A stretch of 64,000 nucleotides of DNA from a virus. The stretch covers positions 1-64,000 of the IMG/VR virus record IMGVR_UViG_3300008262_000201; one strand, given 5' to 3'. The notes beneath the pieces are model-generated. The model did not search any database. It was not told the DNA's origin and saw nothing but the letters and a program-made list of their open reading frames with translations. Shown here one piece after another: positions 1-64,000 of this stretch; within the stretch, counting starts at the first letter, position 1, and each line of letters begins with the position of its first letter. The translations under genes and the position numbers were made by a program.

Positions 1-213
1 CTCACGCAGGATGCTCGCCTGCTTGCCAGAAGAGATGCCCCTGTCATTGATCAAGAACTTGAAGAACAGCGTCAAGCTGCTCTCGAGATCTTCTTCCAAT
101 GGCAGGATGGCATGCGTGAGTACCAAGACCTTATGCCGTTCTGCGTTGTACTTCAACGTAAGGTAGATCTCAACAGGGATCTGCTTCGTTGGGAACGCAG
201 GCATGAGGACTGA
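1..213 (+). CDS. C-terminal 70 residues of an unknown protein, cut by the window edge
   Basis: Frame 1 is open from the first base to the TGA at 211-213. The visible peptide is rich in Arg, Gln and Glu and looks helical (it ends LLRWERRHED). The start codon lies outside the window. It is followed 9 nt later by a terminator-like hairpin, as expected for the end of a transcription unit. No family is recognised. Confidence 0.7.
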   Translation, partial: LTQDARLLARRDAPVIDQELEEQRQAALEIFFQWQDGMREYQDLMPFCVVLQRKVDLNRDLLRWERRHED

Positions 214-222
214 CTCCTGATT

Positions 223-242
223 GGAGGGGCTTCGGCCCTTCC
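223..242 (+). terminator. UUCG-capped hairpin after the first gene
   Basis: GGAGGGGC pairs with GCCCTTCC around a C(TTCG)G tetraloop, an 8-bp stem with one G-U pair. There is no long U tract, so it could act as an RNA stabiliser or weak terminator between the partial gene and the next one. Confidence 0.6.
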
Positions 243-285
243 CACCAGGACTCAACATCCTGGATTCCATTCCATTGCATTTAAC

Positions 286-561
286 ATGTCACTAACAGTT
301 GGCAAAGAAGAACTTGACTCTGCAATTGCAGTGTTCAAGATAGAGCATTACTACCTGGAGTTCGATGACAACATCGTCTATCTCCATTGGGTAGCGACAA
401 CATCCCAAGCTCGTGAGTACATTGATGCATTCCTTGAGTGTCTCGATGTACTAATTGACGAGCGATGGGTAGATACCTACGGTTCGCACGAACAAGGTAA
501 CCCTGTTCAGCTACCAGATGAAGACTACATTTGCTGTCGCTATATCCTGGAGACCGTTTGA
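286..561 (+). CDS. Small acidic protein of unknown function
   Basis: 91 residues, acidic and aromatic-rich, with no recognised motif. The ATG follows a G-poor leader with no Shine-Dalgarno. The stop is one base from the next ATG (563), so the two are probably translated together. Confidence 0.7.
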   Translation: MSLTVGKEELDSAIAVFKIEHYYLEFDDNIVYLHWVATTSQAREYIDAFLECLDVLIDERWVDTYGSHEQGNPVQLPDEDYICCRYILETV

Positions 562-562
562 C

Positions 563-769
563 ATGAAGACGATCTATCGCATGCGTAACGGTTTTATCCA
601 GATGGATTCTTATGGTGAGACTCATAAGTCCAACCATCTATTGAAAGCTGTGGTGGCTGCACTCATACTTGCCGCTAGCATTAGCACCATCGCAGCACTA
701 GCCAGTAAGTACACGATGCTTGGCCCACAGGGCATCAACGCATCCAAACCGTACGTCATGGGCTACTAG
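563..769 (+). CDS. Small single-pass membrane protein, unknown function
   Basis: 68 residues. A hydrophobic stretch of about 20 residues rich in Ala, Leu and Ile (roughly residues 28-47) is a probable transmembrane helix, preceded by a Lys/His-containing segment. The ATG at 563 is preferred over in-frame 518 because it sits one base after the previous stop. Function unknown. Confidence 0.65.
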   Translation: MKTIYRMRNGFIQMDSYGETHKSNHLLKAVVAALILAASISTIAALASKYTMLGPQGINASKPYVMGY

Positions 770-780
770 CTAGCCATACC

Positions 781-813
781 CTGGGCCTTCCTCCATGAGG
801 ATATAAGTCCCAG
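781..813 (+). promoter_or_regulatory. Leader hairpin, family 1, copy a
   Basis: Outer stem CTGGG (781-785)/CCCAG (809-813), inner stem CCTC/GAGG with a CAT loop, and a 3' internal-loop strand ending TAAGT. It lies 25 nt before the ATG at 839. It is the most divergent member: the 5' strand is CCTT instead of CAT. Confidence 0.7.
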
Positions 814-838
814 TCAACCAACCAACTCATCAATCCCC

Positions 839-1213
839 ATGCGCAATCGAGTATCTATCGTCAAGGAAGATCGGATCTGGCAACTCAGGTGCCAGGGATA
901 TGACTACGACTCAATCGGTAGCATTGTCAACTGCAATCCTCGTTACATGACAATTGTATTGCGTCGAGTGAGGCGTCGTCCTCCGATCGAGAAAGACCCA
1001 ATCAAACGTGGTCGTCGCAGTAATTTCCTCAGCGATAATCAAGTAGAAGATATTCGTATGCGCAAAGCACAAGGTGAGACTGCACTATCTATTGCCAAGG
1101 ACTATCACATTGGTGAGTCAGCGATCTGTAAGATTGCTAACAACGTAACCTATAAGGAACCTGCATACGACAGCGGCTATAGATATAACTTTACTAATAG
1201 GCTCACTCGTTAA
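839..1213 (+). CDS. Helix-turn-helix protein
   Basis: 124 residues, strongly basic. Residues about 62-105 (FLSDNQVEDIRMRKAQ ... SICKIANNVTYKE-like) match the short HTH tail seen in phage proteins that scan for a resolvase-like 'L(S/T)D..V..IR....G.S...IA..Y......I..I' pattern. The protein at 9690 has the same C-terminal module, so the two are paralogous there. The N-terminal half is basic and also looks HTH-like. Probable DNA-binding regulator; target unknown. It carries a family 1 leader hairpin. Confidence 0.75.
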   Translation: MRNRVSIVKEDRIWQLRCQGYDYDSIGSIVNCNPRYMTIVLRRVRRRPPIEKDPIKRGRRSNFLSDNQVEDIRMRKAQGETALSIAKDYHIGESAICKIANNVTYKEPAYDSGYRYNFTNRLTR

Positions 1214-1218
1214 TAACA

Positions 1219-1253
1219 CTAGGCATCCACACCATGTGTGGTGTAAGTCCTAG
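1219..1253 (+). promoter_or_regulatory. Leader hairpin, family 1, copy b
   Basis: Outer stem CTAGG/CCTAG (a G-C to A-T compensatory change relative to the usual CTGGG/CCCAG), internal loop CAT opposite TGTAAGT, inner stem CCACAC/GTGTGG with a CAT loop. It lies 29 nt before the ATG at 1283. Confidence 0.8.
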
Positions 1254-1282
1254 TCAATTCATTACTCAACTCAACTCAAACC

Positions 1283-1639
1283 ATGACGACACAACTAGCC
1301 GAGCACATCCAAGTACTTGAAGCTCGCATCAATTGCCTCATCGACAAGCTCCTTGCTAGCTACGCTAAGCGCTATGGAGATGGCGGCATTACCTTTGACA
1401 TTGTTAAAGGTACCAAGTACTACAAACTTATTCAACGTGACGTCAAGCGTTCAGCTATTGACGGCAAGACTGGTGCATCAGTCCATGCATTTATTGACCG
1501 TCAATCTGGCGCTGTCTACAAACCAGCAAGCTGGGCGTCACCAGCTAAGCACGTACGCTACAACCTCATGGACGACGTATCGTTTGCCACCTGCATCCAA
1601 GATGCTGATTGGGCTGGCTCATATCTGTACATGAAGTAG
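1283..1639 (+). CDS. Unknown 118-residue protein
   Basis: N-terminal ~25 residues look coiled-coil forming. The middle contains F-D-x-V-K-G-x-K-Y-Y and the C-terminal half has conserved-looking aromatic and Gly/Ala residues (SGAVYKPASWASPAKHVRYN) that recall small phage proteins with a basic surface. No function assigned. The start is fixed by the leader hairpin and the CAACTCAA-type spacer. Confidence 0.8.
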   Translation: MTTQLAEHIQVLEARINCLIDKLLASYAKRYGDGGITFDIVKGTKYYKLIQRDVKRSAIDGKTGASVHAFIDRQSGAVYKPASWASPAKHVRYNLMDDVSFATCIQDADWAGSYLYMK

Positions 1640-1645
1640 TCAACA

Positions 1646-1695
1646 CATGGGCATCCACTATTGAGAATTTTAGCAAGAGTTGTGTAAGTCCCATG
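1646..1695 (+). promoter_or_regulatory. Leader hairpin, family 1, copy c
   Basis: Outer stem CATGGG/CCCATG (compensatory change), 5' CAT, long inner arm CCACT...AGTTG, and the conserved TGTAAGT before the closing strand. It is 28 nt before the ATG at 1724. The inner loop is 18 nt, the longest of the family. Confidence 0.75.
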
Positions 1696-1723
1696 CTCAA
1701 CTGTCCACCTACCTCAACTCAAC

Positions 1724-1948
1724 ATGGGCGCACTCATGGAGCAGACTGAAGACAACAAGCGGTATCACCTCATCATCAACGTTGATGAGAAGTATGCCAT
1801 CGTCAACGCACTAGCCTTCTATCATGCACACCACACTCTGGGTGCACTGATGGATGAGGATGAGCGTGAACAATACATGCTCGCATTCCAAGAAGATGGT
1901 CCAACCTTTGTTGATTCCTTAGCAACAAAGGTGGCCAATACCTTCTGA
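1724..1948 (+). CDS. Unknown acidic 74-residue protein
   Basis: Acidic protein with no recognised motif. The ATG at 1724 follows a CTCAAC-rich spacer; an in-frame ATG at 1736 is an alternative start. Flanked on both sides by family 1 leader hairpins, so it may be made from its own processed message. Confidence 0.7.
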   Translation: MGALMEQTEDNKRYHLIINVDEKYAIVNALAFYHAHHTLGALMDEDEREQYMLAFQEDGPTFVDSLATKVANTF

Positions 1949-1951
1949 TCA

Positions 1952-1990
1952 CTGGGCAGCACCGACGTAAGTACGGTGTGTAAGTCCCAG
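1952..1990 (+). promoter_or_regulatory. Leader hairpin, family 1, copy d
   Basis: CTGGG/CCCAG outer stem, 5' CAG, inner stem CACCG/CGGTG (different from the other copies but perfectly paired), and conserved TGTAAGT. It is 30 nt before the ATG at 2021. Confidence 0.8.
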
Positions 1991-2020
1991 GCTTTACTGT
2001 CTACTTACTTAACTCAAACC

Positions 2021-2212
2021 ATGAGAGACCCTAACTTTATTGACGAGCAACGCAACGCTGACTTGCTTGATGCCATGGCTGACATGGCATATGAACAAGA
2101 GCAAGCCATGCGTGAATCAGAGGAATTTGAATGGGACGGCATTGAAGAAATTTCAAGCGCCGAACGAAATGCTTGTGACCATTACAACGAGAGGTACGTA
2201 ATCAATGACTAA
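2021..2212 (+). CDS. Unknown acidic 63-residue protein
   Basis: Highly acidic (many Asp/Glu), predicted helical, with no motif. The ATG at 2021 was chosen because an upstream in-frame start would run through the leader hairpin. The 3' end overlaps the possible membrane ORF at 2205. Confidence 0.7.
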   Translation: MRDPNFIDEQRNADLLDAMADMAYEQEQAMRESEEFEWDGIEEISSAERNACDHYNERYVIND

Positions 2213-2630
2213 GTACACACTGCGTCAAGCATGGGAGGACGGTGACATCATCGTCATCCTGATCGCAATCATTTCAATCATCATCACGGAGTTTGCATCA
2301 TGTCTTACATCTCAGCACTCAAGAAGTTCTACCCCAAGTCCTACAAAGCACGCTTCGCAATCAATGCCTACAACGTGCACAAGTACTTCGAGCACAAAGA
2401 CCCAACGGTCGTCACGGTCCACGAAACCTACCTCAGGTACGGTGGACCCGAAGAAGGAGGTTGGTACTACACCCAAGGGGAACCTCTCGTCAGCCACTGC
2501 ATCTTCTCCAAGAGGCAAGCGGTCCGGGTCTACGTCAAGTACTTCGAAGAGTACGAGATCGAAGGGCAGCCATCTCTTGGAGATACAACAACTCGATCCA
2601 ACATCGACATCTGTTTCTCCAACGAACTAG
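2205..2630 (+). CDS. Possible membrane peptide, overlapping ORF
   Basis: The first ~32 residues (MTKYTLRQAWEDGDI then an Ile-rich hydrophobic helix) look like a genuine single-pass membrane segment filling the gap between two real genes. After the helix the frame runs on without a stop through nearly all of the gene at 2300, giving a Ser/Thr-rich sequence typical of a shadow frame. Either a true overlapping gene or a short membrane peptide whose stop has been lost. Confidence 0.3.
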   Translation: MTKYTLRQAWEDGDIIVILIAIISIIITEFASCLTSQHSRSSTPSPTKHASQSMPTTCTSTSSTKTQRSSRSTKPTSGTVDPKKEVGTTPKGNLSSATASSPRGKRSGSTSSTSKSTRSKGSHLLEIQQLDPTSTSVSPTN

Positions 2631-2668
2631 CTAAGGCTTACCCTGAATCCCGTCCGTACTACTGCTGA
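2300..2668 (+). CDS. Unknown 122-residue protein
   Basis: Rich in Tyr, Lys and Phe with normal protein composition, including YLRYGGPEEGGWYYTQGEP. No family recognised. This is the coding frame; the parallel frames over the same bases are low complexity. Confidence 0.75.
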   Translation: MSYISALKKFYPKSYKARFAINAYNVHKYFEHKDPTVVTVHETYLRYGGPEEGGWYYTQGEPLVSHCIFSKRQAVRVYVKYFEEYEIEGQPSLGDTTTRSNIDICFSNELAKAYPESRPYYC

Positions 2669-2671
2669 TCA

Positions 2672-2914
2672 ATGCAAGCAACTGCAACACCTGCACTCAG
2701 TATCAACCAACGCAATCTCTATGCGTACTACCTAAATCACAAGAAGAAGTATGGGAACACACCATGCTTCGTACCTAAACTTCCATCGCAAAGCTCAAGG
2801 CTTGAGCAATATCTCCAGGCCTTGGTGCGACTGGAAGAATACGGATTGATACGTGTAGACAGAAGCAGTGCTAACTACACAGCATGGATCATGCTTGCAC
2901 CCAAGGAGCAATAA
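2672..2914 (+). CDS. Small winged-helix-like protein
   Basis: 80 residues. The order helix - helix (LEQYLQALVRLEEYGLI) - short strands (RVDRSSANYTAWIML) resembles a compact winged helix, so DNA binding is possible, but no family is recognised. It is the last gene before a 490-bp non-coding region. Confidence 0.65.
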   Translation: MQATATPALSINQRNLYAYYLNHKKKYGNTPCFVPKLPSQSSRLEQYLQALVRLEEYGLIRVDRSSANYTAWIMLAPKEQ

Positions 2915-3191
2915 GCTACGTCGTATAACACTAGCGTTATATCATTCGCTATTTGCGAATGGCGAATAGATTATCCCGAGTAATCGAAGTATTGGCATGT
3001 ATTGGCAATTCTTTGTTGCCAAACAATATTAAGTATTAATACCTACCCATCCCTGGTATGTACCTCTAACTAGTGGGTATGTACCAGGGATATCCTTCAT
3101 TCCTATCTATATCTAGTACACACGTACCAAAAATATCTCCTCTTATACCAAGGGATAGTACACATGTACATGGGGAAGACGGGGGAAACCG
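2915..3191. other. Non-coding control region rich in inverted repeats
   Basis: No gene on either strand. It contains ATTCGC/GCGAAT around TATTT (near 2944), an ATCCCTGGTA ... TACCAGGGAT inverted repeat (about 3050-3092), and several GTAC-centred palindromes (for example GTACACATGTAC near 3160). It leads directly into the iteron element at 3192. A regulatory or replication role is inferred. Confidence 0.5.
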
Positions 3192-3386
3192 TCAATACCA
3201 TCTTATTCAACAGTGAATACAGTCTTATCTAACCCTCTATAGGGTTTCATACTCTTCTAGAAAGCTGTATGGATAAGCTGGTATTCATCCCTTAGGTACC
3301 AGGTTTAATACACTTTTTTAACAACGTATGAAACCCTATATCTAAGATAATAAGACGGTATTCACCCTTCTATAACACGGTATTCA
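3192..3386. repeat. Iteron/inverted-repeat element, copy 1
   Basis: Two 15-bp perfect inverted arms, TATAGGGTTTCATAC (3238-3252) and its complement (3326-3340), are separated by 73 bp. On the left, iterons TCAATAC (3192) and TGAATAC (3214) are 22 bp apart. On the right, GTATTCA (3358 and 3380) are 22 bp apart. A further GGTATTCA sits in the centre at 3280. A second copy with the same spacings is at 37667-37860. Candidate replication origin or protein-loading site. Confidence 0.8.
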
Positions 3387-3401
3387 TCCTTTTACCCATC
3401 C

Positions 3402-3650
3402 TCACCCAACCACAGACCTCACCTCAGGTCCAAACCTACGCATCTGATCTAGCATTCTTATCTCTGCTTGTTTGTTTTGCATTGGAATACTTTCATTCCG
3501 TATCACAGATGTCAAGAAGTCCATCACCTTTTCAGGTGGTGGCATGGAACCTTGTGCTTTCATGTACTCTTGCTTCCATCCCTCAAGGAATGGACTACCA
3601 CCAACCGCATACCTACCAGCAATTAACATAAGTACAAACTCAGATCTCAT
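3402..3650 (-). CDS. Unknown 82-residue protein on the opposite strand
   Basis: The only minus-strand gene among the first dozen genes. It reads MRSEFVLMLIAGRYAVGGSP... with a helical C-terminus (MLDQMRRFGPEVRSVVG). No family recognised. Its 3' end abuts iteron element copy 1, so it would be transcribed toward that element. Confidence 0.6.
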   Translation of the reverse strand: MRSEFVLMLIAGRYAVGGSPFLEGWKQEYMKAQGSMPPPEKVMDFLTSVIRNESIPMQNKQAEIRMLDQMRRFGPEVRSVVG

Positions 3651-3661
3651 CTAAGTTTAAG

Positions 3662-3700
3662 CCTGGGCATCCACACATTTAGTGTGGTGTAAGTCCCAGG
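3662..3700 (+). promoter_or_regulatory. Leader hairpin, family 1, copy e
   Basis: Outer stem CCTGGG/CCCAGG, CAT opposite TGTAAGT, inner stem CCACAC/GTGTGG with an ATTTA loop. It is 25 nt before the ATG at 3726. Confidence 0.85.
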
Positions 3701-3725
3701 GCATCTCCACTTACTCACAACAACC

Positions 3726-3977
3726 ATGCTTGTTTCCAAACTGATTGATCAACTACTTAAAGCACAGAACAAATACGGAGACTTTGACATTTGCGTTTGC
3801 GATTCTTCCGAAGCAAACAATGTCGAATCGATTACTGACGGAGTTGAGTTTAACTTTCGTTTGTTTAACGAGAAAACTTATGAAGAATTACCTGGAATTA
3901 GTTTTGAAGAAGAAGAAGAACAAGATGTTGATCACCAAAGTGCTAAGTACTTTGGTGTAATCTTCCGTGACTACTAA
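3726..3977 (+). CDS. Small acidic protein of the 'KLIDQLLKxxxxYGDFDI' type
   Basis: 83 residues. The N-terminal L-I-x-x-L-x-x-x-Q-x-x-Y-G-D-F-D-I-C-V pattern matches a common small phage protein family that begins with a helix followed by 'D..V.V' strands; function unknown. There is a strongly acidic run (SFEEEEEQDVD) near residue 60. It is driven by a family 1 leader. Confidence 0.75.
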   Translation: MLVSKLIDQLLKAQNKYGDFDICVCDSSEANNVESITDGVEFNFRLFNEKTYEELPGISFEEEEEQDVDHQSAKYFGVIFRDY

Positions 3978-3984
3978 TTAATAC

Positions 3985-4012
3985 CTGGGCATCCACATGG
4001 TGTAAGTCCCAG
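3985..4012 (+). promoter_or_regulatory. Leader hairpin, family 1, copy f
   Basis: Short form: CTGGG/CCCAG, CAT opposite TGTAAGT, inner CC-ACAT-GG only. It is 30 nt before the ATG at 4043. Confidence 0.8.
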
Positions 4013-4042
4013 AGTTACACCAACCTCACCTTCAACTCAACC

Positions 4043-4330
4043 ATGGAACAAACCAAGAAGTATCCTGAACTCACCTGGACCAAGAACGAGTACCACCAAT
4101 TGCAGCTAGTACTTGATGCACTCAAAGCCATTTGTGCTCGCGAAGATAAACGTCATCAAATGGACGAGCATCTTGATCCACACATGCGTAACGTTATCGA
4201 TGAGGTGATCGGAATGCTGGAAGATGAGATCGACTACGATCCAACACCTAACGAATCTGGAGAACCACCCATGACTATGGATGAGATGCACACTGCTGCA
4301 TGGAAAGAACACCTTGCCATGCATTCATAA
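4043..4330 (+). CDS. Unknown acidic 95-residue protein
   Basis: Helical and acidic with no motif recognised. The ATG follows CTTCAACTCAACC with no ribosome-binding site. It ends 22 nt before a strong hairpin terminator. Confidence 0.75.
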   Translation: MEQTKKYPELTWTKNEYHQLQLVLDALKAICAREDKRHQMDEHLDPHMRNVIDEVIGMLEDEIDYDPTPNESGEPPMTMDEMHTAAWKEHLAMHS

Positions 4331-4352
4331 CACCAGGTAGTACATAAGTACT

Positions 4353-4391
4353 GGCCGTGTATCAGTATCCCTGATGCACGGCCTTTACCTT
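4353..4391 (+). terminator. Strong hairpin terminator
   Basis: GGCCGTG (4353-4359)/CACGGCC (4377-4383) continues into ATCAG/CTGAT with a TATCC loop, about 12-13 bp in total, followed by TTTACCTT. It separates two groups of early genes. Confidence 0.7.
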
Positions 4392-4433
4392 GACTGCCCT
4401 GGTAGACTGACCTAGTTAATCAACTCAATTCAA

Positions 4434-4643
4434 ATGACATCCTCCAACACTCCTCGCATTCCCGACTCTCTTGACATGCAACGCTTGCAGGCCATGCAGC
4501 TTGTAGCGAAGATGAAGGAATCAGCCGAGAGACATGGCATTGGTTTCATTGGGGGCTTCATTGCTCCCAATGGAGAGAAATTTGTAATGACAAATATGGA
4601 TGACGATGATGCCATGGCACTCATGCCGGAGGATCTCAAGTGA
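4434..4643 (+). CDS. Unknown 69-residue protein
   Basis: N-terminal helix (SLDMQRLQAMQLVAKMKESAERHG), then a Gly-rich strand pair (IGFIGGFIAPNGEKFVMTN) and an acidic tail. Its stop overlaps the next ATG by 4 bp. The CAACTCAATTCAA leader carries no family 1 hairpin. Confidence 0.7.
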   Translation: MTSSNTPRIPDSLDMQRLQAMQLVAKMKESAERHGIGFIGGFIAPNGEKFVMTNMDDDDAMALMPEDLK

Positions 4644-4837
4644 CTAAGAAATCTCCCATTAGTTTTGATCGCACCATTCATGGTGTGAACATCACTGAAC
4701 ATGGTATCAAGTCAGTAAGTAAACAGATCAAGCTTGGTCCATTCCAACTGACTGTCAACGCCAGTCCCAATGGCGTCAAAGGATCAGTCAGTATCCCTGG
4801 CACAGGCTTGAGCATTCCAAACATTAAGTTAATCTAA
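4640..4837 (+). CDS. DUF4236-like small protein
   Basis: 65 residues. The segment KLGPFQLTVNASPNG...SVSIPGTGLSI resembles the 'LGP...LNLSKSGVSVS.G..G....IPGTGLSY' beta pattern of DUF4236. The short length suggests a single-domain version. Function unknown in the family. It overlaps the preceding gene (ATGA-type junction). Confidence 0.65.
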   Translation: MTKKSPISFDRTIHGVNITEHGIKSVSKQIKLGPFQLTVNASPNGVKGSVSIPGTGLSIPNIKLI

Positions 4838-4868
4838 AGATCTGGGCATCCTTACGGTGTAAGTCCCA
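4825..4868 (+). repeat. 44-bp direct repeat, copy 1, carrying leader hairpin g
   Basis: Identical to 5212-5255. It includes the stop codon of the preceding gene and most of a family 1 hairpin (4842-4868: TGGG/CCCA, CAT opposite TGTAAGT, inner CC-TTAC-GG). In this copy the outer C is opposite C and unpaired. The ATG at 4897 follows 28 nt later. Confidence 0.85.
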
Positions 4869-4896
4869 CATCCAACTTCCATCTCAACATAACACC

Positions 4897-5214
4897 ATGC
4901 CTAAGAAACAAGCACTCAATCCTCACTTCCCTACTGGTCCTAGAACTATTACTCTTGATCTGACTGAAGATCAATGGTGGGCATTGATTAACATGCTCAG
5001 AGCACGCACTGATTTCTATAAGAAGTTGCGGTTTGATCTCATTAGATTAAAGGATGATGGCCTTGAGAAACAAATTGATCAGTACACTGAATCCATGGAA
5101 GACATTGTATCTATATTGGAATCAGTACAAGAACAAGTAGCACCTTTGTATTACACAAAAGCAAAGCGTGCTGAGTGGCGTAAGCAACGTATTGATACAC
5201 CTGATTTCCCATAA
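4897..5214 (+). CDS. Unknown 105-residue helical protein
   Basis: Begins MPKKQALNPHFPTGPRTITLDLTEDQWWALINMLRARTDF. It then appears as a long helical, charge-rich region to the end. No family recognised. It has a family 1 leader and ends inside the second copy of the 44-bp repeat. Confidence 0.75.
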   Translation: MPKKQALNPHFPTGPRTITLDLTEDQWWALINMLRARTDFYKKLRFDLIRLKDDGLEKQIDQYTESMEDIVSILESVQEQVAPLYYTKAKRAEWRKQRIDTPDFP

Positions 5215-5256
5215 GTTAATCTAAAGATCTGGGCATCCTTACGGTGTAAGTCCCAG
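5212..5256 (+). repeat. 44-bp direct repeat, copy 2, with leader hairpin h
   Basis: Repeats 4825-4868 without a mismatch. The hairpin (5229-5256) has the full CTGGG/CCCAG stem. It is 31 nt before the ATG at 5288. The identity implies a recent duplication of the leader element together with its flank. Confidence 0.85.
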
Positions 5257-5287
5257 GTCTTGTCCACCAACTCAATTCAATTCAACC

Positions 5288-5473
5288 ATGGCTACCACAA
5301 ACACAAACCTCAGCTTGTTTGATCGCATCAATGTTGCACGCTGCGCAATGGAGCGTGCCCATAATAATCATTTTGATCGCGATCGTTTTGTTAGCGAGTA
5401 CACAACTGCAAAGATGTGGACTCGTTACAACTGCTACATCTCAACCACCGTTTCATTCGTGGAGCCTGACTGA
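5288..5473 (+). CDS. Unknown 61-residue protein
   Basis: Small, aromatic, with no motif. The stop TGA overlaps the next ATG (TGATG at 5471-5475), so the two are likely translationally coupled. It has a family 1 leader. Confidence 0.65.
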   Translation: MATTNTNLSLFDRINVARCAMERAHNNHFDRDRFVSEYTTAKMWTRYNCYISTTVSFVEPD

Positions 5474-5733
5474 TGACTGTCCTTGCTATCGAACACACAT
5501 CATTCACTGACACTCATGTCACAGTTACAGCAGTTGTTGACGACATGCGCCTACTCTATCGGGCGACTCGCTTCGAGCCTGAAGAGTGGGCTCCTGCACT
5601 GTGCACAACAACTATTGAGTTGGATCCAGAGGAACCGATTCCTCTTGACGAAGATGGCTTCTGCAGCTATCTTGATCAGCTCGATCCTCACTGGCAACTT
5701 GTTGACAACTCTGACTACGATCTAGATTCATGA
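5473..5733 (+). CDS. Unknown acidic 86-residue protein
   Basis: Strongly acidic with Trp, Tyr and Phe. The stop TGA (5731-5733) overlaps an ATG at 5730 that begins the truncated copy of the 6289 gene. No function recognised. Confidence 0.7.
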   Translation: MTVLAIEHTSFTDTHVTVTAVVDDMRLLYRATRFEPEEWAPALCTTTIELDPEEPIPLDEDGFCSYLDQLDPHWQLVDNSDYDLDS

Positions 5734-5774
5734 TTGGTTTCTCAATTGAATTCAAACGCTGGTACTTAAAATGA
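5730..5774 (+). pseudogene. Truncated N-terminal copy of the gene at 6289
   Basis: Reads MIGFSIEFKRWYLK then stop. The first nine residues are identical to the start of the protein at 6289 (MIGFSIEFKKFYF), but most codons differ synonymously. It overlaps the stop of the upstream gene exactly as the full-length copy overlaps the stop of the HNH gene. It is best explained as the left half of a gene interrupted by the endonuclease insertion. Confidence 0.75.
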
Positions 5775-6292
5775 AACACAAACCTATCCCAGAAGAAATT
5801 GTTGAATACTTAAAAGTTGATTTAACAATTCCACATGGATTACGTTGGATCAAGCTAGTACCAAACAATAACAGGTGCAAAGTTGGAGATCCAGCTGGAT
5901 CAAAATGTTCTAATGGTAAATATAATTTACATTACAAACGAATTAAATACTACAATCATCGAATAATTTTTTATCTTCAAAACAATTTAGATCCGGATTA
6001 TTATCAAGTAGATCATAAGATTCATGATGATAATACAGGAGAACTTCGCTTGGCAACCCATCAGCAAAATCATTTTAATCGTAGATCTTGTATTGGTTCT
6101 TCTTCTAAATACAAAGGCGTTTCATGGCATGCAAAAGACAAACGATGGGAAGCACGAATAGGATTTAACAATGAAATTATTTACATTGGTAAATACATAA
6201 ATGAAGAAGATGCTGCAATAGCTTATAACCATGAGGCTATAAAGCTTTTTGGTGATTATGCTTTTATTAACACATTAGCAGAATGTCAATGA
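5771..6292 (+). CDS. Free-standing HNH homing endonuclease with AP2 DNA-binding domain
   Basis: 173 residues. The HNH part (about 60-108) has YNHRIIFYLQNN ... VDHKIHDDNTGELRLATHQQN, matching the 'H+...D H.nr...dnR..NLR..T..qN' pattern. The AP2 part (about 111-165) has SKYKGVSWHAKDKRWEARIG ... IGKYINEEDAAIAYNHEAI. Such proteins cut intron- or insertion-less alleles and copy themselves. The gene is visibly AT-rich compared with its neighbours, consistent with transfer. It sits inside a duplicated gene start. Confidence 0.92.
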   Translation: MKHKPIPEEIVEYLKVDLTIPHGLRWIKLVPNNNRCKVGDPAGSKCSNGKYNLHYKRIKYYNHRIIFYLQNNLDPDYYQVDHKIHDDNTGELRLATHQQNHFNRRSCIGSSSKYKGVSWHAKDKRWEARIGFNNEIIYIGKYINEEDAAIAYNHEAIKLFGDYAFINTLAECQ

Positions 6293-6492
6293 TTGGATTT
6301 TCCATTGAGTTTAAAAAGTTTTATTTTGTACTGCGTGGTCCCAAGGGTCGAGTGTATCTGGCAACTGGCTTTGCTAAACGCATGCCAGTCATAATACTGA
6401 CCGGTGATTACATACTGGAGCAGTGCATCGGCACATGGCCTGGTGATGAGACTGACGAAGAACTTCTTGATCAGTTGAAAGACATCCGCTAA
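6289..6492 (+). CDS. Unknown small protein, interrupted and recoded by the HNH insertion
   Basis: 67 residues from the ATG at 6289, which overlaps the HNH stop (ATGA). The ATG at 6283 in the same frame is possible, but 6289 reproduces the N-terminus of the truncated copy at 5730. The first ~14 codons are AT-rich like the HNH gene; composition changes near 6330 at CTGCGTGGTCCC. Function unknown. Confidence 0.75.
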   Translation: MIGFSIEFKKFYFVLRGPKGRVYLATGFAKRMPVIILTGDYILEQCIGTWPGDETDEELLDQLKDIR

Positions 6493-6497
6493 TTAAC

Positions 6498-6524
6498 CGT
6501 CCTGGGCATGACGTTAAACTGCCT
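6498..6524 (+). promoter_or_regulatory. Leader pseudoknot, family 2, copy 1
   Basis: P1 CGTC/GACG encloses CT-GGGC-AT; after TTAAACT, GCCT (6521-6524) pairs with the loop GGGC to form P2. The ATG at 6548 is 23 nt later. Confidence 0.8.
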
Positions 6525-6547
6525 ATTCTACTTACTCATTTAACCCA

Positions 6548-6847
6548 ATGGAAATCAATTCTCCAACACCTCCTTTAGATCTTGTCAATGATTGGATGAC
6601 ACATTGGTATGACGATAACCAAACAGATGACACGCAACCGCTGTATATTGCAACTAAAGCTTCAATGTGGGGCGCAATCTGGGGTGCTACCAATGCTTTG
6701 GAAACAGCCATCCAAGACACGGCACCTGTTCATTGGCGCGTAGCTGGTGGGGCAGAAGATGGCCAACAGGTAGTACGTGTTATTGATTTAATGGAATGGC
6801 TTGCACAGTTCCGTAAAGAATACGAAGAAAAGATGTCTTGTAATTAA
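6548..6847 (+). CDS. Unknown 99-residue protein
   Basis: Trp-rich with normal composition (SMWGAIWGATNALE, RKEYEEKM at the end). No recognised family. The start is set by the pseudoknot leader. It is followed by a second family 2 pseudoknot serving the PcfJ-like gene. Confidence 0.75.
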   Translation: MEINSPTPPLDLVNDWMTHWYDDNQTDDTQPLYIATKASMWGAIWGATNALETAIQDTAPVHWRVAGGAEDGQQVVRVIDLMEWLAQFRKEYEEKMSCN

Positions 6848-6852
6848 TCAAC

Positions 6853-6879
6853 CGTCCTGGACATGACGCTAAACTGTCC
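6853..6879 (+). promoter_or_regulatory. Leader pseudoknot, family 2, copy 2
   Basis: P1 CGTC/GACG, loop CT-GGAC-AT, linker CTAAACT, P2' GTCC. The loop and P2' have both changed relative to copy 1 (GGGC/GCCT), preserving pairing. The ATG at 6903 is 23 nt later. Confidence 0.85.
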
Positions 6880-6902
6880 ATTCCACTTACCTACACTACA
6901 CC

Positions 6903-8642
6903 ATGCAATTCGCTCTGCCTTCCAATCTTCAGACTGAACTCTTGGCTTATGATCCAAAGCTCAAGGCTTTGGCTAAGCAAGCCAACAAACCAGAAGCCAA
7001 GAAACCGACGTATCCACTTGGCAAGATTCCTTGCTTGATACCAACACACATTGTGCGTGAAGCCGATCAGCAAGATGCAATTGCTCAGATCAATCAGCGT
7101 CCAGCACCACAGCGTTATCAAGTCTTTACTACACCTGTAGATGTAGCAACACCACAGGCTAGGCTCAAGGTCATTGCCATCCTGTATCACTACGAACAGG
7201 TGTGGTATGCAGCATGGTTACCTTCTAAGCAAGAGAAGGATCAGTATGTGTACGGTCATGCGTATGCATTCAAGAACACATCAGCTACACAGAAGACTGC
7301 ACCAAATTGGATATGGAATAGCAAAGATGATTGCGTTGTCCACGACATTGGTCGTGGCTCACAACTCTTTGTCTACACCAATACAGCAACCATAGAAGAT
7401 ATCCGCGAAAAAGATTACGATAGCTGGCGTAGTTATCCATGGCGAGCAGGTAACCTTTACTGCCAGAAGGGTTATACAATTCGTGATACTGTTGTTAATG
7501 AATTTGATAACAGCCTGCGGGAAAATCTCCCAACATGGGAAGATTCCCGTGGATTGTTTGATCGCATACGCTGCAAGAATATCTTTGATGCAGCAAACAT
7601 ACCGTCAATGATGTCAAAGCATCTTGATGAAACTCAAGGCTTGACTGTTGATAACTTCATTGCTGCTTCACTTGCATTCAAAGAAGAACACGGCTATAGC
7701 TCATTAACGTATTCTGTTGTCACAAAGATTCAGCACATTGTTACTAAACCTGCCATCAAGAAACTATTGCAAGCAGAGTTAAACCGTAGCATTGATGCAT
7801 ATAATGATCCCAATAACAAACACCAGCAACCTATTAGGCAAGGCTTTGCAACTTTTGTGCAGATCCTTAACTCAATCGAGTGGATTGATTCCATCTGGCC
7901 AGACTGCCCTATTGATTACTATCAGACTTATTTCAAAGAACTTAAGTATCTTCGCTTGACTGAAGTGCGTCTACGCAGTGGGGCTACACAAGAGCCTTGT
8001 TTAATCGACTGGTTACGTGAGCACATGCCTATTGCATCACTGTTTACAATCATGCGTAAGTACTTGGACAAACAACTTACTGAATACAATGGTCGCTGGG
8101 TTGACAGCGATGTTGGGTACCAGCGTCAACGCTTTGGTGAACTCAACGATACATTCTCCATGATGCTTAAGATCCTTCATGTTGGTAATACATTGGAGCC
8201 ACCGAAGCGTTGGCGTCTGACCGAGTTCCATGACTACGTACAATCCGAAGCATGGAAGATCCAGAATCCAAAGGAGTCCCTACGTCAAGATCTATTTCCT
8301 GAACCCATCAAAGTCACACGTCTTGATAGGGTATGGACATTCTTTCAGCCTGTTGACACACATCAACTATCCATGTGGGGGCAAGCCGTACGCAACTGCG
8401 TTGGCTCTGCATCCCACTATGCGGATGACATCAAGAAACGTAAGCACTTCATTGTGTTATGTATGATTGATAACAAGCCCACCTTCACAATTCAATTGGT
8501 TGTGGACCAGGGTATGATGTCAGTCAAGCAGATTGCTGGCGTTGGCAATCGCAGTCTTGACTCAATAGAACGCAACGATTACACGGAAGCCTTCCGTGAG
8601 GTCTTGCAATTGCGTGAATCTGAGCTAAGCTCTAAGAGCTGA
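6903..8642 (+). CDS. PcfJ-domain-like large protein
   Basis: 579 residues. The C-terminal region (about 490-550) carries a PcfJ-like signature: W-G-x-x-V-R-N-C-V-G-S ... ADDIKKRKHFIVLC...KPTFTIQL..., followed by V-K-Q-I-A-G-V-G-N-R. PcfJ domains occur in conjugative elements and phages; their biochemical role is not settled. The ~480-residue N-terminal part has no recognised motif. Start set by the family 2 leader. A hairpin terminator follows at 8655. Confidence 0.8.
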   Translation: MQFALPSNLQTELLAYDPKLKALAKQANKPEAKKPTYPLGKIPCLIPTHIVREADQQDAIAQINQRPAPQRYQVFTTPVDVATPQARLKVIAILYHYEQVWYAAWLPSKQEKDQYVYGHAYAFKNTSATQKTAPNWIWNSKDDCVVHDIGRGSQLFVYTNTATIEDIREKDYDSWRSYPWRAGNLYCQKGYTIRDTVVNEFDNSLRENLPTWEDSRGLFDRIRCKNIFDAANIPSMMSKHLDETQGLTVDNFIAASLAFKEEHGYSSLTYSVVTKIQHIVTKPAIKKLLQAELNRSIDAYNDPNNKHQQPIRQGFATFVQILNSIEWIDSIWPDCPIDYYQTYFKELKYLRLTEVRLRSGATQEPCLIDWLREHMPIASLFTIMRKYLDKQLTEYNGRWVDSDVGYQRQRFGELNDTFSMMLKILHVGNTLEPPKRWRLTEFHDYVQSEAWKIQNPKESLRQDLFPEPIKVTRLDRVWTFFQPVDTHQLSMWGQAVRNCVGSASHYADDIKKRKHFIVLCMIDNKPTFTIQLVVDQGMMSVKQIAGVGNRSLDSIERNDYTEAFREVLQLRESELSSKS

Positions 8643-8654
8643 AGCCACAGCAGG

Positions 8655-8682
8655 GGCATCCTATCCTCGTAAATGGGATGCC
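8655..8682 (+). terminator. Hairpin after the PcfJ-like gene
   Basis: GGCATCC (8655-8661) pairs with GGATGCC (8676-8682), followed by TCTTTACC. It is only 9 nt before the next ATG, so it may also act as a leader structure for that gene. Confidence 0.6.
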
Positions 8683-8691
8683 TCTTTACCT

Positions 8692-8901
8692 ATGGACTAC
8701 ACCGATGACCAACTACTTGCCATGGCCATGGCCAACATTGGTGAGTACATTACGGACAACTCACCGCAGTACATCTTGATTGAAGAAGATCCTCGCAATG
8801 AGGATGACTACGATAGCTGGACTTACGGAATGGAAGTCCTGCCTCAAGATCACACTTGGCAGTCAGATTCAATTGACGTAAGCCCAAGTGAGGCCGACTA
8901 G
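8692..8901 (+). CDS. Unknown very acidic 69-residue protein
   Basis: Very acidic, including EEDPRNEDDYDSW, with no motif. The TAG stop (8899-8901) lies inside the tRNA-Leu gene, so the last three codons double as the tRNA acceptor 5' strand. Confidence 0.65.
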   Translation: MDYTDDQLLAMAMANIGEYITDNSPQYILIEEDPRNEDDYDSWTYGMEVLPQDHTWQSDSIDVSPSEAD

Positions 8902-8967
8902 CCCAACGGCAGAGGCAAGCGACTTAAAATCGCTACAGTCCCGGTTCGAATCCGGGGTCGGCTACCA
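8892..8967 (+). tRNA. tRNA-Leu (anticodon UAA), short variable loop, CCA encoded
   Basis: Acceptor GGCCGAC (8892-8898)/GTCGGCT (8957-8963), D stem GCC/GGC, anticodon stem AGCGA/TCGCT with loop CTTAAAA (anticodon TAA), T arm CCCGG-TTCGAAT-CCGGG, discriminator A and genomic CCA (8965-8967). The variable region is only ACAGT, whereas standard bacterial tRNA-Leu has a long variable arm. It overlaps the end of the preceding gene and lies 18 nt before the next ATG. Confidence 0.9.
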
Positions 8968-8985
8968 ACTCAACACACTACACCA

Positions 8986-9345
8986 ATGGACATCATTCGT
9001 TCGATCAAGTGCCTTATTCCTGAGTTCCATGCCTTCAGTGCTGAGGACAGGGGCTATCACGTTGGTGCTACCTGGACTGACGACCAGGGGTTGCGTGACT
9101 ATCACAACGTTGAACTCAAGTACACACGCAACTCAGAACGTCTAGCGCTCCAAGGCAAGCAGCAGCCTGATGGCAGTTGGCTTTACATTGAACCCAATGG
9201 TCGTTGCCATGTCATGTCAGCAGAGCGTGCTGCTCACTTCATGGCCCAGGCACAGGCACAAGCTCAGATCCTGGAACAAATGTTACAGAACATGAACACA
9301 GATGGAGGCGATGGAGTGGTAGACACCACTGCGATAACTGTGTAA
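8986..9345 (+). CDS. Unknown 119-residue protein
   Basis: Contains a Gln/Ala stretch (AERAAHFMAQAQAQAQILEQ) near residue 95 and an aromatic N-terminal half. No family recognised. The leader after the tRNA 3' end is AACTCAACACACTACACCA, the same style as after the leader hairpins. Confidence 0.75.
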   Translation: MDIIRSIKCLIPEFHAFSAEDRGYHVGATWTDDQGLRDYHNVELKYTRNSERLALQGKQQPDGSWLYIEPNGRCHVMSAERAAHFMAQAQAQAQILEQMLQNMNTDGGDGVVDTTAITV

Positions 9346-9369
9346 GATCATCTAGCCAAGGACTACTCA

Positions 9370-9389
9370 GCCCCTGCGTAAGCGGGGGC
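9370..9389 (+). terminator. GNRA-capped hairpin
   Basis: GCCCCTGC pairs with GCGGGGGC (one G-U pair) around a GTAA tetraloop, followed by CTTCCTTC and then the ATG at 9398. It could be a terminator or a 5' protective structure. Confidence 0.6.
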
Positions 9390-9397
9390 CTTCCTTC

Positions 9398-9718
9398 ATG
9401 ACAAACGATTCTATTGATCTTGACCTTGTTGACCAAACCATTGCACTGATACCAGAGCAAGCCTGGACTCAAGTGAGACAAGCAATTATTACAGCCTTAG
9501 TTGATAACATGCCTGGCTTTGCACTTGAGAAGTTGACAGGTACTTATGATGGCTTCGATCGTGCAGAAGAGATTCTGTATGACTACTATCAACTTCCTGC
9601 TTTAAAACAAGATCTTATTGTTGATGCATTCAGTATCATGGGTGCATTCAATTGCCTCGAACTACTTAGCTCATTGAATCTTACTGAAGATGAATTGCAG
9701 ACAATGCAACAGCAGTAA
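9398..9718 (+). CDS. Unknown acidic 106-residue protein
   Basis: Acidic and helical, with no motif recognised. It overlaps the following zinc-ribbon gene by 29 bp in another frame. Confidence 0.7.
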   Translation: MTNDSIDLDLVDQTIALIPEQAWTQVRQAIITALVDNMPGFALEKLTGTYDGFDRAEEILYDYYQLPALKQDLIVDAFSIMGAFNCLELLSSLNLTEDELQTMQQQ

Positions 9719-10025
9719 CACACGCGTTACTTGTACTGAACATCTGGGACCTGATGTAACCAAACGCTATTGTCGTTGTCTTGATTGTGGTTGCAAGTTC
9801 CGTACTGTTGAACGGTACGAAGTTGCTAAACCAATTCCATTAAAAGCCTACAAACCTATTGGTACCAGGAATGGAAACTCTTTCTTGACTGACAATGATG
9901 TGTTGATGATTCGTCATCTACATCAGAAAGGATTGAGCAATGGTCAGATAGCAATACGCTATGACACTGCTCGCAGTACAATCTCACGTATTGTCAACTA
10001 CAAAACTTACACCAACATCAAATGA
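9690..10025 (+). CDS. Zinc ribbon plus helix-turn-helix regulator
   Basis: 111 residues. The N-terminal zinc ribbon MNCRQCNSSNTRV ... KRYCRCLDCGCKFRTVERYE resembles the NrdR-type four-cysteine ribbon. The C-terminal HTH (about 65-107: FLTDNDVLMIRHLHQKG then IAIRYDTARSTISRIVNYK) is the same module as in the 839 protein. A transcriptional regulator is inferred; there is no ATP-cone domain, so it is not a complete NrdR. Confidence 0.8.
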   Translation: MNCRQCNSSNTRVTCTEHLGPDVTKRYCRCLDCGCKFRTVERYEVAKPIPLKAYKPIGTRNGNSFLTDNDVLMIRHLHQKGLSNGQIAIRYDTARSTISRIVNYKTYTNIK

Positions 10026-10351
10026 CACAACAACACCCGATCACCCCACTACCGAAGCTATTCCAGAGGTGGTCAGAACAGTTTGAAGCAGGGAGACCAC
10101 TCTATGCAATGTTTGAAGATATTTACAGAGCAGGAGCAGACGCTGAGCTGGAGGCGTGCTGTGAGTGGTTACAGGATCCTGATCTCAATGTAGACACTTA
10201 CAAACTCCGCGCCGCACGCCGTCCTCAGCCGCCGAGCCTCAAGGAACAGGCGCTTGCTCTTGTCGAGCAGCACGAAGATGGTTGGCGACCGTCGCCCAAA
10301 GATTGGGACACCCTTCGTCGTGCCCTTGAACAACTTCCCGACAACAACTAA
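10022..10351 (+). CDS. Picocyanobacterial-type 'ITPxPxLxxxW' protein, paralogue 1
   Basis: 109 residues. It shares a start (PITPLPKLFQRW), A-D-A-E-L-E-A-C-C-E-W-L and RAARRPQPPSLKEQAL with the protein at 10661. From memory, proteins of this pattern are common in Synechococcus/Cyanobium genomes and their phages; function unknown. It overlaps the previous stop by 4 bp (ATGA). Confidence 0.85.
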   Translation: MTQQHPITPLPKLFQRWSEQFEAGRPLYAMFEDIYRAGADAELEACCEWLQDPDLNVDTYKLRAARRPQPPSLKEQALALVEQHEDGWRPSPKDWDTLRRALEQLPDNN

Positions 10352-10359
10352 TTACTACA

Positions 10360-10659
10360 ATGACAACCAAGCGACAATTTGATTACAAGATTGGTGACCG
10401 TGTTGCTGAACGTCCCAAACCCCATGGGATCTACACAAACAACCAACAAACAAGAGAACGTATCTCTCAATACAGGAGCCAGCGGTATGGTGAAGTAGTT
10501 GGTATCAACTACAAGAACAACTCACGTGGTGCCACCCAAAAGTTCTTGCTTGTTCGTTGGGATCATTTACCTAGCCCAACTGAACATGCCACTGCACGCA
10601 TCTGTCCTGTGTCAGCGCTAGAACGTCTGACCAAAGAAGTCCTTGTCCCTGGCGAATGA
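10360..10659 (+). CDS. Basic small beta protein, possible nucleic-acid binder
   Basis: 99 residues, basic. It contains YKIGDRVAERP and YGEVVGINYKN...KFLLVRWDH, a pattern of short strands reminiscent of KOW/SH3-like nucleic-acid-binding folds. No family confirmed. It lies between the two paralogous ITPxP proteins. Confidence 0.7.
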   Translation: MTTKRQFDYKIGDRVAERPKPHGIYTNNQQTRERISQYRSQRYGEVVGINYKNNSRGATQKFLLVRWDHLPSPTEHATARICPVSALERLTKEVLVPGE

Positions 10660-10660
10660 C

Positions 10661-11008
10661 ATGACACAAGAACACCCAATCACCCCACCGCCTGAACTGG
10701 TGCAGCAGTGGGTAGACGCTTACTTTGGCGGTGGAATCTCCCATGTAGACCTCGCTGCCCAAGCTGCCCAATGGGGCGCGGACCAGGAGCTGGAGGCGTG
10801 CTGTGAGTGGATTGACTCCTTTCAAAACAAATTTGTTTATGCCCATGATCTTCGTCTTGTCCGCCGCCCCAAGGCGCCGAGCTTGAAGAAACAGGCACTG
10901 GAAGCTTTGACATCTGCACCTGGGCCTGACTATCCCATTGTGATGACAATGCTTAACGCTGATCAACATGCCCTAATCCGCCGCGCCTTAGAGCAACTCG
11001 ATGACTGA
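10661..11008 (+). CDS. Picocyanobacterial-type 'ITPxPxLxxxW' protein, paralogue 2
   Basis: 115 residues from the ATG at 10661 (two bases after the previous stop). It has PITPPPELVQQWVDAY, G-A-D-Q-E-L-E-A-C-C-E-W and VRRPKAPSLKKQALEAL, matching paralogue 1. Higher GC and picocyanobacterial style suggest host origin. Function unknown. Confidence 0.85.
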   Translation: MTQEHPITPPPELVQQWVDAYFGGGISHVDLAAQAAQWGADQELEACCEWIDSFQNKFVYAHDLRLVRRPKAPSLKKQALEALTSAPGPDYPIVMTMLNADQHALIRRALEQLDD

Positions 11009-11210
11009 AAACCAAATCCACTTTATACGTGGTTGCTGTACAACAATCCTTGCCTTTGCAGCTACTGGTTTAATCGCTGCAATCTTTTTGTCACCTGATG
11101 AACCTAAGAACAACTCTAAGTTTGAAGTCATTGATCAGTACGAAGGTTGTTCAGTAATCCGTTACACTGATCCCACATCTCGCTGGCATTACTTCCTTAA
11201 GTGCTCATGA
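11001..11210 (+). CDS. Small membrane protein conserved in cyanophages
   Basis: 69 residues. The N-terminal transmembrane helix (TTILAFAATGLIAAIFL) is followed by a domain with the pattern Y-E-G-C-S-V-I-R-Y-T-D-P ... W-H-Y-F-L-K-C-S. From memory this pattern recurs in cyanophage small proteins. Probably lipid-anchored or periplasmic-facing. The stop overlaps the thyX ATG. Confidence 0.75.
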   Translation: MTENQIHFIRGCCTTILAFAATGLIAAIFLSPDEPKNNSKFEVIDQYEGCSVIRYTDPTSRWHYFLKCS

Positions 11211-11848
11211 ACGTACAACTTGTTTGGGCAACGCCCAATGCAGAGGAAATGATCACGCGCATGGCACGCGTCTCTGCACCAAAGAACCAAGACAACATGG
11301 ATACCGCACCCAAGTTGTTGCGTTATCTGATTAAACATCAGCACTGGTCACCGTACGAGATGGCCAATCTCTGTGTTGAAATCAACACAACACGTGCAAT
11401 CTCACCGCAGATCCTTAGGCATCGTTCCTTCTCATTCCAGGAATTCAGTCAACGTTACGCAGATACCAGTGAACTTGGCTCAGCTATTATTCCTCATCTG
11501 CGTCGACAAGACTTTAAGAATCGTCAAAACAGTATTGATGATTTGTCTGCTGATGCAATCAGTGGTTATTACCGCCGCATTAGCAAGTTGTATGAAGACG
11601 CTGAACATCTCTACCGCGAGATGGTTAGCAGCGGCGTTGCAAAAGAATGTGCCAGGTCCATCCTGCCACTTTCAACACAGACCCGTCTCTTCATGAATGG
11701 CACTATCAGATCTTGGATCCATTATCTACAACTGAGGACTCATGAATCAACCCAACTCGAACACAGAGAAATTGCAGAAACAATTAAAGGAATCTTCTGC
11801 AAAGAATTCCCAATCATCGGAGAGGCTGTGTTCTCAACAGATCAATGA
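11207..11848 (+). CDS. thyX: Flavin-dependent thymidylate synthase ThyX
   Basis: 213 residues. It makes dTMP from dUMP using methylene-tetrahydrofolate, FAD and NADPH. The ThyX signature RHRxxSxxxxSxR is perfect at residues 71-83 (RHRSFSFQEFSQR). The late region (SILPLSTQTRLFMNGTIRSW, THESTQLEHREIA) matches the family C-terminus. Start: ATG 11207 overlaps the previous stop; GTG 11201 is an alternative. It supplies dTTP for phage replication. Confidence 0.96.
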   Translation: MNVQLVWATPNAEEMITRMARVSAPKNQDNMDTAPKLLRYLIKHQHWSPYEMANLCVEINTTRAISPQILRHRSFSFQEFSQRYADTSELGSAIIPHLRRQDFKNRQNSIDDLSADAISGYYRRISKLYEDAEHLYREMVSSGVAKECARSILPLSTQTRLFMNGTIRSWIHYLQLRTHESTQLEHREIAETIKGIFCKEFPIIGEAVFSTDQ

Positions 11849-11960
11849 TCTGATTGAGAGGTATAAAGAACCAGAGCAAGCACGCCAGTTCCTTATGGGG
11901 GCTGGCATCATTGATGAGAATGGAGACCTCATGCCTCCATATCAAAACACCTCAACCTAA
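11742..11960 (+). CDS. Unknown 72-residue protein overlapping thyX
   Basis: The first ~35 residues overlap thyX in another frame and are Ser/Gln-rich. The C-terminal half (QINDLIERYKEPEQARQFLM then AGIIDENGDL) looks like genuine protein. The real start may therefore be internal and non-ATG. No function recognised. Confidence 0.55.
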   Translation: MNQPNSNTEKLQKQLKESSAKNSQSSERLCSQQINDLIERYKEPEQARQFLMGAGIIDENGDLMPPYQNTST

Positions 11961-11983
11961 TTAACTATTACCACTAATCACCT

Positions 11984-12250
11984 ATGACACGACAACAACT
12001 TGTTAATTGTTCCACTGTTACTCAAACAGTATTCGATGCATTCTGGCCACTTGGTATGTATCCAGATGATATGGATACTAGCAATCTTGCTTTAGCCTTG
12101 CGAGCTGTTGCGGATCAAGTCGTGCCGGATCAACAAGAGCCAGCAAGCTCGCCGCACATGGGAAGTTTTATCTCTCATGTAAAGTGGAGCCAGTGCCAGA
12201 CTATTCGCATCCAACTCCTTGCCATTGCTGACGAGCTTGAAGCCCAGTAG
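11984..12250 (+). CDS. Unknown protein of picocyanobacterial type
   Basis: 88 residues, with LALALRAVADQVVPDQQEP near the middle and an R-I-Q-L-L-A-I-A-D-E-L-E end. From memory, short proteins with this ending are frequent in Synechococcus/Cyanobium and their phages. Function unknown. It has an ATTACCACTAATCACCT leader and no ribosome-binding site. Confidence 0.75.
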   Translation: MTRQQLVNCSTVTQTVFDAFWPLGMYPDDMDTSNLALALRAVADQVVPDQQEPASSPHMGSFISHVKWSQCQTIRIQLLAIADELEAQ

Positions 12251-12259
12251 TCACCTTTA

Positions 12260-12376
12260 CTAAAAGGTTGCAGCACTTTGCTTCTTCAGTTCTGTGACGG
12301 CATGCTTGGACTCCACATCCTTGCGTGCCAGCTTTTTCTTTTTGTCCACCAGGTAAACGATCAGTGCCTTGTTCAT
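12260..12376 (-). CDS. Lys-rich 38-residue minus-strand mini-protein
   Basis: Reads MNKALIVYLVDKKKKLARKD then ends TELKKQSAATF. It is the only early gene in this area on the minus strand and, unlike its neighbours, has a clear Shine-Dalgarno (GGAGG, with 9 nt to the ATG). A short hydrophobic start followed by a basic helix suggests a membrane-surface or nucleic-acid-binding peptide. Unrecognised. Confidence 0.5.
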   Translation of the reverse strand: MNKALIVYLVDKKKKLARKDVESKHAVTELKKQSAATF

Positions 12377-12587
12377 TTGATTTGTCCTCCAGTGACGTAA
12401 GGAAAGTAGCAGATGTTACGGTAGGTCAGGCAAAGCCATGGACGGTGTGCTAAGTTCCACCATGCCTTGTCTGTCTTAGCCTGTTATTGTTTCCAGGGTG
12501 GGTAGCCTACGTTGTTCTCTCTGGTCTTGCTAAATGTACAGAAGATAAAAATATGTATGTACTTTTAAAACAACTTGCAGACTAACA
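12377..12587. other. Non-coding gap with inverted repeats
   Basis: No convincing gene. Contains CATGG...CCATG nested in GGCA...TGCC (about 12430-12465) and GTAGCCTAC (about 12506). It lies between a minus-strand mini-gene and the plus-strand gene at 12588, so promoters for both are expected here. A regulatory RNA cannot be excluded. Confidence 0.4.
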
Positions 12588-12779
12588 ATGTCTTTTCTTT
12601 TGGCTCGTGTCACAGATGAATCTGATCTTCCAGATGATTACTACTCATTTGTCCAACAGTTTACATACTGGCAAGGAAGCTACGCTTCTCAACTTGATAC
12701 GGAATCATTGATGATCTTGCTATGGCAAATGGACAAACGTATTAAAGAGCTTGAGGCAAAGCAAAGTAATCTGCAATGA
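12588..12779 (+). CDS. Unknown 63-residue protein
   Basis: Ends in a short coiled-coil-like helix (LLWQMDKRIKELEAKQSNLQ). It overlaps the next ATG by 4 bp. No family recognised. Confidence 0.65.
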   Translation: MSFLLARVTDESDLPDDYYSFVQQFTYWQGSYASQLDTESLMILLWQMDKRIKELEAKQSNLQ

Positions 12780-13072
12780 AAGGATTTAGCTCCACCAAAC
12801 AACGCACACGTTCATCTAGTTATTGGGTTGCTTCCTACACCAAAGACAATCAGGATGAGCCATTTGGCATACACAAAAAAGTTTTGTCTTACAAACCAGG
12901 GCAAGACAAAGAACTCTTGATGATTCGTTATTGTAACTCAATTATGAAGATTAACCAAAACATATGGGAGATCCTGGTCCATCAGGGGCCAGATGATACC
13001 CCAGACTCTGGTGACCAAATTGTTTTAAGATTATCAAGAGAAAAGTTCAAGGGCTCTGCTCAAGTAAACTAA
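12776..13072 (+). CDS. Unknown basic 98-residue protein
   Basis: Basic N-terminus (FSSTKQRTRSSSYWVASYTKD), no motif. Its start overlaps the previous stop. It has a GC-poor coding style like the following gene. Confidence 0.65.
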   Translation: MKGFSSTKQRTRSSSYWVASYTKDNQDEPFGIHKKVLSYKPGQDKELLMIRYCNSIMKINQNIWEILVHQGPDDTPDSGDQIVLRLSREKFKGSAQVN

Positions 13073-13095
13073 CTAGCCATTACCACTAATCCTCC

Positions 13096-13488
13096 ATGAA
13101 CAAAAGACAAATTGAAATGCTCCGCTTCATCGTTAAACAAGAGATTGAAACTGCTGGCATTGATGGCATGGAGCATGGCGCTTGGGGCTGGGCCGAAAAA
13201 CAGTTAGACAAAAATTGGGAAGAATTCCAGCAATCTTTCACGGATCCCAACGAAATGGAGTACAAATCTTTTGACTCAATTAAAGAACTTTTTGAGGATC
13301 TACATGCGGATGAAAAAATCTATCTAAAAAGGCTTCTTTTAAAAGAAAAAAAAGAAAAGGTCAGTGAGGATGAAAACGAGCGCCGTTTCAAAGCCTGCCT
13401 TGAAGAAATTCGCAAACTTACCCACGCAGATCTTGTCAATCTAATGGGCAAAGAGTGGTTTGAAGACTATCGCCGCCAGTTCCAATAG
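13096..13488 (+). CDS. Unknown 130-residue helical acidic protein
   Basis: Predicted all-helical, with a Lys/Glu-rich stretch (YLKRLLLKEKKEKVSEDENE) in the centre. No family recognised. It has the CATTACCACTAATCCTCC leader type shared with the 11984 gene. Confidence 0.7.
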   Translation: MNKRQIEMLRFIVKQEIETAGIDGMEHGAWGWAEKQLDKNWEEFQQSFTDPNEMEYKSFDSIKELFEDLHADEKIYLKRLLLKEKKEKVSEDENERRFKACLEEIRKLTHADLVNLMGKEWFEDYRRQFQ

Positions 13489-13507
13489 TCGCTTCTCCTA
13501 ATCACCC

Positions 13508-13666
13508 ATGAAATCACTCGACGACTACACAACGCTCGGCGCAATAGTCTTGGTTTTGATTGTCTTTATTGCTCTTGGTATCTGGTGGCTGCCTCAAAAA
13601 TGGCAGGGCTGCCAGAAACTGTATGACAAAGTGCCTGCCCAGGTTGTTTGTTTCCTGAGCGAGTAA
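13508..13666 (+). CDS. Small membrane protein, 52 residues
   Basis: MKSLDDYTT then a strong transmembrane helix (LGAIVLVLIVFIALGIWWL), then a short Cys-containing tail (WQGCQKLYDKVPAQVVCFLS). It fills the gap between 13488 and the GP88-like gene. Its TAA lies 32 nt before the pseudoknot at 13699. Function unknown. Confidence 0.7.
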   Translation: MKSLDDYTTLGAIVLVLIVFIALGIWWLPQKWQGCQKLYDKVPAQVVCFLSE

Positions 13667-13698
13667 GCACCTTCACTAATACTCCCGAACGGGAAAAT

Positions 13699-13725
13699 GG
13701 ACCTGAGCACGTCCTAAAACTACTC
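13699..13725 (+). promoter_or_regulatory. Leader pseudoknot, family 2, copy 3 (divergent)
   Basis: P1 is GGAC/GTCC rather than CGTC/GACG, a compensated change. Loop CT-GAGC-AC, linker TAAAACT, P2' ACTC pairs with GAG (three or four pairs). The ATG at 13762 is 36 nt away, longer than in the other copies. Confidence 0.65.
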
Positions 13726-13761
13726 ATCAGTTTTCCTTATCATTCAACTCAACTCAACACC

Positions 13762-14520
13762 ATGAAACTCCTCAAGTTTTCCACAGGTAACGGCAAGCTC
13801 AAGAATCGTCTGATCTTCAACATCCCAGCGGGCTATGCATGTCCACACGCTGGTGTCTGTAAGACCATGGCTGATCGTGTCACTGGCAAGATCATGGACC
13901 TACCTCAGTTCACTGGCACAGAAGCAGATGAGTATCGTTGCTTTGCTGCTATGGCAGAGACCAGGCCAACCGTACGTGAAGCTCGTTGGCACAACTGGGA
14001 TCTGCTGCGTGAGACCATGCATATGAATGGGAATCAAGCCATGCTTTTGCGTGATCTGATCGACCTATCACTCTCAATGCAGCCATTGAAGAAGCTGCTT
14101 CGGATCCATGAGTCAGGCGATTTCTGGACTGAGAACTACATGCGTGCTTGGATCATGGTCGCACAAGAGCGTCCTAAGCAAACCTTCTACGCATACACCA
14201 AGTCGCTTGGAATGTGGCTGAACCTCAAGGACATCATCCCATCTAACTTTTATCTCACTGCGTCGCAAGGTGGAACACTCGACTACCTGATCCCCAAGTA
14301 CCCTGAAGTGTTCCAGCGCATTGCTCATGTGGTCTACACAGAAGAGGAAGCGCAAGAGCGTGGGCTAGAGATCGATCATGACGACAGCCATTGCCTTGGT
14401 GACAAGCCGTTCGCACTCTTGGTTCATGGTTCCCAGAGGGCTGGATCTGATGCCATGAAAGCCTTAACGCAACGGAAGAAAGAAGGTAAGTTTGTAGGTT
14501 ACGGTAAGTCACAAAGGTAG
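13762..14520 (+). CDS. GP88-family-like protein
   Basis: 252 residues from ATG 13762, placed after the pseudoknot. Pattern: K-L-L-K-F-S-T-G-N-G-K-L ... FNIPAGYACPHAGVC (cysteine cluster, about 18-32), then LLRIHESGDFWTENYMRAW, PKQTFYAYTKSLGMW and SNFYLTASQGG. These match the phage Gp88 family, which shows the 'IH.SGDF.S..Y..AW..IA...P...F.AYT+S' signature. The biochemical role of the family is not established; the paired cysteines suggest metal or cluster binding. Confidence 0.8.
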   Translation: MKLLKFSTGNGKLKNRLIFNIPAGYACPHAGVCKTMADRVTGKIMDLPQFTGTEADEYRCFAAMAETRPTVREARWHNWDLLRETMHMNGNQAMLLRDLIDLSLSMQPLKKLLRIHESGDFWTENYMRAWIMVAQERPKQTFYAYTKSLGMWLNLKDIIPSNFYLTASQGGTLDYLIPKYPEVFQRIAHVVYTEEEAQERGLEIDHDDSHCLGDKPFALLVHGSQRAGSDAMKALTQRKKEGKFVGYGKSQR

Positions 14521-14527
14521 TTATCAC

Positions 14528-14560
14528 GATAAGACCTGGTACTATATGCCTGGTCTTATC
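14528..14560 (+). terminator. Hairpin after the GP88-like gene
   Basis: GATAAGACC pairs with GGTCTTATC (9 bp) around a 15-nt loop that can add two pairs. It is 7 nt before the ATG at 14568. Terminator or 5' structure for the next message. Confidence 0.6.
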
Positions 14561-14567
14561 CTGTTCA

Positions 14568-14801
14568 ATGGCTTACATCATTAGTACGTTGGTGGATGGT
14601 GTGCCACACGCCATCCATGCCAATAGTTCCGACTCCAAGTTTGAACTGTTAGCTTTGGATTCTGCTAGTTCACTTAGTAGAATTTACTCCCATCCTTACC
14701 GGGCTGGTGCTTATCAAGTTCTAAGTTGGATCCTGGACAATGAACCCACACTCTCCTGTTATGAGCTCCAGGTTTCCGATGAAGCCCGGTTCCAAAAATG
14801 A
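14568..14801 (+). CDS. Unknown 77-residue protein
   Basis: No family recognised; composition is normal. It overlaps the start of the DNA polymerase gene by up to 62 bp, so the two are probably co-translated. Confidence 0.65.
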   Translation: MAYIISTLVDGVPHAIHANSSDSKFELLALDSASSLSRIYSHPYRAGAYQVLSWILDNEPTLSCYELQVSDEARFQK

Positions 14802-16602
14802 ATCTTGGTTAGTCTTTGATATTGAAACCAATGGCCTCTACGATAAAGTCACGAAAGTTTTTTGTATCGTTATCTACGATATCAACCGAGAAGAAACTTT
14901 TGCTTATGGGCCTGATCGCATTGATGATGCTCTTGCTCATCTGGCAACCGGTGATGTACTCATTGGTCACAATGTGATCTTCTACGACGTACCGGTTCTG
15001 CAAAAACTACATTCATTCAACTGCAAAACACGCATCCTTGACACACTCATCTGCACACGACTCATTTGGCCCAAAGAAAAACTCTACGACCTTGACGTAC
15101 AACTCTATCCGGAAGTTCCGAAGAACTACCGCGGGATGGCCGGTCTTAAAGCCTGGGGTTACCGCCTCTCCGATAACAAGATTGAGTTCAAAGATTTCTC
15201 GGAGTACTCAGAAGAAATGCTTGTCTATTGCAAGCAAGACGTCTCGGTTACTTCAAAACTTTGGAGGCATATCGCCAACCAAGGCTATCCAGAACAAGCT
15301 CTCAAACTTGAACACGACTTTGCTCTTGCCATTAATAAACAAATTAGAGCAGGTGTTTCTTTTGATGTGGATGCAGCTATTGATCTTGTGGATAATCTCC
15401 GAGCAAGAGAAGCACAGCTTGAAACGGAACTAAAAGAAATCTTTCCGCCAATCGAACATCGTAATTGGTTTACTCCTAAGGTCAACAATAAAAATCGTGG
15501 CTATGTCAAAGGAGTACCTTTTGAAAAAATCCATTACGAAGAATTCAATCCTGGATCTCGTGATCAAATTGCTGATCGACTCAAGGCTAAGTACGGATGG
15601 CAACCAGAAAAGACAACTGAAAAAGGAAATCCAATCCTTAATGATGAAGTGTTAGAGGCATTGCCTTATCCAGAAGCCAAGCCTCTGGCAGAATACATGC
15701 TCATCAAGAAACGCCTTGGTCAAATTGCAGATGGCAACAACGCTTGGCTCAAGCTGGTTAATAATGACAGCAGTCGTATGCACGGTGACGTTGTTACTAA
15801 CGGCTGCGTCACTGGTCGTTGTGCTCACCGATACCCAAATATGGGTCAGGTTCCAGCAGGCTATTCGCCATACGGCAAAGAATGTCGGTCATTATTTCAT
15901 GCACCACAAGGATGGGACATGATTGGTATCGATGCCAAAGCATTGGAGCTACGATGTCTTGCTGGTTACCTTGCCATCTATGACGGTGGTGAGTATGCAC
16001 GTGTGGTCACGGATCCAACAATTGACATTCACGTGTACAACCAAGAGCGTTTTGGTGTTGCTACCAGGGACATCAGTAAGCGTTTACTGTATGCCGTGTT
16101 GTATGGCGCTGGTCACCTTAAGGCTGGCAGCATTGTGGATCCGAATGAAAAAGATGAAGAAGTTCTGCGTAAACTAGGAAGAACTGCAATTAATTCATTC
16201 ATGGCTGAGGTGCCAGCCTTGAAAGAACTTAAGGAACGTATTGAATCTCAGATTGCAAACAATGATTGTCTCATTGGATTAGATCGCCGTATTCTTTATT
16301 GCCGTTCGGCATTCAAAGGATTGAATGTTTTATTACAATCAGCAGGCGCAATCCTCATGAAGCAAGTTGTTATTAACATTCATGACAACATTGAGTCTGC
16401 CCTCAGTCTGCCCCATGGGGCAGAGTGGGAACAAGTCTTGATGGTTCATGACGAAGTGCAACTGGTTTGTAGTCCCAAATACACTGAACAGATCAGAGCC
16501 CAAGCATTGGCAGCTTTTCCACAAGCACAGCAATTCTTTGGATTCCTCTGTGACATTGAGGGAGATTCTCGTGTAGGATCCAACTGGAGCCAAACGCACT
16601 GA
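14740..16602 (+). CDS. Family A DNA polymerase (T7-like) with 3'-5' exonuclease
   Basis: 620 residues; the replicative polymerase. Exonuclease: LVFDIETNG (D27, E29), GHNVIFYD (D83), YCKQD (D167). Polymerase: motif A GIDAKALELR (D398), motif B RDISKRLLYAVLYG (R443, K447, Y451, Y455), motif C VHDE (H570-E572). Layout and length match T7 gp5 without a longer insertion. Y451 occupies the position corresponding to T7 Tyr526, the tyrosine type associated with virulent phages. Start: ATG 14740, or 14779 (MKPGSKNESW). It sits beside SSB and other replication genes. Confidence 0.97.
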   Translation: MNPHSPVMSSRFPMKPGSKNESWLVFDIETNGLYDKVTKVFCIVIYDINREETFAYGPDRIDDALAHLATGDVLIGHNVIFYDVPVLQKLHSFNCKTRILDTLICTRLIWPKEKLYDLDVQLYPEVPKNYRGMAGLKAWGYRLSDNKIEFKDFSEYSEEMLVYCKQDVSVTSKLWRHIANQGYPEQALKLEHDFALAINKQIRAGVSFDVDAAIDLVDNLRAREAQLETELKEIFPPIEHRNWFTPKVNNKNRGYVKGVPFEKIHYEEFNPGSRDQIADRLKAKYGWQPEKTTEKGNPILNDEVLEALPYPEAKPLAEYMLIKKRLGQIADGNNAWLKLVNNDSSRMHGDVVTNGCVTGRCAHRYPNMGQVPAGYSPYGKECRSLFHAPQGWDMIGIDAKALELRCLAGYLAIYDGGEYARVVTDPTIDIHVYNQERFGVATRDISKRLLYAVLYGAGHLKAGSIVDPNEKDEEVLRKLGRTAINSFMAEVPALKELKERIESQIANNDCLIGLDRRILYCRSAFKGLNVLLQSAGAILMKQVVINIHDNIESALSLPHGAEWEQVLMVHDEVQLVCSPKYTEQIRAQALAAFPQAQQFFGFLCDIEGDSRVGSNWSQTH

Positions 16603-16608
16603 GCTCTT

Positions 16609-16635
16609 CGTCCTAAGTATGACGCTAAACTACTT
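16609..16635 (+). promoter_or_regulatory. Leader pseudoknot, family 2, copy 4
   Basis: P1 CGTC/GACG, loop CT-AAGT-AT, linker CTAAACT, P2' ACTT. P2 AAGT/ACTT differs from the other copies at all four positions yet still pairs fully. The ATG at 16656 (SSB) is 20 nt later. Confidence 0.85.
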
Positions 16636-16655
16636 ATCACCTACTGTTTGAACAC

Positions 16656-17456
16656 ATGAACTTTGTTACAGTTTGCGCTCAACTCAACGACACACCTCGC
16701 GAAGTTTATACTTCTGCCACATCAAGCAACTATGTTGCAGAGGTAATGCTTCCTCCTGTAGGAAAAAATAAATCTGCAACATCTCTTGCGCTTCATGTTT
16801 ACGGCAAGGCTGCTGAGAAATTCAGGACCCTTGATCGTGGTGCTCGTTTGTATGTACACGGTTCAAAGATCCGTTACGATATTGATGCCAAGGCATACTC
16901 ACTGCACGGCGGTGTTATTGCAGTTGTTAATGATTCGTTTCCAATTTTTAACGATGTGATTCTTACTGGTCGTTGCATTAAAGACATCGATCAAGAAGAT
17001 GCACGTGCGTTTAAGACAACACCAGATGGTTTGATGATTGCCAATCAAACCATCTCAGTTAATACTGGTCGGAACCAAGGAGACTTGTTCAACTTCTATG
17101 CAATTAATAGCAAGGATGACAAGTTAAATAACGCTGAGTTGATGGTCAACTTTACACGGAAAGGAACTGGACTTACCATTCGTGGCCGTCTTGTTACCGA
17201 TGCATGGACTGATAAAGAAACACAACAACGCCGAACACTGACCAAGATCCAGCTTGTGCAGATGACCTTGGCGCCAAAGCCTGGCATCAACGAGCCAAAG
17301 CCCGTAGCGTCCCAGACGACGGTTGCTTCTTCTGATAATGTTGCTACACTGTGGGGCGGCAAGACTGCCGAAGATTCCTGGAGCCAAGGTCTGCCTGATC
17401 TCCCTGGTCAGTACGGACCAGCTCCTGAGCCTACTCCTGAATTCATTCCGTTCTGA
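16656..17456 (+). CDS. Single-stranded DNA-binding protein, two tandem OB folds
   Basis: 266 residues. First OB region about 1-80 (MNFVTVCAQLNDTPREVY ... LHVYGKAAEKF), second about 98-210 (DVILTGRCIKDI ... ANQTISVNTGRNQ ... FNFYAINSKDD). It ends in a Pro/Glu-rich linker and EFIPF, resembling the DDDIPF-type SSB tip that recruits replication partners. It lies directly after the polymerase and is preceded by a family 2 pseudoknot, so autoregulation through the leader is a testable idea. Confidence 0.85.
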   Translation: MNFVTVCAQLNDTPREVYTSATSSNYVAEVMLPPVGKNKSATSLALHVYGKAAEKFRTLDRGARLYVHGSKIRYDIDAKAYSLHGGVIAVVNDSFPIFNDVILTGRCIKDIDQEDARAFKTTPDGLMIANQTISVNTGRNQGDLFNFYAINSKDDKLNNAELMVNFTRKGTGLTIRGRLVTDAWTDKETQQRRTLTKIQLVQMTLAPKPGINEPKPVASQTTVASSDNVATLWGGKTAEDSWSQGLPDLPGQYGPAPEPTPEFIPF

Positions 17457-17459
17457 CTC

Positions 17460-17690
17460 ATGCCTCTTCAACTTGATTTACAAGAACAAGATCTTCTTTC
17501 TTTAGAAGACGCCATTGCGTACGAATTTTTTATGGAGAGTGCATACAACATTATGCACAGTGCTAATGAAAAGGATTTAGACATTGCTGAACAAGTTTTA
17601 AAACTTGCTCAAGCTTCTTATCTGATTGCAAATATTTTTTGCGAAGTACGTTTAATTAACTCACAACAAACCAATGACACCGACGCATGA
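17460..17690 (+). CDS. Unknown 76-residue acidic helical protein
   Basis: Starts 3 nt after the SSB stop, acidic and helical throughout, with no motif. Probably co-transcribed with SSB. Confidence 0.7.
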   Translation: MPLQLDLQEQDLLSLEDAIAYEFFMESAYNIMHSANEKDLDIAEQVLKLAQASYLIANIFCEVRLINSQQTNDTDA

Positions 17691-17913
17691 TCAGTTCACT
17701 CTCCTCTATGAGGATGAGCACACTAAACTTCTGTATGAATTCAAGGCTCTTGTTGCTGACGATGTAATCAATCACCTTGTGGATTTTCTCAAGGGTTGTG
17801 GCTACATGGAAAGCAGTATCTTTGAATGCATGAAAGAATCTTCTGAGGCATATTTCGATTCATTACGTACTCAGCAGTACGTAATGAAATGGGACAAGCC
17901 TGAAGCAGAATGA
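17674..17913 (+). CDS. Unknown 79-residue acidic protein
   Basis: Overlaps the previous gene by 17 bp. No motif beyond a helical, acidic composition. The following pseudoknot begins 5 nt after its stop. Confidence 0.65.
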   Translation: MTPTHDQFTLLYEDEHTKLLYEFKALVADDVINHLVDFLKGCGYMESSIFECMKESSEAYFDSLRTQQYVMKWDKPEAE

Positions 17914-17918
17914 TGATT

Positions 17919-17945
17919 CGTCCTGAGCATGACGTTAAACTGCTT
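17919..17945 (+). promoter_or_regulatory. Leader pseudoknot, family 2, copy 5
   Basis: P1 CGTC/GACG, loop CT-GAGC-AT, linker TTAAACT, P2' GCTT (pairs GAGC through one G-U). The ATG at 17967 is 21 nt later, which fixes that start over upstream in-frame 17910. Confidence 0.8.
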
Positions 17946-17966
17946 ACTCCTGACTACGAAACAACC

Positions 17967-18983
17967 ATGACTTCTTCGATGACCACCAAGAAAACTTCTG
18001 CGCTTGCATCCAGGGGACTTGATTCCTTTAAGCTTTTCCAAGCCAAAGAGTTTGTTTCTGGCTACCAGAATCTTGTAACAATTCAACCACTAAACAAATC
18101 AAAAGTACGTGGTTGGTTTGTCCGCAAGTCTGATCTTGATACCTGCGGATGGACTGCTACTGAAGATGAGTTTGCCAATGGTTCCGTCATCTGGAACTAT
18201 AAGCAGACCTTTGGTATGGCACCTAATACCTCCATTGAAGAGGGACTTAACTTCACGGAACCTCGCGTCCAGATCTTGTTGCGTTCTCCACTCATGGTGG
18301 AAGAGACAACTGGGATGCGTCAAACGATTGGCACCTTTGAAGATCCAGAGGTCAAAGCCATGTTTGAAAATGACAAGATTGCATCCGACCTTGCTAACAG
18401 CAAGGGCGAGATGTACAAGCGTAAGTACAGTGTACGTACAAAGTACCTTGTATATATCCTGACCCAGGACAACAAGCGTGCTCATAAGATCCCCATGGTG
18501 CTAACACTCAAGGGTCTTAACGGAACCGATGTTTCCGACAAGGTTAAGCTGTACGAAAAGGAAATGTCTAAATGCCTGAGCAAGGCACTGGACTCTGAGG
18601 TACCGCTGGCATTCAACGAGAAGTTTTACGCCACTACGGTGTTTACTCCCGTCCTTGCCAACGAGATGCGTGGTGCTAACAACGTAGAGATTTGCGCCAT
18701 CGAATCTTTTGACATCCCTGACTACAGCTCCCAAGAGGAAGCGGTTGCATCATTGGGCCGCCTTTCGATTCCTGATGAAGATCGTGAATCGACTTGGAAG
18801 TACCAAGGGATGTTTGAAGACTATATAAATCAACATTCTCGCCAAGATGCGCAGCGTCTTGGTGGTGCTTACGGAATCAAAGATGGCGTACAGATTCTTC
18901 CCGTCTCACGCATCGCAGATGCAGTTGATGTGAAAGCATTGCCTGCACGCAATGAACTAACCGGAGAAGATCTTAGCCTTTGA
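17967..18983 (+). CDS. Conserved protein of unknown function, DUF5895-like
   Basis: 338 residues from ATG 17967. It contains SFKLFQAKEFVSGYQNLV near the N-terminus and YLVYILTQDNKRAHKIPMVL in the centre. I associate this arrangement with a cyanobacterial/cyanophage family (DUF5895), without certainty. It sits in the replication block between SSB and the Gp157-like gene, so a DNA-metabolism role is plausible. It converges with the minus-strand gene 18973 and overlaps it by 11 bp. Confidence 0.6.
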   Translation: MTSSMTTKKTSALASRGLDSFKLFQAKEFVSGYQNLVTIQPLNKSKVRGWFVRKSDLDTCGWTATEDEFANGSVIWNYKQTFGMAPNTSIEEGLNFTEPRVQILLRSPLMVEETTGMRQTIGTFEDPEVKAMFENDKIASDLANSKGEMYKRKYSVRTKYLVYILTQDNKRAHKIPMVLTLKGLNGTDVSDKVKLYEKEMSKCLSKALDSEVPLAFNEKFYATTVFTPVLANEMRGANNVEICAIESFDIPDYSSQEEAVASLGRLSIPDEDRESTWKYQGMFEDYINQHSRQDAQRLGGAYGIKDGVQILPVSRIADAVDVKALPARNELTGEDLSL

Positions 18984-19212
18984 GGCGGTTCAAGATGTCA
19001 TGGTCAACTTGATTACTCATCAAGTCCATGGCATCCTTTACTAATCCTTTAATAGCAACTTGACGCATCGTGGCGATCTTCGTTAGTAAGGTCGCCATTT
19101 CTTTTAGCTCACTCATTGAACTGCATTCGTTAATGGAACGTATCATCTTCTCTTGCCAGAAGGCTTCTTCTGGACCCATTTCAAATTGCAACATGGGATT
19201 CAATTGTTTCAA
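18973..19212 (-). CDS. Conserved 79-residue helical protein
   Basis: Has LQFEMGPEEAFWQEKMIRSI and LKEMATLLTKIATMRQVAIK, both amphipathic helices. From memory similar short proteins occur in cyanobacteria and cyanophages; function unknown. It is an isolated minus-strand gene. Confidence 0.7.
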   Translation of the reverse strand: MKQLNPMLQFEMGPEEAFWQEKMIRSINECSSMSELKEMATLLTKIATMRQVAIKGLVKDAMDLMSNQVDHDILNRLKG

Positions 19213-19254
19213 AGTATTCTAACTACAACGTAAACTTAATTAAACCTTTTGTTT

Positions 19255-19461
19255 ATGTTAGGGATTCAACACATGAAACCAGAAGACAAAGCTGCTCTTA
19301 CCGTCGGTGCTCAAACTGCATTAGTGACAGCGGCTGCTGCCATCCTTCTGCCTAACCCAGTCTCCTGGGCGGCTGCTATAGTGGCAACGTACCGCATGGC
19401 CAAGCGTGCTCGCATCCAATCTCTGATTGACCAAGGGCAAGCCAAGTACTGGAGGGGGTAA
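19255..19461 (+). CDS. Small hydrophobic protein
   Basis: 68 residues from ATG 19255 (62 from 19273, which follows an ATTCAACAC leader). A hydrophobic Ala-rich span (ALVTAAAAILLPNPVSWAAA) is followed by a basic helix with RMAKRARIQSLID. Probably membrane-associated. Function unknown. Confidence 0.65.
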   Translation: MLGIQHMKPEDKAALTVGAQTALVTAAAAILLPNPVSWAAAIVATYRMAKRARIQSLIDQGQAKYWRG

Positions 19462-19497
19462 CCACCTGGTACAACACACCAACTCAATTCAAATCAA

Positions 19498-20433
19498 ATG
19501 CAAACACAAGTTGAGCTTAATGCAGCGCAAGCTGCAATCTATACACGCACGAATCTTTCACGTGCCTTTCAAGACTTTGATGACACCGACATTGGTGGCA
19601 TCTATTTGCGAGGCGATGATTGTGTTGTGGTGCGTCGCGATGGTAGCGAGCAAGCTTACAACAGGGAACTAATCAAGACTTCCTTTAACAACTACACCCA
19701 CCGTCTTAAAGATTTCTTTTCCTATCTTGGTCCCAATTATCGTGGCCCTAGTGTATGGCACAACAATGCTTACATTCTTTTTAAGGGCTGGAACTACTCA
19801 CACGCACTCGGACACCTGAGCTCCCATGCAAAACTACAAGCACACTGGGCTGACAAATTTATACATGTATCAAACACCGACAAAGTCTTGCACCTCCTCC
19901 AGTCCGATCAAACGGATATTGGACATTTGGTTGCGCCAGACGGATTGCGGCTTCCGAATCGGCCCATTGACATTGACGGTGACATGGAAGCTGACGACTC
20001 CGAGCCTGTCATGGGTGAACCTTGGTGTTCGTGTGGGTCGTATCAGCGTCAGCTCAGCAACGTATCTGACTTTGCGTCCGAGATCCAAGGATTCAAACCC
20101 TGGTGCATCCACCTGACTTGGTTCAACAAGTACAGGGAACTGCTGTGCAAGCGCACCGAAGCACGGAATGCCAGTCCCAGTGGCACACCTGAGAAGTGTG
20201 TTGCCTGGTGGTATGCACCACCCGCTGATCACATCAGTGATGGACGCTTTGTATTGTTGTATACAAACTCAGGTGCACAAGCTCCGCTCAGTCATTGGCG
20301 TACCTACAAGCCCAAGGATATCTTTACCCAGCATGATGCATGGGATCTGTTTTTCAATATGATGGAGGCTGGCTACGTTCCATTCCCTGGTACTGCATTG
20401 CCACAACTCAAGTCTGCTGTCAAAAAACAATGA
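19498..20433 (+). CDS. Unknown protein with SWIM-type zinc-finger pattern
   Basis: 311 residues. A C-x-C (W-C-S-C-G, about 177-179) and a later C-x-H (W-C-I-H-L, about 203-205), about 24 residues apart, match the CxCxnCxH SWIM pattern, a probable zinc-binding nucleic-acid or protein interaction module. The N-terminal 150 residues are unassigned. It has a CAACTCAATTCAAATCAA leader. The stop overlaps the next ATG. Confidence 0.65.
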   Translation: MQTQVELNAAQAAIYTRTNLSRAFQDFDDTDIGGIYLRGDDCVVVRRDGSEQAYNRELIKTSFNNYTHRLKDFFSYLGPNYRGPSVWHNNAYILFKGWNYSHALGHLSSHAKLQAHWADKFIHVSNTDKVLHLLQSDQTDIGHLVAPDGLRLPNRPIDIDGDMEADDSEPVMGEPWCSCGSYQRQLSNVSDFASEIQGFKPWCIHLTWFNKYRELLCKRTEARNASPSGTPEKCVAWWYAPPADHISDGRFVLLYTNSGAQAPLSHWRTYKPKDIFTQHDAWDLFFNMMEAGYVPFPGTALPQLKSAVKKQ

Positions 20434-20744
20434 CATTTCAAATCGATAATGGCGTTGTTTACCTAGGTACTCAATGCCCCAGTACAATACTCAAAATTGA
20501 GTCAAAAGATTCAATGATTGACCCTGAGCTACGCAAGTATGCAACAGAGTTAGTCAACAAACCTTTTCCAAAACAAATGATGCTATCCAACGGCAAGTAC
20601 TCACTACACCTTGAACTTGATGAAGACACTTACTGGGGTCTTGTTAAGCTAGGTGCAGAAATCAAAACTGATTGTGAAACTTATGCAGAACACATCCTCA
20701 TTGGGCATATTGAATCCGGACTCGATCAACAAGCTACAGATTGA
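20430..20744 (+). CDS. Unknown 104-residue protein
   Basis: The ATG at 20430 overlaps the previous TGA. It contains SNGKYSLHLELDEDTYWGLVKLGAE, which resembles the downstream protein (MTIHIEWDETDPDLQWWTDLGAE), suggesting paralogy. Function unknown. Confidence 0.7.
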   Translation: MTFQIDNGVVYLGTQCPSTILKIESKDSMIDPELRKYATELVNKPFPKQMMLSNGKYSLHLELDEDTYWGLVKLGAEIKTDCETYAEHILIGHIESGLDQQATD

Positions 20745-20898
20745 ATGCATTGAAGAAGAGGATGGTTCCATGACCATTCATATCGAATGGGATGAAACAG
20801 ATCCCGATCTTCAATGGTGGACAGATCTTGGCGCAGAAGGCCAAGAAACCTTTATGATTAATGCACTCCAACAAGCTTGTGATTGTTATGTCGATTGA
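20683..20898 (+). CDS. Unknown small acidic protein, start uncertain
   Basis: The conserved-looking part is IHIEWDETDPDLQWWTDLGA followed by a helix ending in QQACDCYVD. Upstream in-frame starts are ATG 20683 or 20653, both overlapping the previous gene, and neither has a ribosome-binding site. Function unknown. Confidence 0.6.
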   Translation: MQNTSSLGILNPDSINKLQIECIEEEDGSMTIHIEWDETDPDLQWWTDLGAEGQETFMINALQQACDCYVD

Positions 20899-21274
20899 CA
20901 CCTACGGCCTTAGCTCTGAGCAGTACACCGAGTTCTTTCATAAGAACATTCGTGCTGCAGCCAAGCTTTACTTGGATACCTGCAACATTTTGAGCAGCGA
21001 AGGGGTCGGCAATGTCGACTTCAAAACTGTCTCAGAGATGTACCAAGAAGCTGTGTACACTACCAATGATGATTGCCGTCGTTACCAAAAGAGTAACAAC
21101 CCCGAGGCTCTCAAAGATACTGATCTGCTAGGTATCTATCCTTCTAGAGAAGAGCTGTTGGCTGAGATCCAGGCTGTCAATGCCAAGGTCGAAGCACTGA
21201 ACGACTACGTTGCTGAGTTAGTTGCGGTCACCACCAAAGGGCTTACCGGCATTGCTGATCGCCTGGTAGACTAA
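20888..21274 (+). CDS. Unknown 128-residue helical protein
   Basis: ATG 20888 overlaps the previous gene by 11 bp. A long C-terminal helix with heptad character (EELLAEIQAVNAKVEALNDY) points to a coiled coil. No family recognised. Confidence 0.7.
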   Translation: MSIDTYGLSSEQYTEFFHKNIRAAAKLYLDTCNILSSEGVGNVDFKTVSEMYQEAVYTTNDDCRRYQKSNNPEALKDTDLLGIYPSREELLAEIQAVNAKVEALNDYVAELVAVTTKGLTGIADRLVD

Positions 21275-21296
21275 ACCCGCCGCCCTGCAGGGACGC

Positions 21297-21323
21297 CGTC
21301 CTGGTCAAGACGTAAAACTGACC
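21297..21323 (+). promoter_or_regulatory. Leader pseudoknot, family 2, copy 6
   Basis: P1 CGTC/GACG, loop CT-GGTC-AA, linker TAAAACT, P2' GACC, fully complementary to GGTC. The ATG at 21344 is 20 nt later. Confidence 0.85.
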
Positions 21324-21343
21324 ACCCATCTCAACACCACACC

Positions 21344-21457
21344 ATGTTTGAATCCTTGTTTACCGCCGTACTTCCGGTGATCAAAGATTTGTTGTGGGCA
21401 GCAGCCGGAGCTCTGCTGACCTACGCACTCAACAAATTCCAATTTCAATTCAACTGA
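21344..21457 (+). CDS. 37-residue membrane peptide behind a pseudoknot
   Basis: MFESLFTAVLPVIKDLLWAA then AGALLTYALNKFQFQFN. One hydrophobic helix in almost the whole length. It has its own family 2 leader and ends 3 nt before the next ATG. It could be a small holin-like or membrane-anchor peptide; no evidence decides. Confidence 0.65.
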   Translation: MFESLFTAVLPVIKDLLWAAAGALLTYALNKFQFQFN

Positions 21458-21460
21458 ACC

Positions 21461-22180
21461 ATGACTCAAGTTACCCAGGCTAAACTCAAGGACTTATCTG
21501 TCATCAAACTCTACGAGCATTATGCTGCTCTCGAAAAGTCTTTGCCTCTTCTCACTCCTGAGTCCCAAGAACTGGCTAAAGCAGAGCTTGAGTCTTGCGC
21601 CGACTTACGGTCAGAAAAAGTTGATCGTATCTATTACGCCATGGCGGCGCATGAGGATGCCCTTGAACGCATCAAGAAAGAAGGCGATCTCATTACGCAA
21701 TCCAAGCGTCACCACGAATCCCAGTTGCGGTCGCTGAAAGGCCTGCTAAATTACTTACGTCGAGTCCTTCCTTTGGACTCGAATAAAATCACAGGTCGCA
21801 ATTATCAGTTCACCTTTGTCCGCAAAAAAGAACTTACCGTCGAAGTTACCACGGATCCAGAGTTTTGGCACACTCAAGAGCGAACAGATTATTGCATTGA
21901 AGAAGAAGTCACAACAACAAAACAAGTTGTTGTACGATCAATGTCAGGAGAAGTTCTATCCACTAGAACAGAACCTAAAACCGTCACTAAAATCCTCCCT
22001 AATCTCGATGCCATACGCAGCGCCTATCAAGAAGGTCGGCAACTTCCAACAGGAGTCAAGGTCGTCCAAGAGTACTCTGTCCGTTCCAAACGAATCTTCA
22101 GTGAACCCCGAATGGAATTGGTTTCATCCGAGTATCCAGACGAGCTTCTACGAGAAGATCCCAGCACCGACGAATCTTGA
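21461..22180 (+). CDS. Siphovirus Gp157-like protein
   Basis: 239 residues. The N-terminal ~110 residues are helical and charged with a YYAMAAHEDALERIKKE-type pattern, then GRNYQFTFVRKKELTVEV and a V-E-V...PEFW strand region. This arrangement (long coiled helices, then a 'f.......v.i' segment) fits the phage Gp157 family, implicated in phage resistance to host exonuclease or restriction in some phages. Function by family only. Confidence 0.7.
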   Translation: MTQVTQAKLKDLSVIKLYEHYAALEKSLPLLTPESQELAKAELESCADLRSEKVDRIYYAMAAHEDALERIKKEGDLITQSKRHHESQLRSLKGLLNYLRRVLPLDSNKITGRNYQFTFVRKKELTVEVTTDPEFWHTQERTDYCIEEEVTTTKQVVVRSMSGEVLSTRTEPKTVTKILPNLDAIRSAYQEGRQLPTGVKVVQEYSVRSKRIFSEPRMELVSSEYPDELLREDPSTDES

Positions 22181-22196
22181 AGATGCGTGCATCAAG

Positions 22197-22421
22197 ATGG
22201 ATTGTCATCTACATGCCGTCAAGGATTTTGAATTGCAACTTGAGATGAACAAGTTGCAGATCGACATGGTTAAAGATGGTGGTGAAGTAGCACCTTATTG
22301 TATGGATGAATACGAAGACCTAGAACAAAAGAAGCTCAAGCTTCTTGTTGGCAAACGGTTTCATCAGAATGCATCCAATGCATACTGGTACTACTTGCAA
22401 AAAGAAAAAACAAGTAAGTAA
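22197..22421 (+). CDS. Unknown 74-residue helical protein
   Basis: MDCHLHAVKDFELQLEMNKL then a Lys/Gln-rich helical C-terminus. An in-frame upstream ATG would overlap the Gp157-like gene by 365 bp and is rejected. Function unknown. Confidence 0.6.
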   Translation: MDCHLHAVKDFELQLEMNKLQIDMVKDGGEVAPYCMDEYEDLEQKKLKLLVGKRFHQNASNAYWYYLQKEKTSK

Positions 22422-22455
22422 ATGCAAGTACAATAGTTAAAGCTGTAGGAGTTCC

Positions 22456-22719
22456 ATGGGCGGTGATCCAGTCCTTAACAAATTAATTGCTGGGTTTACC
22501 CAGGATGGAACTCCTCTTTCCGCAACGATTGGTTCCAAGATGGAGCATGGTGTTGTCATCTTGACAGCAGCCATGCTTTCTAATGAAAACCTTGCGGCAT
22601 CAATGGATGCAGAAGAGATGGTAGATGCTGCCATCAATTACTACAACATTATTCAAAAACGTCTTGGTTATTACCAAGAGCATCAAGCCCATTCATTAGA
22701 ACGTCTTTTAGGTAGCTGA
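22456..22719 (+). CDS. Unknown 87-residue protein
   Basis: Has a GGAG Shine-Dalgarno 4 nt upstream, unlike most early genes. The C-terminal half is helical (EEMVDAAINYYNIIQKRLGY). No family recognised. Confidence 0.7.
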   Translation: MGGDPVLNKLIAGFTQDGTPLSATIGSKMEHGVVILTAAMLSNENLAASMDAEEMVDAAINYYNIIQKRLGYYQEHQAHSLERLLGS

Positions 22720-22720
22720 A

Positions 22721-23092
22721 ATGCCTGACGTATTTGGATTACCCCAAGACAAAGCAGCTAATACTGCTAGCAGATTGGCTAGTCGTTACGATGCCAATAC
22801 TGCATGGAGCTCTTTGGATGCAACGCCTACATGGCAACTTGGCGGAGACATGCGTGAACAATATACCAAACACATTCCACGTCGAGGACGGAATCAAATC
22901 TCTGTAGACTTTGACGATATTACTATTGATCGCACTCCATCTACTCCTGTGCGTTTTAATGTGTCAGAAGGAATGGGACCTATTCAAATTATGGATATGG
23001 CTAAAAATCTTCCTCAAGGTGTGCAAAATCTAGTTTTAGCTCCAGTGCAAAAAATTGCCGGCAAGTTCATGGTTGGCGGTTTTAACTCCTAA
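22721..23092 (+). CDS. Unknown 123-residue protein
   Basis: Starts 2 nt after the previous stop. It contains RTPSTPVRFNVSEGMGP and a hydrophobic C-terminus (LVLAPVQKIAGKFMVGGF). Possibly virion- or membrane-associated; not recognised. Confidence 0.65.
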   Translation: MPDVFGLPQDKAANTASRLASRYDANTAWSSLDATPTWQLGGDMREQYTKHIPRRGRNQISVDFDDITIDRTPSTPVRFNVSEGMGPIQIMDMAKNLPQGVQNLVLAPVQKIAGKFMVGGFNS

Positions 23093-23137
23093 TCTGCCAA
23101 TAAATCTGGTAAGCTAGGACTGTCATACCCCTTATCA

Positions 23138-23332
23138 ATGGAACCTGTCTACGTACCTAAGCTCACCGTCTCATACGCGGTTGATGTCGAGGTAGCATAC
23201 AACGCATTCAATGGCAAAACCATGGATGAAATTGCTGATTTTATTCAAGACGAAATCCATGACATGTTATTTGACATTGAGCAAGTAACCGGTGTAACCT
23301 CTGATAACACTGCTCTTTACTTCAACGACTGA
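23138..23332 (+). CDS. Unknown acidic 64-residue protein
   Basis: Acidic, alternating strand and helix, with no motif. The stop overlaps the next ATG region (TGATG). Confidence 0.65.
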   Translation: MEPVYVPKLTVSYAVDVEVAYNAFNGKTMDEIADFIQDEIHDMLFDIEQVTGVTSDNTALYFND

Positions 23333-23583
23333 TGATGAACACTGATTACCTTGCTGAGTTTGATCCAAAGGAAGAAGAAAAGACTCAGACTTTTCTTGAA
23401 CACATGTACAAATGCTCGGGACGCGAAGATCCGAATCATCCCATGCATAGTCTTTACACTGGGTTGTACCAAGACTTTTGCATAAGGGAAGCTGGTCCTC
23501 TTGCTCGTGAGCGTTGGTTTGAAATGCAAGAAGCCATTCGCCTTTACGAAGAAAAGAAATTGCAACCCGTCATTCTTGACTGA
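23332..23583 (+). CDS. Unknown 83-residue acidic protein
   Basis: Two tandem ATGs (23332, 23335). Helical with aromatic residues (LYTGLYQDFCIREA). The stop overlaps the next ATG. Confidence 0.65.
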   Translation: MMNTDYLAEFDPKEEEKTQTFLEHMYKCSGREDPNHPMHSLYTGLYQDFCIREAGPLARERWFEMQEAIRLYEEKKLQPVILD

Positions 23584-23933
23584 TGGAACATCCTCATGAA
23601 CCCGTAGATGCCATCAAGGGTTGGCAAGACTGGTACAAAAAACATCGCATTGTTGCACAAATGGATGAGCCTCTTGTGACTAAAGACTCACGTGAAAACA
23701 TGCACGACACTGCTGACGCTGTTAATAGTGCAGCCAAGGCAATGTGGATGAACAAAGCTCAGGAACACTTTGCTGATACCCTTGCTGAGTATCAGTACGA
23801 ACTTTCTGGCAAAGATCTGTACAAAGCTTTTTATAAAGCTGCGTACGAAAACGCAGAGGCTGCTCGTAAAGAGTATGAAAAATCAAAAGAGTTGATGGAC
23901 ATGCTTCGTTATAGCAGCCTTGCACAAGACTAA
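23583..23933 (+). CDS. Unknown 116-residue helical protein
   Basis: Long amphipathic helices, e.g. YKAFYKAAYENAEAARKEYE. No family recognised. It is part of a chain of overlapping stop/start genes from 23138 to 24172. Confidence 0.7.
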   Translation: MEHPHEPVDAIKGWQDWYKKHRIVAQMDEPLVTKDSRENMHDTADAVNSAAKAMWMNKAQEHFADTLAEYQYELSGKDLYKAFYKAAYENAEAARKEYEKSKELMDMLRYSSLAQD

Positions 23934-24172
23934 TGGTGCGTTCCAAAGATCCTGAATATCCTTCGTGGATCTGCCATAGCTGTGGCGAGACCTATGGCAC
24001 GTGGTACAAACGCGGCTCATACGTTGGGCCGCCTCATCACTGCGCAACCTTTCATAAGGGAACTTGTGAGATGTGTGAAGCAGAAGATGCGCTTGTTACC
24101 GAGCCTCGGGACTATGGACATCTACGGGCAGATTGGAGGCGTGCCATGATACAAAGTAAAAACTCCCAGTAA
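23933..24172 (+). CDS. Zinc-ribbon protein
   Basis: 79 residues. Cysteine pairs CHSCG (14-18) and C-E-M-C (about 46-49), with H in GPPHHCATFHKGTC between, followed by VTEPRDYGHLRADW. This arrangement is common in short phage zinc-ribbon proteins. A DNA- or protein-binding role is inferred. Last gene before the putative virion genes. Confidence 0.75.
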   Translation: MVRSKDPEYPSWICHSCGETYGTWYKRGSYVGPPHHCATFHKGTCEMCEAEDALVTEPRDYGHLRADWRRAMIQSKNSQ

Positions 24173-24209
24173 ATCAATGCGATAATAAAGAGTATATAGC
24201 TTAAATGAC

Positions 24210-25532
24210 ATGCCGTTATATAGAGACCCACGTCGTAAAGATCTTCTTTATGAAGTTATCAAAGTACAGACGTGTAGTGGGGAACCACTAGAAGTTACAA
24301 CGGCAAGTGGTACAAGTACTTACGTGCAACCTGCTGGTATGGCAGGGGATGCATTTGGACGTACACGTGTATCAGCACCTCTAACTCTCTTTGATTCAAG
24401 CCATCGTTACAACGACAATGGCTTGTGGTCTACGTCCAGTGGTACCGGTGGTACTTCTGCATTCAATGCAAACCAAGGTCTTGTTGAACTCAACGTAACC
24501 ACTACATCTGGTTCCGAGATCATCAGGGAAACAAACAAGGTCTGTTCATATCAACCAGGGAAATCCTTGTTGGCTATGTCAACCTTTGTAATGGATGCTC
24601 CAAAAACTAACTTGCGTCAACGCGTTGGTTACTACGGTGCTTCTAATGGTGTGTACCTAGAGGTCAGTGGTACCACGGGGCCTGCCTTTGTTGAACGCAG
24701 TGCTGTAACTGGAAGTGTTACTGAAACACGTGTACTGCAAGCTAACTGGAACATTGACAAACTAGATGGCAACGGACCCTCAGGTTTTACGCTTGATCTC
24801 ACCAAGGCTCAAATCCTTTGGTTTGATATCGAATGGCTTGGCCTTGGTACCGTGCGTGCAGGGTTTGTAATCAATGGTGCATTCATTCACTGCCATTCAT
24901 TCCATCACGCCAACCTAATTACGTCCACCTATATAACAACGGCATCTTTGCCGTTGCGTTATGAAATTACTAATGTAGGTACTACGGCAAGCAACAGTAC
25001 TTTAAAGCAAGTTTGTTCGACAGTCCTATCGGAAGGTGGATACGAACTACGTGGAGCACAGTCTGCCATTGGTACTCCTATCGCATCACCACGTGATCTA
25101 ACAGTCATCTCCACTGAGTACCCTGTTATTTCTATTCGTCTTAAATCAACCCGTCTTGATGCAATTGTTATCTTGACCGCCTTATCAATCATGGGTATTA
25201 CTAACAATTCAAACTACAACTGGAAAGTAATTACAGGTGGTACAACCACAGGGGGGTCATGGGATACCACTGGAGCAACTTCTTCGGTTGAGTACAACAT
25301 CACTGGCACTTCCTTTACCATGGGGACAGGACGTGTGTTGGCAAGTGGTTTTGCCACTGGTTCTAACCAAGGTTCAACCGTTGTTGACATTCTGAAAGAA
25401 GCTTTGTTTTCATTCCAGTTAGAACGCAATGGTCTTACCAGTACTCCAACAGAATTAACCTTGGTATGCAGCAGTGCTCAAGCTGGCTCTGATGTCCTTT
25501 CTTCCATGGACTGGGAAGAAATCTCAAGATAA
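24210..25532 (+). CDS. Putative virion structural protein, beta-rich
   Basis: 440 residues, rich in Thr, Ser and Gly, few Lys, predicted beta throughout. It has NPTS-like loops and an internal GxxGGTSAFNANQGLVELNV segment followed by SIRE-type strands, which resemble jelly-roll or concanavalin-like virion proteins of cyanophages. It lies on the plus strand, away from the main virion cluster. No enzymatic motif. Confidence 0.65.
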   Translation: MPLYRDPRRKDLLYEVIKVQTCSGEPLEVTTASGTSTYVQPAGMAGDAFGRTRVSAPLTLFDSSHRYNDNGLWSTSSGTGGTSAFNANQGLVELNVTTTSGSEIIRETNKVCSYQPGKSLLAMSTFVMDAPKTNLRQRVGYYGASNGVYLEVSGTTGPAFVERSAVTGSVTETRVLQANWNIDKLDGNGPSGFTLDLTKAQILWFDIEWLGLGTVRAGFVINGAFIHCHSFHHANLITSTYITTASLPLRYEITNVGTTASNSTLKQVCSTVLSEGGYELRGAQSAIGTPIASPRDLTVISTEYPVISIRLKSTRLDAIVILTALSIMGITNNSNYNWKVITGGTTTGGSWDTTGATSSVEYNITGTSFTMGTGRVLASGFATGSNQGSTVVDILKEALFSFQLERNGLTSTPTELTLVCSSAQAGSDVLSSMDWEEISR

Positions 25533-25577
25533 GTCGTTGATTTGTTTTTGATAAACTAGAACTATTGATTAAAAGCT

Positions 25578-26141
25578 ATGTATACCCCTGGTCCTCAAAC
25601 GCAACAACCACCCCAGATGGGGGTGGAACCACTCAATTCTGGGGTGACTCCAGGACCTCAAGCAAAGCCCAAGGCTCCTGGTAAATCAAAGAATGGTGAT
25701 GTCGGGGCCTTCATCCAGCAATGTATCTCCCTTTCCTCCTACCTCAAGGAACTTGAGACACAATCCCATCTCATTCACCTGAACTACGAGGGGCCTAACT
25801 TCCTCGGGGTGCATGGGTTCCTTAAAGACCAGTACGAAGCTCATCTGGAACAGTTCGATACGTTAGGTGAGTTCATCCGCAGCATGGACTATCTGATGCC
25901 CATGTGCGCCAGGGGACTGGCTGATGCTGGTCCTGGCATCCAACATGTTACCAGCTACAAGGGAACAGAAATGCTTGCCACGTACTACAAGAACTTGGAG
26001 GAGCTAGGCATGAAGTCCAAAAAGCTAGAGCCTATTGCTGCCAAGGTGGGTGCCATTGATATCCAGAACTACATGGCTGAGCTGTGTGGGCAAGCCTTTA
26101 AGGCTGCTTGGTTTGTTAAAGCTACTTTGCGGAACGGTTGA
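25578..26141 (+). CDS. Dps-like ferritin-family protein
   Basis: 187 residues with a Pro/Gly-rich N-terminal extension (about 1-40). The core has the Dps signature HLNYEGPNFLGVH (H67...H79, 12 apart), D94 and E98 at the positions of E. coli Dps D78 and E82; the D67 equivalent is K83 with D84 next to it. Dps proteins oxidise iron and protect DNA. A missing ferroxidase ligand makes activity uncertain. The helical C-terminus ends at 26141, overlapping the next ATG by one base. Confidence 0.7.
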   Translation: MYTPGPQTQQPPQMGVEPLNSGVTPGPQAKPKAPGKSKNGDVGAFIQQCISLSSYLKELETQSHLIHLNYEGPNFLGVHGFLKDQYEAHLEQFDTLGEFIRSMDYLMPMCARGLADAGPGIQHVTSYKGTEMLATYYKNLEELGMKSKKLEPIAAKVGAIDIQNYMAELCGQAFKAAWFVKATLRNG

Positions 26142-28204
26142 TGGCTAATGAAAAATTAACCGAAGAACAACTTCGGGCTATCCAAGCAATGGGAGCTTCC
26201 CTATCCACATTGGGAATAGGGCCTGCAACAATGCTTCCCTTTCAAGACTTGTTGCAATCAAACGCAATTTCAAAAATTAAACAACAAGAAGCAATGCGGA
26301 TGTTTCCGCAAGCTGACTCAAATCTATTTGATTACACGCGCGGTGGAACACTGCCATATAAACAACCAATGTTAGCTAATGAAGTAATTCCATTAACTGA
26401 AAAAACTGCTAGTAGTCGAGTTTTTGATAAAGAGATCAAAACAAATTCTCCATTAAGTGCAAGAGAAATTTATAGAAGTAGATCATCTCTTCCTGAGTAT
26501 TTAAGTGGGCGTCCAGGTGCTCCTAGTCCTGAGTTAGGTTCTTTTGCAAACGCTATTAGCAATAAAACAATTTTTCCAGAAGGTGATATACAAGCAATTA
26601 CTGTAACGCCTGGTCCAAACCCTGGTCGTTTTGCACAAGATTATGCAGAAATCTTAGCAGATAAGTTAGGCAAAACATTAACTGAATATGAACAAGAACA
26701 ATTAAACAGCGGAACTAATGTTACAAAACTACAAAACAAAATTAAAGCATTAACTTCTAAAACACCAGGTACGGCTGGTTATATTTGGGGCAATGTAAAA
26801 TATCCTCAATATAGTTATGCAGAAGGAAATTGGGGTCTTGGACAAAAACTAGCAGGAGAAAATCCTTCTATATATTTGTCAAGAATAAATGCTGATCCAT
26901 CAAACGAAGCAAGGTATCTTTATACAGGTGATATTTTAAAAGGACAAGGAGGCATTGAGCCAAGGGTTCCTTTTAAACAATACGAAGATCTTGGTCCCGG
27001 TACAGGTCCCTCTTGGGGCATAGCTCCAAATAAAGACATCAGTTTTAGAAAAGATTTAATTGGTGCCAGGGGAGAATTAACAACAGGAGATTTGCAAGCA
27101 CTGCTCGCTGAACGAGGATTGCCTTTTGAATATCAAGTAGAAGGTGATCGCTATACAAGAAAAAAACCTGGATTTGTATTACGAGCCAACTTAGAAAAAT
27201 TAGCTAACTCTGAAAGCATTAGTCCAAGCCAGGCCGCTGAAAAATACGCGCGTTTGATTCCAAATGTAGGTGAACCTGTAATACCTCCAACGGCTGCGGT
27301 TAGCGCAAGAGTAGGGGAGTTTCCAGAACAAGGGCAAATGGCTAGCCCATTTGGTCGCTTTGCCGCCAAAACAGATTTACGGCAAATTGGCATCTTACCG
27401 CCAGGGGATAAAGCTACCTATAGTCCTTTTACAGTAGATGAATTTACAAATGTATTTCAACCTGAAAATACAAGATACAATGCAAGTTCCTTAAAAGAAA
27501 TAACCCCATCAAAGGTAGTTCCGGCATCACCTGGATCTTTATTTGATGAAGACTTTATCGAAGGCAGTTACCAATTCAACATAAACAGAGATGTATTAAG
27601 ACCTCAAGCTGCAAATAAACTCTTAAACAAAACAACTAAAACTTTAATTGAACAAGCAAAACCAGTTAGAGCTATGGGTCTTGGTGGTTTAGCTACAGGT
27701 GGAGTTTTAACTGCAATGGATCCTGCCGTTATTGATGCTTTGTCTCGTGGTGATTACCAACAAGCAGGGACAACTGCTGCATTAAACACTGCTATTGGTT
27801 CTGTTACAGGTGGCGCAACGGCTAAGGGTTTACAAGCCTTGCAAGCTGCTGGATACGCAAGACCTGCTGCTGCAATTGGAACTGTTCTTCCTGCAGTTGG
27901 TGGTGTTCTTGGTGGAGTTGGTTTAGCTGAAACTGGTAAAGCTCTTAACCGTGCATATCGTGCACAAACAGGTAAAGATTTTCCAACCAGAAATCAACCT
28001 ATACAACCTACTCCCTACACAGGGCCAACTCCTTCTATACAACCACGGATGGGCAAAGCTGTTTTAAATAACAGGCTTGTTGACGTACCTTATGGTTCTG
28101 TAGCAGGAACCAAAACAGTTGGTCGTCCTTGGTGGGATAAAGCTGGATCCGCATTCCAGGGTTTACTAAATCGTTTTAATGCCGGCAGTATTGTTGGACG
28201 TTAA
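26141..28204 (+). CDS. Large virion-associated protein with hydrophobic C-terminal region
   Basis: 687 residues from ATG 26141; a TTG at 26138 is possible. No enzymatic motif. About residues 530-600 form Gly/Ala-rich hydrophobic segments (GLGGLATGGVLTAM; AAIGTVLPAVGGVLGGVGLA) that could be membrane-inserting, as in ejection proteins. The gene is AT-rich compared with its neighbours. Its 3' end overlaps the minus-strand HNH gene by 4 bp. Confidence 0.6.
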   Translation: MANEKLTEEQLRAIQAMGASLSTLGIGPATMLPFQDLLQSNAISKIKQQEAMRMFPQADSNLFDYTRGGTLPYKQPMLANEVIPLTEKTASSRVFDKEIKTNSPLSAREIYRSRSSLPEYLSGRPGAPSPELGSFANAISNKTIFPEGDIQAITVTPGPNPGRFAQDYAEILADKLGKTLTEYEQEQLNSGTNVTKLQNKIKALTSKTPGTAGYIWGNVKYPQYSYAEGNWGLGQKLAGENPSIYLSRINADPSNEARYLYTGDILKGQGGIEPRVPFKQYEDLGPGTGPSWGIAPNKDISFRKDLIGARGELTTGDLQALLAERGLPFEYQVEGDRYTRKKPGFVLRANLEKLANSESISPSQAAEKYARLIPNVGEPVIPPTAAVSARVGEFPEQGQMASPFGRFAAKTDLRQIGILPPGDKATYSPFTVDEFTNVFQPENTRYNASSLKEITPSKVVPASPGSLFDEDFIEGSYQFNINRDVLRPQAANKLLNKTTKTLIEQAKPVRAMGLGGLATGGVLTAMDPAVIDALSRGDYQQAGTTAALNTAIGSVTGGATAKGLQALQAAGYARPAAAIGTVLPAVGGVLGGVGLAETGKALNRAYRAQTGKDFPTRNQPIQPTPYTGPTPSIQPRMGKAVLNNRLVDVPYGSVAGTKTVGRPWWDKAGSAFQGLLNRFNAGSIVGR

Positions 28205-28455
28205 CTAGTCCAGTGCTCAAGCCTGTGGCAGTTGCAGCAAAGCGGAATACACTTCTCAATCTCTTGCTCAACCCTGCTCCAAGCGTAACCATGGTTAACC
28301 ATGGATGAGATGTTATTGTCCTTGTCACCTATGTGGTGGAACTCAAGGACACGATGATCATTCAGCCCACACTTCTTGCACTGCAAAGTCTTCTTGTACT
28401 CCAGAAGCTTTTTTCGATTCTTATCGATACGTTTTTTAGCAGTGCCCCAGGTCAC
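28201..28455 (-). CDS. HNH endonuclease
   Basis: 84 residues. CKKCG (26-30) ... LEFHHIGDKDNN ... CIPLCCNCHRLEHW gives the C-x-x-C zinc site, the H-H and the final C-N-C-H of the HNH fold. Small, free-standing, next to tRNA-like genes; probably a homing endonuclease. Confidence 0.85.
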   Translation of the reverse strand: MTWGTAKKRIDKNRKKLLEYKKTLQCKKCGLNDHRVLEFHHIGDKDNNISSMVNHGYAWSRVEQEIEKCIPLCCNCHRLEHWTS

Positions 28456-28530
28456 GTCTAGTTTTTGTGCACGTGTGCATATAATTTATCAGTTTTCTCA
28501 ATAAACGTGGTTTATTGAGATTCTTAATAG

Positions 28531-28605
28531 CACCTGGGTAGGAGTCGAACCTACATCGTCCTGCAGCGGCAGTAACCGTCTTATCCAATTAGCTCGGACC
28601 AGGTG
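28531..28605 (-). tRNA. tRNA-like gene with aberrant anticodon arm
   Basis: Read on the minus strand: acceptor CACCTGG/CCAGGTG and T arm GTAGG-TTCGACT-CCTAC are perfect and the D loop contains ATTGGAT. The middle (44 nt) cannot form a normal 5-bp anticodon stem with a 7-nt loop, and no anticodon could be assigned. CCA is not encoded. A pseudo-tRNA or a degraded tRNA is the simplest explanation. Confidence 0.5.
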
Positions 28606-28607
28606 AT

Positions 28608-28677
28608 CGGGATGGAAGGTACTGCCCCTTCTCCTTTGCGTCCCAAACGCAATGTGATACTTTTCTACTACATCCCG
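28608..28677 (-). tRNA. tRNA-Pro-like (anticodon UGG) with aberrant T loop
   Basis: Acceptor CGGGATG/CATCCCG, anticodon stem TTGCG/CGCAA with loop TTTGGGA (anticodon TGG) and T stem GAAGG/CCTTC are present. The T loop is GGCAGTA instead of the usual TTC-containing loop, and the D stem is weak. It lies 2 nt from the neighbouring tRNA-like gene. Confidence 0.65.
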
Positions 28678-28709
28678 AGTGACCCCCTGGTTTGTGCATC
28701 ATCCTGAAA

Positions 28710-28737
28710 ACCATTTTGTTGACGTCAACAAAATGGT
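28710..28737. repeat. 28-bp perfect palindrome
   Basis: ACCATTTTGTTGAC followed by its exact complement, centred on GACGTC. On the minus strand it is followed by TTTTC, so it may act as a terminator upstream of the tRNA-like genes. As double-stranded DNA it could be an operator. Confidence 0.75.
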
Positions 28738-28931
28738 CTACGTATAGGAGCTAAGCATAAGGGGTGTTGTTAATAGATGGATGCAGTGTAACTGGCGTAC
28801 CGACAATCGGGCTGTGAGTTAACCAGGCGTATCCAGACAGTGACTGCACCTCTATCTTGGGCTCTCCTTCTAGGCTATCTGCCTAACGAGTCACCCACGG
28901 CCCCATCGGAAAGAGAGGGGGAACTCAATTA
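28738..28931 (-). other. Non-coding region, possibly structured RNA
   Basis: No open frame. On the minus strand, a 7-bp acceptor-like pair GGTGCAG/CTGCATC (one G-U) encloses about 60 nt near 28783-28853, but no TTCG loop or clear anticodon is present. It may be another decayed tRNA. Confidence 0.35.
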
Positions 28932-29603
28932 TTATACATCTTCATTAGGTGTTCTCCAAAAGTACTCATCGTTTTCTCCAAGACGACCCCACTTGGGGGC
29001 GTGTTCCACATCAAAGTAGCGTGTTGATACCTTGAAGTCTGGTGTCTTGAGGTTGTGATAACTCAATGATGGATCAACCATGCGACACCGATTGTTGGGA
29101 TAAGCGCCAATTTGACCGTTGTCCAAAGCCACAATATTATGGGATTTGTGCTCATCAGGAAACTCCGAAAAGTAAAAATCAGGTTCGTTCCGATGAGGAT
29201 GATAATTGTCTACGGTAAATAAATATGTGCCCTTCATTACACCTGCGCTTCGTGTCAGGATTTCAAAACCCATGTTGAAGATTAAATTCTTTTCAACGAT
29301 CGTAAGTCCATGGTCAAACCCATTCCAGAACTGAAGGTCTGTCAACTCCAAGTCAGGTGTAGGTTCTTTGGGTTTGTCTGGATAGTCTGAGTCCCATGCA
29401 AGAAACGCACTGATAGGAAGCTTGTCATACAACGCTCCGTACTCAGTCAAGTACGCTTCAAAATACAGTGCTCGACCCGTAAGTGATTTACAGGTGACCC
29501 AATAGCCAGGTGTGTACTCACCATGTCCTTTCTGAAGGTCGTACAGATATTCCTTGCGGACCCATACTTTGATTGGTGGTACGTTGGCAACAAGAGTTGT
29601 CAC
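28932..29603 (-). CDS. Conserved cyanophage-type protein, unknown
   Basis: 223 residues with a GTG start. Aromatic-rich, with W-V-R-K-E-Y-L-Y-D and NNRCRMVDPSLSYHNLKTPD; no enzymatic motif recognised. From memory similar proteins are widespread in cyanophages. It is bounded upstream by the terminator at 29604. Confidence 0.7.
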   Translation of the reverse strand: MTTLVANVPPIKVWVRKEYLYDLQKGHGEYTPGYWVTCKSLTGRALYFEAYLTEYGALYDKLPISAFLAWDSDYPDKPKEPTPDLELTDLQFWNGFDHGLTIVEKNLIFNMGFEILTRSAGVMKGTYLFTVDNYHPHRNEPDFYFSEFPDEHKSHNIVALDNGQIGAYPNNRCRMVDPSLSYHNLKTPDFKVSTRYFDVEHAPKWGRLGENDEYFWRTPNEDV

Positions 29604-29630
29604 AAAAAATCCCGGTTGTTATACCGGGAT
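29604..29630 (-). terminator. Rho-independent terminator (minus strand)
   Basis: On the minus strand ATCCCGG-TATAACAA-CCGGGAT is followed by TTTTTTG. It ends the transcript of the small basic genes upstream and precedes the GTG of the 28932 gene. Confidence 0.8.
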
Positions 29631-29737
29631 CATAGCTTCCTTCTCACCCAACTTGTTGCTAAGCACTACGTCTGTAACGTGAAGGAGCTTTCGACTATTG
29701 GCTCCAGAGCGATATTGCTCTGTATGTCAGGATACCA

Positions 29738-29905
29738 TCATTTCTTCTTCTTTGCGGCTGCTTCCTTCTTCTTGGCAATCATCTCTTTAAACTTGTCGCG
29801 TGCAGCAGCTTGCTTGTCGGTACCACCTGCTTTGCCCTTGGGAGGTACGGCTTTACCCTTGGGAGGAACTGCTTTGCCGCCTGCAGGTTTCTTAGCTTGT
29901 GCCAT
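29738..29905 (-). CDS. Small Lys-rich protein with PPKGKA repeats
   Basis: 55 residues. MAQAKKPAGGKAVPPKGKAV, then a second PPKGKA copy and a KKK-rich helix (AKKKEAAAKKKK). Disordered, strongly basic, with possible DNA-condensing or virion-packaged character. About 100 nt of non-coding sequence with two short hairpins follow before the terminator. Confidence 0.7.
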   Translation of the reverse strand: MAQAKKPAGGKAVPPKGKAVPPKGKAGGTDKQAAARDKFKEMIAKKKEAAAKKKK

Positions 29906-29935
29906 GATTGTTAAGTAACTCTTTTGATTATAAAG

Positions 29936-30136
29936 TTACTTACCTTCTTTGTAACGACGAGCTGCACGTCCAGCTTTCTTGGCACGTTCAGTGTTAGGTA
30001 CAAACTGTTTACCCTCTCTACTACCAGCTCTTTTCTTCTGGTCAGTCTCCGCACGTTCTTCTTTAGACAGTGATGCCCACGCTTTCTCTGGGAGGTAACG
30101 CTTGGTGTAACCTTTTTGAATTGCTTTGTCTGTCAT
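29936..30136 (-). CDS. Basic protein resembling the C-terminal half of DUF5872 proteins
   Basis: 66 residues: TKRYLPEKAWASLSKEER, a basic linker, then KKRAGSREGKQFVPNTERAK. In DUF5872-type proteins I recall the same motif (RYLP.KAW..L...E......K+.G.+.GKQFV.NT..AK) following the SKGGKPGQWSARKAQL part, which here is a separate gene (30360). The family appears split in this phage. Confidence 0.65.
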   Translation of the reverse strand: MTDKAIQKGYTKRYLPEKAWASLSKEERAETDQKKRAGSREGKQFVPNTERAKKAGRAARRYKEGK

Positions 30137-30363
30137 GTTAAGGCAGCAGGTTTAAACTGAAGTGCATTCATAATTATTTCTTTTGTTCTTTGAGAATAAT
30201 TACTATTTATAAGCTCAGTTAATTTAAAAGGATATTGATATCTTAATGCCGCTTCTCTTACCTCAGGATTATTGGCGCTTTGTTTTGCAATCTCCTGCAT
30301 AAAAGTTTGATTAGGAAAAGCGTCAGGCGTATAACCTGTTGAATACTTACCAGCTAGGTTCAT
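30133..30363 (-). CDS. Unknown 76-residue protein
   Basis: Helical C-terminus (TELINSNYSQRTKEIIMNAL), no motif. It lies between the two DUF5872-like halves and overlaps each by 4 bp. Confidence 0.65.
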   Translation of the reverse strand: MNLAGKYSTGYTPDAFPNQTFMQEIAKQSANNPEVREAALRYQYPFKLTELINSNYSQRTKEIIMNALQFKPAALT

Positions 30364-30644
30364 TGTTTATTCTCTTTGTACTTCTTGGCAGCAGACTTAG
30401 CTTTACTACGTTTTTCATACTCGTCTTTGGTCTGCCATTTTTCTTCGCCCCACTTCTCCAAGGACTTTTGTTTCTCGCCTTTGCCACCTTTATATCCACC
30501 ACCAGCTTCTTTGTACTCACTTGCAACAAGCTGAGCCTTACGTGCGGACCACTGCCCAGGCTTGCCACCTTTAGATCCTGCCATCACGCGATCTTTAATA
30601 CGTTCGCGTAACTCAGGCTTAGTGTATTTATTCTCCTGAGACAT
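30360..30644 (-). CDS. DUF5872-like basic protein
   Basis: 94 residues with YTKPELRERIKDRVMAGSKG and GGKPGQWSARKAQLVASEYK, the characteristic DUF5872 start. Very basic, function unknown. The usual C-terminal half is encoded separately at 29936. Confidence 0.75.
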   Translation of the reverse strand: MSQENKYTKPELRERIKDRVMAGSKGGKPGQWSARKAQLVASEYKEAGGGYKGGKGEKQKSLEKWGEEKWQTKDEYEKRSKAKSAAKKYKENKQ

Positions 30645-30801
30645 CAGGATTCGTAACTCTTTCTTCTAATATTTTAGCCCACTTACATGGACGTATTATT
30701 GCTTCTTCTATTTCCTTACTTTTGATGTAAGGAAATTCTTTCGTTAATCTTGCAAAGTATTTTTCGAGGCGTTCAGCCTCGGAAGGGATGTGGCACTTCA
30801 T
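30628..30801 (-). CDS. Unknown 57-residue protein
   Basis: ATG at 30801 (MKCHIPSEAERLEKYF). Basic and helical, with KSKEIEEAIIRPCKWAKILE. It overlaps the genes on both sides. No function recognised. Confidence 0.65.
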   Translation of the reverse strand: MKCHIPSEAERLEKYFARLTKEFPYIKSKEIEEAIIRPCKWAKILEERVTNPDVSGE

Positions 30802-30982
30802 GATTGGTATCAAACTTCTCAATGATCATGTCAATTTTTTCCAGTGAATCAAGACGACACATCAACTCCGTAATTGCATTGATAGTAACGGGGTGCTCAG
30901 TGCGTGCTGCAAAAGCAAGTGCATCGCGCAGATGGCGACTTGCTTCATCCAAGGATCCTTTAACTTGATTAGAAAGAGCCAT
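30773..30982 (-). CDS. Conserved 69-residue cyanophage-type helical protein
   Basis: Starts MALSNQVKGSLDEASRHLRD and continues with LAFAARTEHPVTINAITELM. Earlier in-frame starts would overlap the upstream gene and are rejected. From memory this short family is conserved in cyanophages; function unknown. Confidence 0.75.
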   Translation of the reverse strand: MALSNQVKGSLDEASRHLRDALAFAARTEHPVTINAITELMCRLDSLEKIDMIIEKFDTNHEVPHPFRG

Positions 30983-31007
30983 TACTTTGCTAGGTAGTAC
31001 AACTAGA

Positions 31008-31595
31008 TTAACACCAAATCCAACCAATCTGATAGGAGTCAAAGTACGGTTCTACCCCCAAGGATTCCATCAGCTCATACACAAGGCGTCCCTTGCCATG
31101 GCGGCGACCGTCAGGTGCTTTAATGTTGTCGTCCACCACAATCAAGGTGCTAGGCCCCAAGAGGCCAGACGCTGCAAACAATTCTTTTAGATGATGAGAA
31201 GCAGGCGCCCAATCATGATTCCAATCTGTGATGTTGTACGAATCCAAGTACAAGAGAGATACATGGCCGTGCATCGTATCAAGAGCTTCGACAGAATCTG
31301 ATTCAATAACTTCTGCATGCTTGGTAGATGTACGTGCTAGCTCACAAGCCTTTGGGTCAATGTCAATTGAAATCAGTTGACCTTTCCCACGGATGTCGAT
31401 GTAGTTATCAAACAACAAAGTTGAGCAGCCATCTCCTGTGTAGTTGTTTTCCTCTCGGTACGTACCAGTCTCAACAATGATTGGCTCGTCACACGAGTCA
31501 AGGTGTGCAAAAATTTTTTCAAAGGTTTCTTTGCGAGCGCCTAGCTGTGCCTTAAGAGGAGCAAAATAAATATCCCAGGTACGCTTCTTGGTCAC
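31008..31595 (-). CDS. Class I SAM-dependent methyltransferase-like protein
   Basis: 195 residues, GTG start. Motif I-like IIVETGTYREENN (about 39-51), a strand with ISIDIDPKACELA (about 73-85) as the acidic motif II, and LLYLDSYN (about 112-119) as motif IV. The topology resembles Methyltransf_24-type enzymes that modify sugars or small molecules. The substrate is not evident. It sits in a cluster of small unknown genes. Confidence 0.75.
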   Translation of the reverse strand: MTKKRTWDIYFAPLKAQLGARKETFEKIFAHLDSCDEPIIVETGTYREENNYTGDGCSTLLFDNYIDIRGKGQLISIDIDPKACELARTSTKHAEVIESDSVEALDTMHGHVSLLYLDSYNITDWNHDWAPASHHLKELFAASGLLGPSTLIVVDDNIKAPDGRRHGKGRLVYELMESLGVEPYFDSYQIGWIWC

Positions 31596-31753
31596 AGGTC
31601 TACGCGTGTGTATGGTACGTCCTGTGATTGTAGCTCCCTTTCGTACTCGTCAGCCTCAACGGTCTCCACGTCCTTGTATGCCAGGTTGACAAAACAACCA
31701 GTGCGGCACTCTTCGTCGAAGTCAAAATAGAACCGAGTTAAATTTGCAGTCAT
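31592..31753 (-). CDS. Conserved 53-residue protein
   Basis: MTANLTRFYFDFDEECRTGC followed by a Glu-rich helix ending DVPYTRVDL. An upstream start at 31864 would overlap the membrane gene at 31861 and gives an atypical N-terminus, so 31753 is used. It overlaps the methyltransferase by 4 bp. Confidence 0.65.
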   Translation of the reverse strand: MTANLTRFYFDFDEECRTGCFVNLAYKDVETVEADEYERELQSQDVPYTRVDL

Positions 31754-31860
31754 TTTCCAAAAACAAAACTTAGTTAAGAATTGCAACAACCATTTCCAAA
31801 TTGCTGGCACAAGCCAGCCAAAACAAGAGTAGTACCCCTGAACACCAAGTAAAAACTTGT

Positions 31861-31983
31861 TCATTGGCGGGATGCGACCTCCATGAAAAACAGGTAAGCA
31901 TCCATGCTAATAACTACAAACATAGCCCCAAGGATTGAAGCAATCGCGTAGTTGAATCCGTCCATGGCAGTAGGTTCCTTCAT
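31861..31983 (-). CDS. 40-residue membrane peptide
   Basis: MKEPTAMDGFNYAIASILGA followed by MFVVISMDAYLFFMEVASRQ. One transmembrane helix of about 22 residues covers most of the protein. It diverges from the plus-strand nuclease gene. Confidence 0.65.
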   Translation of the reverse strand: MKEPTAMDGFNYAIASILGAMFVVISMDAYLFFMEVASRQ

Positions 31984-32016
31984 CTGTTAGACTAATAGTA
32001 ATACACAAAACCATCA

Positions 32017-32871
32017 ATGGTTGCTAGACTAAATACGTCAGACCCTTGGATTAAAGCCAAGGACGAGCAACCAGAAGTCATGCGGTCGTTGAATAGGACC
32101 GCAGCCAGAATTTCTCTTAACGGTCGACGTCACTATACAACGCCGTTACCCACTGGTCCTGCGCCTTCCGTAACCACTATCATTGGCGAGACCGCTTCCG
32201 AAGCAAACAAGCGGAAGCTTGAAATGTGGTCGAAAGCAAATCCCGGTGTCAAGGAAGCTGCCGCCGAACGAGGAACCGCAATTCACTATGGCATGGAACA
32301 ATACCTCAAGGGGAATAAAACTCCGGATATTCCTGAAGAGTATTCCGATTTTTGGTCGGGAATGCCATCGATATTGGACCAGTTCCAGGAGGTCCTTTGG
32401 GCGGAATCGCCGGTACTTGACAAGTTTAATTTTACTATTGGGTCTGATGACGTGGCTCGTGTGTGGGGTTGCGATGATGAGGGACGTGCCTGGGCTGGTG
32501 CTCCTGACATCATTGCTGTGGCTAACGGTAAGCTTACTCTTGCTGACCTAAAGACCAGTGTCAAACCCTATAGCCGCAAGTGGCCTAAAGATTTGGAAAA
32601 AGGGTCCCAAGAATGGAGAGACCTGCTTGGTGGTCATATGAAATTTAAAAAGACTTGTAAGCAGCTCGCTGCCTACGACATAGCTATTGAGCAGACTCTT
32701 GGTATGACCGTCCAACAAGCGGCAATCTTGGTATCAACGCCTGTACGTACACAAGTCTTTAAGATCTCTCGGAATTTTCTTAACATGCTTCGAGAAGATT
32801 GGTACAAAATTGTAGATGAGTACTACAAACAAATTGAAAACTGTAATGTATATGACGCAGATTTAATTTAA
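32017..32871 (+). CDS. PD-(D/E)XK exonuclease-like protein
   Basis: 284 residues. Early PSVTTIIGET, then AAERGTAIHYGME (about 81-93), GAPDIIAVANGKLTLADLKT (about 162-181) giving the catalytic D ... D-x-K, and CKQLAAYDIAI (about 213-223). Matches RecB/Cas4/MGME1-like nucleases. A role in replication or recombination is inferred. First gene of the plus-strand primase block. Confidence 0.85.
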   Translation: MVARLNTSDPWIKAKDEQPEVMRSLNRTAARISLNGRRHYTTPLPTGPAPSVTTIIGETASEANKRKLEMWSKANPGVKEAAAERGTAIHYGMEQYLKGNKTPDIPEEYSDFWSGMPSILDQFQEVLWAESPVLDKFNFTIGSDDVARVWGCDDEGRAWAGAPDIIAVANGKLTLADLKTSVKPYSRKWPKDLEKGSQEWRDLLGGHMKFKKTCKQLAAYDIAIEQTLGMTVQQAAILVSTPVRTQVFKISRNFLNMLREDWYKIVDEYYKQIENCNVYDADLI

Positions 32872-32907
32872 ATCTATGCAAAGGGAGGCAAGCGCCTTAC
32901 TAGAATA

Positions 32908-33090
32908 ATGGCCTACAACCCCCAAGAGAAGATGGAGTGTCGGAAACGGTTGGCATGGACGATTGCTTGCGAGCGGGCCGTTGTTACAAAAGAAGATGCT
33001 GTAACGATTTACAACAGACTCATGGATGAATTTAATGGGATGGATAAGAGAAATAAATATAAACAGAGTGAGTCCAATAAGTCTCAGTGA
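32908..33090 (+). CDS. Unknown 60-residue protein
   Basis: Basic and helical, starting MAYNPQEKMECRKRLAWTIA. No motif. It lies between the nuclease and the primase. Confidence 0.6.
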   Translation: MAYNPQEKMECRKRLAWTIACERAVVTKEDAVTIYNRLMDEFNGMDKRNKYKQSESNKSQ

Positions 33091-33156
33091 TTTAACGATA
33101 TCTTAGGAGACGTCCTGGGTTGGTGGCCGTAGGATGAAAAGACAAGCCAAAAACAC

Positions 33157-33342
33157 ATGAGCACCCACGTCATCGGCGTGGGCGAATGGATGCATACCCT
33201 TGTTAGCCGCATGGCCAATGCGGCGGATGGGGATTTGTTTTGTCTTCCAACGCCTATGCATTTACATGCTTACAACTTGGTAAAAGACGATCAATATCCC
33301 GATCGCAGCTTTAGAATCTCTCTTACCTACCCAACGAAATGA
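33157..33342 (+). CDS. Unknown 61-residue protein
   Basis: MSTHVIGVGEWMHTLVSRMA then an aromatic C-terminus (LHAYNLVKDDQYPDRSFRIS). The stop overlaps the primase ATG. No family recognised. Confidence 0.6.
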   Translation: MSTHVIGVGEWMHTLVSRMANAADGDLFCLPTPMHLHAYNLVKDDQYPDRSFRISLTYPTK

Positions 33343-35972
33343 CGCCGAGTATGAACCAGCAGGCAGTAAAACCGGGCGAAATTCGGCTCGATCTCATTCC
33401 CATTGACTGGCCCTTGACCCCACTGGGTCCCAACAAAGATCCTTACGTCATGGGATGGCAGAACAAACCGTTTACTAAAGAAGAAATTGAAAATGAAATT
33501 ATCAACGGAGAATGTAAAGCTATCGGATTACTTGGTGGTCCTGCCTACAACCATCCTTATGGTCTCGTTTGGGTTGATGTTGACGGACCATCCGTCTATG
33601 AACTCATCGAACAGATTTCCAACCTCCCAATACTCGATGCATTGCCGCCCACCCTTACCATCCTCAGTGGCAAAGCAGGCCGAGAGCGTCGCCTCTACAA
33701 AGTAAGTAAAGAAAAACAAAAGCATTTCATTCGTAACAAATACACATGGACCTCGCAGGGGTCCATGGAAAAACTTGAGATCTTGTGGAAGCGGCACCAA
33801 GGCGTATTGATGGGTGCGCATCCAGATACGCAAGGTTATTTCACTGCCGAAGGTTTGGGATTTGAATGGGCAGACAAATTACCTGAACTTCCGGATTGGG
33901 TATTGAATGGCATCATTACCAGGAATGCAAAGCAAGGGCGTCCTGCTGAAGAAGTCTCACGCATCATCGGTAACTCGTTCGCAATCACCAGTCGCATTGG
34001 ATTGGAACGGGATATGCAATTGGCAGTTGCTGCGATGTGGGCACTCCCCATTGAGGCAGTCGATGACTATGACATTTGGATTGCGATCGGACAGTCGCTC
34101 CATGAGTTGGATGAATCCCTGCTTGATCAATGGGATGAATGGTCCAAACAAAGTGACAAATACAAAGAGAACGAATGCCATAAGCGTTGGTTATCCTTTA
34201 CAAAAGGTGGTGGCCGGGGCATTGGTACGCTTTACCATCTGGCTGAGCAGAATGGATGGAAGCGTCCGCAGGAAGACAAGGTTTCTTCCCCTGACGATGC
34301 TACGATCAATCTGGCGGCAAGCATTCTTCCCGAAATCGAAAGAAATGTGGAAGAAGAAATGAATCGCCTTCTCAACACTGCAACTCCAACCGACACAACT
34401 CTAATGAACACCGAAGATTATGGCGATGATGTACAACCTAAAAGCGCCAAGAAGAATAAAGAGAAGGAACTCAGGCAACCTAAGAATGAAGTTGCGGACA
34501 AACTACTTGGAATCTATGCAAACAATCTGCTCTTTAGTCTCCCGCACAATCAATTCTTTATGTATGACCCTAGCCAAGGTCTGTGGAGCAAAGTAAGCAA
34601 GATTGAAATGCTTGGTGATATCCGTTCCAAGCTACAAGCTCTTATTACTAGTGGTTGGTTACGCGAAGGGTTTAGCTTTCAAATGCTTGATGATATGTTC
34701 AAGCAACTGCAAGCAATGGTCCCGTGTGATAAATGGCACGAGGCAACAGATGTTCTGCTATTCACCAACGGTGTACTTGACGTCACAACAAAGGAACTGC
34801 GGCCATTTGACCGTAATTTGCATATGACGCAACAGATGCCATATGCCTATAACCCTCAAGCAACCTGCGAACCAATCATTGATTGGCTTCGTTACACGCA
34901 GCATGGTTCTGAAAAACGTACGCAAGTTCTTCGTGCATGGCTACGGGCAACTCTTCTTGGTCGCCACGAGCTTCAAAAGTTTCTTGAGTTGGTTGGTCCT
35001 GGTAAATCTGGTAAATCCACTTATGCAAACCTATGTGTTGCACTGGTAGGTAAACGTAACGTCTGCTCCACAGAGCTAGAACAGATTGAGAAGAACCGAT
35101 TTGAAACTGCAAGTTTCATGGGTAAGAAAATCATTCTGTTCCAAGACTCTGACCGTTATGGTGGCAGTGTTTCAAAACTAAAAGCCATTACTGGTGGTGA
35201 CTGGATTCGTTCTGAGTTCAAATACCAAGCAGATCAACTGGAGCCTTTCCAGTTCCAGGGTGTTGTCATCATTACTGCTAACGAAGCAATTCAGTCCACC
35301 GACTACACCTCAGGTCTTGCCCGTCGCCGCCTTACTATTCCGTTCGACCGTCCTTTTACTGGTGGGCAAGAGCAACAACGTACCTTAATGGGTTTCGATA
35401 GTAAGGGTACTCCTGAAGGAGATTTTGCACCTTTGCTTCCAGGGCTTGTCAACTGGATCCTGGCTATGTCTGAGTCGGAAATGCGTGACTACTTGATGGA
35501 GACATCAAAGCACGTTGATTTCTTCCAGGCTTATGAGAAGGATCAAGCCATTCGTTCCAATCCGATTTTGGATTGGCTGGATAAACGCGTTATCTTTGTG
35601 CCAGGGGCGGAAGTTGCTATGGGTATGTGTAAACCTTCACCAGGGGGTGTCAATTACTATGTCGACTGGACCACGCAGGTGTATCCGTCTTACGCAGAGC
35701 ATTGTCGTAGTGCCAATGTTGGTGTATCGGGGCGTTCTCGCTTTGAGGTCCTACTTATGGACATCTGTAAAAACCAACTGAAACTAAATGTCTACGCAAC
35801 CAAAAAAACCAATGGGTTGGTAATTCACAACATCTTGATACGTGATGGTGTCAGGGATGACTACAAGTGTTACCCCTCCATCCTGGAAGTAGCTGCAGAC
35901 CCCGCCAAATACAAAGAAATGTACGGTGTTAACCCTGCGATAATGGAGGAATACATTGCGACAAACCATTGA
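33339..35972 (+). CDS. Primase-helicase (prim-pol, PriCT-2-like, D5_N/SF3 helicase)
   Basis: 877 residues. N-terminal prim-pol-type domain with GLVWVDVDG (D80, D82) and an RERRLYKVS segment. Middle PriCT-2-like region (about 225-315: YDIWIAIGQSLHEL ... TLYHLAEQNGW). SF3 helicase at about 553-660: Walker A GPGKSGKST, Walker B KKIILFQDSD, motif C VVIITAN, arginine region ARRRLTIPF. Makes primers and unwinds at the fork; works with the polymerase and SSB. The ATG overlaps the preceding stop; the stop overlaps the TTG of speD. Confidence 0.93.
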   Translation: MTPSMNQQAVKPGEIRLDLIPIDWPLTPLGPNKDPYVMGWQNKPFTKEEIENEIINGECKAIGLLGGPAYNHPYGLVWVDVDGPSVYELIEQISNLPILDALPPTLTILSGKAGRERRLYKVSKEKQKHFIRNKYTWTSQGSMEKLEILWKRHQGVLMGAHPDTQGYFTAEGLGFEWADKLPELPDWVLNGIITRNAKQGRPAEEVSRIIGNSFAITSRIGLERDMQLAVAAMWALPIEAVDDYDIWIAIGQSLHELDESLLDQWDEWSKQSDKYKENECHKRWLSFTKGGGRGIGTLYHLAEQNGWKRPQEDKVSSPDDATINLAASILPEIERNVEEEMNRLLNTATPTDTTLMNTEDYGDDVQPKSAKKNKEKELRQPKNEVADKLLGIYANNLLFSLPHNQFFMYDPSQGLWSKVSKIEMLGDIRSKLQALITSGWLREGFSFQMLDDMFKQLQAMVPCDKWHEATDVLLFTNGVLDVTTKELRPFDRNLHMTQQMPYAYNPQATCEPIIDWLRYTQHGSEKRTQVLRAWLRATLLGRHELQKFLELVGPGKSGKSTYANLCVALVGKRNVCSTELEQIEKNRFETASFMGKKIILFQDSDRYGGSVSKLKAITGGDWIRSEFKYQADQLEPFQFQGVVIITANEAIQSTDYTSGLARRRLTIPFDRPFTGGQEQQRTLMGFDSKGTPEGDFAPLLPGLVNWILAMSESEMRDYLMETSKHVDFFQAYEKDQAIRSNPILDWLDKRVIFVPGAEVAMGMCKPSPGGVNYYVDWTTQVYPSYAEHCRSANVGVSGRSRFEVLLMDICKNQLKLNVYATKKTNGLVIHNILIRDGVRDDYKCYPSILEVAADPAKYKEMYGVNPAIMEEYIATNH

Positions 35973-36331
35973 GCAACGGTCGTCATCTGATCCTTGACCT
36001 TTATGGTTGTGATCAAAACCTTTTAGATAACTATGAGGAGCTCCAGCGTTTGCTGGAAGCTTCTCTTGTTTTGGCGGGAGCAAATATCTTACGTATCTTT
36101 GGTGAGAAATTTGAACCGCAAGGCGTTACCTTGTTGGCACTATTGTCTGAATCCCACGCATCTATCCACACGTGGCCAGAAGTAGGGTATGCGGCAGTTG
36201 ATCTATACACCTGTGGTGATACCACGCTCACACATCGGGCTGCAGAATTTTTGAAATCAAAACTCAAGGCAACAACAGCGGAAGAAAAAGAGCTTGTGCG
36301 ATCAATTGAACCTCTTGATTGTGTAGAGTAA
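35969..36331 (+). CDS. speD: S-adenosylmethionine decarboxylase proenzyme
   Basis: 120 residues; makes decarboxylated SAM for spermidine synthesis. Matches the short prokaryotic class: GRHLILDLYGCD (4-15), then LLSESHASIHTWPE (58-71) where the chain is cut before S62 to create the pyruvoyl cofactor, H67 and C82 (YTCGD). The start codon is TTG (35969) inside the primase stop. Known as an auxiliary gene in marine cyanophages. Polyamine may aid DNA packaging or host metabolism. Confidence 0.94.
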   Translation: MSNGRHLILDLYGCDQNLLDNYEELQRLLEASLVLAGANILRIFGEKFEPQGVTLLALLSESHASIHTWPEVGYAAVDLYTCGDTTLTHRAAEFLKSKLKATTAEEKELVRSIEPLDCVE

Positions 36332-36351
36332 ATCGGAATTATTCCGATCTA

Positions 36352-37614
36352 ATGACTAAGAAAGCAAAACTTTTGTGGTGTGGTGACATCGTTGCCATGA
36401 CCGGCTTTGCACGTGTAACTGAAAATGTTATCTCTCGTCTGAAAGACGACTTTGAAATTGTTGTTCTTGGTAACAACTGGTGGGGTGATCCAACGCCACT
36501 TCAGCAGGAGTACAAGATGTACCCGTCATCTAACCGTCATCAGACCGCACCTTTTGGTGAGCAACGCATTCGTGAGATCGTTGAACGTGAACAACCCGAC
36601 GTGGTATTTACGATCAATGATATGTGGATTATTAATGAGCAATACAATCAAATTAAGGATCTGCACAAGGCTGGCAAGTTTAAATTTGTTGGCTATGCAC
36701 CCATGGATTCGTATGCATGGACAGGTTGCTTAGCGGATACTGCCAATGAATGGGACGCTGTGGTCTCGTACACAGAATTTGGTGCACACGAATTTATGGC
36801 TGGTGGTATCACCAGGCCTATCTCTATTATTCCGCATGGTGTGACTCCTGGTCAGTTCTATCCAGTAGATAAGGCAGAGGCACGCCGCAAGCTGGGACTT
36901 AAAGAAGATAGCTTCATTGTTTTCAATGGTAACCGCAATCAATTCCGCAAACGGATTGACATCACAATCAAAGCATTTGCTGCGTTTGCGGTAGATAAAC
37001 CTAATGCAATGCTTTACCTGCACATGGGGCTCAAGGACCAGGGCTGGGACATCATGGAGGTGTTTGCACGTGAGATGACACGTGTGGGTCTTGATCCAAA
37101 TGGACGCATCATTATGACGTCAAATCAACCCAGTCCTCCGAATGTATCGGTGGAAATGCTGAATGACATCTATAACGCATGTGATGTTGGTGTCAATACG
37201 TGTAAAGGTGAGGGCTGGGGTCTTGTCAACTTTGAACACGCTGCCTGTGGTGTGCCGCAGGTAGTGCCCGACCATACGTCATGCAAAGAGATCTTCGAGG
37301 GCTACGGCGAACTGATCCGTTGCGACCACATCGATGTGGATACCAACTACGCACGTGAGATGCCATGCCCTTCCTCTGATCACCTTGCTGAGATCTTGAC
37401 GTACCTGTACCAAGACAAAGGCATTCGTGAATGGGTTGGTACACGCTGCCGAGAACGAGTACTGGATCCGCAGTTCTCATGGGACACAGTTGCGTCTCAA
37501 TTTGGTGGCATCTTTGAGGAGGTGTTGTCCCAAGAACCTGAACCTGTGGCAAAACCTAAAGAAAAACGGAAGGAACGAAAGGATCGTACGAAGACCCGGA
37601 AGCTTGGTAAGTGA
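36352..37614 (+). CDS. GT4-type glycosyltransferase
   Basis: 420 residues from ATG 36352 (upstream in-frame 36319 would overlap speD). GT-B fold: N-terminal LLWCGDIVAMTGFARVTENV, C-terminal FNGNRNQFRKRIDITIKAF and the E-x7-E type region KGEGWGLVNFEHAACGVPQV. It transfers a sugar from an NDP donor; the acceptor (DNA, glycan, host surface) cannot be told. An ATCGGAAT/ATTCCGAT hairpin lies 2-20 nt before the ATG. Confidence 0.88.
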   Translation: MTKKAKLLWCGDIVAMTGFARVTENVISRLKDDFEIVVLGNNWWGDPTPLQQEYKMYPSSNRHQTAPFGEQRIREIVEREQPDVVFTINDMWIINEQYNQIKDLHKAGKFKFVGYAPMDSYAWTGCLADTANEWDAVVSYTEFGAHEFMAGGITRPISIIPHGVTPGQFYPVDKAEARRKLGLKEDSFIVFNGNRNQFRKRIDITIKAFAAFAVDKPNAMLYLHMGLKDQGWDIMEVFAREMTRVGLDPNGRIIMTSNQPSPPNVSVEMLNDIYNACDVGVNTCKGEGWGLVNFEHAACGVPQVVPDHTSCKEIFEGYGELIRCDHIDVDTNYAREMPCPSSDHLAEILTYLYQDKGIREWVGTRCRERVLDPQFSWDTVASQFGGIFEEVLSQEPEPVAKPKEKRKERKDRTKTRKLGK

Positions 37615-37666
37615 CGTTTGATGGTACGTATGTACTGTGGAGAACGTACGGAGATGGGTAAAACAA

Positions 37667-37860
37667 TGAATACCGTCCTATTCAAGGATGAATACAGTCT
37701 TATCTAACCCTCTATAGGGTTTCATACGTTGTTAAAACAGTGTTGCATTTGTGGAAAAAATCATGAAGCCACACAGAGGTGCAACACTTTTTCAACACAG
37801 TATGAAACCCTATATCTAAGTAAATAAGGCGGTATTCACCCCTCCACAAGCCGGTATTCA
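37667..37860. repeat. Iteron/inverted-repeat element, copy 2
   Basis: Same plan as 3192-3386: arms TATAGGGTTTCATAC (37713-37727) and complement (37800-37814), 72 bp apart; TGAATAC at 37667 and 37689 (22 bp apart) and GTATTCA at 37832 and 37854 (22 bp apart). The loop sequence is mostly different from copy 1, whereas arms and iterons are kept, and AAGTGTTGC-type extensions of the arms are also shared. Upstream flank (GTAC-rich, GGAGATGGG) also resembles copy 1. Confidence 0.8.
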
Positions 37861-37924
37861 CAGTTTCTCTTGCGTACACTTCCCAACAGTGGTACAGTGT
37901 CATGGTCCCCACTACCAGGAGGTC

Positions 37925-38353
37925 ATGGCACGCACCTACCTAGAGATGCTTCCGCTTTGGTACGTACAGGACCAGCTAGAGCTCTCTGACCAATACGCGA
38001 CAGGTCTTGCGTGGAAGACGCAAGCACGTGGTCACAAGCCCGGTGACATAGCTGGCCGGCAGCATGGCAAGTACTGTTACGTTTCTCTTTGCGGCGCACG
38101 GTACCAAGCGCATCGCATCGTGTACTACTTACGTACTGGTAGCGATCCAGGGAACGCAGACGTCGTTCACGACCCCTCCAACGTCACGTACGACAACCGT
38201 CAGGAGCTAGCCCTCAAACAACGCCGCACCCGTCCTGCGCCTTCATACCGACGCCGCACACGTAACGCCGAAGGAGAGCTGGTCTACAACCTGGAGAACG
38301 GCATGTCCTTCCACAAGTACCAACGCCTTATCGGCAACCCACTCAGTTCTTAA
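37925..38353 (+). CDS. Degenerate HNH-like protein
   Basis: 142 residues from ATG 37925 (37889 in frame is possible). YQAHRIVYYLRTGSDPGNAD then VVHDPSNVTYDNRQELALKQ copies the 'aHRivy.l..G..p.g..VdHiD.n..dNR.eNL' layout but lacks the canonical first HH/DH pair (VVHD). The C-terminal half is Arg-rich. Directly follows iteron element copy 2. Confidence 0.65.
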   Translation: MARTYLEMLPLWYVQDQLELSDQYATGLAWKTQARGHKPGDIAGRQHGKYCYVSLCGARYQAHRIVYYLRTGSDPGNADVVHDPSNVTYDNRQELALKQRRTRPAPSYRRRTRNAEGELVYNLENGMSFHKYQRLIGNPLSS

Positions 38354-38355
38354 TC

Positions 38356-39075
38356 ATGGCCAACTACACCAAACGCATCAACGAACTGGCTTCTGTACTG
38401 TCGCCTTTCCGGTACGTTGCCAACATTGAGTTACTTACGGATGCACAGTTAAGTGCACATGGTTATTACAGGGGATTTATATGCCCCCATGGGCATACCA
38501 TTCGTGACAAGACATATCACTGGTGTTACGAATGTGTTCGTAAAATTTCCAATAACAACTGTGGTTTTGACATCAACTATATTGATGGCTTGTACAAACA
38601 TCGCCTGCTATCCATCTGGAGCAAGATACCTGTAAAGGATTTTGAAGAGTGCTGGGAAGCACCTGCGTTAACAAAAGCGCGCATTCGTTTCCCTTCCTAT
38701 CGTTCTGCTAACAGTAAAAACCTAGCTGAAAACATCAGTGCACATAAAGTCATTTATCAATGTGCATGGGGAGATGTTGGCAAGATGGTTGTAACACGTA
38801 CGTGCCGCAATAAAGATTGTCTTAATCCTTTGCATATGATTTCAAGTTGGAATCGCACTTTCCCACCCGTTGAGATCCAACCGTTCCATCACACGTTTGA
38901 CCCCAGCAAATTAATGCACGCTGCAGATAACCAGCTAAAAGAAACACCTGAACCCATTATGAAAGCCAAGTACAAACAAACGATTCAACATCCGTTGGTG
39001 AACAAAAACACCCCGGATTATGATGATACACAGGAGCTGTATTACGGTTCATATGCCCAGGAATTCAGTAGTTAG
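38356..39075 (+). CDS. HNH-type nuclease with extra zinc site
   Basis: 239 residues. N-terminal FICPHGH...YHWCYECV gives a zinc knuckle (about 41-61). C-terminal (about 128-168) AHKVIYQCAWGDVGKMVVTR followed by TCRNKDCLNPLHMI matches the HNH_3 pattern with C-x-N-x-x-C-x-N-P-x-H. Probably a site-specific or homing nuclease. It follows 2 nt after the previous HNH-like gene. Confidence 0.75.
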   Translation: MANYTKRINELASVLSPFRYVANIELLTDAQLSAHGYYRGFICPHGHTIRDKTYHWCYECVRKISNNNCGFDINYIDGLYKHRLLSIWSKIPVKDFEECWEAPALTKARIRFPSYRSANSKNLAENISAHKVIYQCAWGDVGKMVVTRTCRNKDCLNPLHMISSWNRTFPPVEIQPFHHTFDPSKLMHAADNQLKETPEPIMKAKYKQTIQHPLVNKNTPDYDDTQELYYGSYAQEFSS

Positions 39076-39961
39076 TCAAGAGCAACGAACTAAAAATAAT
39101 CCATTAGTACTTGGTACTTTTGATCAGCTTTCGCTGCGTTATTTACGTGGCAATCTTGGTGCAAAGTACCAAGTAAAAACCAACGGGTTTGGCGGCGGTA
39201 CGTACAACAATTGGTTCCAGGTCAATCTTTCGGCACCTGCTTGGATCATTGTTACCAAAGGGCCGCCGCGCCCTACATATATCAACGTCAGTGTCTATGA
39301 TCTCAACAACATCCCTCAAACAGATCTGCCTGTGTTCCAGGCTGATTCACTGACTGATGGTATCAACAATCTAGGAGATGTGTACATTCCTTACCTCAAT
39401 ACGGTAATGAGTGTTCAATCTGATCTTTACAACACCTTTGATAGGTTGCGGCTTGATCGTGGTGATGACCGATACTTTCCTTTAGGCGTTGGCAGCTATT
39501 TAATTTGCATTTCGTCTACACGCAACGAACCCCTTAATTACGAAGTTGGTGTTGTTATCGAGCCTGCTTCTACCGCTCAAGAAGTATATTGGGAGCTAGA
39601 AGACGTAGATGGCAGCATTGTATTGCAGGAGTACACGATTGATGTAGCAGAGATTGTTAGTCCTGTAGACACTGCAGTTATTATTCCTCCCAATGGAGGT
39701 GCATTCACTGAAGCTCTTTGTGTTATTGAATCTCCAGGGGGGAGTGTTACTGTTGGCACCAACTCCACATGGTTAATTGGTACGCGTATTCCAAGTGGCA
39801 ATATCAATGATTTTAAAATAGAACTAGAGCCTGGTGATGACGCATACTACGATACTATTCATGACCACTCATTGTCAGATTGGCAAGCTGCTTGGAGTAG
39901 GGAACATCAAGATACCGATCGGTTCCCTGAGGTCTTTATTCCGTTAACAAACAGACCATGA
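39053..39961 (+). CDS. Unknown beta-rich protein, possibly virion-associated
   Basis: 302 residues from ATG 39053 (23 bp overlap with the previous gene). Beta-rich with LRYLRGNLGAKYQVKTNGFG and a YFPLGVGSYLICISSTRNEP loop. The composition resembles tail or adhesin domains; no family recognised. The stop overlaps the next ATG. Confidence 0.55.
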   Translation: MPRNSVVSQEQRTKNNPLVLGTFDQLSLRYLRGNLGAKYQVKTNGFGGGTYNNWFQVNLSAPAWIIVTKGPPRPTYINVSVYDLNNIPQTDLPVFQADSLTDGINNLGDVYIPYLNTVMSVQSDLYNTFDRLRLDRGDDRYFPLGVGSYLICISSTRNEPLNYEVGVVIEPASTAQEVYWELEDVDGSIVLQEYTIDVAEIVSPVDTAVIIPPNGGAFTEALCVIESPGGSVTVGTNSTWLIGTRIPSGNINDFKIELEPGDDAYYDTIHDHSLSDWQAAWSREHQDTDRFPEVFIPLTNRP

Positions 39962-40080
39962 TCAAAAAGCTACTTGCTTTATTCCGTAAAAAACCACGTA
40001 AACATTATCCGCATGTTGCTTGGTTGCGCTATTGTATGGAAAATCCATCGGCACCAGGGTGCCGCATGTATGACGTATGA
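39958..40080 (+). CDS. Small basic protein with Cys-containing tail
   Basis: 40 residues: MIKKLLALFRKKPRKHYPHV then a WLRYCMENPSAPGCRMYDV ending. The C-terminal 'xxYC.ENPxAPxCRxYD' pattern recurs in cyanophage mini-proteins. Overlaps the next ATG by 4 bp. Confidence 0.7.
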   Translation: MIKKLLALFRKKPRKHYPHVAWLRYCMENPSAPGCRMYDV

Positions 40081-40217
40081 CTCTTTTAGATCCTCCTCAA
40101 AAACCCAAAGAACCTAAACCAGTGCCTTCCAGGATTACGGAAGCCACTGAAGAAGACTGGCAAGATTTTTTTGCCGAGCAAGAAAACTTGGATTACCTAA
40201 GAGAATTTGACCGGTAG
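40077..40217 (+). CDS. Small Pro- and acid-rich protein
   Basis: 46 residues, MTLLDPPQKPKEPKPVPSRI followed by an acidic helix (EATEEDWQDFFAEQENLDYL). Function unknown. It overlaps the previous stop by 4 bp. Confidence 0.65.
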   Translation: MTLLDPPQKPKEPKPVPSRITEATEEDWQDFFAEQENLDYLREFDR

Positions 40218-40240
40218 AATAAAGAAAAACCAGATCTACC

Positions 40241-40429
40241 ATGAGCGTAAACAACTATATCGAAGCTGCTCTCGCTGTTCATGCGGCGGCTTCTGTTATT
40301 ACCGCCTTAACACCAACCCCAAAAGATGACGCACTTGCAGTAAAAGCTTACCGCATCATCGAATTGTGCGCTTTGGTTGTAGGCCGTGCCAAAGAACCCG
40401 GCACTGAAAAGCGTCGCCGTCGTCGTTGA
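40241..40429 (+). CDS. Small hydrophobic protein, possible holin
   Basis: 62 residues. NNYIEAALAVHAAASVITAL is a hydrophobic helix followed by TPTPKDDA, a second hydrophobic helix and a basic end RRRRR. The two-helix plan recalls phage holin (LLH-like) proteins. It lies convergent to, and just beyond, the two-domain endolysin at 40432. Confidence 0.6.
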   Translation: MSVNNYIEAALAVHAAASVITALTPTPKDDALAVKAYRIIELCALVVGRAKEPGTEKRRRRR

Positions 40430-40431
40430 TC

Positions 40432-41436
40432 TCAATAGTTCCAACGAACGCGTGGCTTGCCTTCTCTGATACCAAGGTGCACGAAACCTTTTGGTGCGCC
40501 GTAGCCTAATGAGTAAGGCCAATTTTTATCACACCAGCTTTGCACTGTGTTGATATCCACACCATCAACGTAAAAATCAACGGCTCCTTTTGATGGAGCA
40601 CTGTAAGTGTGCTCACTGTTCTTGGCACCGCCTACTTGTGTATTGATGGGTTCTGGGCGAGAAGCACTTGTGATGATCAATGGTTTGTTACCAAATTGCT
40701 TACGTACTTTCTCAAGGAATAAACAAAGTTCTTTTGCCGTATCACATTGATACTGTTTGGTGAACCGACGAGCTTCTTGATTAAGAGTTAATTCACCATA
40801 GGTGATGTTAGGTGTGATCTTATAGGTGAACGGGCTCCAAGGAGTAAAGTTACTGGCGTGCGGGTCAACATCTTTTTTTTCTCCAATGTTTTGGAGTTGT
40901 CGATCCATAATTTGAATTAATTTTGTACTGTAGTCTGGATCAGTAGCGTATCCTTCTTTGACCAGTAAACGCGCACATTCATTTCTACTGGTTGCCCTGT
41001 TAACACCTTTGTGCCCATCAAAGTCTTTGTACCAACGATCAACAAGGTACGAAACACAGGTTCTTAGGTCAGGGAAATCAATGAATCCAGCCTTGATTGT
41101 GATCCACTGACCGTTGATAAATTCCTTTGTTTCAACCGTAGAGCCAGATCCTTTTAATCCAAAGTAATTGTTTTTACCGGAGGTGTGTTGACCCCAGCCA
41201 GACTCAAGTGCCCACTGTGCAGCAACGCATTCAGGAAATTTGGCACCTGCTTCTTTTGCTGTTTTAACAACAACATCCCAAGTAATGGTGCTTTCCTTGG
41301 CTGGCTTATTGCGATATTTAACAGAAAAAGACTCCAAGACCTCAGGTGTTAACTGAGATTGGAGCCATTCCCATGCGTCAATTTGATGCGGTTCTTTGTT
41401 AAAGAACTCAGCAGCGTCTGTAAGTTTAATTGTCAC
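40432..41436 (-). CDS. Two-domain endolysin: glucosaminidase plus M15 peptidase
   Basis: 334 residues, GTG start. N-terminal FlgJ-like glucosaminidase: AAQWALESGWGQHTSGKNNY (catalytic E78) ... YFGLKGSG. C-terminal M15-type DD-peptidase (about 250-320): SASRPEPIN..., SEHTYSAPSKGAVDFYVDG (H276, D287), GFVHLG (H320), the zinc triad. Cleaves both glycan and peptide cross-bridges of peptidoglycan at host lysis. Confidence 0.93.
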   Translation of the reverse strand: MTIKLTDAAEFFNKEPHQIDAWEWLQSQLTPEVLESFSVKYRNKPAKESTITWDVVVKTAKEAGAKFPECVAAQWALESGWGQHTSGKNNYFGLKGSGSTVETKEFINGQWITIKAGFIDFPDLRTCVSYLVDRWYKDFDGHKGVNRATSRNECARLLVKEGYATDPDYSTKLIQIMDRQLQNIGEKKDVDPHASNFTPWSPFTYKITPNITYGELTLNQEARRFTKQYQCDTAKELCLFLEKVRKQFGNKPLIITSASRPEPINTQVGGAKNSEHTYSAPSKGAVDFYVDGVDINTVQSWCDKNWPYSLGYGAPKGFVHLGIREGKPRVRWNY

Positions 41437-41457
41437 AACACAACTATCAATTGTTTT

Positions 41458-41463
41458 TATTTT
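41458..41463 (-). promoter_or_regulatory. Late-promoter-like TAAAAT box for the endolysin
   Basis: On the minus strand the box reads AGTTAAAATAAAAACA, ending 22 nt before the GTG at 41436. No -35 consensus seen. Confidence 0.45.
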
Positions 41464-41486
41464 AACTGATAATAGTGTCGTGTATT

Positions 41487-41858
41487 TTAAACTTCAACGT
41501 AACCAAGTGGATGCGGTAATGGCGGCAAAGGATCTGGTACGTCCCAGGGGAGTCCTGATGCTTTGTTTAATTCCGCATCAACGCGTGCTGCCAAAGCGTT
41601 TTCAATTTCCTTAACGCGGTCAGACGTAAGGGCATCTTTGCACCAGCCCATGACGGTCTCTTTATTGAGGCTGAGATAGGGCACCCATTTTTTACGGTCA
41701 GCGGGGGCAAGTTCAACAATGCCAGAAGTACTGACTGTGTACTTACCCGCCATCTGATACGCAAACCAATGGATTGCTGTGACTTCACTACCTGGGTAAG
41801 AAGCACTATCCGGAAGTCTCCGATCTAGCAATGAAATTCCCCAGGTAGTTTTAGTCAT
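41487..41858 (-). CDS. Tail-associated DUF7936-like protein, paralogue 1
   Basis: 123 residues. Starts TTWGISLLDRRLPDSASYPG, then VTAIHWFAYQMAGKYTV and EIENALAARVDAELNKASGLPW. Similar to the protein at 42079 (TVWDIANLERHLPDGDTCPD). From memory this family (DUF7936-like) is common next to cyanophage tail fibres. Role unknown. Confidence 0.8.
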   Translation of the reverse strand: MTKTTWGISLLDRRLPDSASYPGSEVTAIHWFAYQMAGKYTVSTSGIVELAPADRKKWVPYLSLNKETVMGWCKDALTSDRVKEIENALAARVDAELNKASGLPWDVPDPLPPLPHPLGYVEV

Positions 41859-41861
41859 TAC

Positions 41862-42044
41862 TCAATCTTCAACAACTTCAGGATTAACGGCAGCAACTTG
41901 TTCTTCCTCTGGCGCAAACTCAAGAGTTTCGATCAGTTGGCCGATAAGGTTACCAGCGAAAGCAACAAGGTTGCCGTCACCAGTGGCACGTGCAGAACCA
42001 AAGGAATTGATGGCGCTAACTAGCTGAGACTTTGTGCAAGCCAT
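41862..42044 (-). CDS. Conserved 60-residue tail-region protein
   Basis: MACTKSQLVSAINSFGSARA then hydrophobic AFAGNLIGQLIETL and an acidic tail. From memory similar short proteins sit next to DUF7936-like genes in cyanophages. Role unknown. Confidence 0.75.
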   Translation of the reverse strand: MACTKSQLVSAINSFGSARATGDGNLVAFAGNLIGQLIETLEFAPEEEQVAAVNPEVVED

Positions 42045-42078
42045 AATGAACAGATAACTTCAAAGAGTATAACAAAAA

Positions 42079-42402
42079 TCACCAGGGAACGCCAGATTCA
42101 GAAGTGGGGTGCAATTTGGCTTGGATCTGGTTGTGCAGTGCTTCTTCAATCGAAACAACTTGATCAACGCCAAGTGCTGCCAGGGTCCAGTTCACCACTT
42201 CTTCTTTGGTGAGTTCACTGAAAGGAGTGAAGTTATCAGGGTCGGGTTCACCAAGACCAACGCTGCCGTAACAACCGGTAGTTTCACCGTCTTCTTCCAG
42301 TGATGCAGTCCAATGGATGGTGTATACAGCGCCATCAGGACAGGTGTCACCATCAGGAAGATGACGTTCGAGGTTGGCAATATCCCAAACAGTGTTGGTC
42401 AT
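42079..42402 (-). CDS. Tail-associated DUF7936-like protein, paralogue 2
   Basis: 107 residues: VYTIHWTASLEEDGETTGCY and VVSIEEALHNQIQAKLHPTS. Shares the WDI...LERxLPDG and SGVPW ends with paralogue 1, implying an ancient duplication. Confidence 0.8.
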   Translation of the reverse strand: MTNTVWDIANLERHLPDGDTCPDGAVYTIHWTASLEEDGETTGCYGSVGLGEPDPDNFTPFSELTKEEVVNWTLAALGVDQVVSIEEALHNQIQAKLHPTSESGVPW

Positions 42403-42422
42403 AGTTAATGATATTTTCTTTT

Positions 42423-42428
42423 ATTTTA
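42423..42428 (-). promoter_or_regulatory. Late-promoter-like TAAAAT box
   Basis: Minus strand GGTAAAATAAAAG, 21 nt before the ATG at 42402. Confidence 0.45.
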
Positions 42429-42452
42429 CCAGGGGTGATTAGTGAGTAGGGC

Positions 42453-43820
42453 TTAGATGCCTGCCGCAGTTAAACGACCTTCCAAATCTTCGATCTTCTG
42501 GAGAGCTTCCTGCAGCGCAGCGGTCAGCAGGGGCACCAGTTTGGATTGGTCAATGCCTTGGTAGACCGGGTTGCCGTCGTCGTCCACTTCATCTTTGGTG
42601 CCAGTGGCACACTCAGGAACAATTTCCTGCGCTTCGTGAGCGATAAAGCCGTCAACGATCTTGTCTAGATCGGCAATAAAGTTAAACTGACTGGGCTTCA
42701 GTTTGTTAATGCGATCAATTGCACCCCTTAATGGAACCACATTTTCCTTTAGCCGGTAGTCGGACGACGTCGCGTATGTTGTAGCCGTTGTGGTAATGCT
42801 AACTGTTCCAACCGGAGTTCCACTAGTGCCGTTTGGGTTGGATGTATGGAAAAATGCCAGAACATTGCTGCCATTCCTGGAAATGCTTAACGCTCCTGCT
42901 GATGACGTTGCTTCTATTCCATACCAACCGGTTGAGTTTGTTGCGGCCGTACTGGTTGTCATCAAGACGTCTTGGGTGTTCTTAATGACCATTGCCTGCG
43001 TCGGGCTGCTCGCTCCGTCGGCGGTAGTGGAGAACACTAAACGGCCCGGCATGTCGTTAGCGCCGGGGGTGCCGTCTACGACAGCTTCTATGGTTGCGCC
43101 CGATTTGTCTGCGCTTCCATCAAAACCATTAAACGTAAGACCGCTGAGATAATCTCCGTTTTGGACTATGGACGAACCACGTATTTTTGAGAAAGCAATC
43201 CCGCAGTTGGCATTGCTGTTCGAATTATTTGTAAGGTGAATTGAACCTTGCTGATAATCACCCAGCGCCTGAATTGAAGGCGTTCCGTAGACTGCTGTGC
43301 TACGCGCAGAAGACGTGCCAACTAACAACCTGCCGGAGCTGTCGATGCGGGCGCGTTCTCCTGCTGATGTAGTGAAAGAAAATGCTCCAGAGCCAGAACC
43401 AATATTGAAATCGTATCTTGTTCCGCTGTCAAAGTTATTTGCAATATCTAGATTATAACCATTCAGCCCATTTAGCCTAAACAAGCTGGCGCCTGTGCTT
43501 TCAAAGACGTTTAATCTAGTTGCAGGACTCGTAGTGCCAATCCCTACGTTGCCTGTGTTGGATACATGCAGTCGCGTTGTAGTATTAACAACATCAACAA
43601 TTTGGAAACTTCCGTCGCTTGCGTTATAACGATTATACCATTTGAGAGCATTATCTTCAGCGTAAGCGAGCGTTGTATTTGTACCGGCAGCAGAATTAAG
43701 GTGCAATAAAGTTTGTGGGCTACTGGTCCCCAGACCTAAGCGGCCACTGGAGTCCAGGCGCATGCGCTCGGCGCCACCTGCGCCAAACTGCATACTTTCA
43801 GAGCCAACTGCAGTGAGCAC
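42453..43820 (-). CDS. Tail fibre C-terminal part with S74 chaperone
   Basis: 455 residues from GTG 43820. Repeated L-D-S-S-G-R-L-x-x-G-T-S-S and GNVGIGTTSPATRLNV units, then the intramolecular chaperone/auto-protease (Peptidase S74): SSDYRLKENV at about 352 with the autocleavage S-D, and a coiled C-terminus (LEGRLTAAGI). Its start overlaps the end of the 43736 gene in another frame; the two look like one fibre gene broken by a frameshift. Recognises the host surface. Confidence 0.85.
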   Translation of the reverse strand: MLTAVGSESMQFGAGGAERMRLDSSGRLGLGTSSPQTLLHLNSAAGTNTTLAYAEDNALKWYNRYNASDGSFQIVDVVNTTTRLHVSNTGNVGIGTTSPATRLNVFESTGASLFRLNGLNGYNLDIANNFDSGTRYDFNIGSGSGAFSFTTSAGERARIDSSGRLLVGTSSARSTAVYGTPSIQALGDYQQGSIHLTNNSNSNANCGIAFSKIRGSSIVQNGDYLSGLTFNGFDGSADKSGATIEAVVDGTPGANDMPGRLVFSTTADGASSPTQAMVIKNTQDVLMTTSTAATNSTGWYGIEATSSAGALSISRNGSNVLAFFHTSNPNGTSGTPVGTVSITTTATTYATSSDYRLKENVVPLRGAIDRINKLKPSQFNFIADLDKIVDGFIAHEAQEIVPECATGTKDEVDDDGNPVYQGIDQSKLVPLLTAALQEALQKIEDLEGRLTAAGI

Positions 43821-44407
43821 AAGCCTTCCGGCCGCCGATCACTCGCATCAACAAACAACCGCCCAGTGCCACCTGTGCTAATGGCCACTTGATCTGCGCC
43901 GGGGGAGTAGATGCCTGTGTTGGGGTCAGAAACAAAACTAATCGATGGATTTGCTGCAGTACCCGCCGCAAATACACCCGATGTAATGGTATGAGTACCA
44001 CCACTGATATTAGTGAAGTTACCGCTAGTAAAGTTTGCAGTGGTACCAGTAACAGTAACACCTGAAATTTGAGTACTAAAAACACCGGATACAAAATTAG
44101 CGGTTGTGCCAGATGTCGTTGTTCCTGTTAATGAGGTAAAACTACCGGTCGTATAAGTTGCTGTTGTTCCCTGAAGAGTAGTACCCGTTAACGAAACAAA
44201 CGTTCCGCTGGTAAACTGCGCGGTTGTTCCAGTAACGGTAACACCTGAAATTGTTTGGCCTCGTACGGTATTACCAGAGATAGTTCCGGTTACTGTTACG
44301 TTTCCTGTAAAAGTAGGATTCTGAACTAACCCAGAAATTGTAACGCTCTTATCAACACCAGCATCGGTGAAAGTAATTGTATCAACTTTAATAGTGCCGT
44401 ACGCCAT
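43736..44407 (-). CDS. Tail fibre N-terminal part, frame broken near 43840
   Basis: 223 residues. N-terminal ITFTDAGVDKSVTISGLVQN-type repeats, then NPTSISFVSDPNTGIYSPGA-like text (ISFVSDPNTGIYSPGADQVA) and AISTGGTGRLFVDAS, as in cyanophage tail fibres. Right after DAS the frame becomes unrelated (DRRPEGLC...). The expected continuation GRLVLTAVG is found in the -1 frame of the next gene. Confidence 0.75.
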   Translation of the reverse strand: MAYGTIKVDTITFTDAGVDKSVTISGLVQNPTFTGNVTVTGTISGNTVRGQTISGVTVTGTTAQFTSGTFVSLTGTTLQGTTATYTTGSFTSLTGTTTSGTTANFVSGVFSTQISGVTVTGTTANFTSGNFTNISGGTHTITSGVFAAGTAANPSISFVSDPNTGIYSPGADQVAISTGGTGRLFVDASDRRPEGLCSLQLALKVCSLAQVAPSACAWTPVAA

Positions 44408-44427
44408 TTTGTTGTCTCTTTTTGTTT

Positions 44428-44433
44428 ATTTTA
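44428..44433 (-). promoter_or_regulatory. Late-promoter-like TAAAAT box
   Basis: Minus strand GGCTAAAATAAACAAA, 21 nt before the ATG at 44407. Confidence 0.45.
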
Positions 44434-44443
44434 GCCGAGAAAA

Positions 44444-46240
44444 TTACGGAAGAATAATTAGTGGGCCTTGGATTACAAACCCACTTGCGCTACCGGAAAC
44501 AACGCCAGAACATACGATGGCTGGGGTTGCTCCAGAAGGTGTGGTTACTCTTAACGTCGATCCTGTAATTGACGTAAAAGTACCCGTTGTGCTGCTAACA
44601 GTTACTGCATTAACTGATGTGCCGGTAACCGTAGCGCTTGAAATACTGGTTGCAAAGTTAGCAGTGTTACCTGTAACAGTCGTACCAGAGAGATAAGTAA
44701 ATATTCCACTAGGTGAAACAACATTACTTCCACTGATTGTTCCCGAAGAAACAATGCCCCCTGTGGAAAAAATGCCTGTACCTAATACCGATAAGTTACC
44801 GGAAACAACGGTGTTAACAAAAACAATGTTTGTAAAAACACCAGATACGGCCGAAATTAATCCGGCTTGCATAGTGTCGCCGGTAATAACAGCTCCACTT
44901 ACAGTCTGGAATCTTCCTGACGTACTTAAAACAGTATTGCCAGTGATTGTGGCACCGGACACACTAGTGGTAAATGTACCGACTTGACCCGTTAAGTTTG
45001 TTGCAAGTACTGTGTTACCGGTAACGGTGGCACCTGAAACACTAGTAGTACCAATGACTGTAACGCCTGTGACATTTGTAAATTGACCTGCGTTACCAGT
45101 GACCGTTGCGCCAGAAACACTGGTAGTGCCAATGACGGTGGCGCCTGTGACCGTCGTAAATTGTCCGGCATTACCTGTTACTGTCGTACCCGACACTCTG
45201 CCAAAGTTACCGGTAACCGAAGTGACAGTCCCTGCGTTAACAACGGTACCTGTAACAGTTGCCCCTGATAAGTTTGTAAACGAACCAGAAACTCCCGTTA
45301 TTGTTCCAAAGTTACCAGCATCTCCTGTAATTGTTTGACCGGAAATAACCTGGGTAAATACACCAGAAATTCCACTGACATTACCAAAAGCACCCGTATT
45401 GCCGGTTACTGTTGCTCCCGAAACACGTGTAGTGAATGTTCCGGAAACACCAGTAGCGTTAGATACTAAAAGTGTATTGCCCGTAATTGTGGCACCTGAT
45501 ACCTGATTAGTAAAAACCCCTGAAACACCAGAGACTGTTGAGAATTGTGCAGTAATTCCAGTGACTGTTGTTCCTGATAAGGTCCCAGTGACACGTACGC
45601 TGCTTGCAAATTGTGCAATACCCGTGACGGTTAGTCCACTTGCAACAGATAAGTTTCCGCTGACGTCAAGAATGGGTGTTCCTAAAACTTGGAACGTACC
45701 GGTGGTTGCGGCAACGGTTGTTCCTGTGAATGTAGTACCTGTTACGTTGGTAAACGTGCCGTTTGTAAAGAAAGCACTAACACCACTTGTTGTGGTACCA
45801 GTAAGACTTGTAAAGTTTCCCGTTGAGAAAGACGCAGTAGCTCCTGTCGCCAAAGTTGTGAAGGTACCTGTTACTGCATTGACTTGAGTACCTTGAATAA
45901 AGGTGCCTGTTACGGTGTTGCCACTGATCGTACCGCTGACAGTGGCATTGTTTTGAACAACAATTCCACTAAACGTACTAAGGCCAGACGCAGTTACCGT
46001 ATTAAAACTGGAGTTGCCACTTACTGTTAAGTTGCCAGTGATAGTGACGTTACCGCTAATTAAAGCGCCACTGCCAGGGGCGTAATATAAATCGAGATAA
46101 TCCCTGAATTGAGAAAAGGTAATTTTTTTGTTGCGCAGTGACGGGTCCACCTCAAAAACGTGGACCAGGGTCATGACATCCTGATCTACAATTTCGCCTG
46201 CTGCAATTGCAGGAAATTCGGTAATACGGCGGTTTGCCAC
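44444..46240 (-). CDS. Large repetitive tail fibre
   Basis: 598 residues, GTG start at 46240. N-terminal adaptor ITEFPAIAAGEIVDQDVMTL, then about 500 residues of repeated (V/I)SGxTVTGN xxxF xx(V/T)SGxxGxFT units forming a beta-helical shaft, with a short C-terminal end. Probably an attachment fibre or shaft protein. Part of the repeat is exactly duplicated (see 45014). Confidence 0.85.
   Translation of the reverse strand: MANRRITEFPAIAAGEIVDQDVMTLVHVFEVDPSLRNKKITFSQFRDYLDLYYAPGSGALISGNVTITGNLTVSGNSSFNTVTASGLSTFSGIVVQNNATVSGTISGNTVTGTFIQGTQVNAVTGTFTTLATGATASFSTGNFTSLTGTTTSGVSAFFTNGTFTNVTGTTFTGTTVAATTGTFQVLGTPILDVSGNLSVASGLTVTGIAQFASSVRVTGTLSGTTVTGITAQFSTVSGVSGVFTNQVSGATITGNTLLVSNATGVSGTFTTRVSGATVTGNTGAFGNVSGISGVFTQVISGQTITGDAGNFGTITGVSGSFTNLSGATVTGTVVNAGTVTSVTGNFGRVSGTTVTGNAGQFTTVTGATVIGTTSVSGATVTGNAGQFTNVTGVTVIGTTSVSGATVTGNTVLATNLTGQVGTFTTSVSGATITGNTVLSTSGRFQTVSGAVITGDTMQAGLISAVSGVFTNIVFVNTVVSGNLSVLGTGIFSTGGIVSSGTISGSNVVSPSGIFTYLSGTTVTGNTANFATSISSATVTGTSVNAVTVSSTTGTFTSITGSTLRVTTPSGATPAIVCSGVVSGSASGFVIQGPLIILP
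45014..45169 (-). repeat. Tandem 78-bp repeat inside the fibre gene
   Basis: 45014-45091 and 45092-45169 are 26-codon near-copies encoding VSGATVTGNAGQFT(T/N)VTG followed by (A/V)TVIGTTS. The third-position differences show the duplication is not brand new. Confidence 0.75.
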
Positions 46241-46266
46241 CTATCTACTGCGCAATTCTTTCCTTT

Positions 46267-46272
46267 ATTATA
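46267..46272 (-). promoter_or_regulatory. Late-promoter-like TATAAT box
   Basis: Minus strand GCACTATAATAAAGGAA, 27 nt before the GTG at 46240. Confidence 0.5.
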
Positions 46273-46283
46273 GTGCGGCTTAT

Positions 46284-46580
46284 TTAGCGTACCCTAATCT
46301 CAAGACGTGGCAATAAATTAGTACCTAAGTACCAAAGCCCTTGAATTCCTGTTACAATTCCACAGGAAAGCAGCAGTACCAACAGCAATTCTGCTACGGT
46401 TAAATTACGCCGCACATACACAACTTGCGGTGGAATATCCATAGGTAATCGCTGGGGTACTGTTTGTTGGATGGCTAGCTCCATGGCACGTGCTTTCATT
46501 TCAGCCAACATCTCAGGAGTAATCTGTCCTTCCAGAGTCTGTTGCATGGGAGGTTGGCTAGGTGGAATTTGCTCTTCCAT
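46284..46580 (-). CDS. Small membrane protein, 98 residues
   Basis: ATG 46580 (GTG 46586 possible). Pro/Gln-rich N-terminus with a helix (PEMLAEMKARAMELAIQQ), then a transmembrane helix (LTVAELLLVLLLSCGIVTG) and a short tail. It could be a virion membrane or lysis accessory protein. Unrecognised. Confidence 0.65.
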   Translation of the reverse strand: MEEQIPPSQPPMQQTLEGQITPEMLAEMKARAMELAIQQTVPQRLPMDIPPQVVYVRRNLTVAELLLVLLLSCGIVTGIQGLWYLGTNLLPRLEIRVR

Positions 46581-46631
46581 GATCACAAAGTTGTTTACAA
46601 AAGACTAGCATTTAATTGATCGGAGTGCAGC

Positions 46632-47042
46632 ATGCCGTACGGACTACGCAAAGGCTTGGAAGACATTGCCTACGAACTAAAAGGAATCAGGAATATCCTT
46701 GGTTCCATGTGGCATAGTCGGTACTCAAACGCTGAAACCGATATTGCCAATCCCGAAATGTTTGCAGATGAATACATTTCGACAGAAGAATGCGGCAAGC
46801 GTCTAGGTGTCTCCGATCAAACCATCCGCAACTGGATTGCAATCGGTAGAAAAAACCCTGATAAAGGCTGGGTAGAAGGCATTCATTATGTCAACGTTTC
46901 TCCCGACGTCCACAAAAAAGCAGTCTTGCGTATTCCATGGAATCGCCTCATTCAATCCTTTGCTAAAAACGAAAACATCAATCTTAAAAACCTGCGTGCG
47001 CAGTATCACTTATACCATGCAACCAAAGAGGTTCTTGAGTGA
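46632..47042 (+). CDS. Helix-turn-helix (MerR/excisionase-like) protein
   Basis: 136 residues. ISTEECGKRLGVSDQTIRNW (about 49-68) is a winged-HTH of the MerR/excisionase type, followed by GWVEGIHYVNVSP. Probably a DNA-binding regulator. The stop overlaps the next gene. Confidence 0.78.
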   Translation: MPYGLRKGLEDIAYELKGIRNILGSMWHSRYSNAETDIANPEMFADEYISTEECGKRLGVSDQTIRNWIAIGRKNPDKGWVEGIHYVNVSPDVHKKAVLRIPWNRLIQSFAKNENINLKNLRAQYHLYHATKEVLE

Positions 47043-47509
47043 TGGCACATCGTTTCAAGGGAATTGATATCGATGCCATTACTATCGATAACCATGAGGA
47101 GCTACTGCCCAAATCCCTGGCAGATCAAGTGGAAATGTTCTTGCCACCCTGGGGTTCCTTCGATGATGGTTGCTTGCGTCGCTACCTAGAAAACTTAAAA
47201 AACTATGAAGAAGAGGATGCCAACTCTGGTATGACCTTGGCCAATCGATTACGACTGGCATTCAAAGATCTGAACCCAGATACAATCTGCGGTAAATTTC
47301 CACAAGCGGAGTTGCCTCTTAAACGTCGGTTGCGATGTGTTGCCGAGTATTTGATCAGGTCCGGAGAATTTGATAAGGTGCGAGATGAGCAAGGAAAACT
47401 CTGCAAAAAACGCGGCGTGCTTGGCAAGTTGGTTGTCTTGTACCAGCCAACTCCAAAGCTGTTAGAATCTCTGCATCGTCAAGGGTTGTTAAAAAGTGGA
47501 TCGCCGTGA
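47042..47509 (+). CDS. Unknown 155-residue protein
   Basis: ATG 47042 (GTG 47039 directly before). Helical, Arg/Lys-rich with LKRRLRCVAEYLIRSGEFDK and KKRGVLGKLVVLYQPTPKLL. Possibly nucleic-acid-binding. Not recognised. Confidence 0.7.
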   Translation: MAHRFKGIDIDAITIDNHEELLPKSLADQVEMFLPPWGSFDDGCLRRYLENLKNYEEEDANSGMTLANRLRLAFKDLNPDTICGKFPQAELPLKRRLRCVAEYLIRSGEFDKVRDEQGKLCKKRGVLGKLVVLYQPTPKLLESLHRQGLLKSGSP

Positions 47510-47885
47510 GAAATTAATTGCGTCAGTCATTGGTCCTGAGCTAGACGAGACCAAGGCAAAAATGCTTGATACCACTGTCAAGCTCATCCTTGGGGACATG
47601 GGTGCACAGTACGTTAAGTTTTGGGATGCAGAGGGTCCTGGCGTCTTGGTATTCCAGCCTGACAATAAAGAGCGCTCTATATTCTTTTGGACGTTAAAAG
47701 AAATTCACGCAGCAGAAGAAGATTGCGAACATAACAATAACGGTGATCTTGCCGAAACCTTACGACGCATCCTTGGGGCAGCACAAAAGATTGATCCAAT
47801 GGAGAAGGCAGGGTATATCATCAATGATGACAAGGGTCTTCGCTATTTGGAAATAGCGTATAACGACATCGTTAACAATGACTGA
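47496..47885 (+). CDS. Unknown 129-residue protein
   Basis: GTG start, overlapping the previous gene by 14 bp. Conserved-looking KFWDAEGPGVLVFQPDN and FWTLKEIHAAEEDCE. Function unknown. Confidence 0.68.
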   Translation: MDRREKLIASVIGPELDETKAKMLDTTVKLILGDMGAQYVKFWDAEGPGVLVFQPDNKERSIFFWTLKEIHAAEEDCEHNNNGDLAETLRRILGAAQKIDPMEKAGYIINDDKGLRYLEIAYNDIVNND

Positions 47886-48477
47886 GAAAGGTATTCGCGG
47901 CGTATCTGCCAGGGTTGAAGGTGCAGAACTTATCACCAACGCAGACTTGGTGCATGCTGCCAACGAACTTTTAGGCGGCATTGACTTGGATGTGGCTAGC
48001 TCCAAAGTTGCCAATGAGTACGTACAAGCGACTGAGTACTACACGCCTGTGGATGATGGGTTAAATAATCAACAATGGTACGGAAGCTGCTATTTGTTTC
48101 CACCAGCGGGATCATACTTCTGGGACCAAAAGAACCAACGGTGGAAGATGACACGCGCTTCGTCGCTGACGTTGACTTCTTCGCATGCCGTATGGTTCCG
48201 TCGAATGTACCATGCATGGCTGGCGGACGAGATTGAGCAAGGGCTTTACTTCAGTAACTGCCCTGACATGATTCGATACGAGCCAAAGATCTTTAAATTT
48301 CCTATGTGCGTTCTACGTACCGTCCCTTACCTGCTCCGTAATCTTGATGGGAATGTAGAGAAAAAACAAACGTGCACGTCTTTCTTGGTCTATCTGCCTC
48401 CCAAAGATCGCTCAGGAGATGCAGTAGAACACTTCTGTAAAATCTACGGCGAACGTGGCCATCTCCTTGTAGACTGA
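47878..48477 (+). CDS. Dam-like phage adenine methyltransferase, catalytic motif degenerate
   Basis: 199 residues. Keeps the phage Dam layout: GGIDLDVASSKVANEYVQAT (about 33-52), YYTPVDDGLNNQQW, then the position of the catalytic NPPY is FPPA (74-77: YLFPPAGSYF). Both the Asn and the Tyr are replaced, so methylation is unlikely unless shown. The length is that of the family. Possibly a DNA-binding relic or a neofunctionalised protein. Confidence 0.7.
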   Translation: MTEKGIRGVSARVEGAELITNADLVHAANELLGGIDLDVASSKVANEYVQATEYYTPVDDGLNNQQWYGSCYLFPPAGSYFWDQKNQRWKMTRASSLTLTSSHAVWFRRMYHAWLADEIEQGLYFSNCPDMIRYEPKIFKFPMCVLRTVPYLLRNLDGNVEKKQTCTSFLVYLPPKDRSGDAVEHFCKIYGERGHLLVD

Positions 48478-48495
48478 ACAAGCTATTGAGGTCTT

Positions 48496-49083
48496 ATGAG
48501 CGTCCTGGCCGATTGGGAAATCAAAGAGCGTGCCGAGAAAGAACAAATGATCGAACCCTTTGTTGATCGTCTGATCAGCAAAGAAGATGGTCGGCGTTTG
48601 TTAAGTTATGGACTTAGCTCTTACGGATATGACATTCGTTTGTCCCCTAGCCAGTGCCTAATCTTTGGTAAGATTCAAACCGGTGATTGCGATCCAAAGG
48701 CCTTTGACGAAAGTATTTTAAAGCCTGCGGAACTTCTGGAAGATGAACGCGGCAAATACTTTCTTCTTCCTCCGTATGGGTATTGTTTAGGCGTTGCACA
48801 AGAACGTTTGAAGTTGCCTCGTGATGTCACTGTTGTTGCAGTTGGTAAATCGACGTACGCACGCTCAGGAATTCTAGTTAACATCACGCCCGCTGAAAGT
48901 GGGTGGGAAGGTTACCTGACGCTTGAAATCAGTAATTGCACTGGTTTATTCAATCGTGTCTATGCAAACGAAGGTATCACTCAACTGCTTTTCTACCGTG
49001 GCAATCCTTGTGAAGTCAGCTACCAAGATCGGAAAGGTAAGTATCAAGACCAACCAAATACTGTAGTTTTTCCACAGGTTTAA
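48496..49083 (+). CDS. dcd: dCTP deaminase
   Basis: 195 residues; deaminates dCTP to dUTP, feeding the dUMP/dTMP pathway with ThyX. Conserved YGYDIRLSP (43-51), VAVGKSTYARSGI (114-126; K118, S119, R123) and WEGYLTLEISN (E144 as general base). Ends in a normal NEGITQLLF...VFPQ tail. It does not carry the extra Tyr-rich dUTPase features I would use to call the bifunctional form. Confidence 0.93.
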   Translation: MSVLADWEIKERAEKEQMIEPFVDRLISKEDGRRLLSYGLSSYGYDIRLSPSQCLIFGKIQTGDCDPKAFDESILKPAELLEDERGKYFLLPPYGYCLGVAQERLKLPRDVTVVAVGKSTYARSGILVNITPAESGWEGYLTLEISNCTGLFNRVYANEGITQLLFYRGNPCEVSYQDRKGKYQDQPNTVVFPQV

Positions 49084-49403
49084 CTACGTCCAAACGATTG
49101 TTTGGGTTTGTCTGCATACGCGGTAGATCCTGCACGCCCACCACTGTCACCAGCCGTGGCACTGGTGGGTTCGTTAATCAGTTGGTTCTTTTGATATTTG
49201 CCAGCAGCACGTGCACTCTTCATGAAGCGGTCAACGCGTGCCACTGCTCCTTTTGACGCGGAACCAACGACACCTCGTTCTTGCGGTCGCACGTACCGCA
49301 AATCCACGTTGTAAGCTCTTCCAGGGTTCAGATCCGTTGGTACCCCAGCAGAAGTGCCGGAGTCCTTGGCTGCGTCGTAAGTCTCTGATCTAAACTTGCT
49401 CAT
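49080..49403 (-). CDS. Unknown 107-residue protein
   Basis: Gly/Ala/Arg-rich with no motif. 3' end overlaps dcd by 4 bp. Disordered-looking; may be virion-associated. Confidence 0.65.
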   Translation of the reverse strand: MSKFRSETYDAAKDSGTSAGVPTDLNPGRAYNVDLRYVRPQERGVVGSASKGAVARVDRFMKSARAAGKYQKNQLINEPTSATAGDSGGRAGSTAYADKPKQSFGRS

Positions 49404-49440
49404 ACTATCATTATAGAAAGGATATATCGCTAAGAAAACA

Positions 49441-49806
49441 ATGCGGCCCTCAATGTTTTTGCAAGAGTTTGCAGCAAATAATGATCAAGTAAAGTGCCGT
49501 TGTATTGGCTTCGAGGATTTTGGTGCACCCCTTGATACCGTAGCCAACGACGTACCTCTTCAAGATATGTATAACACGGGTTTAGTCGCTCCCATGGATG
49601 GTATGCAACGTAACCCATTGAATATTGAAGGCCAAGGTTTGTACGGTCAGCGTCCAGGCTTAACGGGTTACATTCCTTCCATGGAAGAAGGCATGAAATT
49701 ATATGGTGCCACTCCTAAGCCCCCTAGTATTCAAGGTGATATTGAGGGTGAGCCAGATGAGACAGAACTTCTGCTTTCCGCCAAACGCAAAGGCTTGCTG
49801 CGTTAA
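49441..49806 (+). CDS. Unknown 121-residue protein
   Basis: Pro/Gly-rich with GLYGQRPGLTGYIPSMEEGM. The N-terminus has two cysteines (CRC). No family recognised. Divergent from the 49080 gene. Confidence 0.65.
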   Translation: MRPSMFLQEFAANNDQVKCRCIGFEDFGAPLDTVANDVPLQDMYNTGLVAPMDGMQRNPLNIEGQGLYGQRPGLTGYIPSMEEGMKLYGATPKPPSIQGDIEGEPDETELLLSAKRKGLLR

Positions 49807-49839
49807 ATTTGCTAGGCTGTCTCAGTCGGCATTTTTACA

Positions 49840-50166
49840 ATGGACATGTTCCCTCCTGTTGACGTAACCAATGGGTGCGTAGATGGCGTTTGTCCAGTAC
49901 CCTGGGTTACTATTAAACCACTTGAAACAACGCCCACAATCAAAGAGGATGTCGTAAATCATCCTTCCCATTACACCGATGGGGGCATCGAATGCATCGA
50001 AGCCATTGAGGCGGCTTTAACCAACGAAGAATTCCGTGGTTACTGCAAGGGAAATAACATAAAGTATATTTGGCGTGAGCGCCACAAAGGCGAGACAGAA
50101 TCACTGAAGAAAGCACAGTGGTACCTAGATCGTCTTATTCAATTGGACGAAAGTCAAAAGGGATGA
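49840..50166 (+). CDS. DUF3310 protein
   Basis: 108 residues. VNHPSHYTDGGIECIEAIEA and GNNIKYIWRERHKGETESLK match DUF3310 (T7 gp1.7-like region, nucleotide-kinase-related in T7). Function by family is uncertain. It overlaps the minus-strand nblA gene by 13 bp. Confidence 0.85.
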   Translation: MDMFPPVDVTNGCVDGVCPVPWVTIKPLETTPTIKEDVVNHPSHYTDGGIECIEAIEAALTNEEFRGYCKGNNIKYIWRERHKGETESLKKAQWYLDRLIQLDESQKG

Positions 50167-50450
50167 GCGTAGTGTAAATCGTCGTCATCGTCCGACTCGT
50201 CCTGCATACAAGCCAGGGCGAGTTCACTAAGTTCCAACTCACTAGGCAGATCCCACTCGATATCAATCCCTTCAGAACACATGATTTCTTTAACGGCTGC
50301 CCATTCCATCATCCGTTGGAAATACAGGTTTAACAGTGCCGCCTGCAGTTCTTCCCAACACATCTCCTCTGTTTGCAGCTCAGCTTTACGCATGGCAAAC
50401 TGAAGTTCTAAAGGTAATTCAAACTCTTTACGTGTGGATTCGTTCTCCAT
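50154..50450 (-). CDS. nblA: NblA-like phycobilisome degradation protein
   Basis: 98 residues. The core FELPLELQFAMRKAELQTEE followed by MCWEELQAALLNLYFQRMME matches NblA's 'ELTLEQQF.LR.f..Qv..ms.eQaq..L..LY.qMM'. NblA binds phycobiliproteins and Clp chaperone and triggers phycobilisome breakdown. The ~35-residue acidic C-terminal extension (ELELSELALACMQDESDDDDD) is unusual. Encoded downstream of lysozyme, at the end of the late cluster. It implies a phycobilisome-containing host. Confidence 0.82.
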   Translation of the reverse strand: MENESTRKEFELPLELQFAMRKAELQTEEMCWEELQAALLNLYFQRMMEWAAVKEIMCSEGIDIEWDLPSELELSELALACMQDESDDDDDLHYAHPF

Positions 50451-50483
50451 GGAAAGCCTGAGTACTGCATTTATTCTAGGACG

Positions 50484-51113
50484 CTAGTCACTTGAAAAGG
50501 CAGAGGCGTCGTCAAGCTTGAAACGGTTAGCAAATTCTGCAAGCGCATAGGGATTGATTGTCGCTTCCAAGGTTCGGATTGCTTCCGTCTCATGGGGCTT
50601 TGCACCATAGCTTCTGAACGCACGCAGCAGTACGTCTGTGGCAACCCAAGGTTTGGCTTCAACCTCGGCAAGGAATAGGTTGATCTCTTCTCTGCGTCGT
50701 TCCAGGAGGCCACCGATGACTTGGTGATCTGCATCAAAGACCCACCGTGCAATTTCTTCTGTTACGCCAACGTAGTCATCGACTTCAAGACAGTCAATAA
50801 TGGAGCTGTACAGAAAACTTTCCCAACCAACCGAATGACAGAACGAAAGTAATGCTTGGTGCATGCACTCGTCCAAGCCTAGGTTCAACTTCAGAAGTTC
50901 GGTGTTTAGAACGGTGAGTTCATCGACAAGATACTCCAGGGCTTTGCGTTGTGTGCAGCACTGGGTTTTCTTTACAACACTGCCGTCAGGATAATACTGT
51001 GTACCAAATCCAATCGTGTATGGCTCTGCGCCTGTTTGAGGATCTGGATAAGCAAGTTCATTGAAACCTTCGTAACGACAAATTAAATCAATCGCTTGCT
51101 TGTAATTATCCAT
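50484..51113 (-). CDS. GH24 (T4-type) lysozyme
   Basis: 209 residues from ATG 51113. Early AIDLICRYEGF (E15 catalytic), then TGAEPYTIGFGTQYYPDGS. Upstream in-frame starts are rejected because they lie inside the leader hairpin and the Lys-rich gene. The C-terminal half is longer than in T4 lysozyme and helical. Cleaves peptidoglycan; might be virion-associated, since a second endolysin exists. Confidence 0.88.
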   Translation of the reverse strand: MDNYKQAIDLICRYEGFNELAYPDPQTGAEPYTIGFGTQYYPDGSVVKKTQCCTQRKALEYLVDELTVLNTELLKLNLGLDECMHQALLSFCHSVGWESFLYSSIIDCLEVDDYVGVTEEIARWVFDADHQVIGGLLERRREEINLFLAEVEAKPWVATDVLLRAFRSYGAKPHETEAIRTLEATINPYALAEFANRFKLDDASAFSSD

Positions 51114-51114
51114 A

Positions 51115-51134
51115 GGGGTAACAAGTGTTACCCC
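51115..51134 (-). promoter_or_regulatory. Hairpin directly before the lysozyme ATG
   Basis: GGGGTAAC pairs with GTTACCCC (8 bp, loop ACTT read on the minus strand). It ends one base before the ATG, so a ribosome would have to open it. Resembles the RBS-sequestering hairpin in early T4 lysozyme transcripts (analogy only). Confidence 0.6.
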
Positions 51135-51150
51135 CAAGTATACATAATTT

Positions 51151-51273
51151 TTACTTGCCTTGGCCGCGAGACAATTTACGTCCGTGGCTAGGACGTGAAT
51201 GTTTGCCGTCGCCTTGACAAGTCTTCTTAGGCTTGGACTCAATCAGGATTGCGGTGGACTTGGGCTTTGCCAT
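51151..51273 (-). CDS. Conserved 40-residue basic mini-protein
   Basis: MAKPKSTAILIESKPKKTCQ then SRPSHGRKLSRGQGK. A PSHGRK.SRGQGK ending is recurrent in cyanophage mini-proteins. Highly basic, function unknown. Confidence 0.75.
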   Translation of the reverse strand: MAKPKSTAILIESKPKKTCQGDGKHSRPSHGRKLSRGQGK

Positions 51274-51310
51274 AGCGGTAAAAACTCAACGCGTTTATCT
51301 TAGCCGATCT

Positions 51311-51607
51311 TTACCATTTCGTTTTATGCGACCAGTACCTTGCTGACATCTTGTCAGGGTTGGAATCCTGGGCATTATGTCTGGCGTAATAAGATTTCTT
51401 ACGTGCTTTATCCTTTGCTGTTGTTGGGTTTTTACCAGCGCCTTCTACGCCTTGTTGACCAAACCTAATGATTTTTTCCTCGCCTCCTTCACATGCTTTG
51501 ACAACGTGTGACTTAGTTGCATGACCAGGAGTTTTTCTTGGCTTGTTGCATTCCATGGAATCCTTGTGGATCTTGGCGGCACTAGCTGCTTTTTTGTGCT
51601 TACTCAT
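51311..51607 (-). CDS. Conserved basic cyanophage protein
   Basis: 98 residues. Begins MSKHKKAASAAKIHKDSMEC and ends with the cyanophage-type KSYYARHNAQD...MSARYWSHKTKW. From memory, the KARRKSF+ARH...KMSA+YW++K+KW ending is widespread. Function unknown. Confidence 0.8.
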   Translation of the reverse strand: MSKHKKAASAAKIHKDSMECNKPRKTPGHATKSHVVKACEGGEEKIIRFGQQGVEGAGKNPTTAKDKARKKSYYARHNAQDSNPDKMSARYWSHKTKW

Positions 51608-51609
51608 GA

Positions 51610-54444
51610 TTAGTACTTAGGTGTCAGGCCTTTAAAGGCACTGGTAAAACTGCCAAGAAAACCTTGGCCTGACTTTGATTTTGCAGTTACTGTATCTTCG
51701 GTATCATCGTCGTCATACAAACTGAAATAAGACTTATCTTCTGAAGAAGAGCTTGTTTTCTTTTTAGTTTCTTTAGGTGCTTTCTCATCGGCAGACAACG
51801 TTTCAATTGCTCCAAGAGCTTCGAATGGATCGCTGTTACTTAATTTACTAAACACACTACCTTCTTTAAACCCTTTACCAGCTTGTGTTAAAAGTTCCAT
51901 GTCTTCTCGGTTTACATCCGGCATAAATTCTTTGTAAAAATCATCCTCTGTTCCAGAAAACCCCGCGTTTTTGAACACGTTATAGAGTTCAGTTTCATTT
52001 GGGTTAGTACGCGCCGCAGTGTCTTCAAGACGTTCAATATAGTCTACGCCAAGTTTTTCTTGTGTTACTTTTTCTTTCTTCTCGTTTAGATATTTAATTG
52101 CCTCACGTATCTTTGTTGCTTCTCCCGTTTGGAATGCTTCCTGAATATACTCCTTGACTTCTTCAATTCCCATTTCTTTGCCAGAAAGACCCATGGACTC
52201 AAGTACCTTTTCCCATTCGGCCTTGTTTTTTGTTGGGTCAATTCCCTCTAGCATTTTGTCCGCATACTCTTTAGGCGTAACAAAGTTTAAAAATGACGCG
52301 CTACCTAAATTTACTTTTTCATTTGCAATAGCCGGAAGAATGCTGTCGTCAATAAATGACTGTGCCGCATCTAATGATAACTTATCACGCGCTGGGTCAA
52401 AACCTTGGTGCATTCCATATACTTGGTAATGTAGCTTTGCAAATTGTGATTTATCATTCACGTTATAACCATATAAGTATGCTAACTGGTTCCAGGTGGC
52501 TGGAGGATTGCTCCCTGGCACGACCTGTTCACCATTCTTTTTTGCTGTTTCCCAATCTTCATTTACTTTTGCTGCTTGTGCAGTATGCTTTTCAATACTT
52601 ACATCTCCTCCTGAAGGATTAAAATAAAATTCAGAATCAAAACCAGAATCTCCAGATGATTTAACGGTGTTTAACCATTGTTGAGCACGAAGATCTGCCA
52701 GGTTTTTCAAAGAACTTAATGCGCTTTGTGTTTGAAAAATGTTTTCTTCTCCTTGTGTTACATCCATGTAGCTCATAAACTCTGACATGGAACGAGATGC
52801 GTTAAACCGTGGGGTTAAATAGCGTTTAACATAGTCGTCTGCAAATTCCTTGTCTGCTACATATTGTTTAGAAGCATCTTGCCAGTCCGAAAAAGTAGCG
52901 CCTTCTTCGTATCGTTTTGTCAAGGTTTCATCAAACCATTTTTGCCAGTTGTAAATTGTATTTGACCTGGAAGGAATTCCAGTAACAGCAGAGAATTGTT
53001 TCTCTAAACTCTCTTCTGCTTTTTCTTGGTTTTGTCCTCCTAAAGAAAGAATACCGCCTACGCCTGTGTCTCCCAAGAGCGAATTAGAGAGCTCTTGGTT
53101 CATGTTAAAGATTTCACTAAAACCTGGCAAACCACTATAAAAATCAAACTGTTGCTCCTTGGCACGTTGCTTCTTGTATTCTTTTAACGTCTCATTAAAT
53201 GTATCAACGGTTAAAGATCTAAATTTGTCTGCTGCTTCTTGTTCTTTTGGCCCAAGTACTTTACTCAATTTACCTTCGAGTATCGTATCTCCTCGTGACA
53301 TTTTGACTTGGGACCGAATATCTTCTGGCAGTTGTGTAATAGAAGGAATTGCTAAATAGCCACTTGCACGATCTGCAGCATCTGCTGGAGACAACGAAGA
53401 AATCCATTGCCTCAAAACCTCAGGATCCTGTGCAGCTTCCCATTCTTTTAAATTACTGTAAGAGCCAAGGCCCATGACCTGATCGCGATACAGTTGATAC
53501 TGCGCATCAGTCATTGGGGTTTCTTTGTATCCTTCAGCTTGTTCAGCTTTGGTAACTGCATTACCCCGTTCAGTTTTACCGTTTACAACTGCATAGTTGT
53601 ACTGTAAAAAAGTATCTTGGTCATACCTCCCAACTAATGAAACATCTTCGTATAGCTGTCCGCCAATGTTAATATTGCCATTAAGCGCTTCATTCCATTT
53701 ATTAAACGCTTCTTGTCCTTGACCAGTTGTCATGTAATACGCGGGATCAAACGCACCCATTGGCGGTTGATATGCTTTATTACTTGTGGGGTCCCATTTG
53801 GAAACTTTTCCGTAATAGGCATTAACAAGATTTTGCGTTACGCCAGTGTTGCTTAAGATACTTGCTTCCGTTCCGCCCAGGTTGTTTAAAGCAGTTGCAA
53901 TTGATTTGAAATCAGTTCCGTCGCTCTTGTTGTATCTATTGGCAAAATCAGTAAACGTTTTTCTTGCGGCTTCTCCCACGGCATTAGTGTTTACAGCGAT
54001 GCTTCCATCGGGATTAATTTTAAATTGAGCGCCCCCTGGTAGAATCCGATATTCTTTATTTCCGCCACGTTTTTCCCAATGGTCGTAGCCAAAACCTTCT
54101 TGGGCGGTTTCATTGGTAATGGGTTTTCCACTGCCGTCTTGATATACGGGTAGTGTTGTATATCCGCCACGTCCTCCTGAGCCTGGTGCATCTGGCAAAC
54201 CATTTGTGTTTATAACTTTTGGCGTTAAACGTCCTTCGTTTTTACCACTGTTTTGATAATGGTTGTACCCCCAATCCCATTTTGAAATTCCAGTTCTTCT
54301 ATTCTCTGCTTGCCAGGCTTGGCTTAGATCTGACGCTGCATCAACATACTGAGACCAATGAATATTGCTTCTGTCATTCAACCAACTATTGTAATTCTGT
54401 GCAATATCAGAATACGAAGAAACGTACTTATCAAAAACGCCCAT
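51610..54444 (-). CDS. Very large virion protein
   Basis: 944 residues from ATG 54444 (overlaps the HNH stop, TAATG). Repeated 'WDWGYNHYQNSGKNEGR'-type units (also FGYDHWEKRGGNKEYRI, LHYQVYGMHQGFDP) near the N-terminus and centre; these HYxxxGxxEG repeats are known in cyanophage virion proteins. The rest is helical. No enzymatic motif and no long hydrophobic segment. Possibly tail or ejection protein. Confidence 0.7.
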   Translation of the reverse strand: MGVFDKYVSSYSDIAQNYNSWLNDRSNIHWSQYVDAASDLSQAWQAENRRTGISKWDWGYNHYQNSGKNEGRLTPKVINTNGLPDAPGSGGRGGYTTLPVYQDGSGKPITNETAQEGFGYDHWEKRGGNKEYRILPGGAQFKINPDGSIAVNTNAVGEAARKTFTDFANRYNKSDGTDFKSIATALNNLGGTEASILSNTGVTQNLVNAYYGKVSKWDPTSNKAYQPPMGAFDPAYYMTTGQGQEAFNKWNEALNGNINIGGQLYEDVSLVGRYDQDTFLQYNYAVVNGKTERGNAVTKAEQAEGYKETPMTDAQYQLYRDQVMGLGSYSNLKEWEAAQDPEVLRQWISSLSPADAADRASGYLAIPSITQLPEDIRSQVKMSRGDTILEGKLSKVLGPKEQEAADKFRSLTVDTFNETLKEYKKQRAKEQQFDFYSGLPGFSEIFNMNQELSNSLLGDTGVGGILSLGGQNQEKAEESLEKQFSAVTGIPSRSNTIYNWQKWFDETLTKRYEEGATFSDWQDASKQYVADKEFADDYVKRYLTPRFNASRSMSEFMSYMDVTQGEENIFQTQSALSSLKNLADLRAQQWLNTVKSSGDSGFDSEFYFNPSGGDVSIEKHTAQAAKVNEDWETAKKNGEQVVPGSNPPATWNQLAYLYGYNVNDKSQFAKLHYQVYGMHQGFDPARDKLSLDAAQSFIDDSILPAIANEKVNLGSASFLNFVTPKEYADKMLEGIDPTKNKAEWEKVLESMGLSGKEMGIEEVKEYIQEAFQTGEATKIREAIKYLNEKKEKVTQEKLGVDYIERLEDTAARTNPNETELYNVFKNAGFSGTEDDFYKEFMPDVNREDMELLTQAGKGFKEGSVFSKLSNSDPFEALGAIETLSADEKAPKETKKKTSSSSEDKSYFSLYDDDDTEDTVTAKSKSGQGFLGSFTSAFKGLTPKY

Positions 54445-54782
54445 TAGCACTCACCAAAAATAAAAACAGATTGCTGTTGGATCCAGGCTTCAATCCTAGC
54501 AAGAGATGAAGAAGAAAAAAAAGATTGTCTCTCGTACCACTTCTTCATATCCTCTGATCCTTTGTTTGCGTTACAACGTCTGCAACAAGGAATCAAATTA
54601 TGTCGATTAGAAGAACCCGACTTAAACCTTGGAATAATGTGATCAAGGCTTGACGCCGAGTCACCACAGTATCCGCATTTGTGATCCCAGGCTTCATATA
54701 TACTTTGTCTAAAACGTTTTTTGGCAAGCTTTGGAGTTAGTTCAACTAGCAGGGCGAGGGGCTCGTGCTCGTTGCAAAACAT
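54444..54782 (-). CDS. HNH endonuclease in the virion operon
   Basis: 112 residues. Classic HNH: CGYCGDSASSLDHIIPRFKS ... NLIPCCRRCNANKG. Its stop overlaps the ATG of the giant virion gene. Probably a homing endonuclease, or less likely a packaging nuclease. Confidence 0.88.
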   Translation of the reverse strand: MFCNEHEPLALLVELTPKLAKKRFRQSIYEAWDHKCGYCGDSASSLDHIIPRFKSGSSNRHNLIPCCRRCNANKGSEDMKKWYERQSFFSSSSLARIEAWIQQQSVFIFGEC

Positions 54783-54817
54783 GCTGTCAATGGCCGTTAA
54801 CTTATTCTAAGCTCACC

Positions 54818-56362
54818 TCATGGTTGCGAACGATTGCCATACTGATCAATCATTGTGAAATTTTGTACTTCAATCCGATCTGTTGCAAAGTTAAATAAAC
54901 GCTGCAACATCGGATACACAGATAACGATTGGCAGTTGTAAGGAGGTACATCCATTCTTGACAGTGACTCCCTGGCAAGCTTATCCTTTTTAATTGCGTC
55001 TATTTCACTATCTGTCTTTGCCACTAGTTGTCTTTCCCATTCAGCCATGCTTTCTATGTCTGTTGGAAAATCAGATGGCTCAGGAGGAAATACGCGATCT
55101 GCAAACTTAAGCGAATAGATATGTTTGCAATAACGCAGCTCGTCTAAAACAGGTGACCATCTGTCTTCAAGAGTTACTAGCGTAATCTGTGGAATGGAAC
55201 TGCTATCAAGTGTCTCCGTAACAGACGTATAGTCAGCAAAGGTTGGCATGCCTTCTGCAGAAGAGCCTTGAGTACCGAGGTTATCGGTGCTGCGTGTATA
55301 AGTACCGCCAAAGTCTGCATAAAGTCCTGGGCTGTCCCTCGTCGCATCACGACTGATAACACGATCTGTTGTGACTTGATTCGTCAAATCAAACGAAGGA
55401 GGTGCTGTAATTTCTAATGTGAGATTGATGGAAGGATCTACTTGTGCGGGAGTTTTCAAGATACCATCACGTTTGGTAAGTTCAAAACGACCTGGTTTAA
55501 CCGTGGCAATATTAGTGCGTGGAAATAACTTCCTTGGATTCTCCGAGGATACATAGAAGTAGTCTCGCCGTGTAAAGTCTTGGCATGTGCAACTGTATCG
55601 CGCACCAGAGTTTAGATAGCGTCCTGGAGTAAATCCAATAGGTGAAGGAGTTACAAAGTTTTCATCTGGTGTTGCTTGTACGGAACCCGACTTTCGGAAC
55701 TTAAGAATACCAGTGGTTTCGTTGATGTCTAGTAACACTGCGGATACATAGCCGTACCGTGTTTGCGTATTGGGATTGATCGTATCAACTTCAATTAACT
55801 CACCACCGGAAGCAACAATACGATCCTCAAACACTTCCGAGATTAAAGGCTTTTGTCCACCAGGGAAAAAGAATGGTGGTGGCAGTGGGTTTGATGAGCT
55901 CCAGGTGCCTGTCAATTTTACGTACCAATAGTTCTTGTCTTCTGTTACTGATTCAACAGATAAGTTACTGGTGCTTACGGGGTCGGTGTATAAGTCAGTT
56001 CTGATGGCTCCTGCATAGCGCCACAAGCACCAATGCATACCAAGCTCTCGACTCTTCGTTGGGAAGCCAATAAACGCTCCCTGGATAACAATGGGAGGAC
56101 TAGGAGCAAATACAACGTCTGGAATATTGTATTCAAACTCGTATGTAAAGTATTGTCCGTTTGAATAGATTTCGTAACCCCTACGCCAACGTGCCCATGC
56201 TGACTCCCTATCAATCGTCCAAATTGAACCAGGGAGTGATCCTTTGGAAAACTCCCCTTGAATTGGTTTTACTTCCTTGGGATTAATCTGATCTTTTACC
56301 TTGCCAAAGTCACCAAAAGAATTTGTTCTTTGTCCGCCGAAAGAGTTGCCTCTCTTTGACAT
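54818..56362 (-). CDS. Virion structural protein, 514 residues
   Basis: Gly/Asn-rich start MSKRGNSFGGQRTNSFGDFG, then beta-rich with aromatic residues and a TCQDFTRRDYFYV segment with a C-x-C (SCTCQ). No family recognised. Position suggests tail or baseplate-like role. Confidence 0.65.
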   Translation of the reverse strand: MSKRGNSFGGQRTNSFGDFGKVKDQINPKEVKPIQGEFSKGSLPGSIWTIDRESAWARWRRGYEIYSNGQYFTYEFEYNIPDVVFAPSPPIVIQGAFIGFPTKSRELGMHWCLWRYAGAIRTDLYTDPVSTSNLSVESVTEDKNYWYVKLTGTWSSSNPLPPPFFFPGGQKPLISEVFEDRIVASGGELIEVDTINPNTQTRYGYVSAVLLDINETTGILKFRKSGSVQATPDENFVTPSPIGFTPGRYLNSGARYSCTCQDFTRRDYFYVSSENPRKLFPRTNIATVKPGRFELTKRDGILKTPAQVDPSINLTLEITAPPSFDLTNQVTTDRVISRDATRDSPGLYADFGGTYTRSTDNLGTQGSSAEGMPTFADYTSVTETLDSSSIPQITLVTLEDRWSPVLDELRYCKHIYSLKFADRVFPPEPSDFPTDIESMAEWERQLVAKTDSEIDAIKKDKLARESLSRMDVPPYNCQSLSVYPMLQRLFNFATDRIEVQNFTMIDQYGNRSQP

Positions 56363-56364
56363 GA

Positions 56365-57153
56365 TTAGAAGAAACCGCCTTCAGCGTAGACGTGTGCACC
56401 TGGGATGTATCCAGATGCGTTAGGACCGTCAGGAAACACGCCTACGTACAAACGGTCGCCACGTTCCAGGTAAATACCACGGTTGCGTAACGGAGCACCA
56501 GCAGAGAGCCCTGAGGCGTTACCAGCGGCTGGGTTGGGTGCCGCAAGTTGAGGCATCACATCCGAACAATCAACTTGTTGTGTGTTGGCAGGAACACGCT
56601 TGGCAAGTACAACTTTGTAGTCGCCACTCGCTGGGATAGGCTGCGTGGTACCACGGGTCTGATAGACGACAAATGTTACTTCTGGCTGGTACGGACCAAC
56701 GGTACCGCCGTAAGAAAAACCACTTGCGTCAGGCGTCGCAACACCAGAGTACCGAATGGTTCCCATGGTACCGGTAATTGCCGTCGCACCTGTATAGGTG
56801 TAGTACCCAAGTCCACTCTCTGCTGCTGGAGTGTTAAGTCCAGTGGCCGTAATAAAAACAGTCTGGCCACTTACCAGTCGGATGCGTGTGCCAGTGGTTG
56901 TGGAATCAAGGGTGTAGTCAGGATTGCGATAGTAGTCATTACGAACAATAGTGATGGAGTCGACAACACCACCACTATTATTGTCTTCTTGAAGTGCAGC
57001 ATCCATATCGACAAGGATCGAAGGAGCTTGTCCGCCTTGCACAAAGAGTGTGTTAGCGGATGCGCTACCAACGGTCTGAGTCGTGACTCGTACCGAATCA
57101 AAAAGAGGCCTGTCAACTAACAGGGGCTGCTTATTTGTATTTGTCGAAGCCAA
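56365..57153 (-). CDS. Virion structural protein, 262 residues
   Basis: TTG start 57153. Beta-rich, with TNTNKQPLLVDRPLFDSVRV and RNRGIYLERGDRLYVGVFPD. Likely a tail or capsid accessory subunit. Preceded by a TATAAT box. Confidence 0.65.
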   Translation of the reverse strand: MASTNTNKQPLLVDRPLFDSVRVTTQTVGSASANTLFVQGGQAPSILVDMDAALQEDNNSGGVVDSITIVRNDYYRNPDYTLDSTTTGTRIRLVSGQTVFITATGLNTPAAESGLGYYTYTGATAITGTMGTIRYSGVATPDASGFSYGGTVGPYQPEVTFVVYQTRGTTQPIPASGDYKVVLAKRVPANTQQVDCSDVMPQLAAPNPAAGNASGLSAGAPLRNRGIYLERGDRLYVGVFPDGPNASGYIPGAHVYAEGGFF

Positions 57154-57177
57154 GGGTCTACAGCACTAATATCCACC

Positions 57178-57183
57178 ATTATA
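57178..57183 (-). promoter_or_regulatory. Late-promoter-like TATAAT box
   Basis: Minus strand CAGGTATAATGGTGGAT, 25 nt before the TTG at 57153. Confidence 0.45.
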
Positions 57184-57191
57184 CCTGAGTT

Positions 57192-57869
57192 TCAATAACC
57201 AGGTGTAGATAATGGATTGGTTATAACACCTAGATTCTTGCTCATGCTACCTAAGAATTCTGCAAATCGTTGACCTGCATTTTTAGGTTGTGGTGCACTT
57301 TGCATAGCTTGCTGCATCAACTTGATACCCATTGCTTCTTCAAGCGTAGGTCCATACACAGGTGCAGAGCCCGCTACTTGTGGTGCTGGCGCTGCGACAG
57401 AAGGTTGTCCGCCAACGTCAAGAGGATCTCCTAACACACGTTGTGCGTTAGCGTATAGATCGCCTCCTTTTCTAAAACGTGGCAATGCCCCACGGACAGA
57501 TGTACCGAAAGAATCCTTTGCTTCTAGAGAAACATTTGGATTGCCGCCAAGGACCGTGGCATATGCACGATCAATACCCATGCCTGGTTTAAAACCTCTG
57601 TCTTCAAAATACTTCAAAACAGCAGGCATTTGACCAGCCCTTGTTTGAGGACCAGTAATTCCGTATAGTTTTTGTTCGTTTTGTCCAAACTGAATTAAAC
57701 CTTTGTGCCGTCCTCCTGCGCCCCCTACAATGTTAGGATCCATATTCATCCCTGATTCCAGGGATAAAAATGCGCCAAACTCATATGGATCTAAGCCAAG
57801 GCGCTTAGCTCCTTCAAAGATTGCTTGCCTTTCGTTTGTAGGAAGAATTCCAACTCGTGGTGTGGCCAT
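57192..57869 (-). CDS. Virion-associated lytic transglycosylase-like protein
   Basis: 225 residues. SLT-like core in the first ~110 residues: FGAFLSLESGMN (E38-S39), HKGLIQFGQNEQKLYG and IDRAYATVLGGNPNVS. The later half is Gly/Pro/Ala-rich and disordered. Probably degrades peptidoglycan during DNA entry. Confidence 0.78.
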   Translation of the reverse strand: MATPRVGILPTNERQAIFEGAKRLGLDPYEFGAFLSLESGMNMDPNIVGGAGGRHKGLIQFGQNEQKLYGITGPQTRAGQMPAVLKYFEDRGFKPGMGIDRAYATVLGGNPNVSLEAKDSFGTSVRGALPRFRKGGDLYANAQRVLGDPLDVGGQPSVAAPAPQVAGSAPVYGPTLEEAMGIKLMQQAMQSAPQPKNAGQRFAEFLGSMSKNLGVITNPLSTPGY

Positions 57870-57882
57870 GGCAATTAGGTCC

Positions 57883-58029
57883 TTATTCTCCTACCCAATT
57901 TGAATCTGCTTTGAGTCCAGGAATAAAAACAGTCTGTACAGCGGCAACAAGACTGATCTTCGTGGCTAAACGCTTAACAAAATTAGGACAGAGAATCATT
58001 GGTTTAAAAGCAACAACACTGGCCCCCAT
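57883..58029 (-). CDS. 48-residue hydrophobic protein
   Basis: MGASVVAFKPMILCPNFVKR then LATKISLVAAVQTVFIPGLK and a short polar end. It fills the gap between two virion genes. There is no SD. A plus-strand ORF in the same place is less likely given the operon direction. Confidence 0.5.
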   Translation of the reverse strand: MGASVVAFKPMILCPNFVKRLATKISLVAAVQTVFIPGLKADSNWVGE

Positions 58030-58084
58030 AGATCAAAGATCTGTGTCCAGTAGGTTGGGCTTACATGCTGAGCAATGCCAAAAA

Positions 58085-59068
58085 TCAACGTTTGGTGTAT
58101 TGGTTTAAAAGCTCTTGGAACTCTTCTGGACTCATGTTTTTAAAACGAGGATCAGCAAAGTTCACAGGCGGTGCACCTTCTCCACCAATAAAGCTAGGAG
58201 ATGCGGGATTCAACATAGCATCTGCCATTGGTACGGCGGGTGTAGGACCTTGAGTAGCCTGGTTCCAAGTGAACTCAGCTCGATTTTCCAGGGATGGAAG
58301 TTCTTGGATACCAATACCGCGTTGAATTGCATCGTAGCCAACAGCGCCTGGTTTTACTTTGGAAGCAAGGCCACCAGGGGCGCCATACTTTGCTGCCCAA
58401 ATTGCCATGCCTTGGTCACGTACCTTAGCACGTTCATCAGCAATTGCTTGCTTCTGCATGTCAGGGTTAGCTTTCACCATCGCCTCAACCCTGGCACGCT
58501 CCCGTTCGTACTCACGGTTTTGTGCAGCGTACGGATCAATAGGTGCGAAAGAACCTGCACCGGAAAAGCCACCCCCTCCACCTTGTGCTGCTCCTGGAGA
58601 ACGTGGTGCAGTGTCTTGAATAAAACGACCTTGCGTTCCAGGGGTGTTAAGAGAGTTTAAAGTAGCACTACTTCCAGTTCCATTCAATAATTGCCAACCG
58701 TAATCATCGCCACCCCAATAGACAGGTTTACCGTTTAATACTGCTTGAGTACCAATAGGACGCTGTTGTTGTCCTGGTGGAGATTTAGTCGCCCTTGGAG
58801 CACCTCCACCTGAGCCAATTACATTTTCAATGCTATTTCCAAGTGCCCCAAGACGTGTGATGATGTTATCTTGTGGGTTGATAACTTGTTGAGTTTGCTC
58901 AATAATATCAGGAATAGCAAATAACGGGCTTATAAATTTGCCAGCTCCCCTAAGCCCTACGGTTGGTTTTATAGGAATTGCTGCTCGAGCATTTAAACGT
59001 TGGCGAGCAATACTACCGGCATCTTGGCCTTTAGGATTTGCCTGATTAAGAAAATCAAACCAAGCCAT
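58085..59068 (-). CDS. Virion-associated protein, 327 residues
   Basis: Gly/Pro/Gln-rich, low-complexity in the centre (about 150-175: AAQGGGGGFSGAGSFAPIDP). The C-terminus ends NMSPEEFQELLNQY. No family recognised. Confidence 0.65.
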   Translation of the reverse strand: MAWFDFLNQANPKGQDAGSIARQRLNARAAIPIKPTVGLRGAGKFISPLFAIPDIIEQTQQVINPQDNIITRLGALGNSIENVIGSGGGAPRATKSPPGQQQRPIGTQAVLNGKPVYWGGDDYGWQLLNGTGSSATLNSLNTPGTQGRFIQDTAPRSPGAAQGGGGGFSGAGSFAPIDPYAAQNREYERERARVEAMVKANPDMQKQAIADERAKVRDQGMAIWAAKYGAPGGLASKVKPGAVGYDAIQRGIGIQELPSLENRAEFTWNQATQGPTPAVPMADAMLNPASPSFIGGEGAPPVNFADPRFKNMSPEEFQELLNQYTKR

Positions 59069-59070
59069 AA

Positions 59071-59532
59071 TTACCTCCAGACCTCATGTAAATAAATGCG
59101 TGAACCAACAGCAGTGTCGGCAGGACCAGGTAATGCCTGGATAAATTCAGCACCAGAACGTTCGTAACGATAACGAGCCTGGAACGGATCTTTGTAGTTT
59201 GGAACGTAAAGAATCTGCGCAAGTCGATTGGTTTCGTAGAGATAAATCTCGTCCCAAACCTTCAAAGATTCCCTGGCATTGCTGGAGCGAATCGTACGAT
59301 CCACATCACCAACGATGTTCTCAATGCGAGTAGAAGGCGAAGTAGCAACTTCGGTTTTCTTCTCGGCAGTATCGCAACGACCAAGTTGAATAATAACTTT
59401 GTCGTAGAAGTATGAATCCGGGATGGTGTTCATAGCTTCTTCCAGACGAGCGTAATCGCCCGCTGGTACGGTGACCGTGAAGTAGCCGAGGTGGTATCGG
59501 ACTCTACTTTTATCGAAGTCGCTGAGATGCAC
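59071..59532 (-). CDS. Virion protein, possible head-tail connector component
   Basis: 153 residues, GTG start. FTVTVPAGDYARLEEAMNTI and RESLKVWDEIYLYETNRLAQ. Preceded by a TATAAT box. The assignment is positional only. Confidence 0.55.
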   Translation of the reverse strand: MHLSDFDKSRVRYHLGYFTVTVPAGDYARLEEAMNTIPDSYFYDKVIIQLGRCDTAEKKTEVATSPSTRIENIVGDVDRTIRSSNARESLKVWDEIYLYETNRLAQILYVPNYKDPFQARYRYERSGAEFIQALPGPADTAVGSRIYLHEVWR

Positions 59533-59554
59533 AGCTTAGTTCCGTATGTTTTTT

Positions 59555-59560
59555 ATTATA
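59555..59560 (-). promoter_or_regulatory. Late-promoter-like TATAAT box
   Basis: Minus strand GAGCTTATAATAAAAAA, 23 nt before the GTG at 59532; it overlaps the stop of the upstream gene. Confidence 0.5.
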
Positions 59561-60290
59561 AGCTCATTGGATTTTGTAGAACTCCAAGGCCTCCCATTGC
59601 TTGCATCATTTGCTCCATCGTTGCACGATGATCCGTGCGTTGCGGGGGATTAAGTAATTGTTGCATCATTGTTGTTTGCAGTTGATCTTGCATATAACGT
59701 TTCAAAAAATCTTGTCGTGTTTCTGCAGTATTTGCATCAGCAGTAGCACCTGGACTAACAGCTTGACCAGTGGGAACTAAGACTTCTGTTTCTGCTTCAG
59801 GGCGATCAACATTGCCATGGCCAACGCGGAATACAACCTTACCACTAGGATCTAAAGCCTCAGAAAAATATCCATATCCTCCACCACTACCGCGACGAAT
59901 CTTGCCGCCTGCAATGCCAGGTATGTAAATAGATGCGTCTTCTACAGCACCTTTATCAAACCTGCTTTTACCTTTAAAAGGTACATAGAAATCAAAAGAA
60001 TCAAATCCAGGACTTTGACTATGAGCGTGCGCCGCTGCTGCTCTTTCTAGTAAATCAATTTTATCTGATAGATCTGCTGCTGTATTCCACCTCCTTCCAG
60101 CCACTGCGTTGTTTGAGAATTCTATTTCGCGCCCATGAGAACCGTATTGGTTTGCCAATGCATCCATTGCTTTGACTTTCTCAATAGCAGGGAGCGACTT
60201 TAACGCTTTCCAATCAATGTGATAGGGAGAGCTGCCACCAATTTTATTACTAGGTCCTGTATATCCACTGCGATTAACAGAGTATGCCAT
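59556..60290 (-). CDS. Virion-associated protein, 244 residues
   Basis: Gly/Ser start (YSVNRSGYTGPSNKIGGSSP), central beta region, Gln/Met-rich C-terminus (MQDQLQTTMMQQLLNPPQRT). No family recognised. Bounded upstream by a terminator and a promoter-like box. Confidence 0.62.
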   Translation of the reverse strand: MAYSVNRSGYTGPSNKIGGSSPYHIDWKALKSLPAIEKVKAMDALANQYGSHGREIEFSNNAVAGRRWNTAADLSDKIDLLERAAAAHAHSQSPGFDSFDFYVPFKGKSRFDKGAVEDASIYIPGIAGGKIRRGSGGGYGYFSEALDPSGKVVFRVGHGNVDRPEAETEVLVPTGQAVSPGATADANTAETRQDFLKRYMQDQLQTTMMQQLLNPPQRTDHRATMEQMMQAMGGLGVLQNPMSL

Positions 60291-60305
60291 GTTGTTTTAT
60301 TTCTT

Positions 60306-60311
60306 ATTTTA
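60306..60311 (-). promoter_or_regulatory. Late-promoter-like TAAAAT box
   Basis: Minus strand CTCGTAAAATAAGAAAT, 16 nt before the ATG at 60290, right after the terminator at 60317-60341. Confidence 0.5.
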
Positions 60312-60316
60312 CGAGC

Positions 60317-60341
60317 AAAAAACCCCCGGTTTCCCAGGGGC
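60317..60341 (-). terminator. Rho-independent terminator (minus strand)
   Basis: CCCCTGG-GAAA-CCGGGGG followed by TTTTTT. It ends the transcript of the 60359-60790 and upstream capsid genes. Confidence 0.82.
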
Positions 60342-60358
60342 TAGATAGGAGATAAGTA

Positions 60359-60790
60359 TCAAACTCTGATCAAGTCTGCTGCTAAAACCGCGTCCCAATC
60401 AACCCGTTTAATTTGCTTTAACTGTTCAAGATTGTTAAACCTTTCACCCGATAAGGACATCTGAAGATCTTTAATTTCTCGAGCTGTTTTCAATCCGATA
60501 CCCTTAATATGATCAGCGATCATCTGTGGGGTAGCGCCATTGATGTTAAGGCGTGTGTCCGGGGGGAAAGTGCGTGGTTCTTCCTGCGATGCTTTATCTT
60601 TCACGCGAAGAGTTTTTACTTTCTTCGTGGCTTCTTCGTCAGGTGTGAGTTCAGTTTTGTAAGCGGTGTAAAGGCGACCGTCCTGGTCTTTGACCATGAA
60701 CCAATCGCCTTGATCCCATTCGCTTACAATCTCAACACGTGCACCTGTCTTTTTATGCTGATAAAGCATATCTGCAGTTGGTGTAGACAT
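60359..60790 (-). CDS. Helix-hairpin-helix-containing protein
   Basis: 143 residues. A C-terminal HhH-like region (about 80-140: INGATPQMIADHIKGIGLKT, LEQLKQIKRVDWDAVLAADL) suggests DNA binding; the N-terminus (KKTGARVEIVSEWDQGDW) may be a small SH3-like domain. It follows the putative decoration gene. Role unclear. Confidence 0.62.
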   Translation of the reverse strand: MSTPTADMLYQHKKTGARVEIVSEWDQGDWFMVKDQDGRLYTAYKTELTPDEEATKKVKTLRVKDKASQEEPRTFPPDTRLNINGATPQMIADHIKGIGLKTAREIKDLQMSLSGERFNNLEQLKQIKRVDWDAVLAADLIRV

Positions 60791-60813
60791 AAGACCAGTT
60801 GTTCACTGGTCTT
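60791..60813 (-). promoter_or_regulatory. Hairpin abutting the ATG of the HhH gene
   Basis: AAGACCAG/CTGGTCTT (8 bp, 7-nt loop) ends immediately before the ATG at 60790. Terminator-like, but no U tract; could set the level of the following protein relative to the capsid gene. Confidence 0.6.
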
Positions 60814-60825
60814 AGTTTAACCTAA

Positions 60826-61638
60826 TCAGCTAACAACGCGACCAGTGAGGTACATGTCGATATCTTCGTAACCAGGGGCGACATCAGGTTGGATGTAGCA
60901 CACTTCCACAACCAGGTAACCAGCGCGGCTGGCGGCACTGTCAGCAGCAGAAATGTAGAAACCACCAGAAGTCGTGGTGCTATTAGCGGTTTCCTTAGCG
61001 AACACTTTGAAAGTGGTCGAGCTATTCAGCGAGTAGTAAGCGTTACCAGGAAGAGGACCAAGTACGCCAGAGCTCAGAATGAAAGGATTGGTGCCGTAAC
61101 CAGCAGTACCACCAGCAAAGTAAATCTCGCCAGCTTGGGTACCAGATACGGTAGAGGTGAGGTTGGCTTGTGCCACACCTTCACCAACGCCAGAAGCAGC
61201 AGTGGGGCTACCACCATTGCTGCGACCAAAGGAGATCACGTTGCCAGTTGCGGCATACACACCAGAAGCAACGGTACCATCCCAACCAGAAGCAACGGAA
61301 ATCGCAGTGCGATACACGTAAGCAGGAAGGGTGGAGTTACCAGAGATCACCATGCCGGTGATGTTGGGACGAGTGTCGTCTTGGCGGTAAGGCGAAGGAA
61401 CGATCACATCAGCGTTAGTGGTGACGGCAAGAGAGCCGGTGCCACCAGAAATGCCTACAACGGGCACATAACCACGCTGCTGGAAGTAACGGTAACCAGG
61501 GGTAGCCAGCACCGAAGTGGGGCCTGCGTTGGAACCAGTATCAGTACCAGCGGCATTAGGGTCGATATTGCGATACCAACCGTTGAGAGCATTATTCCAG
61601 TTACCTGGATAAATCTTTTTAGCCGTTAAATAAGTCAT
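60826..61638 (-). CDS. Capsid-associated or decoration-type protein
   Basis: 270 residues, Gly/Thr/Ala-rich beta protein with GYVPVVGISGGTGSLAVTTN and GEIYFAGGTAGYGTNPFI-like strands. Directly follows the major capsid gene and has a GGAAAG-type SD. Probably head decoration or vertex protein; not confirmed. Confidence 0.65.
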   Translation of the reverse strand: MTYLTAKKIYPGNWNNALNGWYRNIDPNAAGTDTGSNAGPTSVLATPGYRYFQQRGYVPVVGISGGTGSLAVTTNADVIVPSPYRQDDTRPNITGMVISGNSTLPAYVYRTAISVASGWDGTVASGVYAATGNVISFGRSNGGSPTAASGVGEGVAQANLTSTVSGTQAGEIYFAGGTAGYGTNPFILSSGVLGPLPGNAYYSLNSSTTFKVFAKETANSTTTSGGFYISAADSAASRAGYLVVEVCYIQPDVAPGYEDIDMYLTGRVVS

Positions 61639-61665
61639 TTATCTTTCCAGATATGTTTGTTGTTA

Positions 61666-62832
61666 TCAGATGTTGCCGTCATCTTGGATGAAGCTGAACG
61701 CGGTCGTGATGAAATCGGTGTTAAGGATTTCGAAACCAGCGTAAAGTTGCCAAATCAGAATGATGAAGCGGCTGAAGTCGTCGTTGTTGTTGATCAGCAC
61801 CTGAGCATTCGGGCCGCCGATACCAACGCCAACAGCTTGAGGACCGAAGAAGTAACCTTGGGCCACTTCACGAGAAGCATAAGTACCACCAGTGCCATCG
61901 AAGGAAGCACTGATGCTCTTGCTTGGGAAGTTGGTCGACTCGAAGAACTTCACGCCTTCGAACTGAACGCCAGTAGGCATTACAGGTTCACCAGCCAGGA
62001 AGTAACCTTGACCAGCCTGGGGACCCATGTAGAAGCTGGCGTTGTTAGGCATCATGGGATTACCCATGTACATGCCTTGACCAGGGTTACCAGCGTAACG
62101 TGCAATCTCACGGAAGTCAGGATCACGACGCAGGTGCATCATGAAGACGGGATCGCAAATGCAACGATACAGACCATCAGAGAAGGTCGGCACGTTACGC
62201 TTACGCAGGTCCTTAACAACGTTCAGCAGGTCGGTACGAACCTGGAATTGCTGAACATCAGCAGTGTACTCAGTGGCGGTGTAAGCAATACGACCAGAAG
62301 AATCTTTGGTCTTGCCACCAGCAAAGTAGTAACCACCTTGCGAAGTAGAGGCGGCACCATTGGCTTCAGCTTTGGCGAGTTCATCAAGGAACACGCGGTC
62401 ACGCCAACGGCGATAGTCGTCGAGCAGCGTCAAGCTACCGATCGACTGGTGGAACATATTCAGGTTCCCGCTGTCCAAAAGCAGGCGCTGCGCAGTGATC
62501 AGCGTCTCACGCGCAATCTTGAAAGTGCTAGGCTGAGTCGGATCACCCGGATCTGCAGGGCCGGTGTACTCTTTGAGTACCACCAACACCTTTTCCTTTG
62601 TGATGTTGCGGCTGTTGGCAGTACCGATAGTCTGGTCGGACACACGCTCACGGCTGTCCTTGGTACCAGGGGTACCCCAGAACTTATAGCGGTCTAACTG
62701 AACGGTTTGACCAGGCTGCCGAGTAAAGTCATGAACGACCACAGGCTCGACTGCCATTTCTGCGATGTACGCAGGATGGGGACGGTAAAGTTCCGCACCC
62801 AAGATTTTTGGAAAGTCATTATCAATAAACAC
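61666..62832 (-). CDS. Probable major capsid protein
   Basis: 388 residues, GTG start. N-terminal DNDFPKILGAELYRPHPAYI, RQPGQTVQLDRYKFWGTPGT and QRLLLDSGNLNMFHQSIGSL are typical of a cyanophage capsid protein with an extended N-arm; C-terminal ILIWQLYAGFEIL. The region 173-185 (YYFAGGKTKDSSG) looks like an exposed loop. The HK97 fold cannot be proved by eye, but position (head of the virion operon), size and GC-rich codon use agree. Confidence 0.75.
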   Translation of the reverse strand: MFIDNDFPKILGAELYRPHPAYIAEMAVEPVVVHDFTRQPGQTVQLDRYKFWGTPGTKDSRERVSDQTIGTANSRNITKEKVLVVLKEYTGPADPGDPTQPSTFKIARETLITAQRLLLDSGNLNMFHQSIGSLTLLDDYRRWRDRVFLDELAKAEANGAASTSQGGYYFAGGKTKDSSGRIAYTATEYTADVQQFQVRTDLLNVVKDLRKRNVPTFSDGLYRCICDPVFMMHLRRDPDFREIARYAGNPGQGMYMGNPMMPNNASFYMGPQAGQGYFLAGEPVMPTGVQFEGVKFFESTNFPSKSISASFDGTGGTYASREVAQGYFFGPQAVGVGIGGPNAQVLINNNDDFSRFIILIWQLYAGFEILNTDFITTAFSFIQDDGNI

Positions 62833-62867
62833 TTTGTTTAGACATTTCCATGTCTTATCTATTAGAA

Positions 62868-62873
62868 ATTTTA
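62868..62873 (-). promoter_or_regulatory. Late-promoter-like TAAAAT box for the capsid gene
   Basis: Minus strand GCTAAAATTTCTAATAG, 36 nt before the GTG at 62832. Confidence 0.4.
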
Positions 62874-62892
62874 GCAGTTAGTAACTTATTAG

Positions 62893-63339
62893 TTACATAT
62901 ACTGCAAAGTAGGTGTGGCCGTACGTGCCATCAAGGTATTACTGGAGCCATAACGCTCTGGATCCTCACCTTGAACGACGTTCATAACACCACCACCAAT
63001 CGTGCCACCAAGTGCACCTGCACCAAGAACACCAATTCCAGTACCAAGTGCAAACTCAGCTTTAGGACTAGTAGAACCAGCCTTAACAAGTCTGCTCATG
63101 TAACCTGGCCCAAGAGTTGCCCCTACTCCTGCACCTAAAGCACCGGCGCCTAACGCTTCCGCAATTAGACGACCGGGACTTTTTTCTTGTGCTTGGCCGG
63201 TAACAACGTTTCCAAGGGTGGCAAGACCTGCAGCAGCGGCACCTGCACCGAGAGTGGACAATGTAGGGTCCATTGCTGCATTCATTAATGCCGCTTTACC
63301 CTTTGCAAGTAACGGATTGAATTTACCGGCCAGTTTCAT
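62893..63339 (-). CDS. Glycine-zipper membrane-type protein
   Basis: 148 residues. GAGAAAAGLATLGNVVTGQ and LGAGALGAGVGATLGPGYM, then GTGIGVLGAGALGGTIGGGV are Gly/Ala-rich helices that usually insert in membranes. It may be a virion-internal pore or ejection component. Located between capsid and the partial gene. Confidence 0.65.
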   Translation of the reverse strand: MKLAGKFNPLLAKGKAALMNAAMDPTLSTLGAGAAAAGLATLGNVVTGQAQEKSPGRLIAEALGAGALGAGVGATLGPGYMSRLVKAGSTSPKAEFALGTGIGVLGAGALGGTIGGGVMNVVQGEDPERYGSSNTLMARTATPTLQYM

Positions 63340-63343
63340 TGCC

Positions 63344-64000
63344 TCACTCCATCACAAACAATTTGTTTGCAACGACTTGAGGTTGAGCTTGATTCAGTAA
63401 ACGCCAAGCATTTGTGGGGTCCACATCCATTTGGCTCTTAAAGCTGCCCCAGAAATTTTCAGGACGTTGAGGAGCAGATGCAGAAGGAGGTGCTGGCATG
63501 TACGGATTAATAGCTCCCACTGGTGCGGTGCGGTAACCAGGAGTCTCAAGTTCAGACTCACTTTCGTACACAGGACACGGACCTTCAGGACCAAAGAACT
63601 GCAGTGTGTAATCGCTGAGAACGTCGGGGTTCGTCAGGATCTCGTTATAAGCAAGATTCTCTTGGTGCTCGTTAACTGCAAAGTTTGCATATTGAGTCAG
63701 CAGTTGATTTGCCTGTTCGTTCTCAACACGCTCGTTAACTGCAAAACTTGCATAATCAGTTAACAGACCTTGTGCTTGTTGGCCCCATGCAACAGCACTA
63801 TCCAGCATGCCCTCAAGATTAAGTGCATATTGGTTAAGGATCGCAGGTGCTTCCCAGCCGTAATTATTGATTACGAACCGGCTTTCGTTGCTTAGATCTA
63901 GACGATCCGCCACTGCTTGGCTCAGCTCCTGACTTACGGCCGGAGACGAGGGAATCGAAGAAGTTTGGGAATAATTGGGCGAGTATGTCTGGTTGGCTTG
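63344..64000 (-). CDS. Partial virion-region protein, open at the right edge
   Basis: The frame is open to base 64000 (first codon seen: CAA), so the GTG at 63913 is only an internal codon. Residues include two near-copies of (L)LT(D/Q)YA(S/N)FAVNE(R/H), a duplicated segment. Possible scaffold or capsid-assembly protein, by position only. Confidence 0.65.
   Translation of the reverse strand, partial: QANQTYSPNYSQTSSIPSSPAVSQELSQAVADRLDLSNESRFVINNYGWEAPAILNQYALNLEGMLDSAVAWGQQAQGLLTDYASFAVNERVENEQANQLLTQYANFAVNEHQENLAYNEILTNPDVLSDYTLQFFGPEGPCPVYESESELETPGYRTAPVGAINPYMPAPPSASAPQRPENFWGSFKSQMDVDPTNAWRLLNQAQPQVVANKLFVME

Follow-up and report, generated by a model that had tools for sequence, protein, structure and literature searches.

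A conserved inverted-repeat element downstream of the PrimPol-helicase gene as the probable replication origin of S-EIV1-like cyanophages

The DNA analysed here comes from a freshwater cyanophage; the stretch of 64,000 nucleotides, which we call the window, belongs to a virus record 64,223 bases long. On its plus strand, the gene for a PrimPol-helicase (33339–35972), the proposed initiator, is followed by speD, which encodes an S-adenosylmethionine decarboxylase (35969–36331; Pfam AdoMet_dc), and by a glycosyltransferase gene (36319–37614; Pfam/PHROG). Roughly 50 bp past the end of the latter begins a large imperfect dyad that we term copy 2, and beyond it lie two further plus-strand genes, HNH-A (37889–38353), directly after the dyad, and HNH-B (38356–39075). 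HNH-B matches phrog_1872 (8e-11) and displays conserved Cys pairs and an NPxH...N motif in the alignment. HNH-A matches phrog_99 (1.2e-9); the original prediction had taken this gene to be degenerate, but it is an open reading frame of 154 amino acids, and many relatives carry homologues at the equivalent position. The phage also encodes a family A polymerase (14740–16602).

The PrimPol-helicase carries the Pfam domains Prim-Pol, PriCT_2, D5_N and DUF5906, along with a predicted C-terminal winged helix. An AlphaFold2 model of moderate quality (mean pLDDT 75.4, pTM 0.48) places a C-terminal helix-helix-strand-strand unit at residues 781–834 that would be winged-helix-like. Among solved structures, sequence comparison ranks the SaPI5 primase-helicase first (E 2e-19), and the nearest by fold are AsfvPrimPol, SaPI5 and poxvirus D5. 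The primase shares 52% identity with its counterpart in Synechococcus phage S-EIV1, in which the order primase, speD, glycosyltransferase is the same. Elsewhere in the window, pieces at 42996–43358 match, at ~95% identity, the tail fibre gene of an otherwise unrelated phage, Synechococcus phage S-CBP4, and bear the marks of a recent exchange. A 31-nt repeat (CGTCCTGG..ATGACG...) occurs in five copies that are 74–90% alike (6498, 6853, 16609, 17919 and 21297), possibly as a shared control signal, and a second tRNA gene on the minus strand (28607–28677) was found by Rfam and missed by ARAGORN.

Copy 2 (37661–37866) is a near-palindrome of 206 bp with 87-nt arms at 37661–37747 and 37780–37866 that are 75% complementary and separated by 32 nt. 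The left arm contains a plus-strand iteron pair (TGAATACC... and TGAATACA...; 37667–37705) with GAATAC at 37668 and 37690, and the right arm holds an inverted pair on the minus strand (37831–37860; GGTATTCA at 37831 and 37853) with the complement of GAATAC at 37832 and 37854, the step being 22 bp on both sides. A perfect 15-bp inner stem, formed on the plus strand by TATAGGGTTTCATAC at 37713–37727 and GTATGAAACCCTATA at 37800–37814, encloses a 72-nt loop (37728–37799) with a smaller stem of its own (GTGTTGCA/TGCAACAC) and one CACTT, the complement of AAGTG, at 37785. As single-stranded DNA, copy 2 folds with an energy of −44.1 kcal/mol, where shuffled sequences average −15.4 (z −9.7), and none of 200 shuffles equals it. 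The two copies of the element, with scores of 43 and 25, are the highest-ranking dyads in the window, and the next scores 15. The arm ends in CTATAGGG, which resembles T7 promoters. A phage RNA-polymerase promoter was rejected as a reading of this end: the sequence is not kept in relatives, and no phage RNA polymerase was present among the proteins scanned, a subset of the ORFs.

Copy 1 (3186–3400) lies between convergent ORFs with no adjoining HNH gene, and its single-stranded fold is likewise unmatched by shuffles (z −6.8; 0 of 200 fold equally well). The original prediction had placed a second copy at 37667–37860, 34.5 kb from the first and downstream of the primase, speD and glycosyltransferase genes, and we find it there. 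Its further claim that arms, iterons and spacings are the same in both holds in part. The arms are 86% identical over 76–77 nt on each side, two direct-repeat families are common to both copies and four iteron positions match, one of them as CAATACC; the inner stem of copy 1, however, encloses 73 nt rather than 72, an extra iteron sits in its loop at 3281 and the two loops are unrelated in sequence. A second similar dyad occurs in only three of 14 long contigs, all of the window type (the window, G020 and G021). Both ORFs bordering copy 1 occur in the relative G022 (98.7% and 78.7% identical), where they stand 134 bp apart as opposed to 488 bp and have no copy between them. Comparison of both copies and their flanks in related phages, as the prediction had proposed, finds the copy 2 site conserved and copy 1 missing from G022, and it reverses the order implied by the numbering: the 'second' copy is the ancestral, family-wide site, with copy 1 a later, lineage-specific addition. 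Near copy 1, a GGTGTAAGTCCCA motif is repeated between small ORFs (3686, 3968–4030, 4825–4868 and 5212–5274), and a similar motif is also found in the G022 gap that lacks copy 1.

The conservation of the site was assessed among primase relatives from two scans, the second of which confirmed 243 and kept 80; these 80, five from the first scan and S-EIV1 make up the 86 loci analysed. Counts were made over the 84 loci whose downstream sequence extends for 3 kb or more, which left out L182 and L184. In the 4 kb that follow the primase gene, the best dyad scores at least 18 in 62 of the 84 loci, a score reached by none of 252 dinucleotide shuffles and by none of 65 upstream 4-kb control windows; the remaining 22 loci have no dyad of that score in the same span. 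With the cut-off lowered to 16, 70 of 84 loci qualify against 9 of 252 shuffles. When the search interval runs from +0.3 to +4 kb, 63 of 86 loci qualify, of which 44 are non-redundant. The distance from primase gene to dyad is usually ~1.4–3.7 kb, with speD and the glycosyltransferase gene between. In 60 of the 63 loci the dyad starts 49–294 bp past the glycosyltransferase match; it precedes that gene in two and follows it by 663 bp in one. An HNH-A or HNH-B gene lies on the same strand within 400 bp after the dyad in all 63. Although the S-EIV1 dyad (7830–7968 of KJ410740) scores only 17, it outranks every other dyad of that genome and occupies the same place, and the dyad is also the top-scoring one of whole long contigs, S-EIV1 included. 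Arms reach 109 nt in relatives, and the sequence of the element turns over almost completely while its structure is kept.

Several features of individual loci accompany this pattern. HNH-A and HNH-B follow the dyad in strict order, and HNH-B is present in nearly every locus with room for it; such near-ubiquity is not typical of homing endonucleases, which suggests that the gene has a core function. The glycosyltransferase gene has moved in L153, L174, L164 and L165, where HNH-B lies between speD and the glycosyltransferase gene, and in L153 and L174 the dyad too lies between speD and the relocated gene. In the IMG/VR contig G005 (47641–47953; loci L046 and L061), one arm is doubled on the same side, which allows two possible pairings. 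A GC-skew extremum falls within 0.5 kb of the element in three of 14 long contigs (G022, G028 and G030; all maxima, with four extrema per contig) and elsewhere in 11; as evidence for an origin, skew is weak and inconsistent among these contigs, and we set it aside. DNA-fold z-scores computed over the gaps with 12 shuffles were noisy, falling below −3 at 7 of 22 weak-dyad loci and at 5 of 37 controls, and carry no weight here.

The two arms of the dyad co-vary, keeping their pairing while the sequence changes. Among the eight related elements of set A6, 27 of 61 pairs show changes in both partners and pairing holds in 78.6% of cells, and among the nine elements of set A4 the values are 35 of 84 and 75.5%, where the reference structure for each set comes from one of its members, a choice that somewhat favours the observed pairing. 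Sliding the partner by 1–3 columns leaves at most 10 such pairs and 46% pairing in A6, and the slid control for A4 gives at most 18 and 48%. None of 500 shuffles reaches the observed counts for A6, and none of 500 the observed pair count for A4. The arm nearer the primase gene is richer in G+C in 36 of the 44 non-redundant elements and poorer in four.

Two short motifs recur in these elements. Enumeration of all words, with expectations drawn from the rest of the same loci, ranks AAAGTGT as the top 7-mer in the 44 non-redundant elements (61 seen against 0.96 expected), and TGAGAC is found 49 times against 5.5 expected. Both had been spotted by eye earlier, before the iteron of the helicase Cch2 was known to us from the paper describing it. 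AAGTG is present in 30 of the 44 elements. The window copies are atypical in that each has one CACTT and no TGAGAC, the repeated unit being GAATAC. At the 22 loci without a strong dyad, the densest cluster of AAAGTG or TGAGAC still falls at the site in 16. GTG, considered as a primase start signal, is barely enriched (302 against 263 expected) and was discarded.

A comparable arrangement is known from the archaeal plasmid pRN1, in which a 100-bp stem-loop with a 58-bp loop lies 3′ of the PrimPol-helicase gene and its deletion abolishes replication (Berkner et al. 2014, PMC4234260; Joshua et al. 2013, PMC3869888). The stem-loop remains functional when moved, its sequence is not conserved among relatives, and the authors also point out a stem-loop 3′ of the BIP-1/BPP-1 protein (PMC4234260, PMC3869888). 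For the pRN1 protein the authors detected no specific binding, and GTG point mutations did not stop replication (PMC4234260). Our dyad scan recovers the BPP-1 stem-loop (score 32, +517 from the gene). Paenibacillus phage LincolnB has a dyad of score 20 situated 118 bp after the gene, and among six distant primase/SF3 phages a dyad lies just 3′ of the gene in two; of the other four, the L237 record has only 52 bp downstream. The window phage shares with pRN1 and BIP-1/BPP-1 a PrimPol joined to an SF3 helicase and a C-terminal winged helix, here predicted, with a large stem 3′ of the gene; as in pRN1, structure is conserved without conservation of sequence, and as in BIP-1/BPP-1, PriCT_2 replaces the pRN1 helical domain. 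The phage elements differ from pRN1, which is described as lacking iterons, in having arms of up to 109 nt with internal repeated motifs, and also in that speD and the glycosyltransferase gene usually intervene between gene and dyad, that HNH genes follow and that one lineage has a second copy.

Staphylococcal elements offer a second parallel. SaPI origins lie downstream of rep, and the SCC helicase Cch2 requires AAGTG iterons just downstream of its own gene (PMC7581432). The likeness comprises a self-loading D5-type helicase, a putative origin downstream of its gene and short repeated sites, and the AAGTG iteron of Cch2 is contained in AAAGTGT, the top motif of the phage elements. In that system, however, Cch2 binding did not need inverted repeats, whereas the dyad is the conserved feature here, and the repeats of the window are GAATAC and not AAGTG.

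Phage P4, with ori and crr, has a primase-helicase initiator with a winged helix, iterons and two separate cis sites; PMC4234260 gives a partial description of this system. The initiator (its winged helix being predicted in our case), the iterons and the two separate sites have counterparts in the phages studied here, the last in window-type phages only. The P4 primase is of the Toprim type, and its two sites lie a few kb apart and are not known to be large dyads; the window phage differs in having a Prim-Pol and a distance of 34.5 kb.

The origin function raised in the original prediction gains support from the recurrence of the dyad at the same place in relatives, and other readings of the site have to be weighed against it. 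Linkage to the HNH genes is as tight as that to the primase gene, and the element could serve the HNH operon. A regulatory role, as operator, promoter, terminator or leader in the interval from the primase-speD-glycosyltransferase genes to the HNH genes, would fit the same-strand HNH gene that closely follows every dyad, as well as the terminator-like minus-strand matches, of which there are two, one inside the element, where 0.3 would be expected. We consider such a role unlikely: no sigma-70-like promoter was found in the region, arms of up to 109 nt far exceed the needs of a terminator or operator, copy 1 has convergent ORFs and no HNH gene beside it, and wobble pairs are not in excess on the sense strand. 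A search for intrinsic terminators, defined as a short GC-rich stem followed by a T run, returned none on the sense strand and one weak minus-strand match inside the element. The long co-varying helix would also suit a structured RNA (a UTR element or small RNA), a reading that we regard as highly improbable. The 670 dyad mismatches on the sense strand comprise 124 G.T, 167 A.C and 379 of neither kind, and because G.T mismatches are not favoured over A.C, the counts give no indication that a sense RNA is under selection. At gathering thresholds, two tRNAs are the only Rfam matches in the window.

In some cos phages, terminases are aided by HNH proteins, and the strict HNH linkage could point to a site for packaging (pac/cos) or recombination at which the adjacent HNH proteins cut; this is very unlikely given that the annotated terminase gene of S-EIV1 starts at 54080 and its dyad lies at 7830–7968, and that the dyad is tightly linked to the primase gene as well. 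Two copies in one genome and the absence of copy 1 from a relative might instead recall a mobile, MITE-like repeat, an explanation already largely refuted and with almost negligible probability. The original prediction had judged mobility less likely, seeing no terminal duplication, and both points are borne out: no target-site duplication is present, the longest exact direct repeat bounding copy 2 being 5 bp and none of at least 5 bp bounding copy 1. The exact arm pattern occurs in 20 stretches of viral contigs, 18 with the full element and two without it; the two-arm pattern yields the same 18 matches, spread over 14 contigs, and both copies are present in four of these. All 18 come from close relatives and the same two kinds of site. 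The wide spread through unrelated genomes, with target-site duplications, that a transposon would lead one to expect is not seen, with 0 matches to the element pattern in a set of 84,980 species genomes and no DNA similar to the element in the phage collection. A further reading, which we judge quite unlikely, is that the element is an extruded DNA hairpin read by its shape and that the adjacent HNH-B is a nickase that opens it; arms recognised by shape would therefore be free to change sequence while staying paired. If true, initiation would have two parts, a PrimPol-helicase and an origin-specific HNH nickase, and we have met no such description for pRN1, SaPI or P4.

Copy 2 is most likely a replication origin, a pRN1-type stem-loop with iteron-like arms as in SaPI, SCC and P4; it is by analogy with these systems that initiation would take place here. 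Taken as a whole, the best explanation, and one that we hold to be probable, is that copy 2 is an origin worked by the upstream PrimPol-helicase and that copy 1 is a later duplicate. The C-terminal winged helix would bind inverted iterons or AAAGTG-type sites in both arms, and the protein probably loads as two hexamers facing each other. It would then melt the dyad at its centre, more readily if hairpins extrude from the arms, and on the strands so exposed the Prim-Pol/PriCT_2 half would make the first primers for the family A polymerase of the phage. Copy 1, keeping the binding arms around a new loop, may act as a second origin or as an accessory site akin to P4 crr.

The principle of a stem-loop origin worked by a PrimPol-helicase is already published. 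Among the papers that our literature search reached, we found no account of its extension to S-EIV1-like phages, of modular AAAGTG/TGAGAC arms, of the HNH linkage or of a duplicated site, and on S-EIV1 origins nothing besides PMC4234260. Genetics has demonstrated a stem-loop origin beside a PrimPol-helicase in the case of an archaeal plasmid, and for a few phages of Bordetella one has merely been suggested. The arrangement now recurs in dozens of contigs from cyanophages, where the arms co-vary, two motifs are shared and a natural duplication is present, and the family has an isolated representative in S-EIV1. This makes the question of structure versus sequence in such origins directly testable, and it suggests a way of finding origins in uncultured phages independently of sequence.
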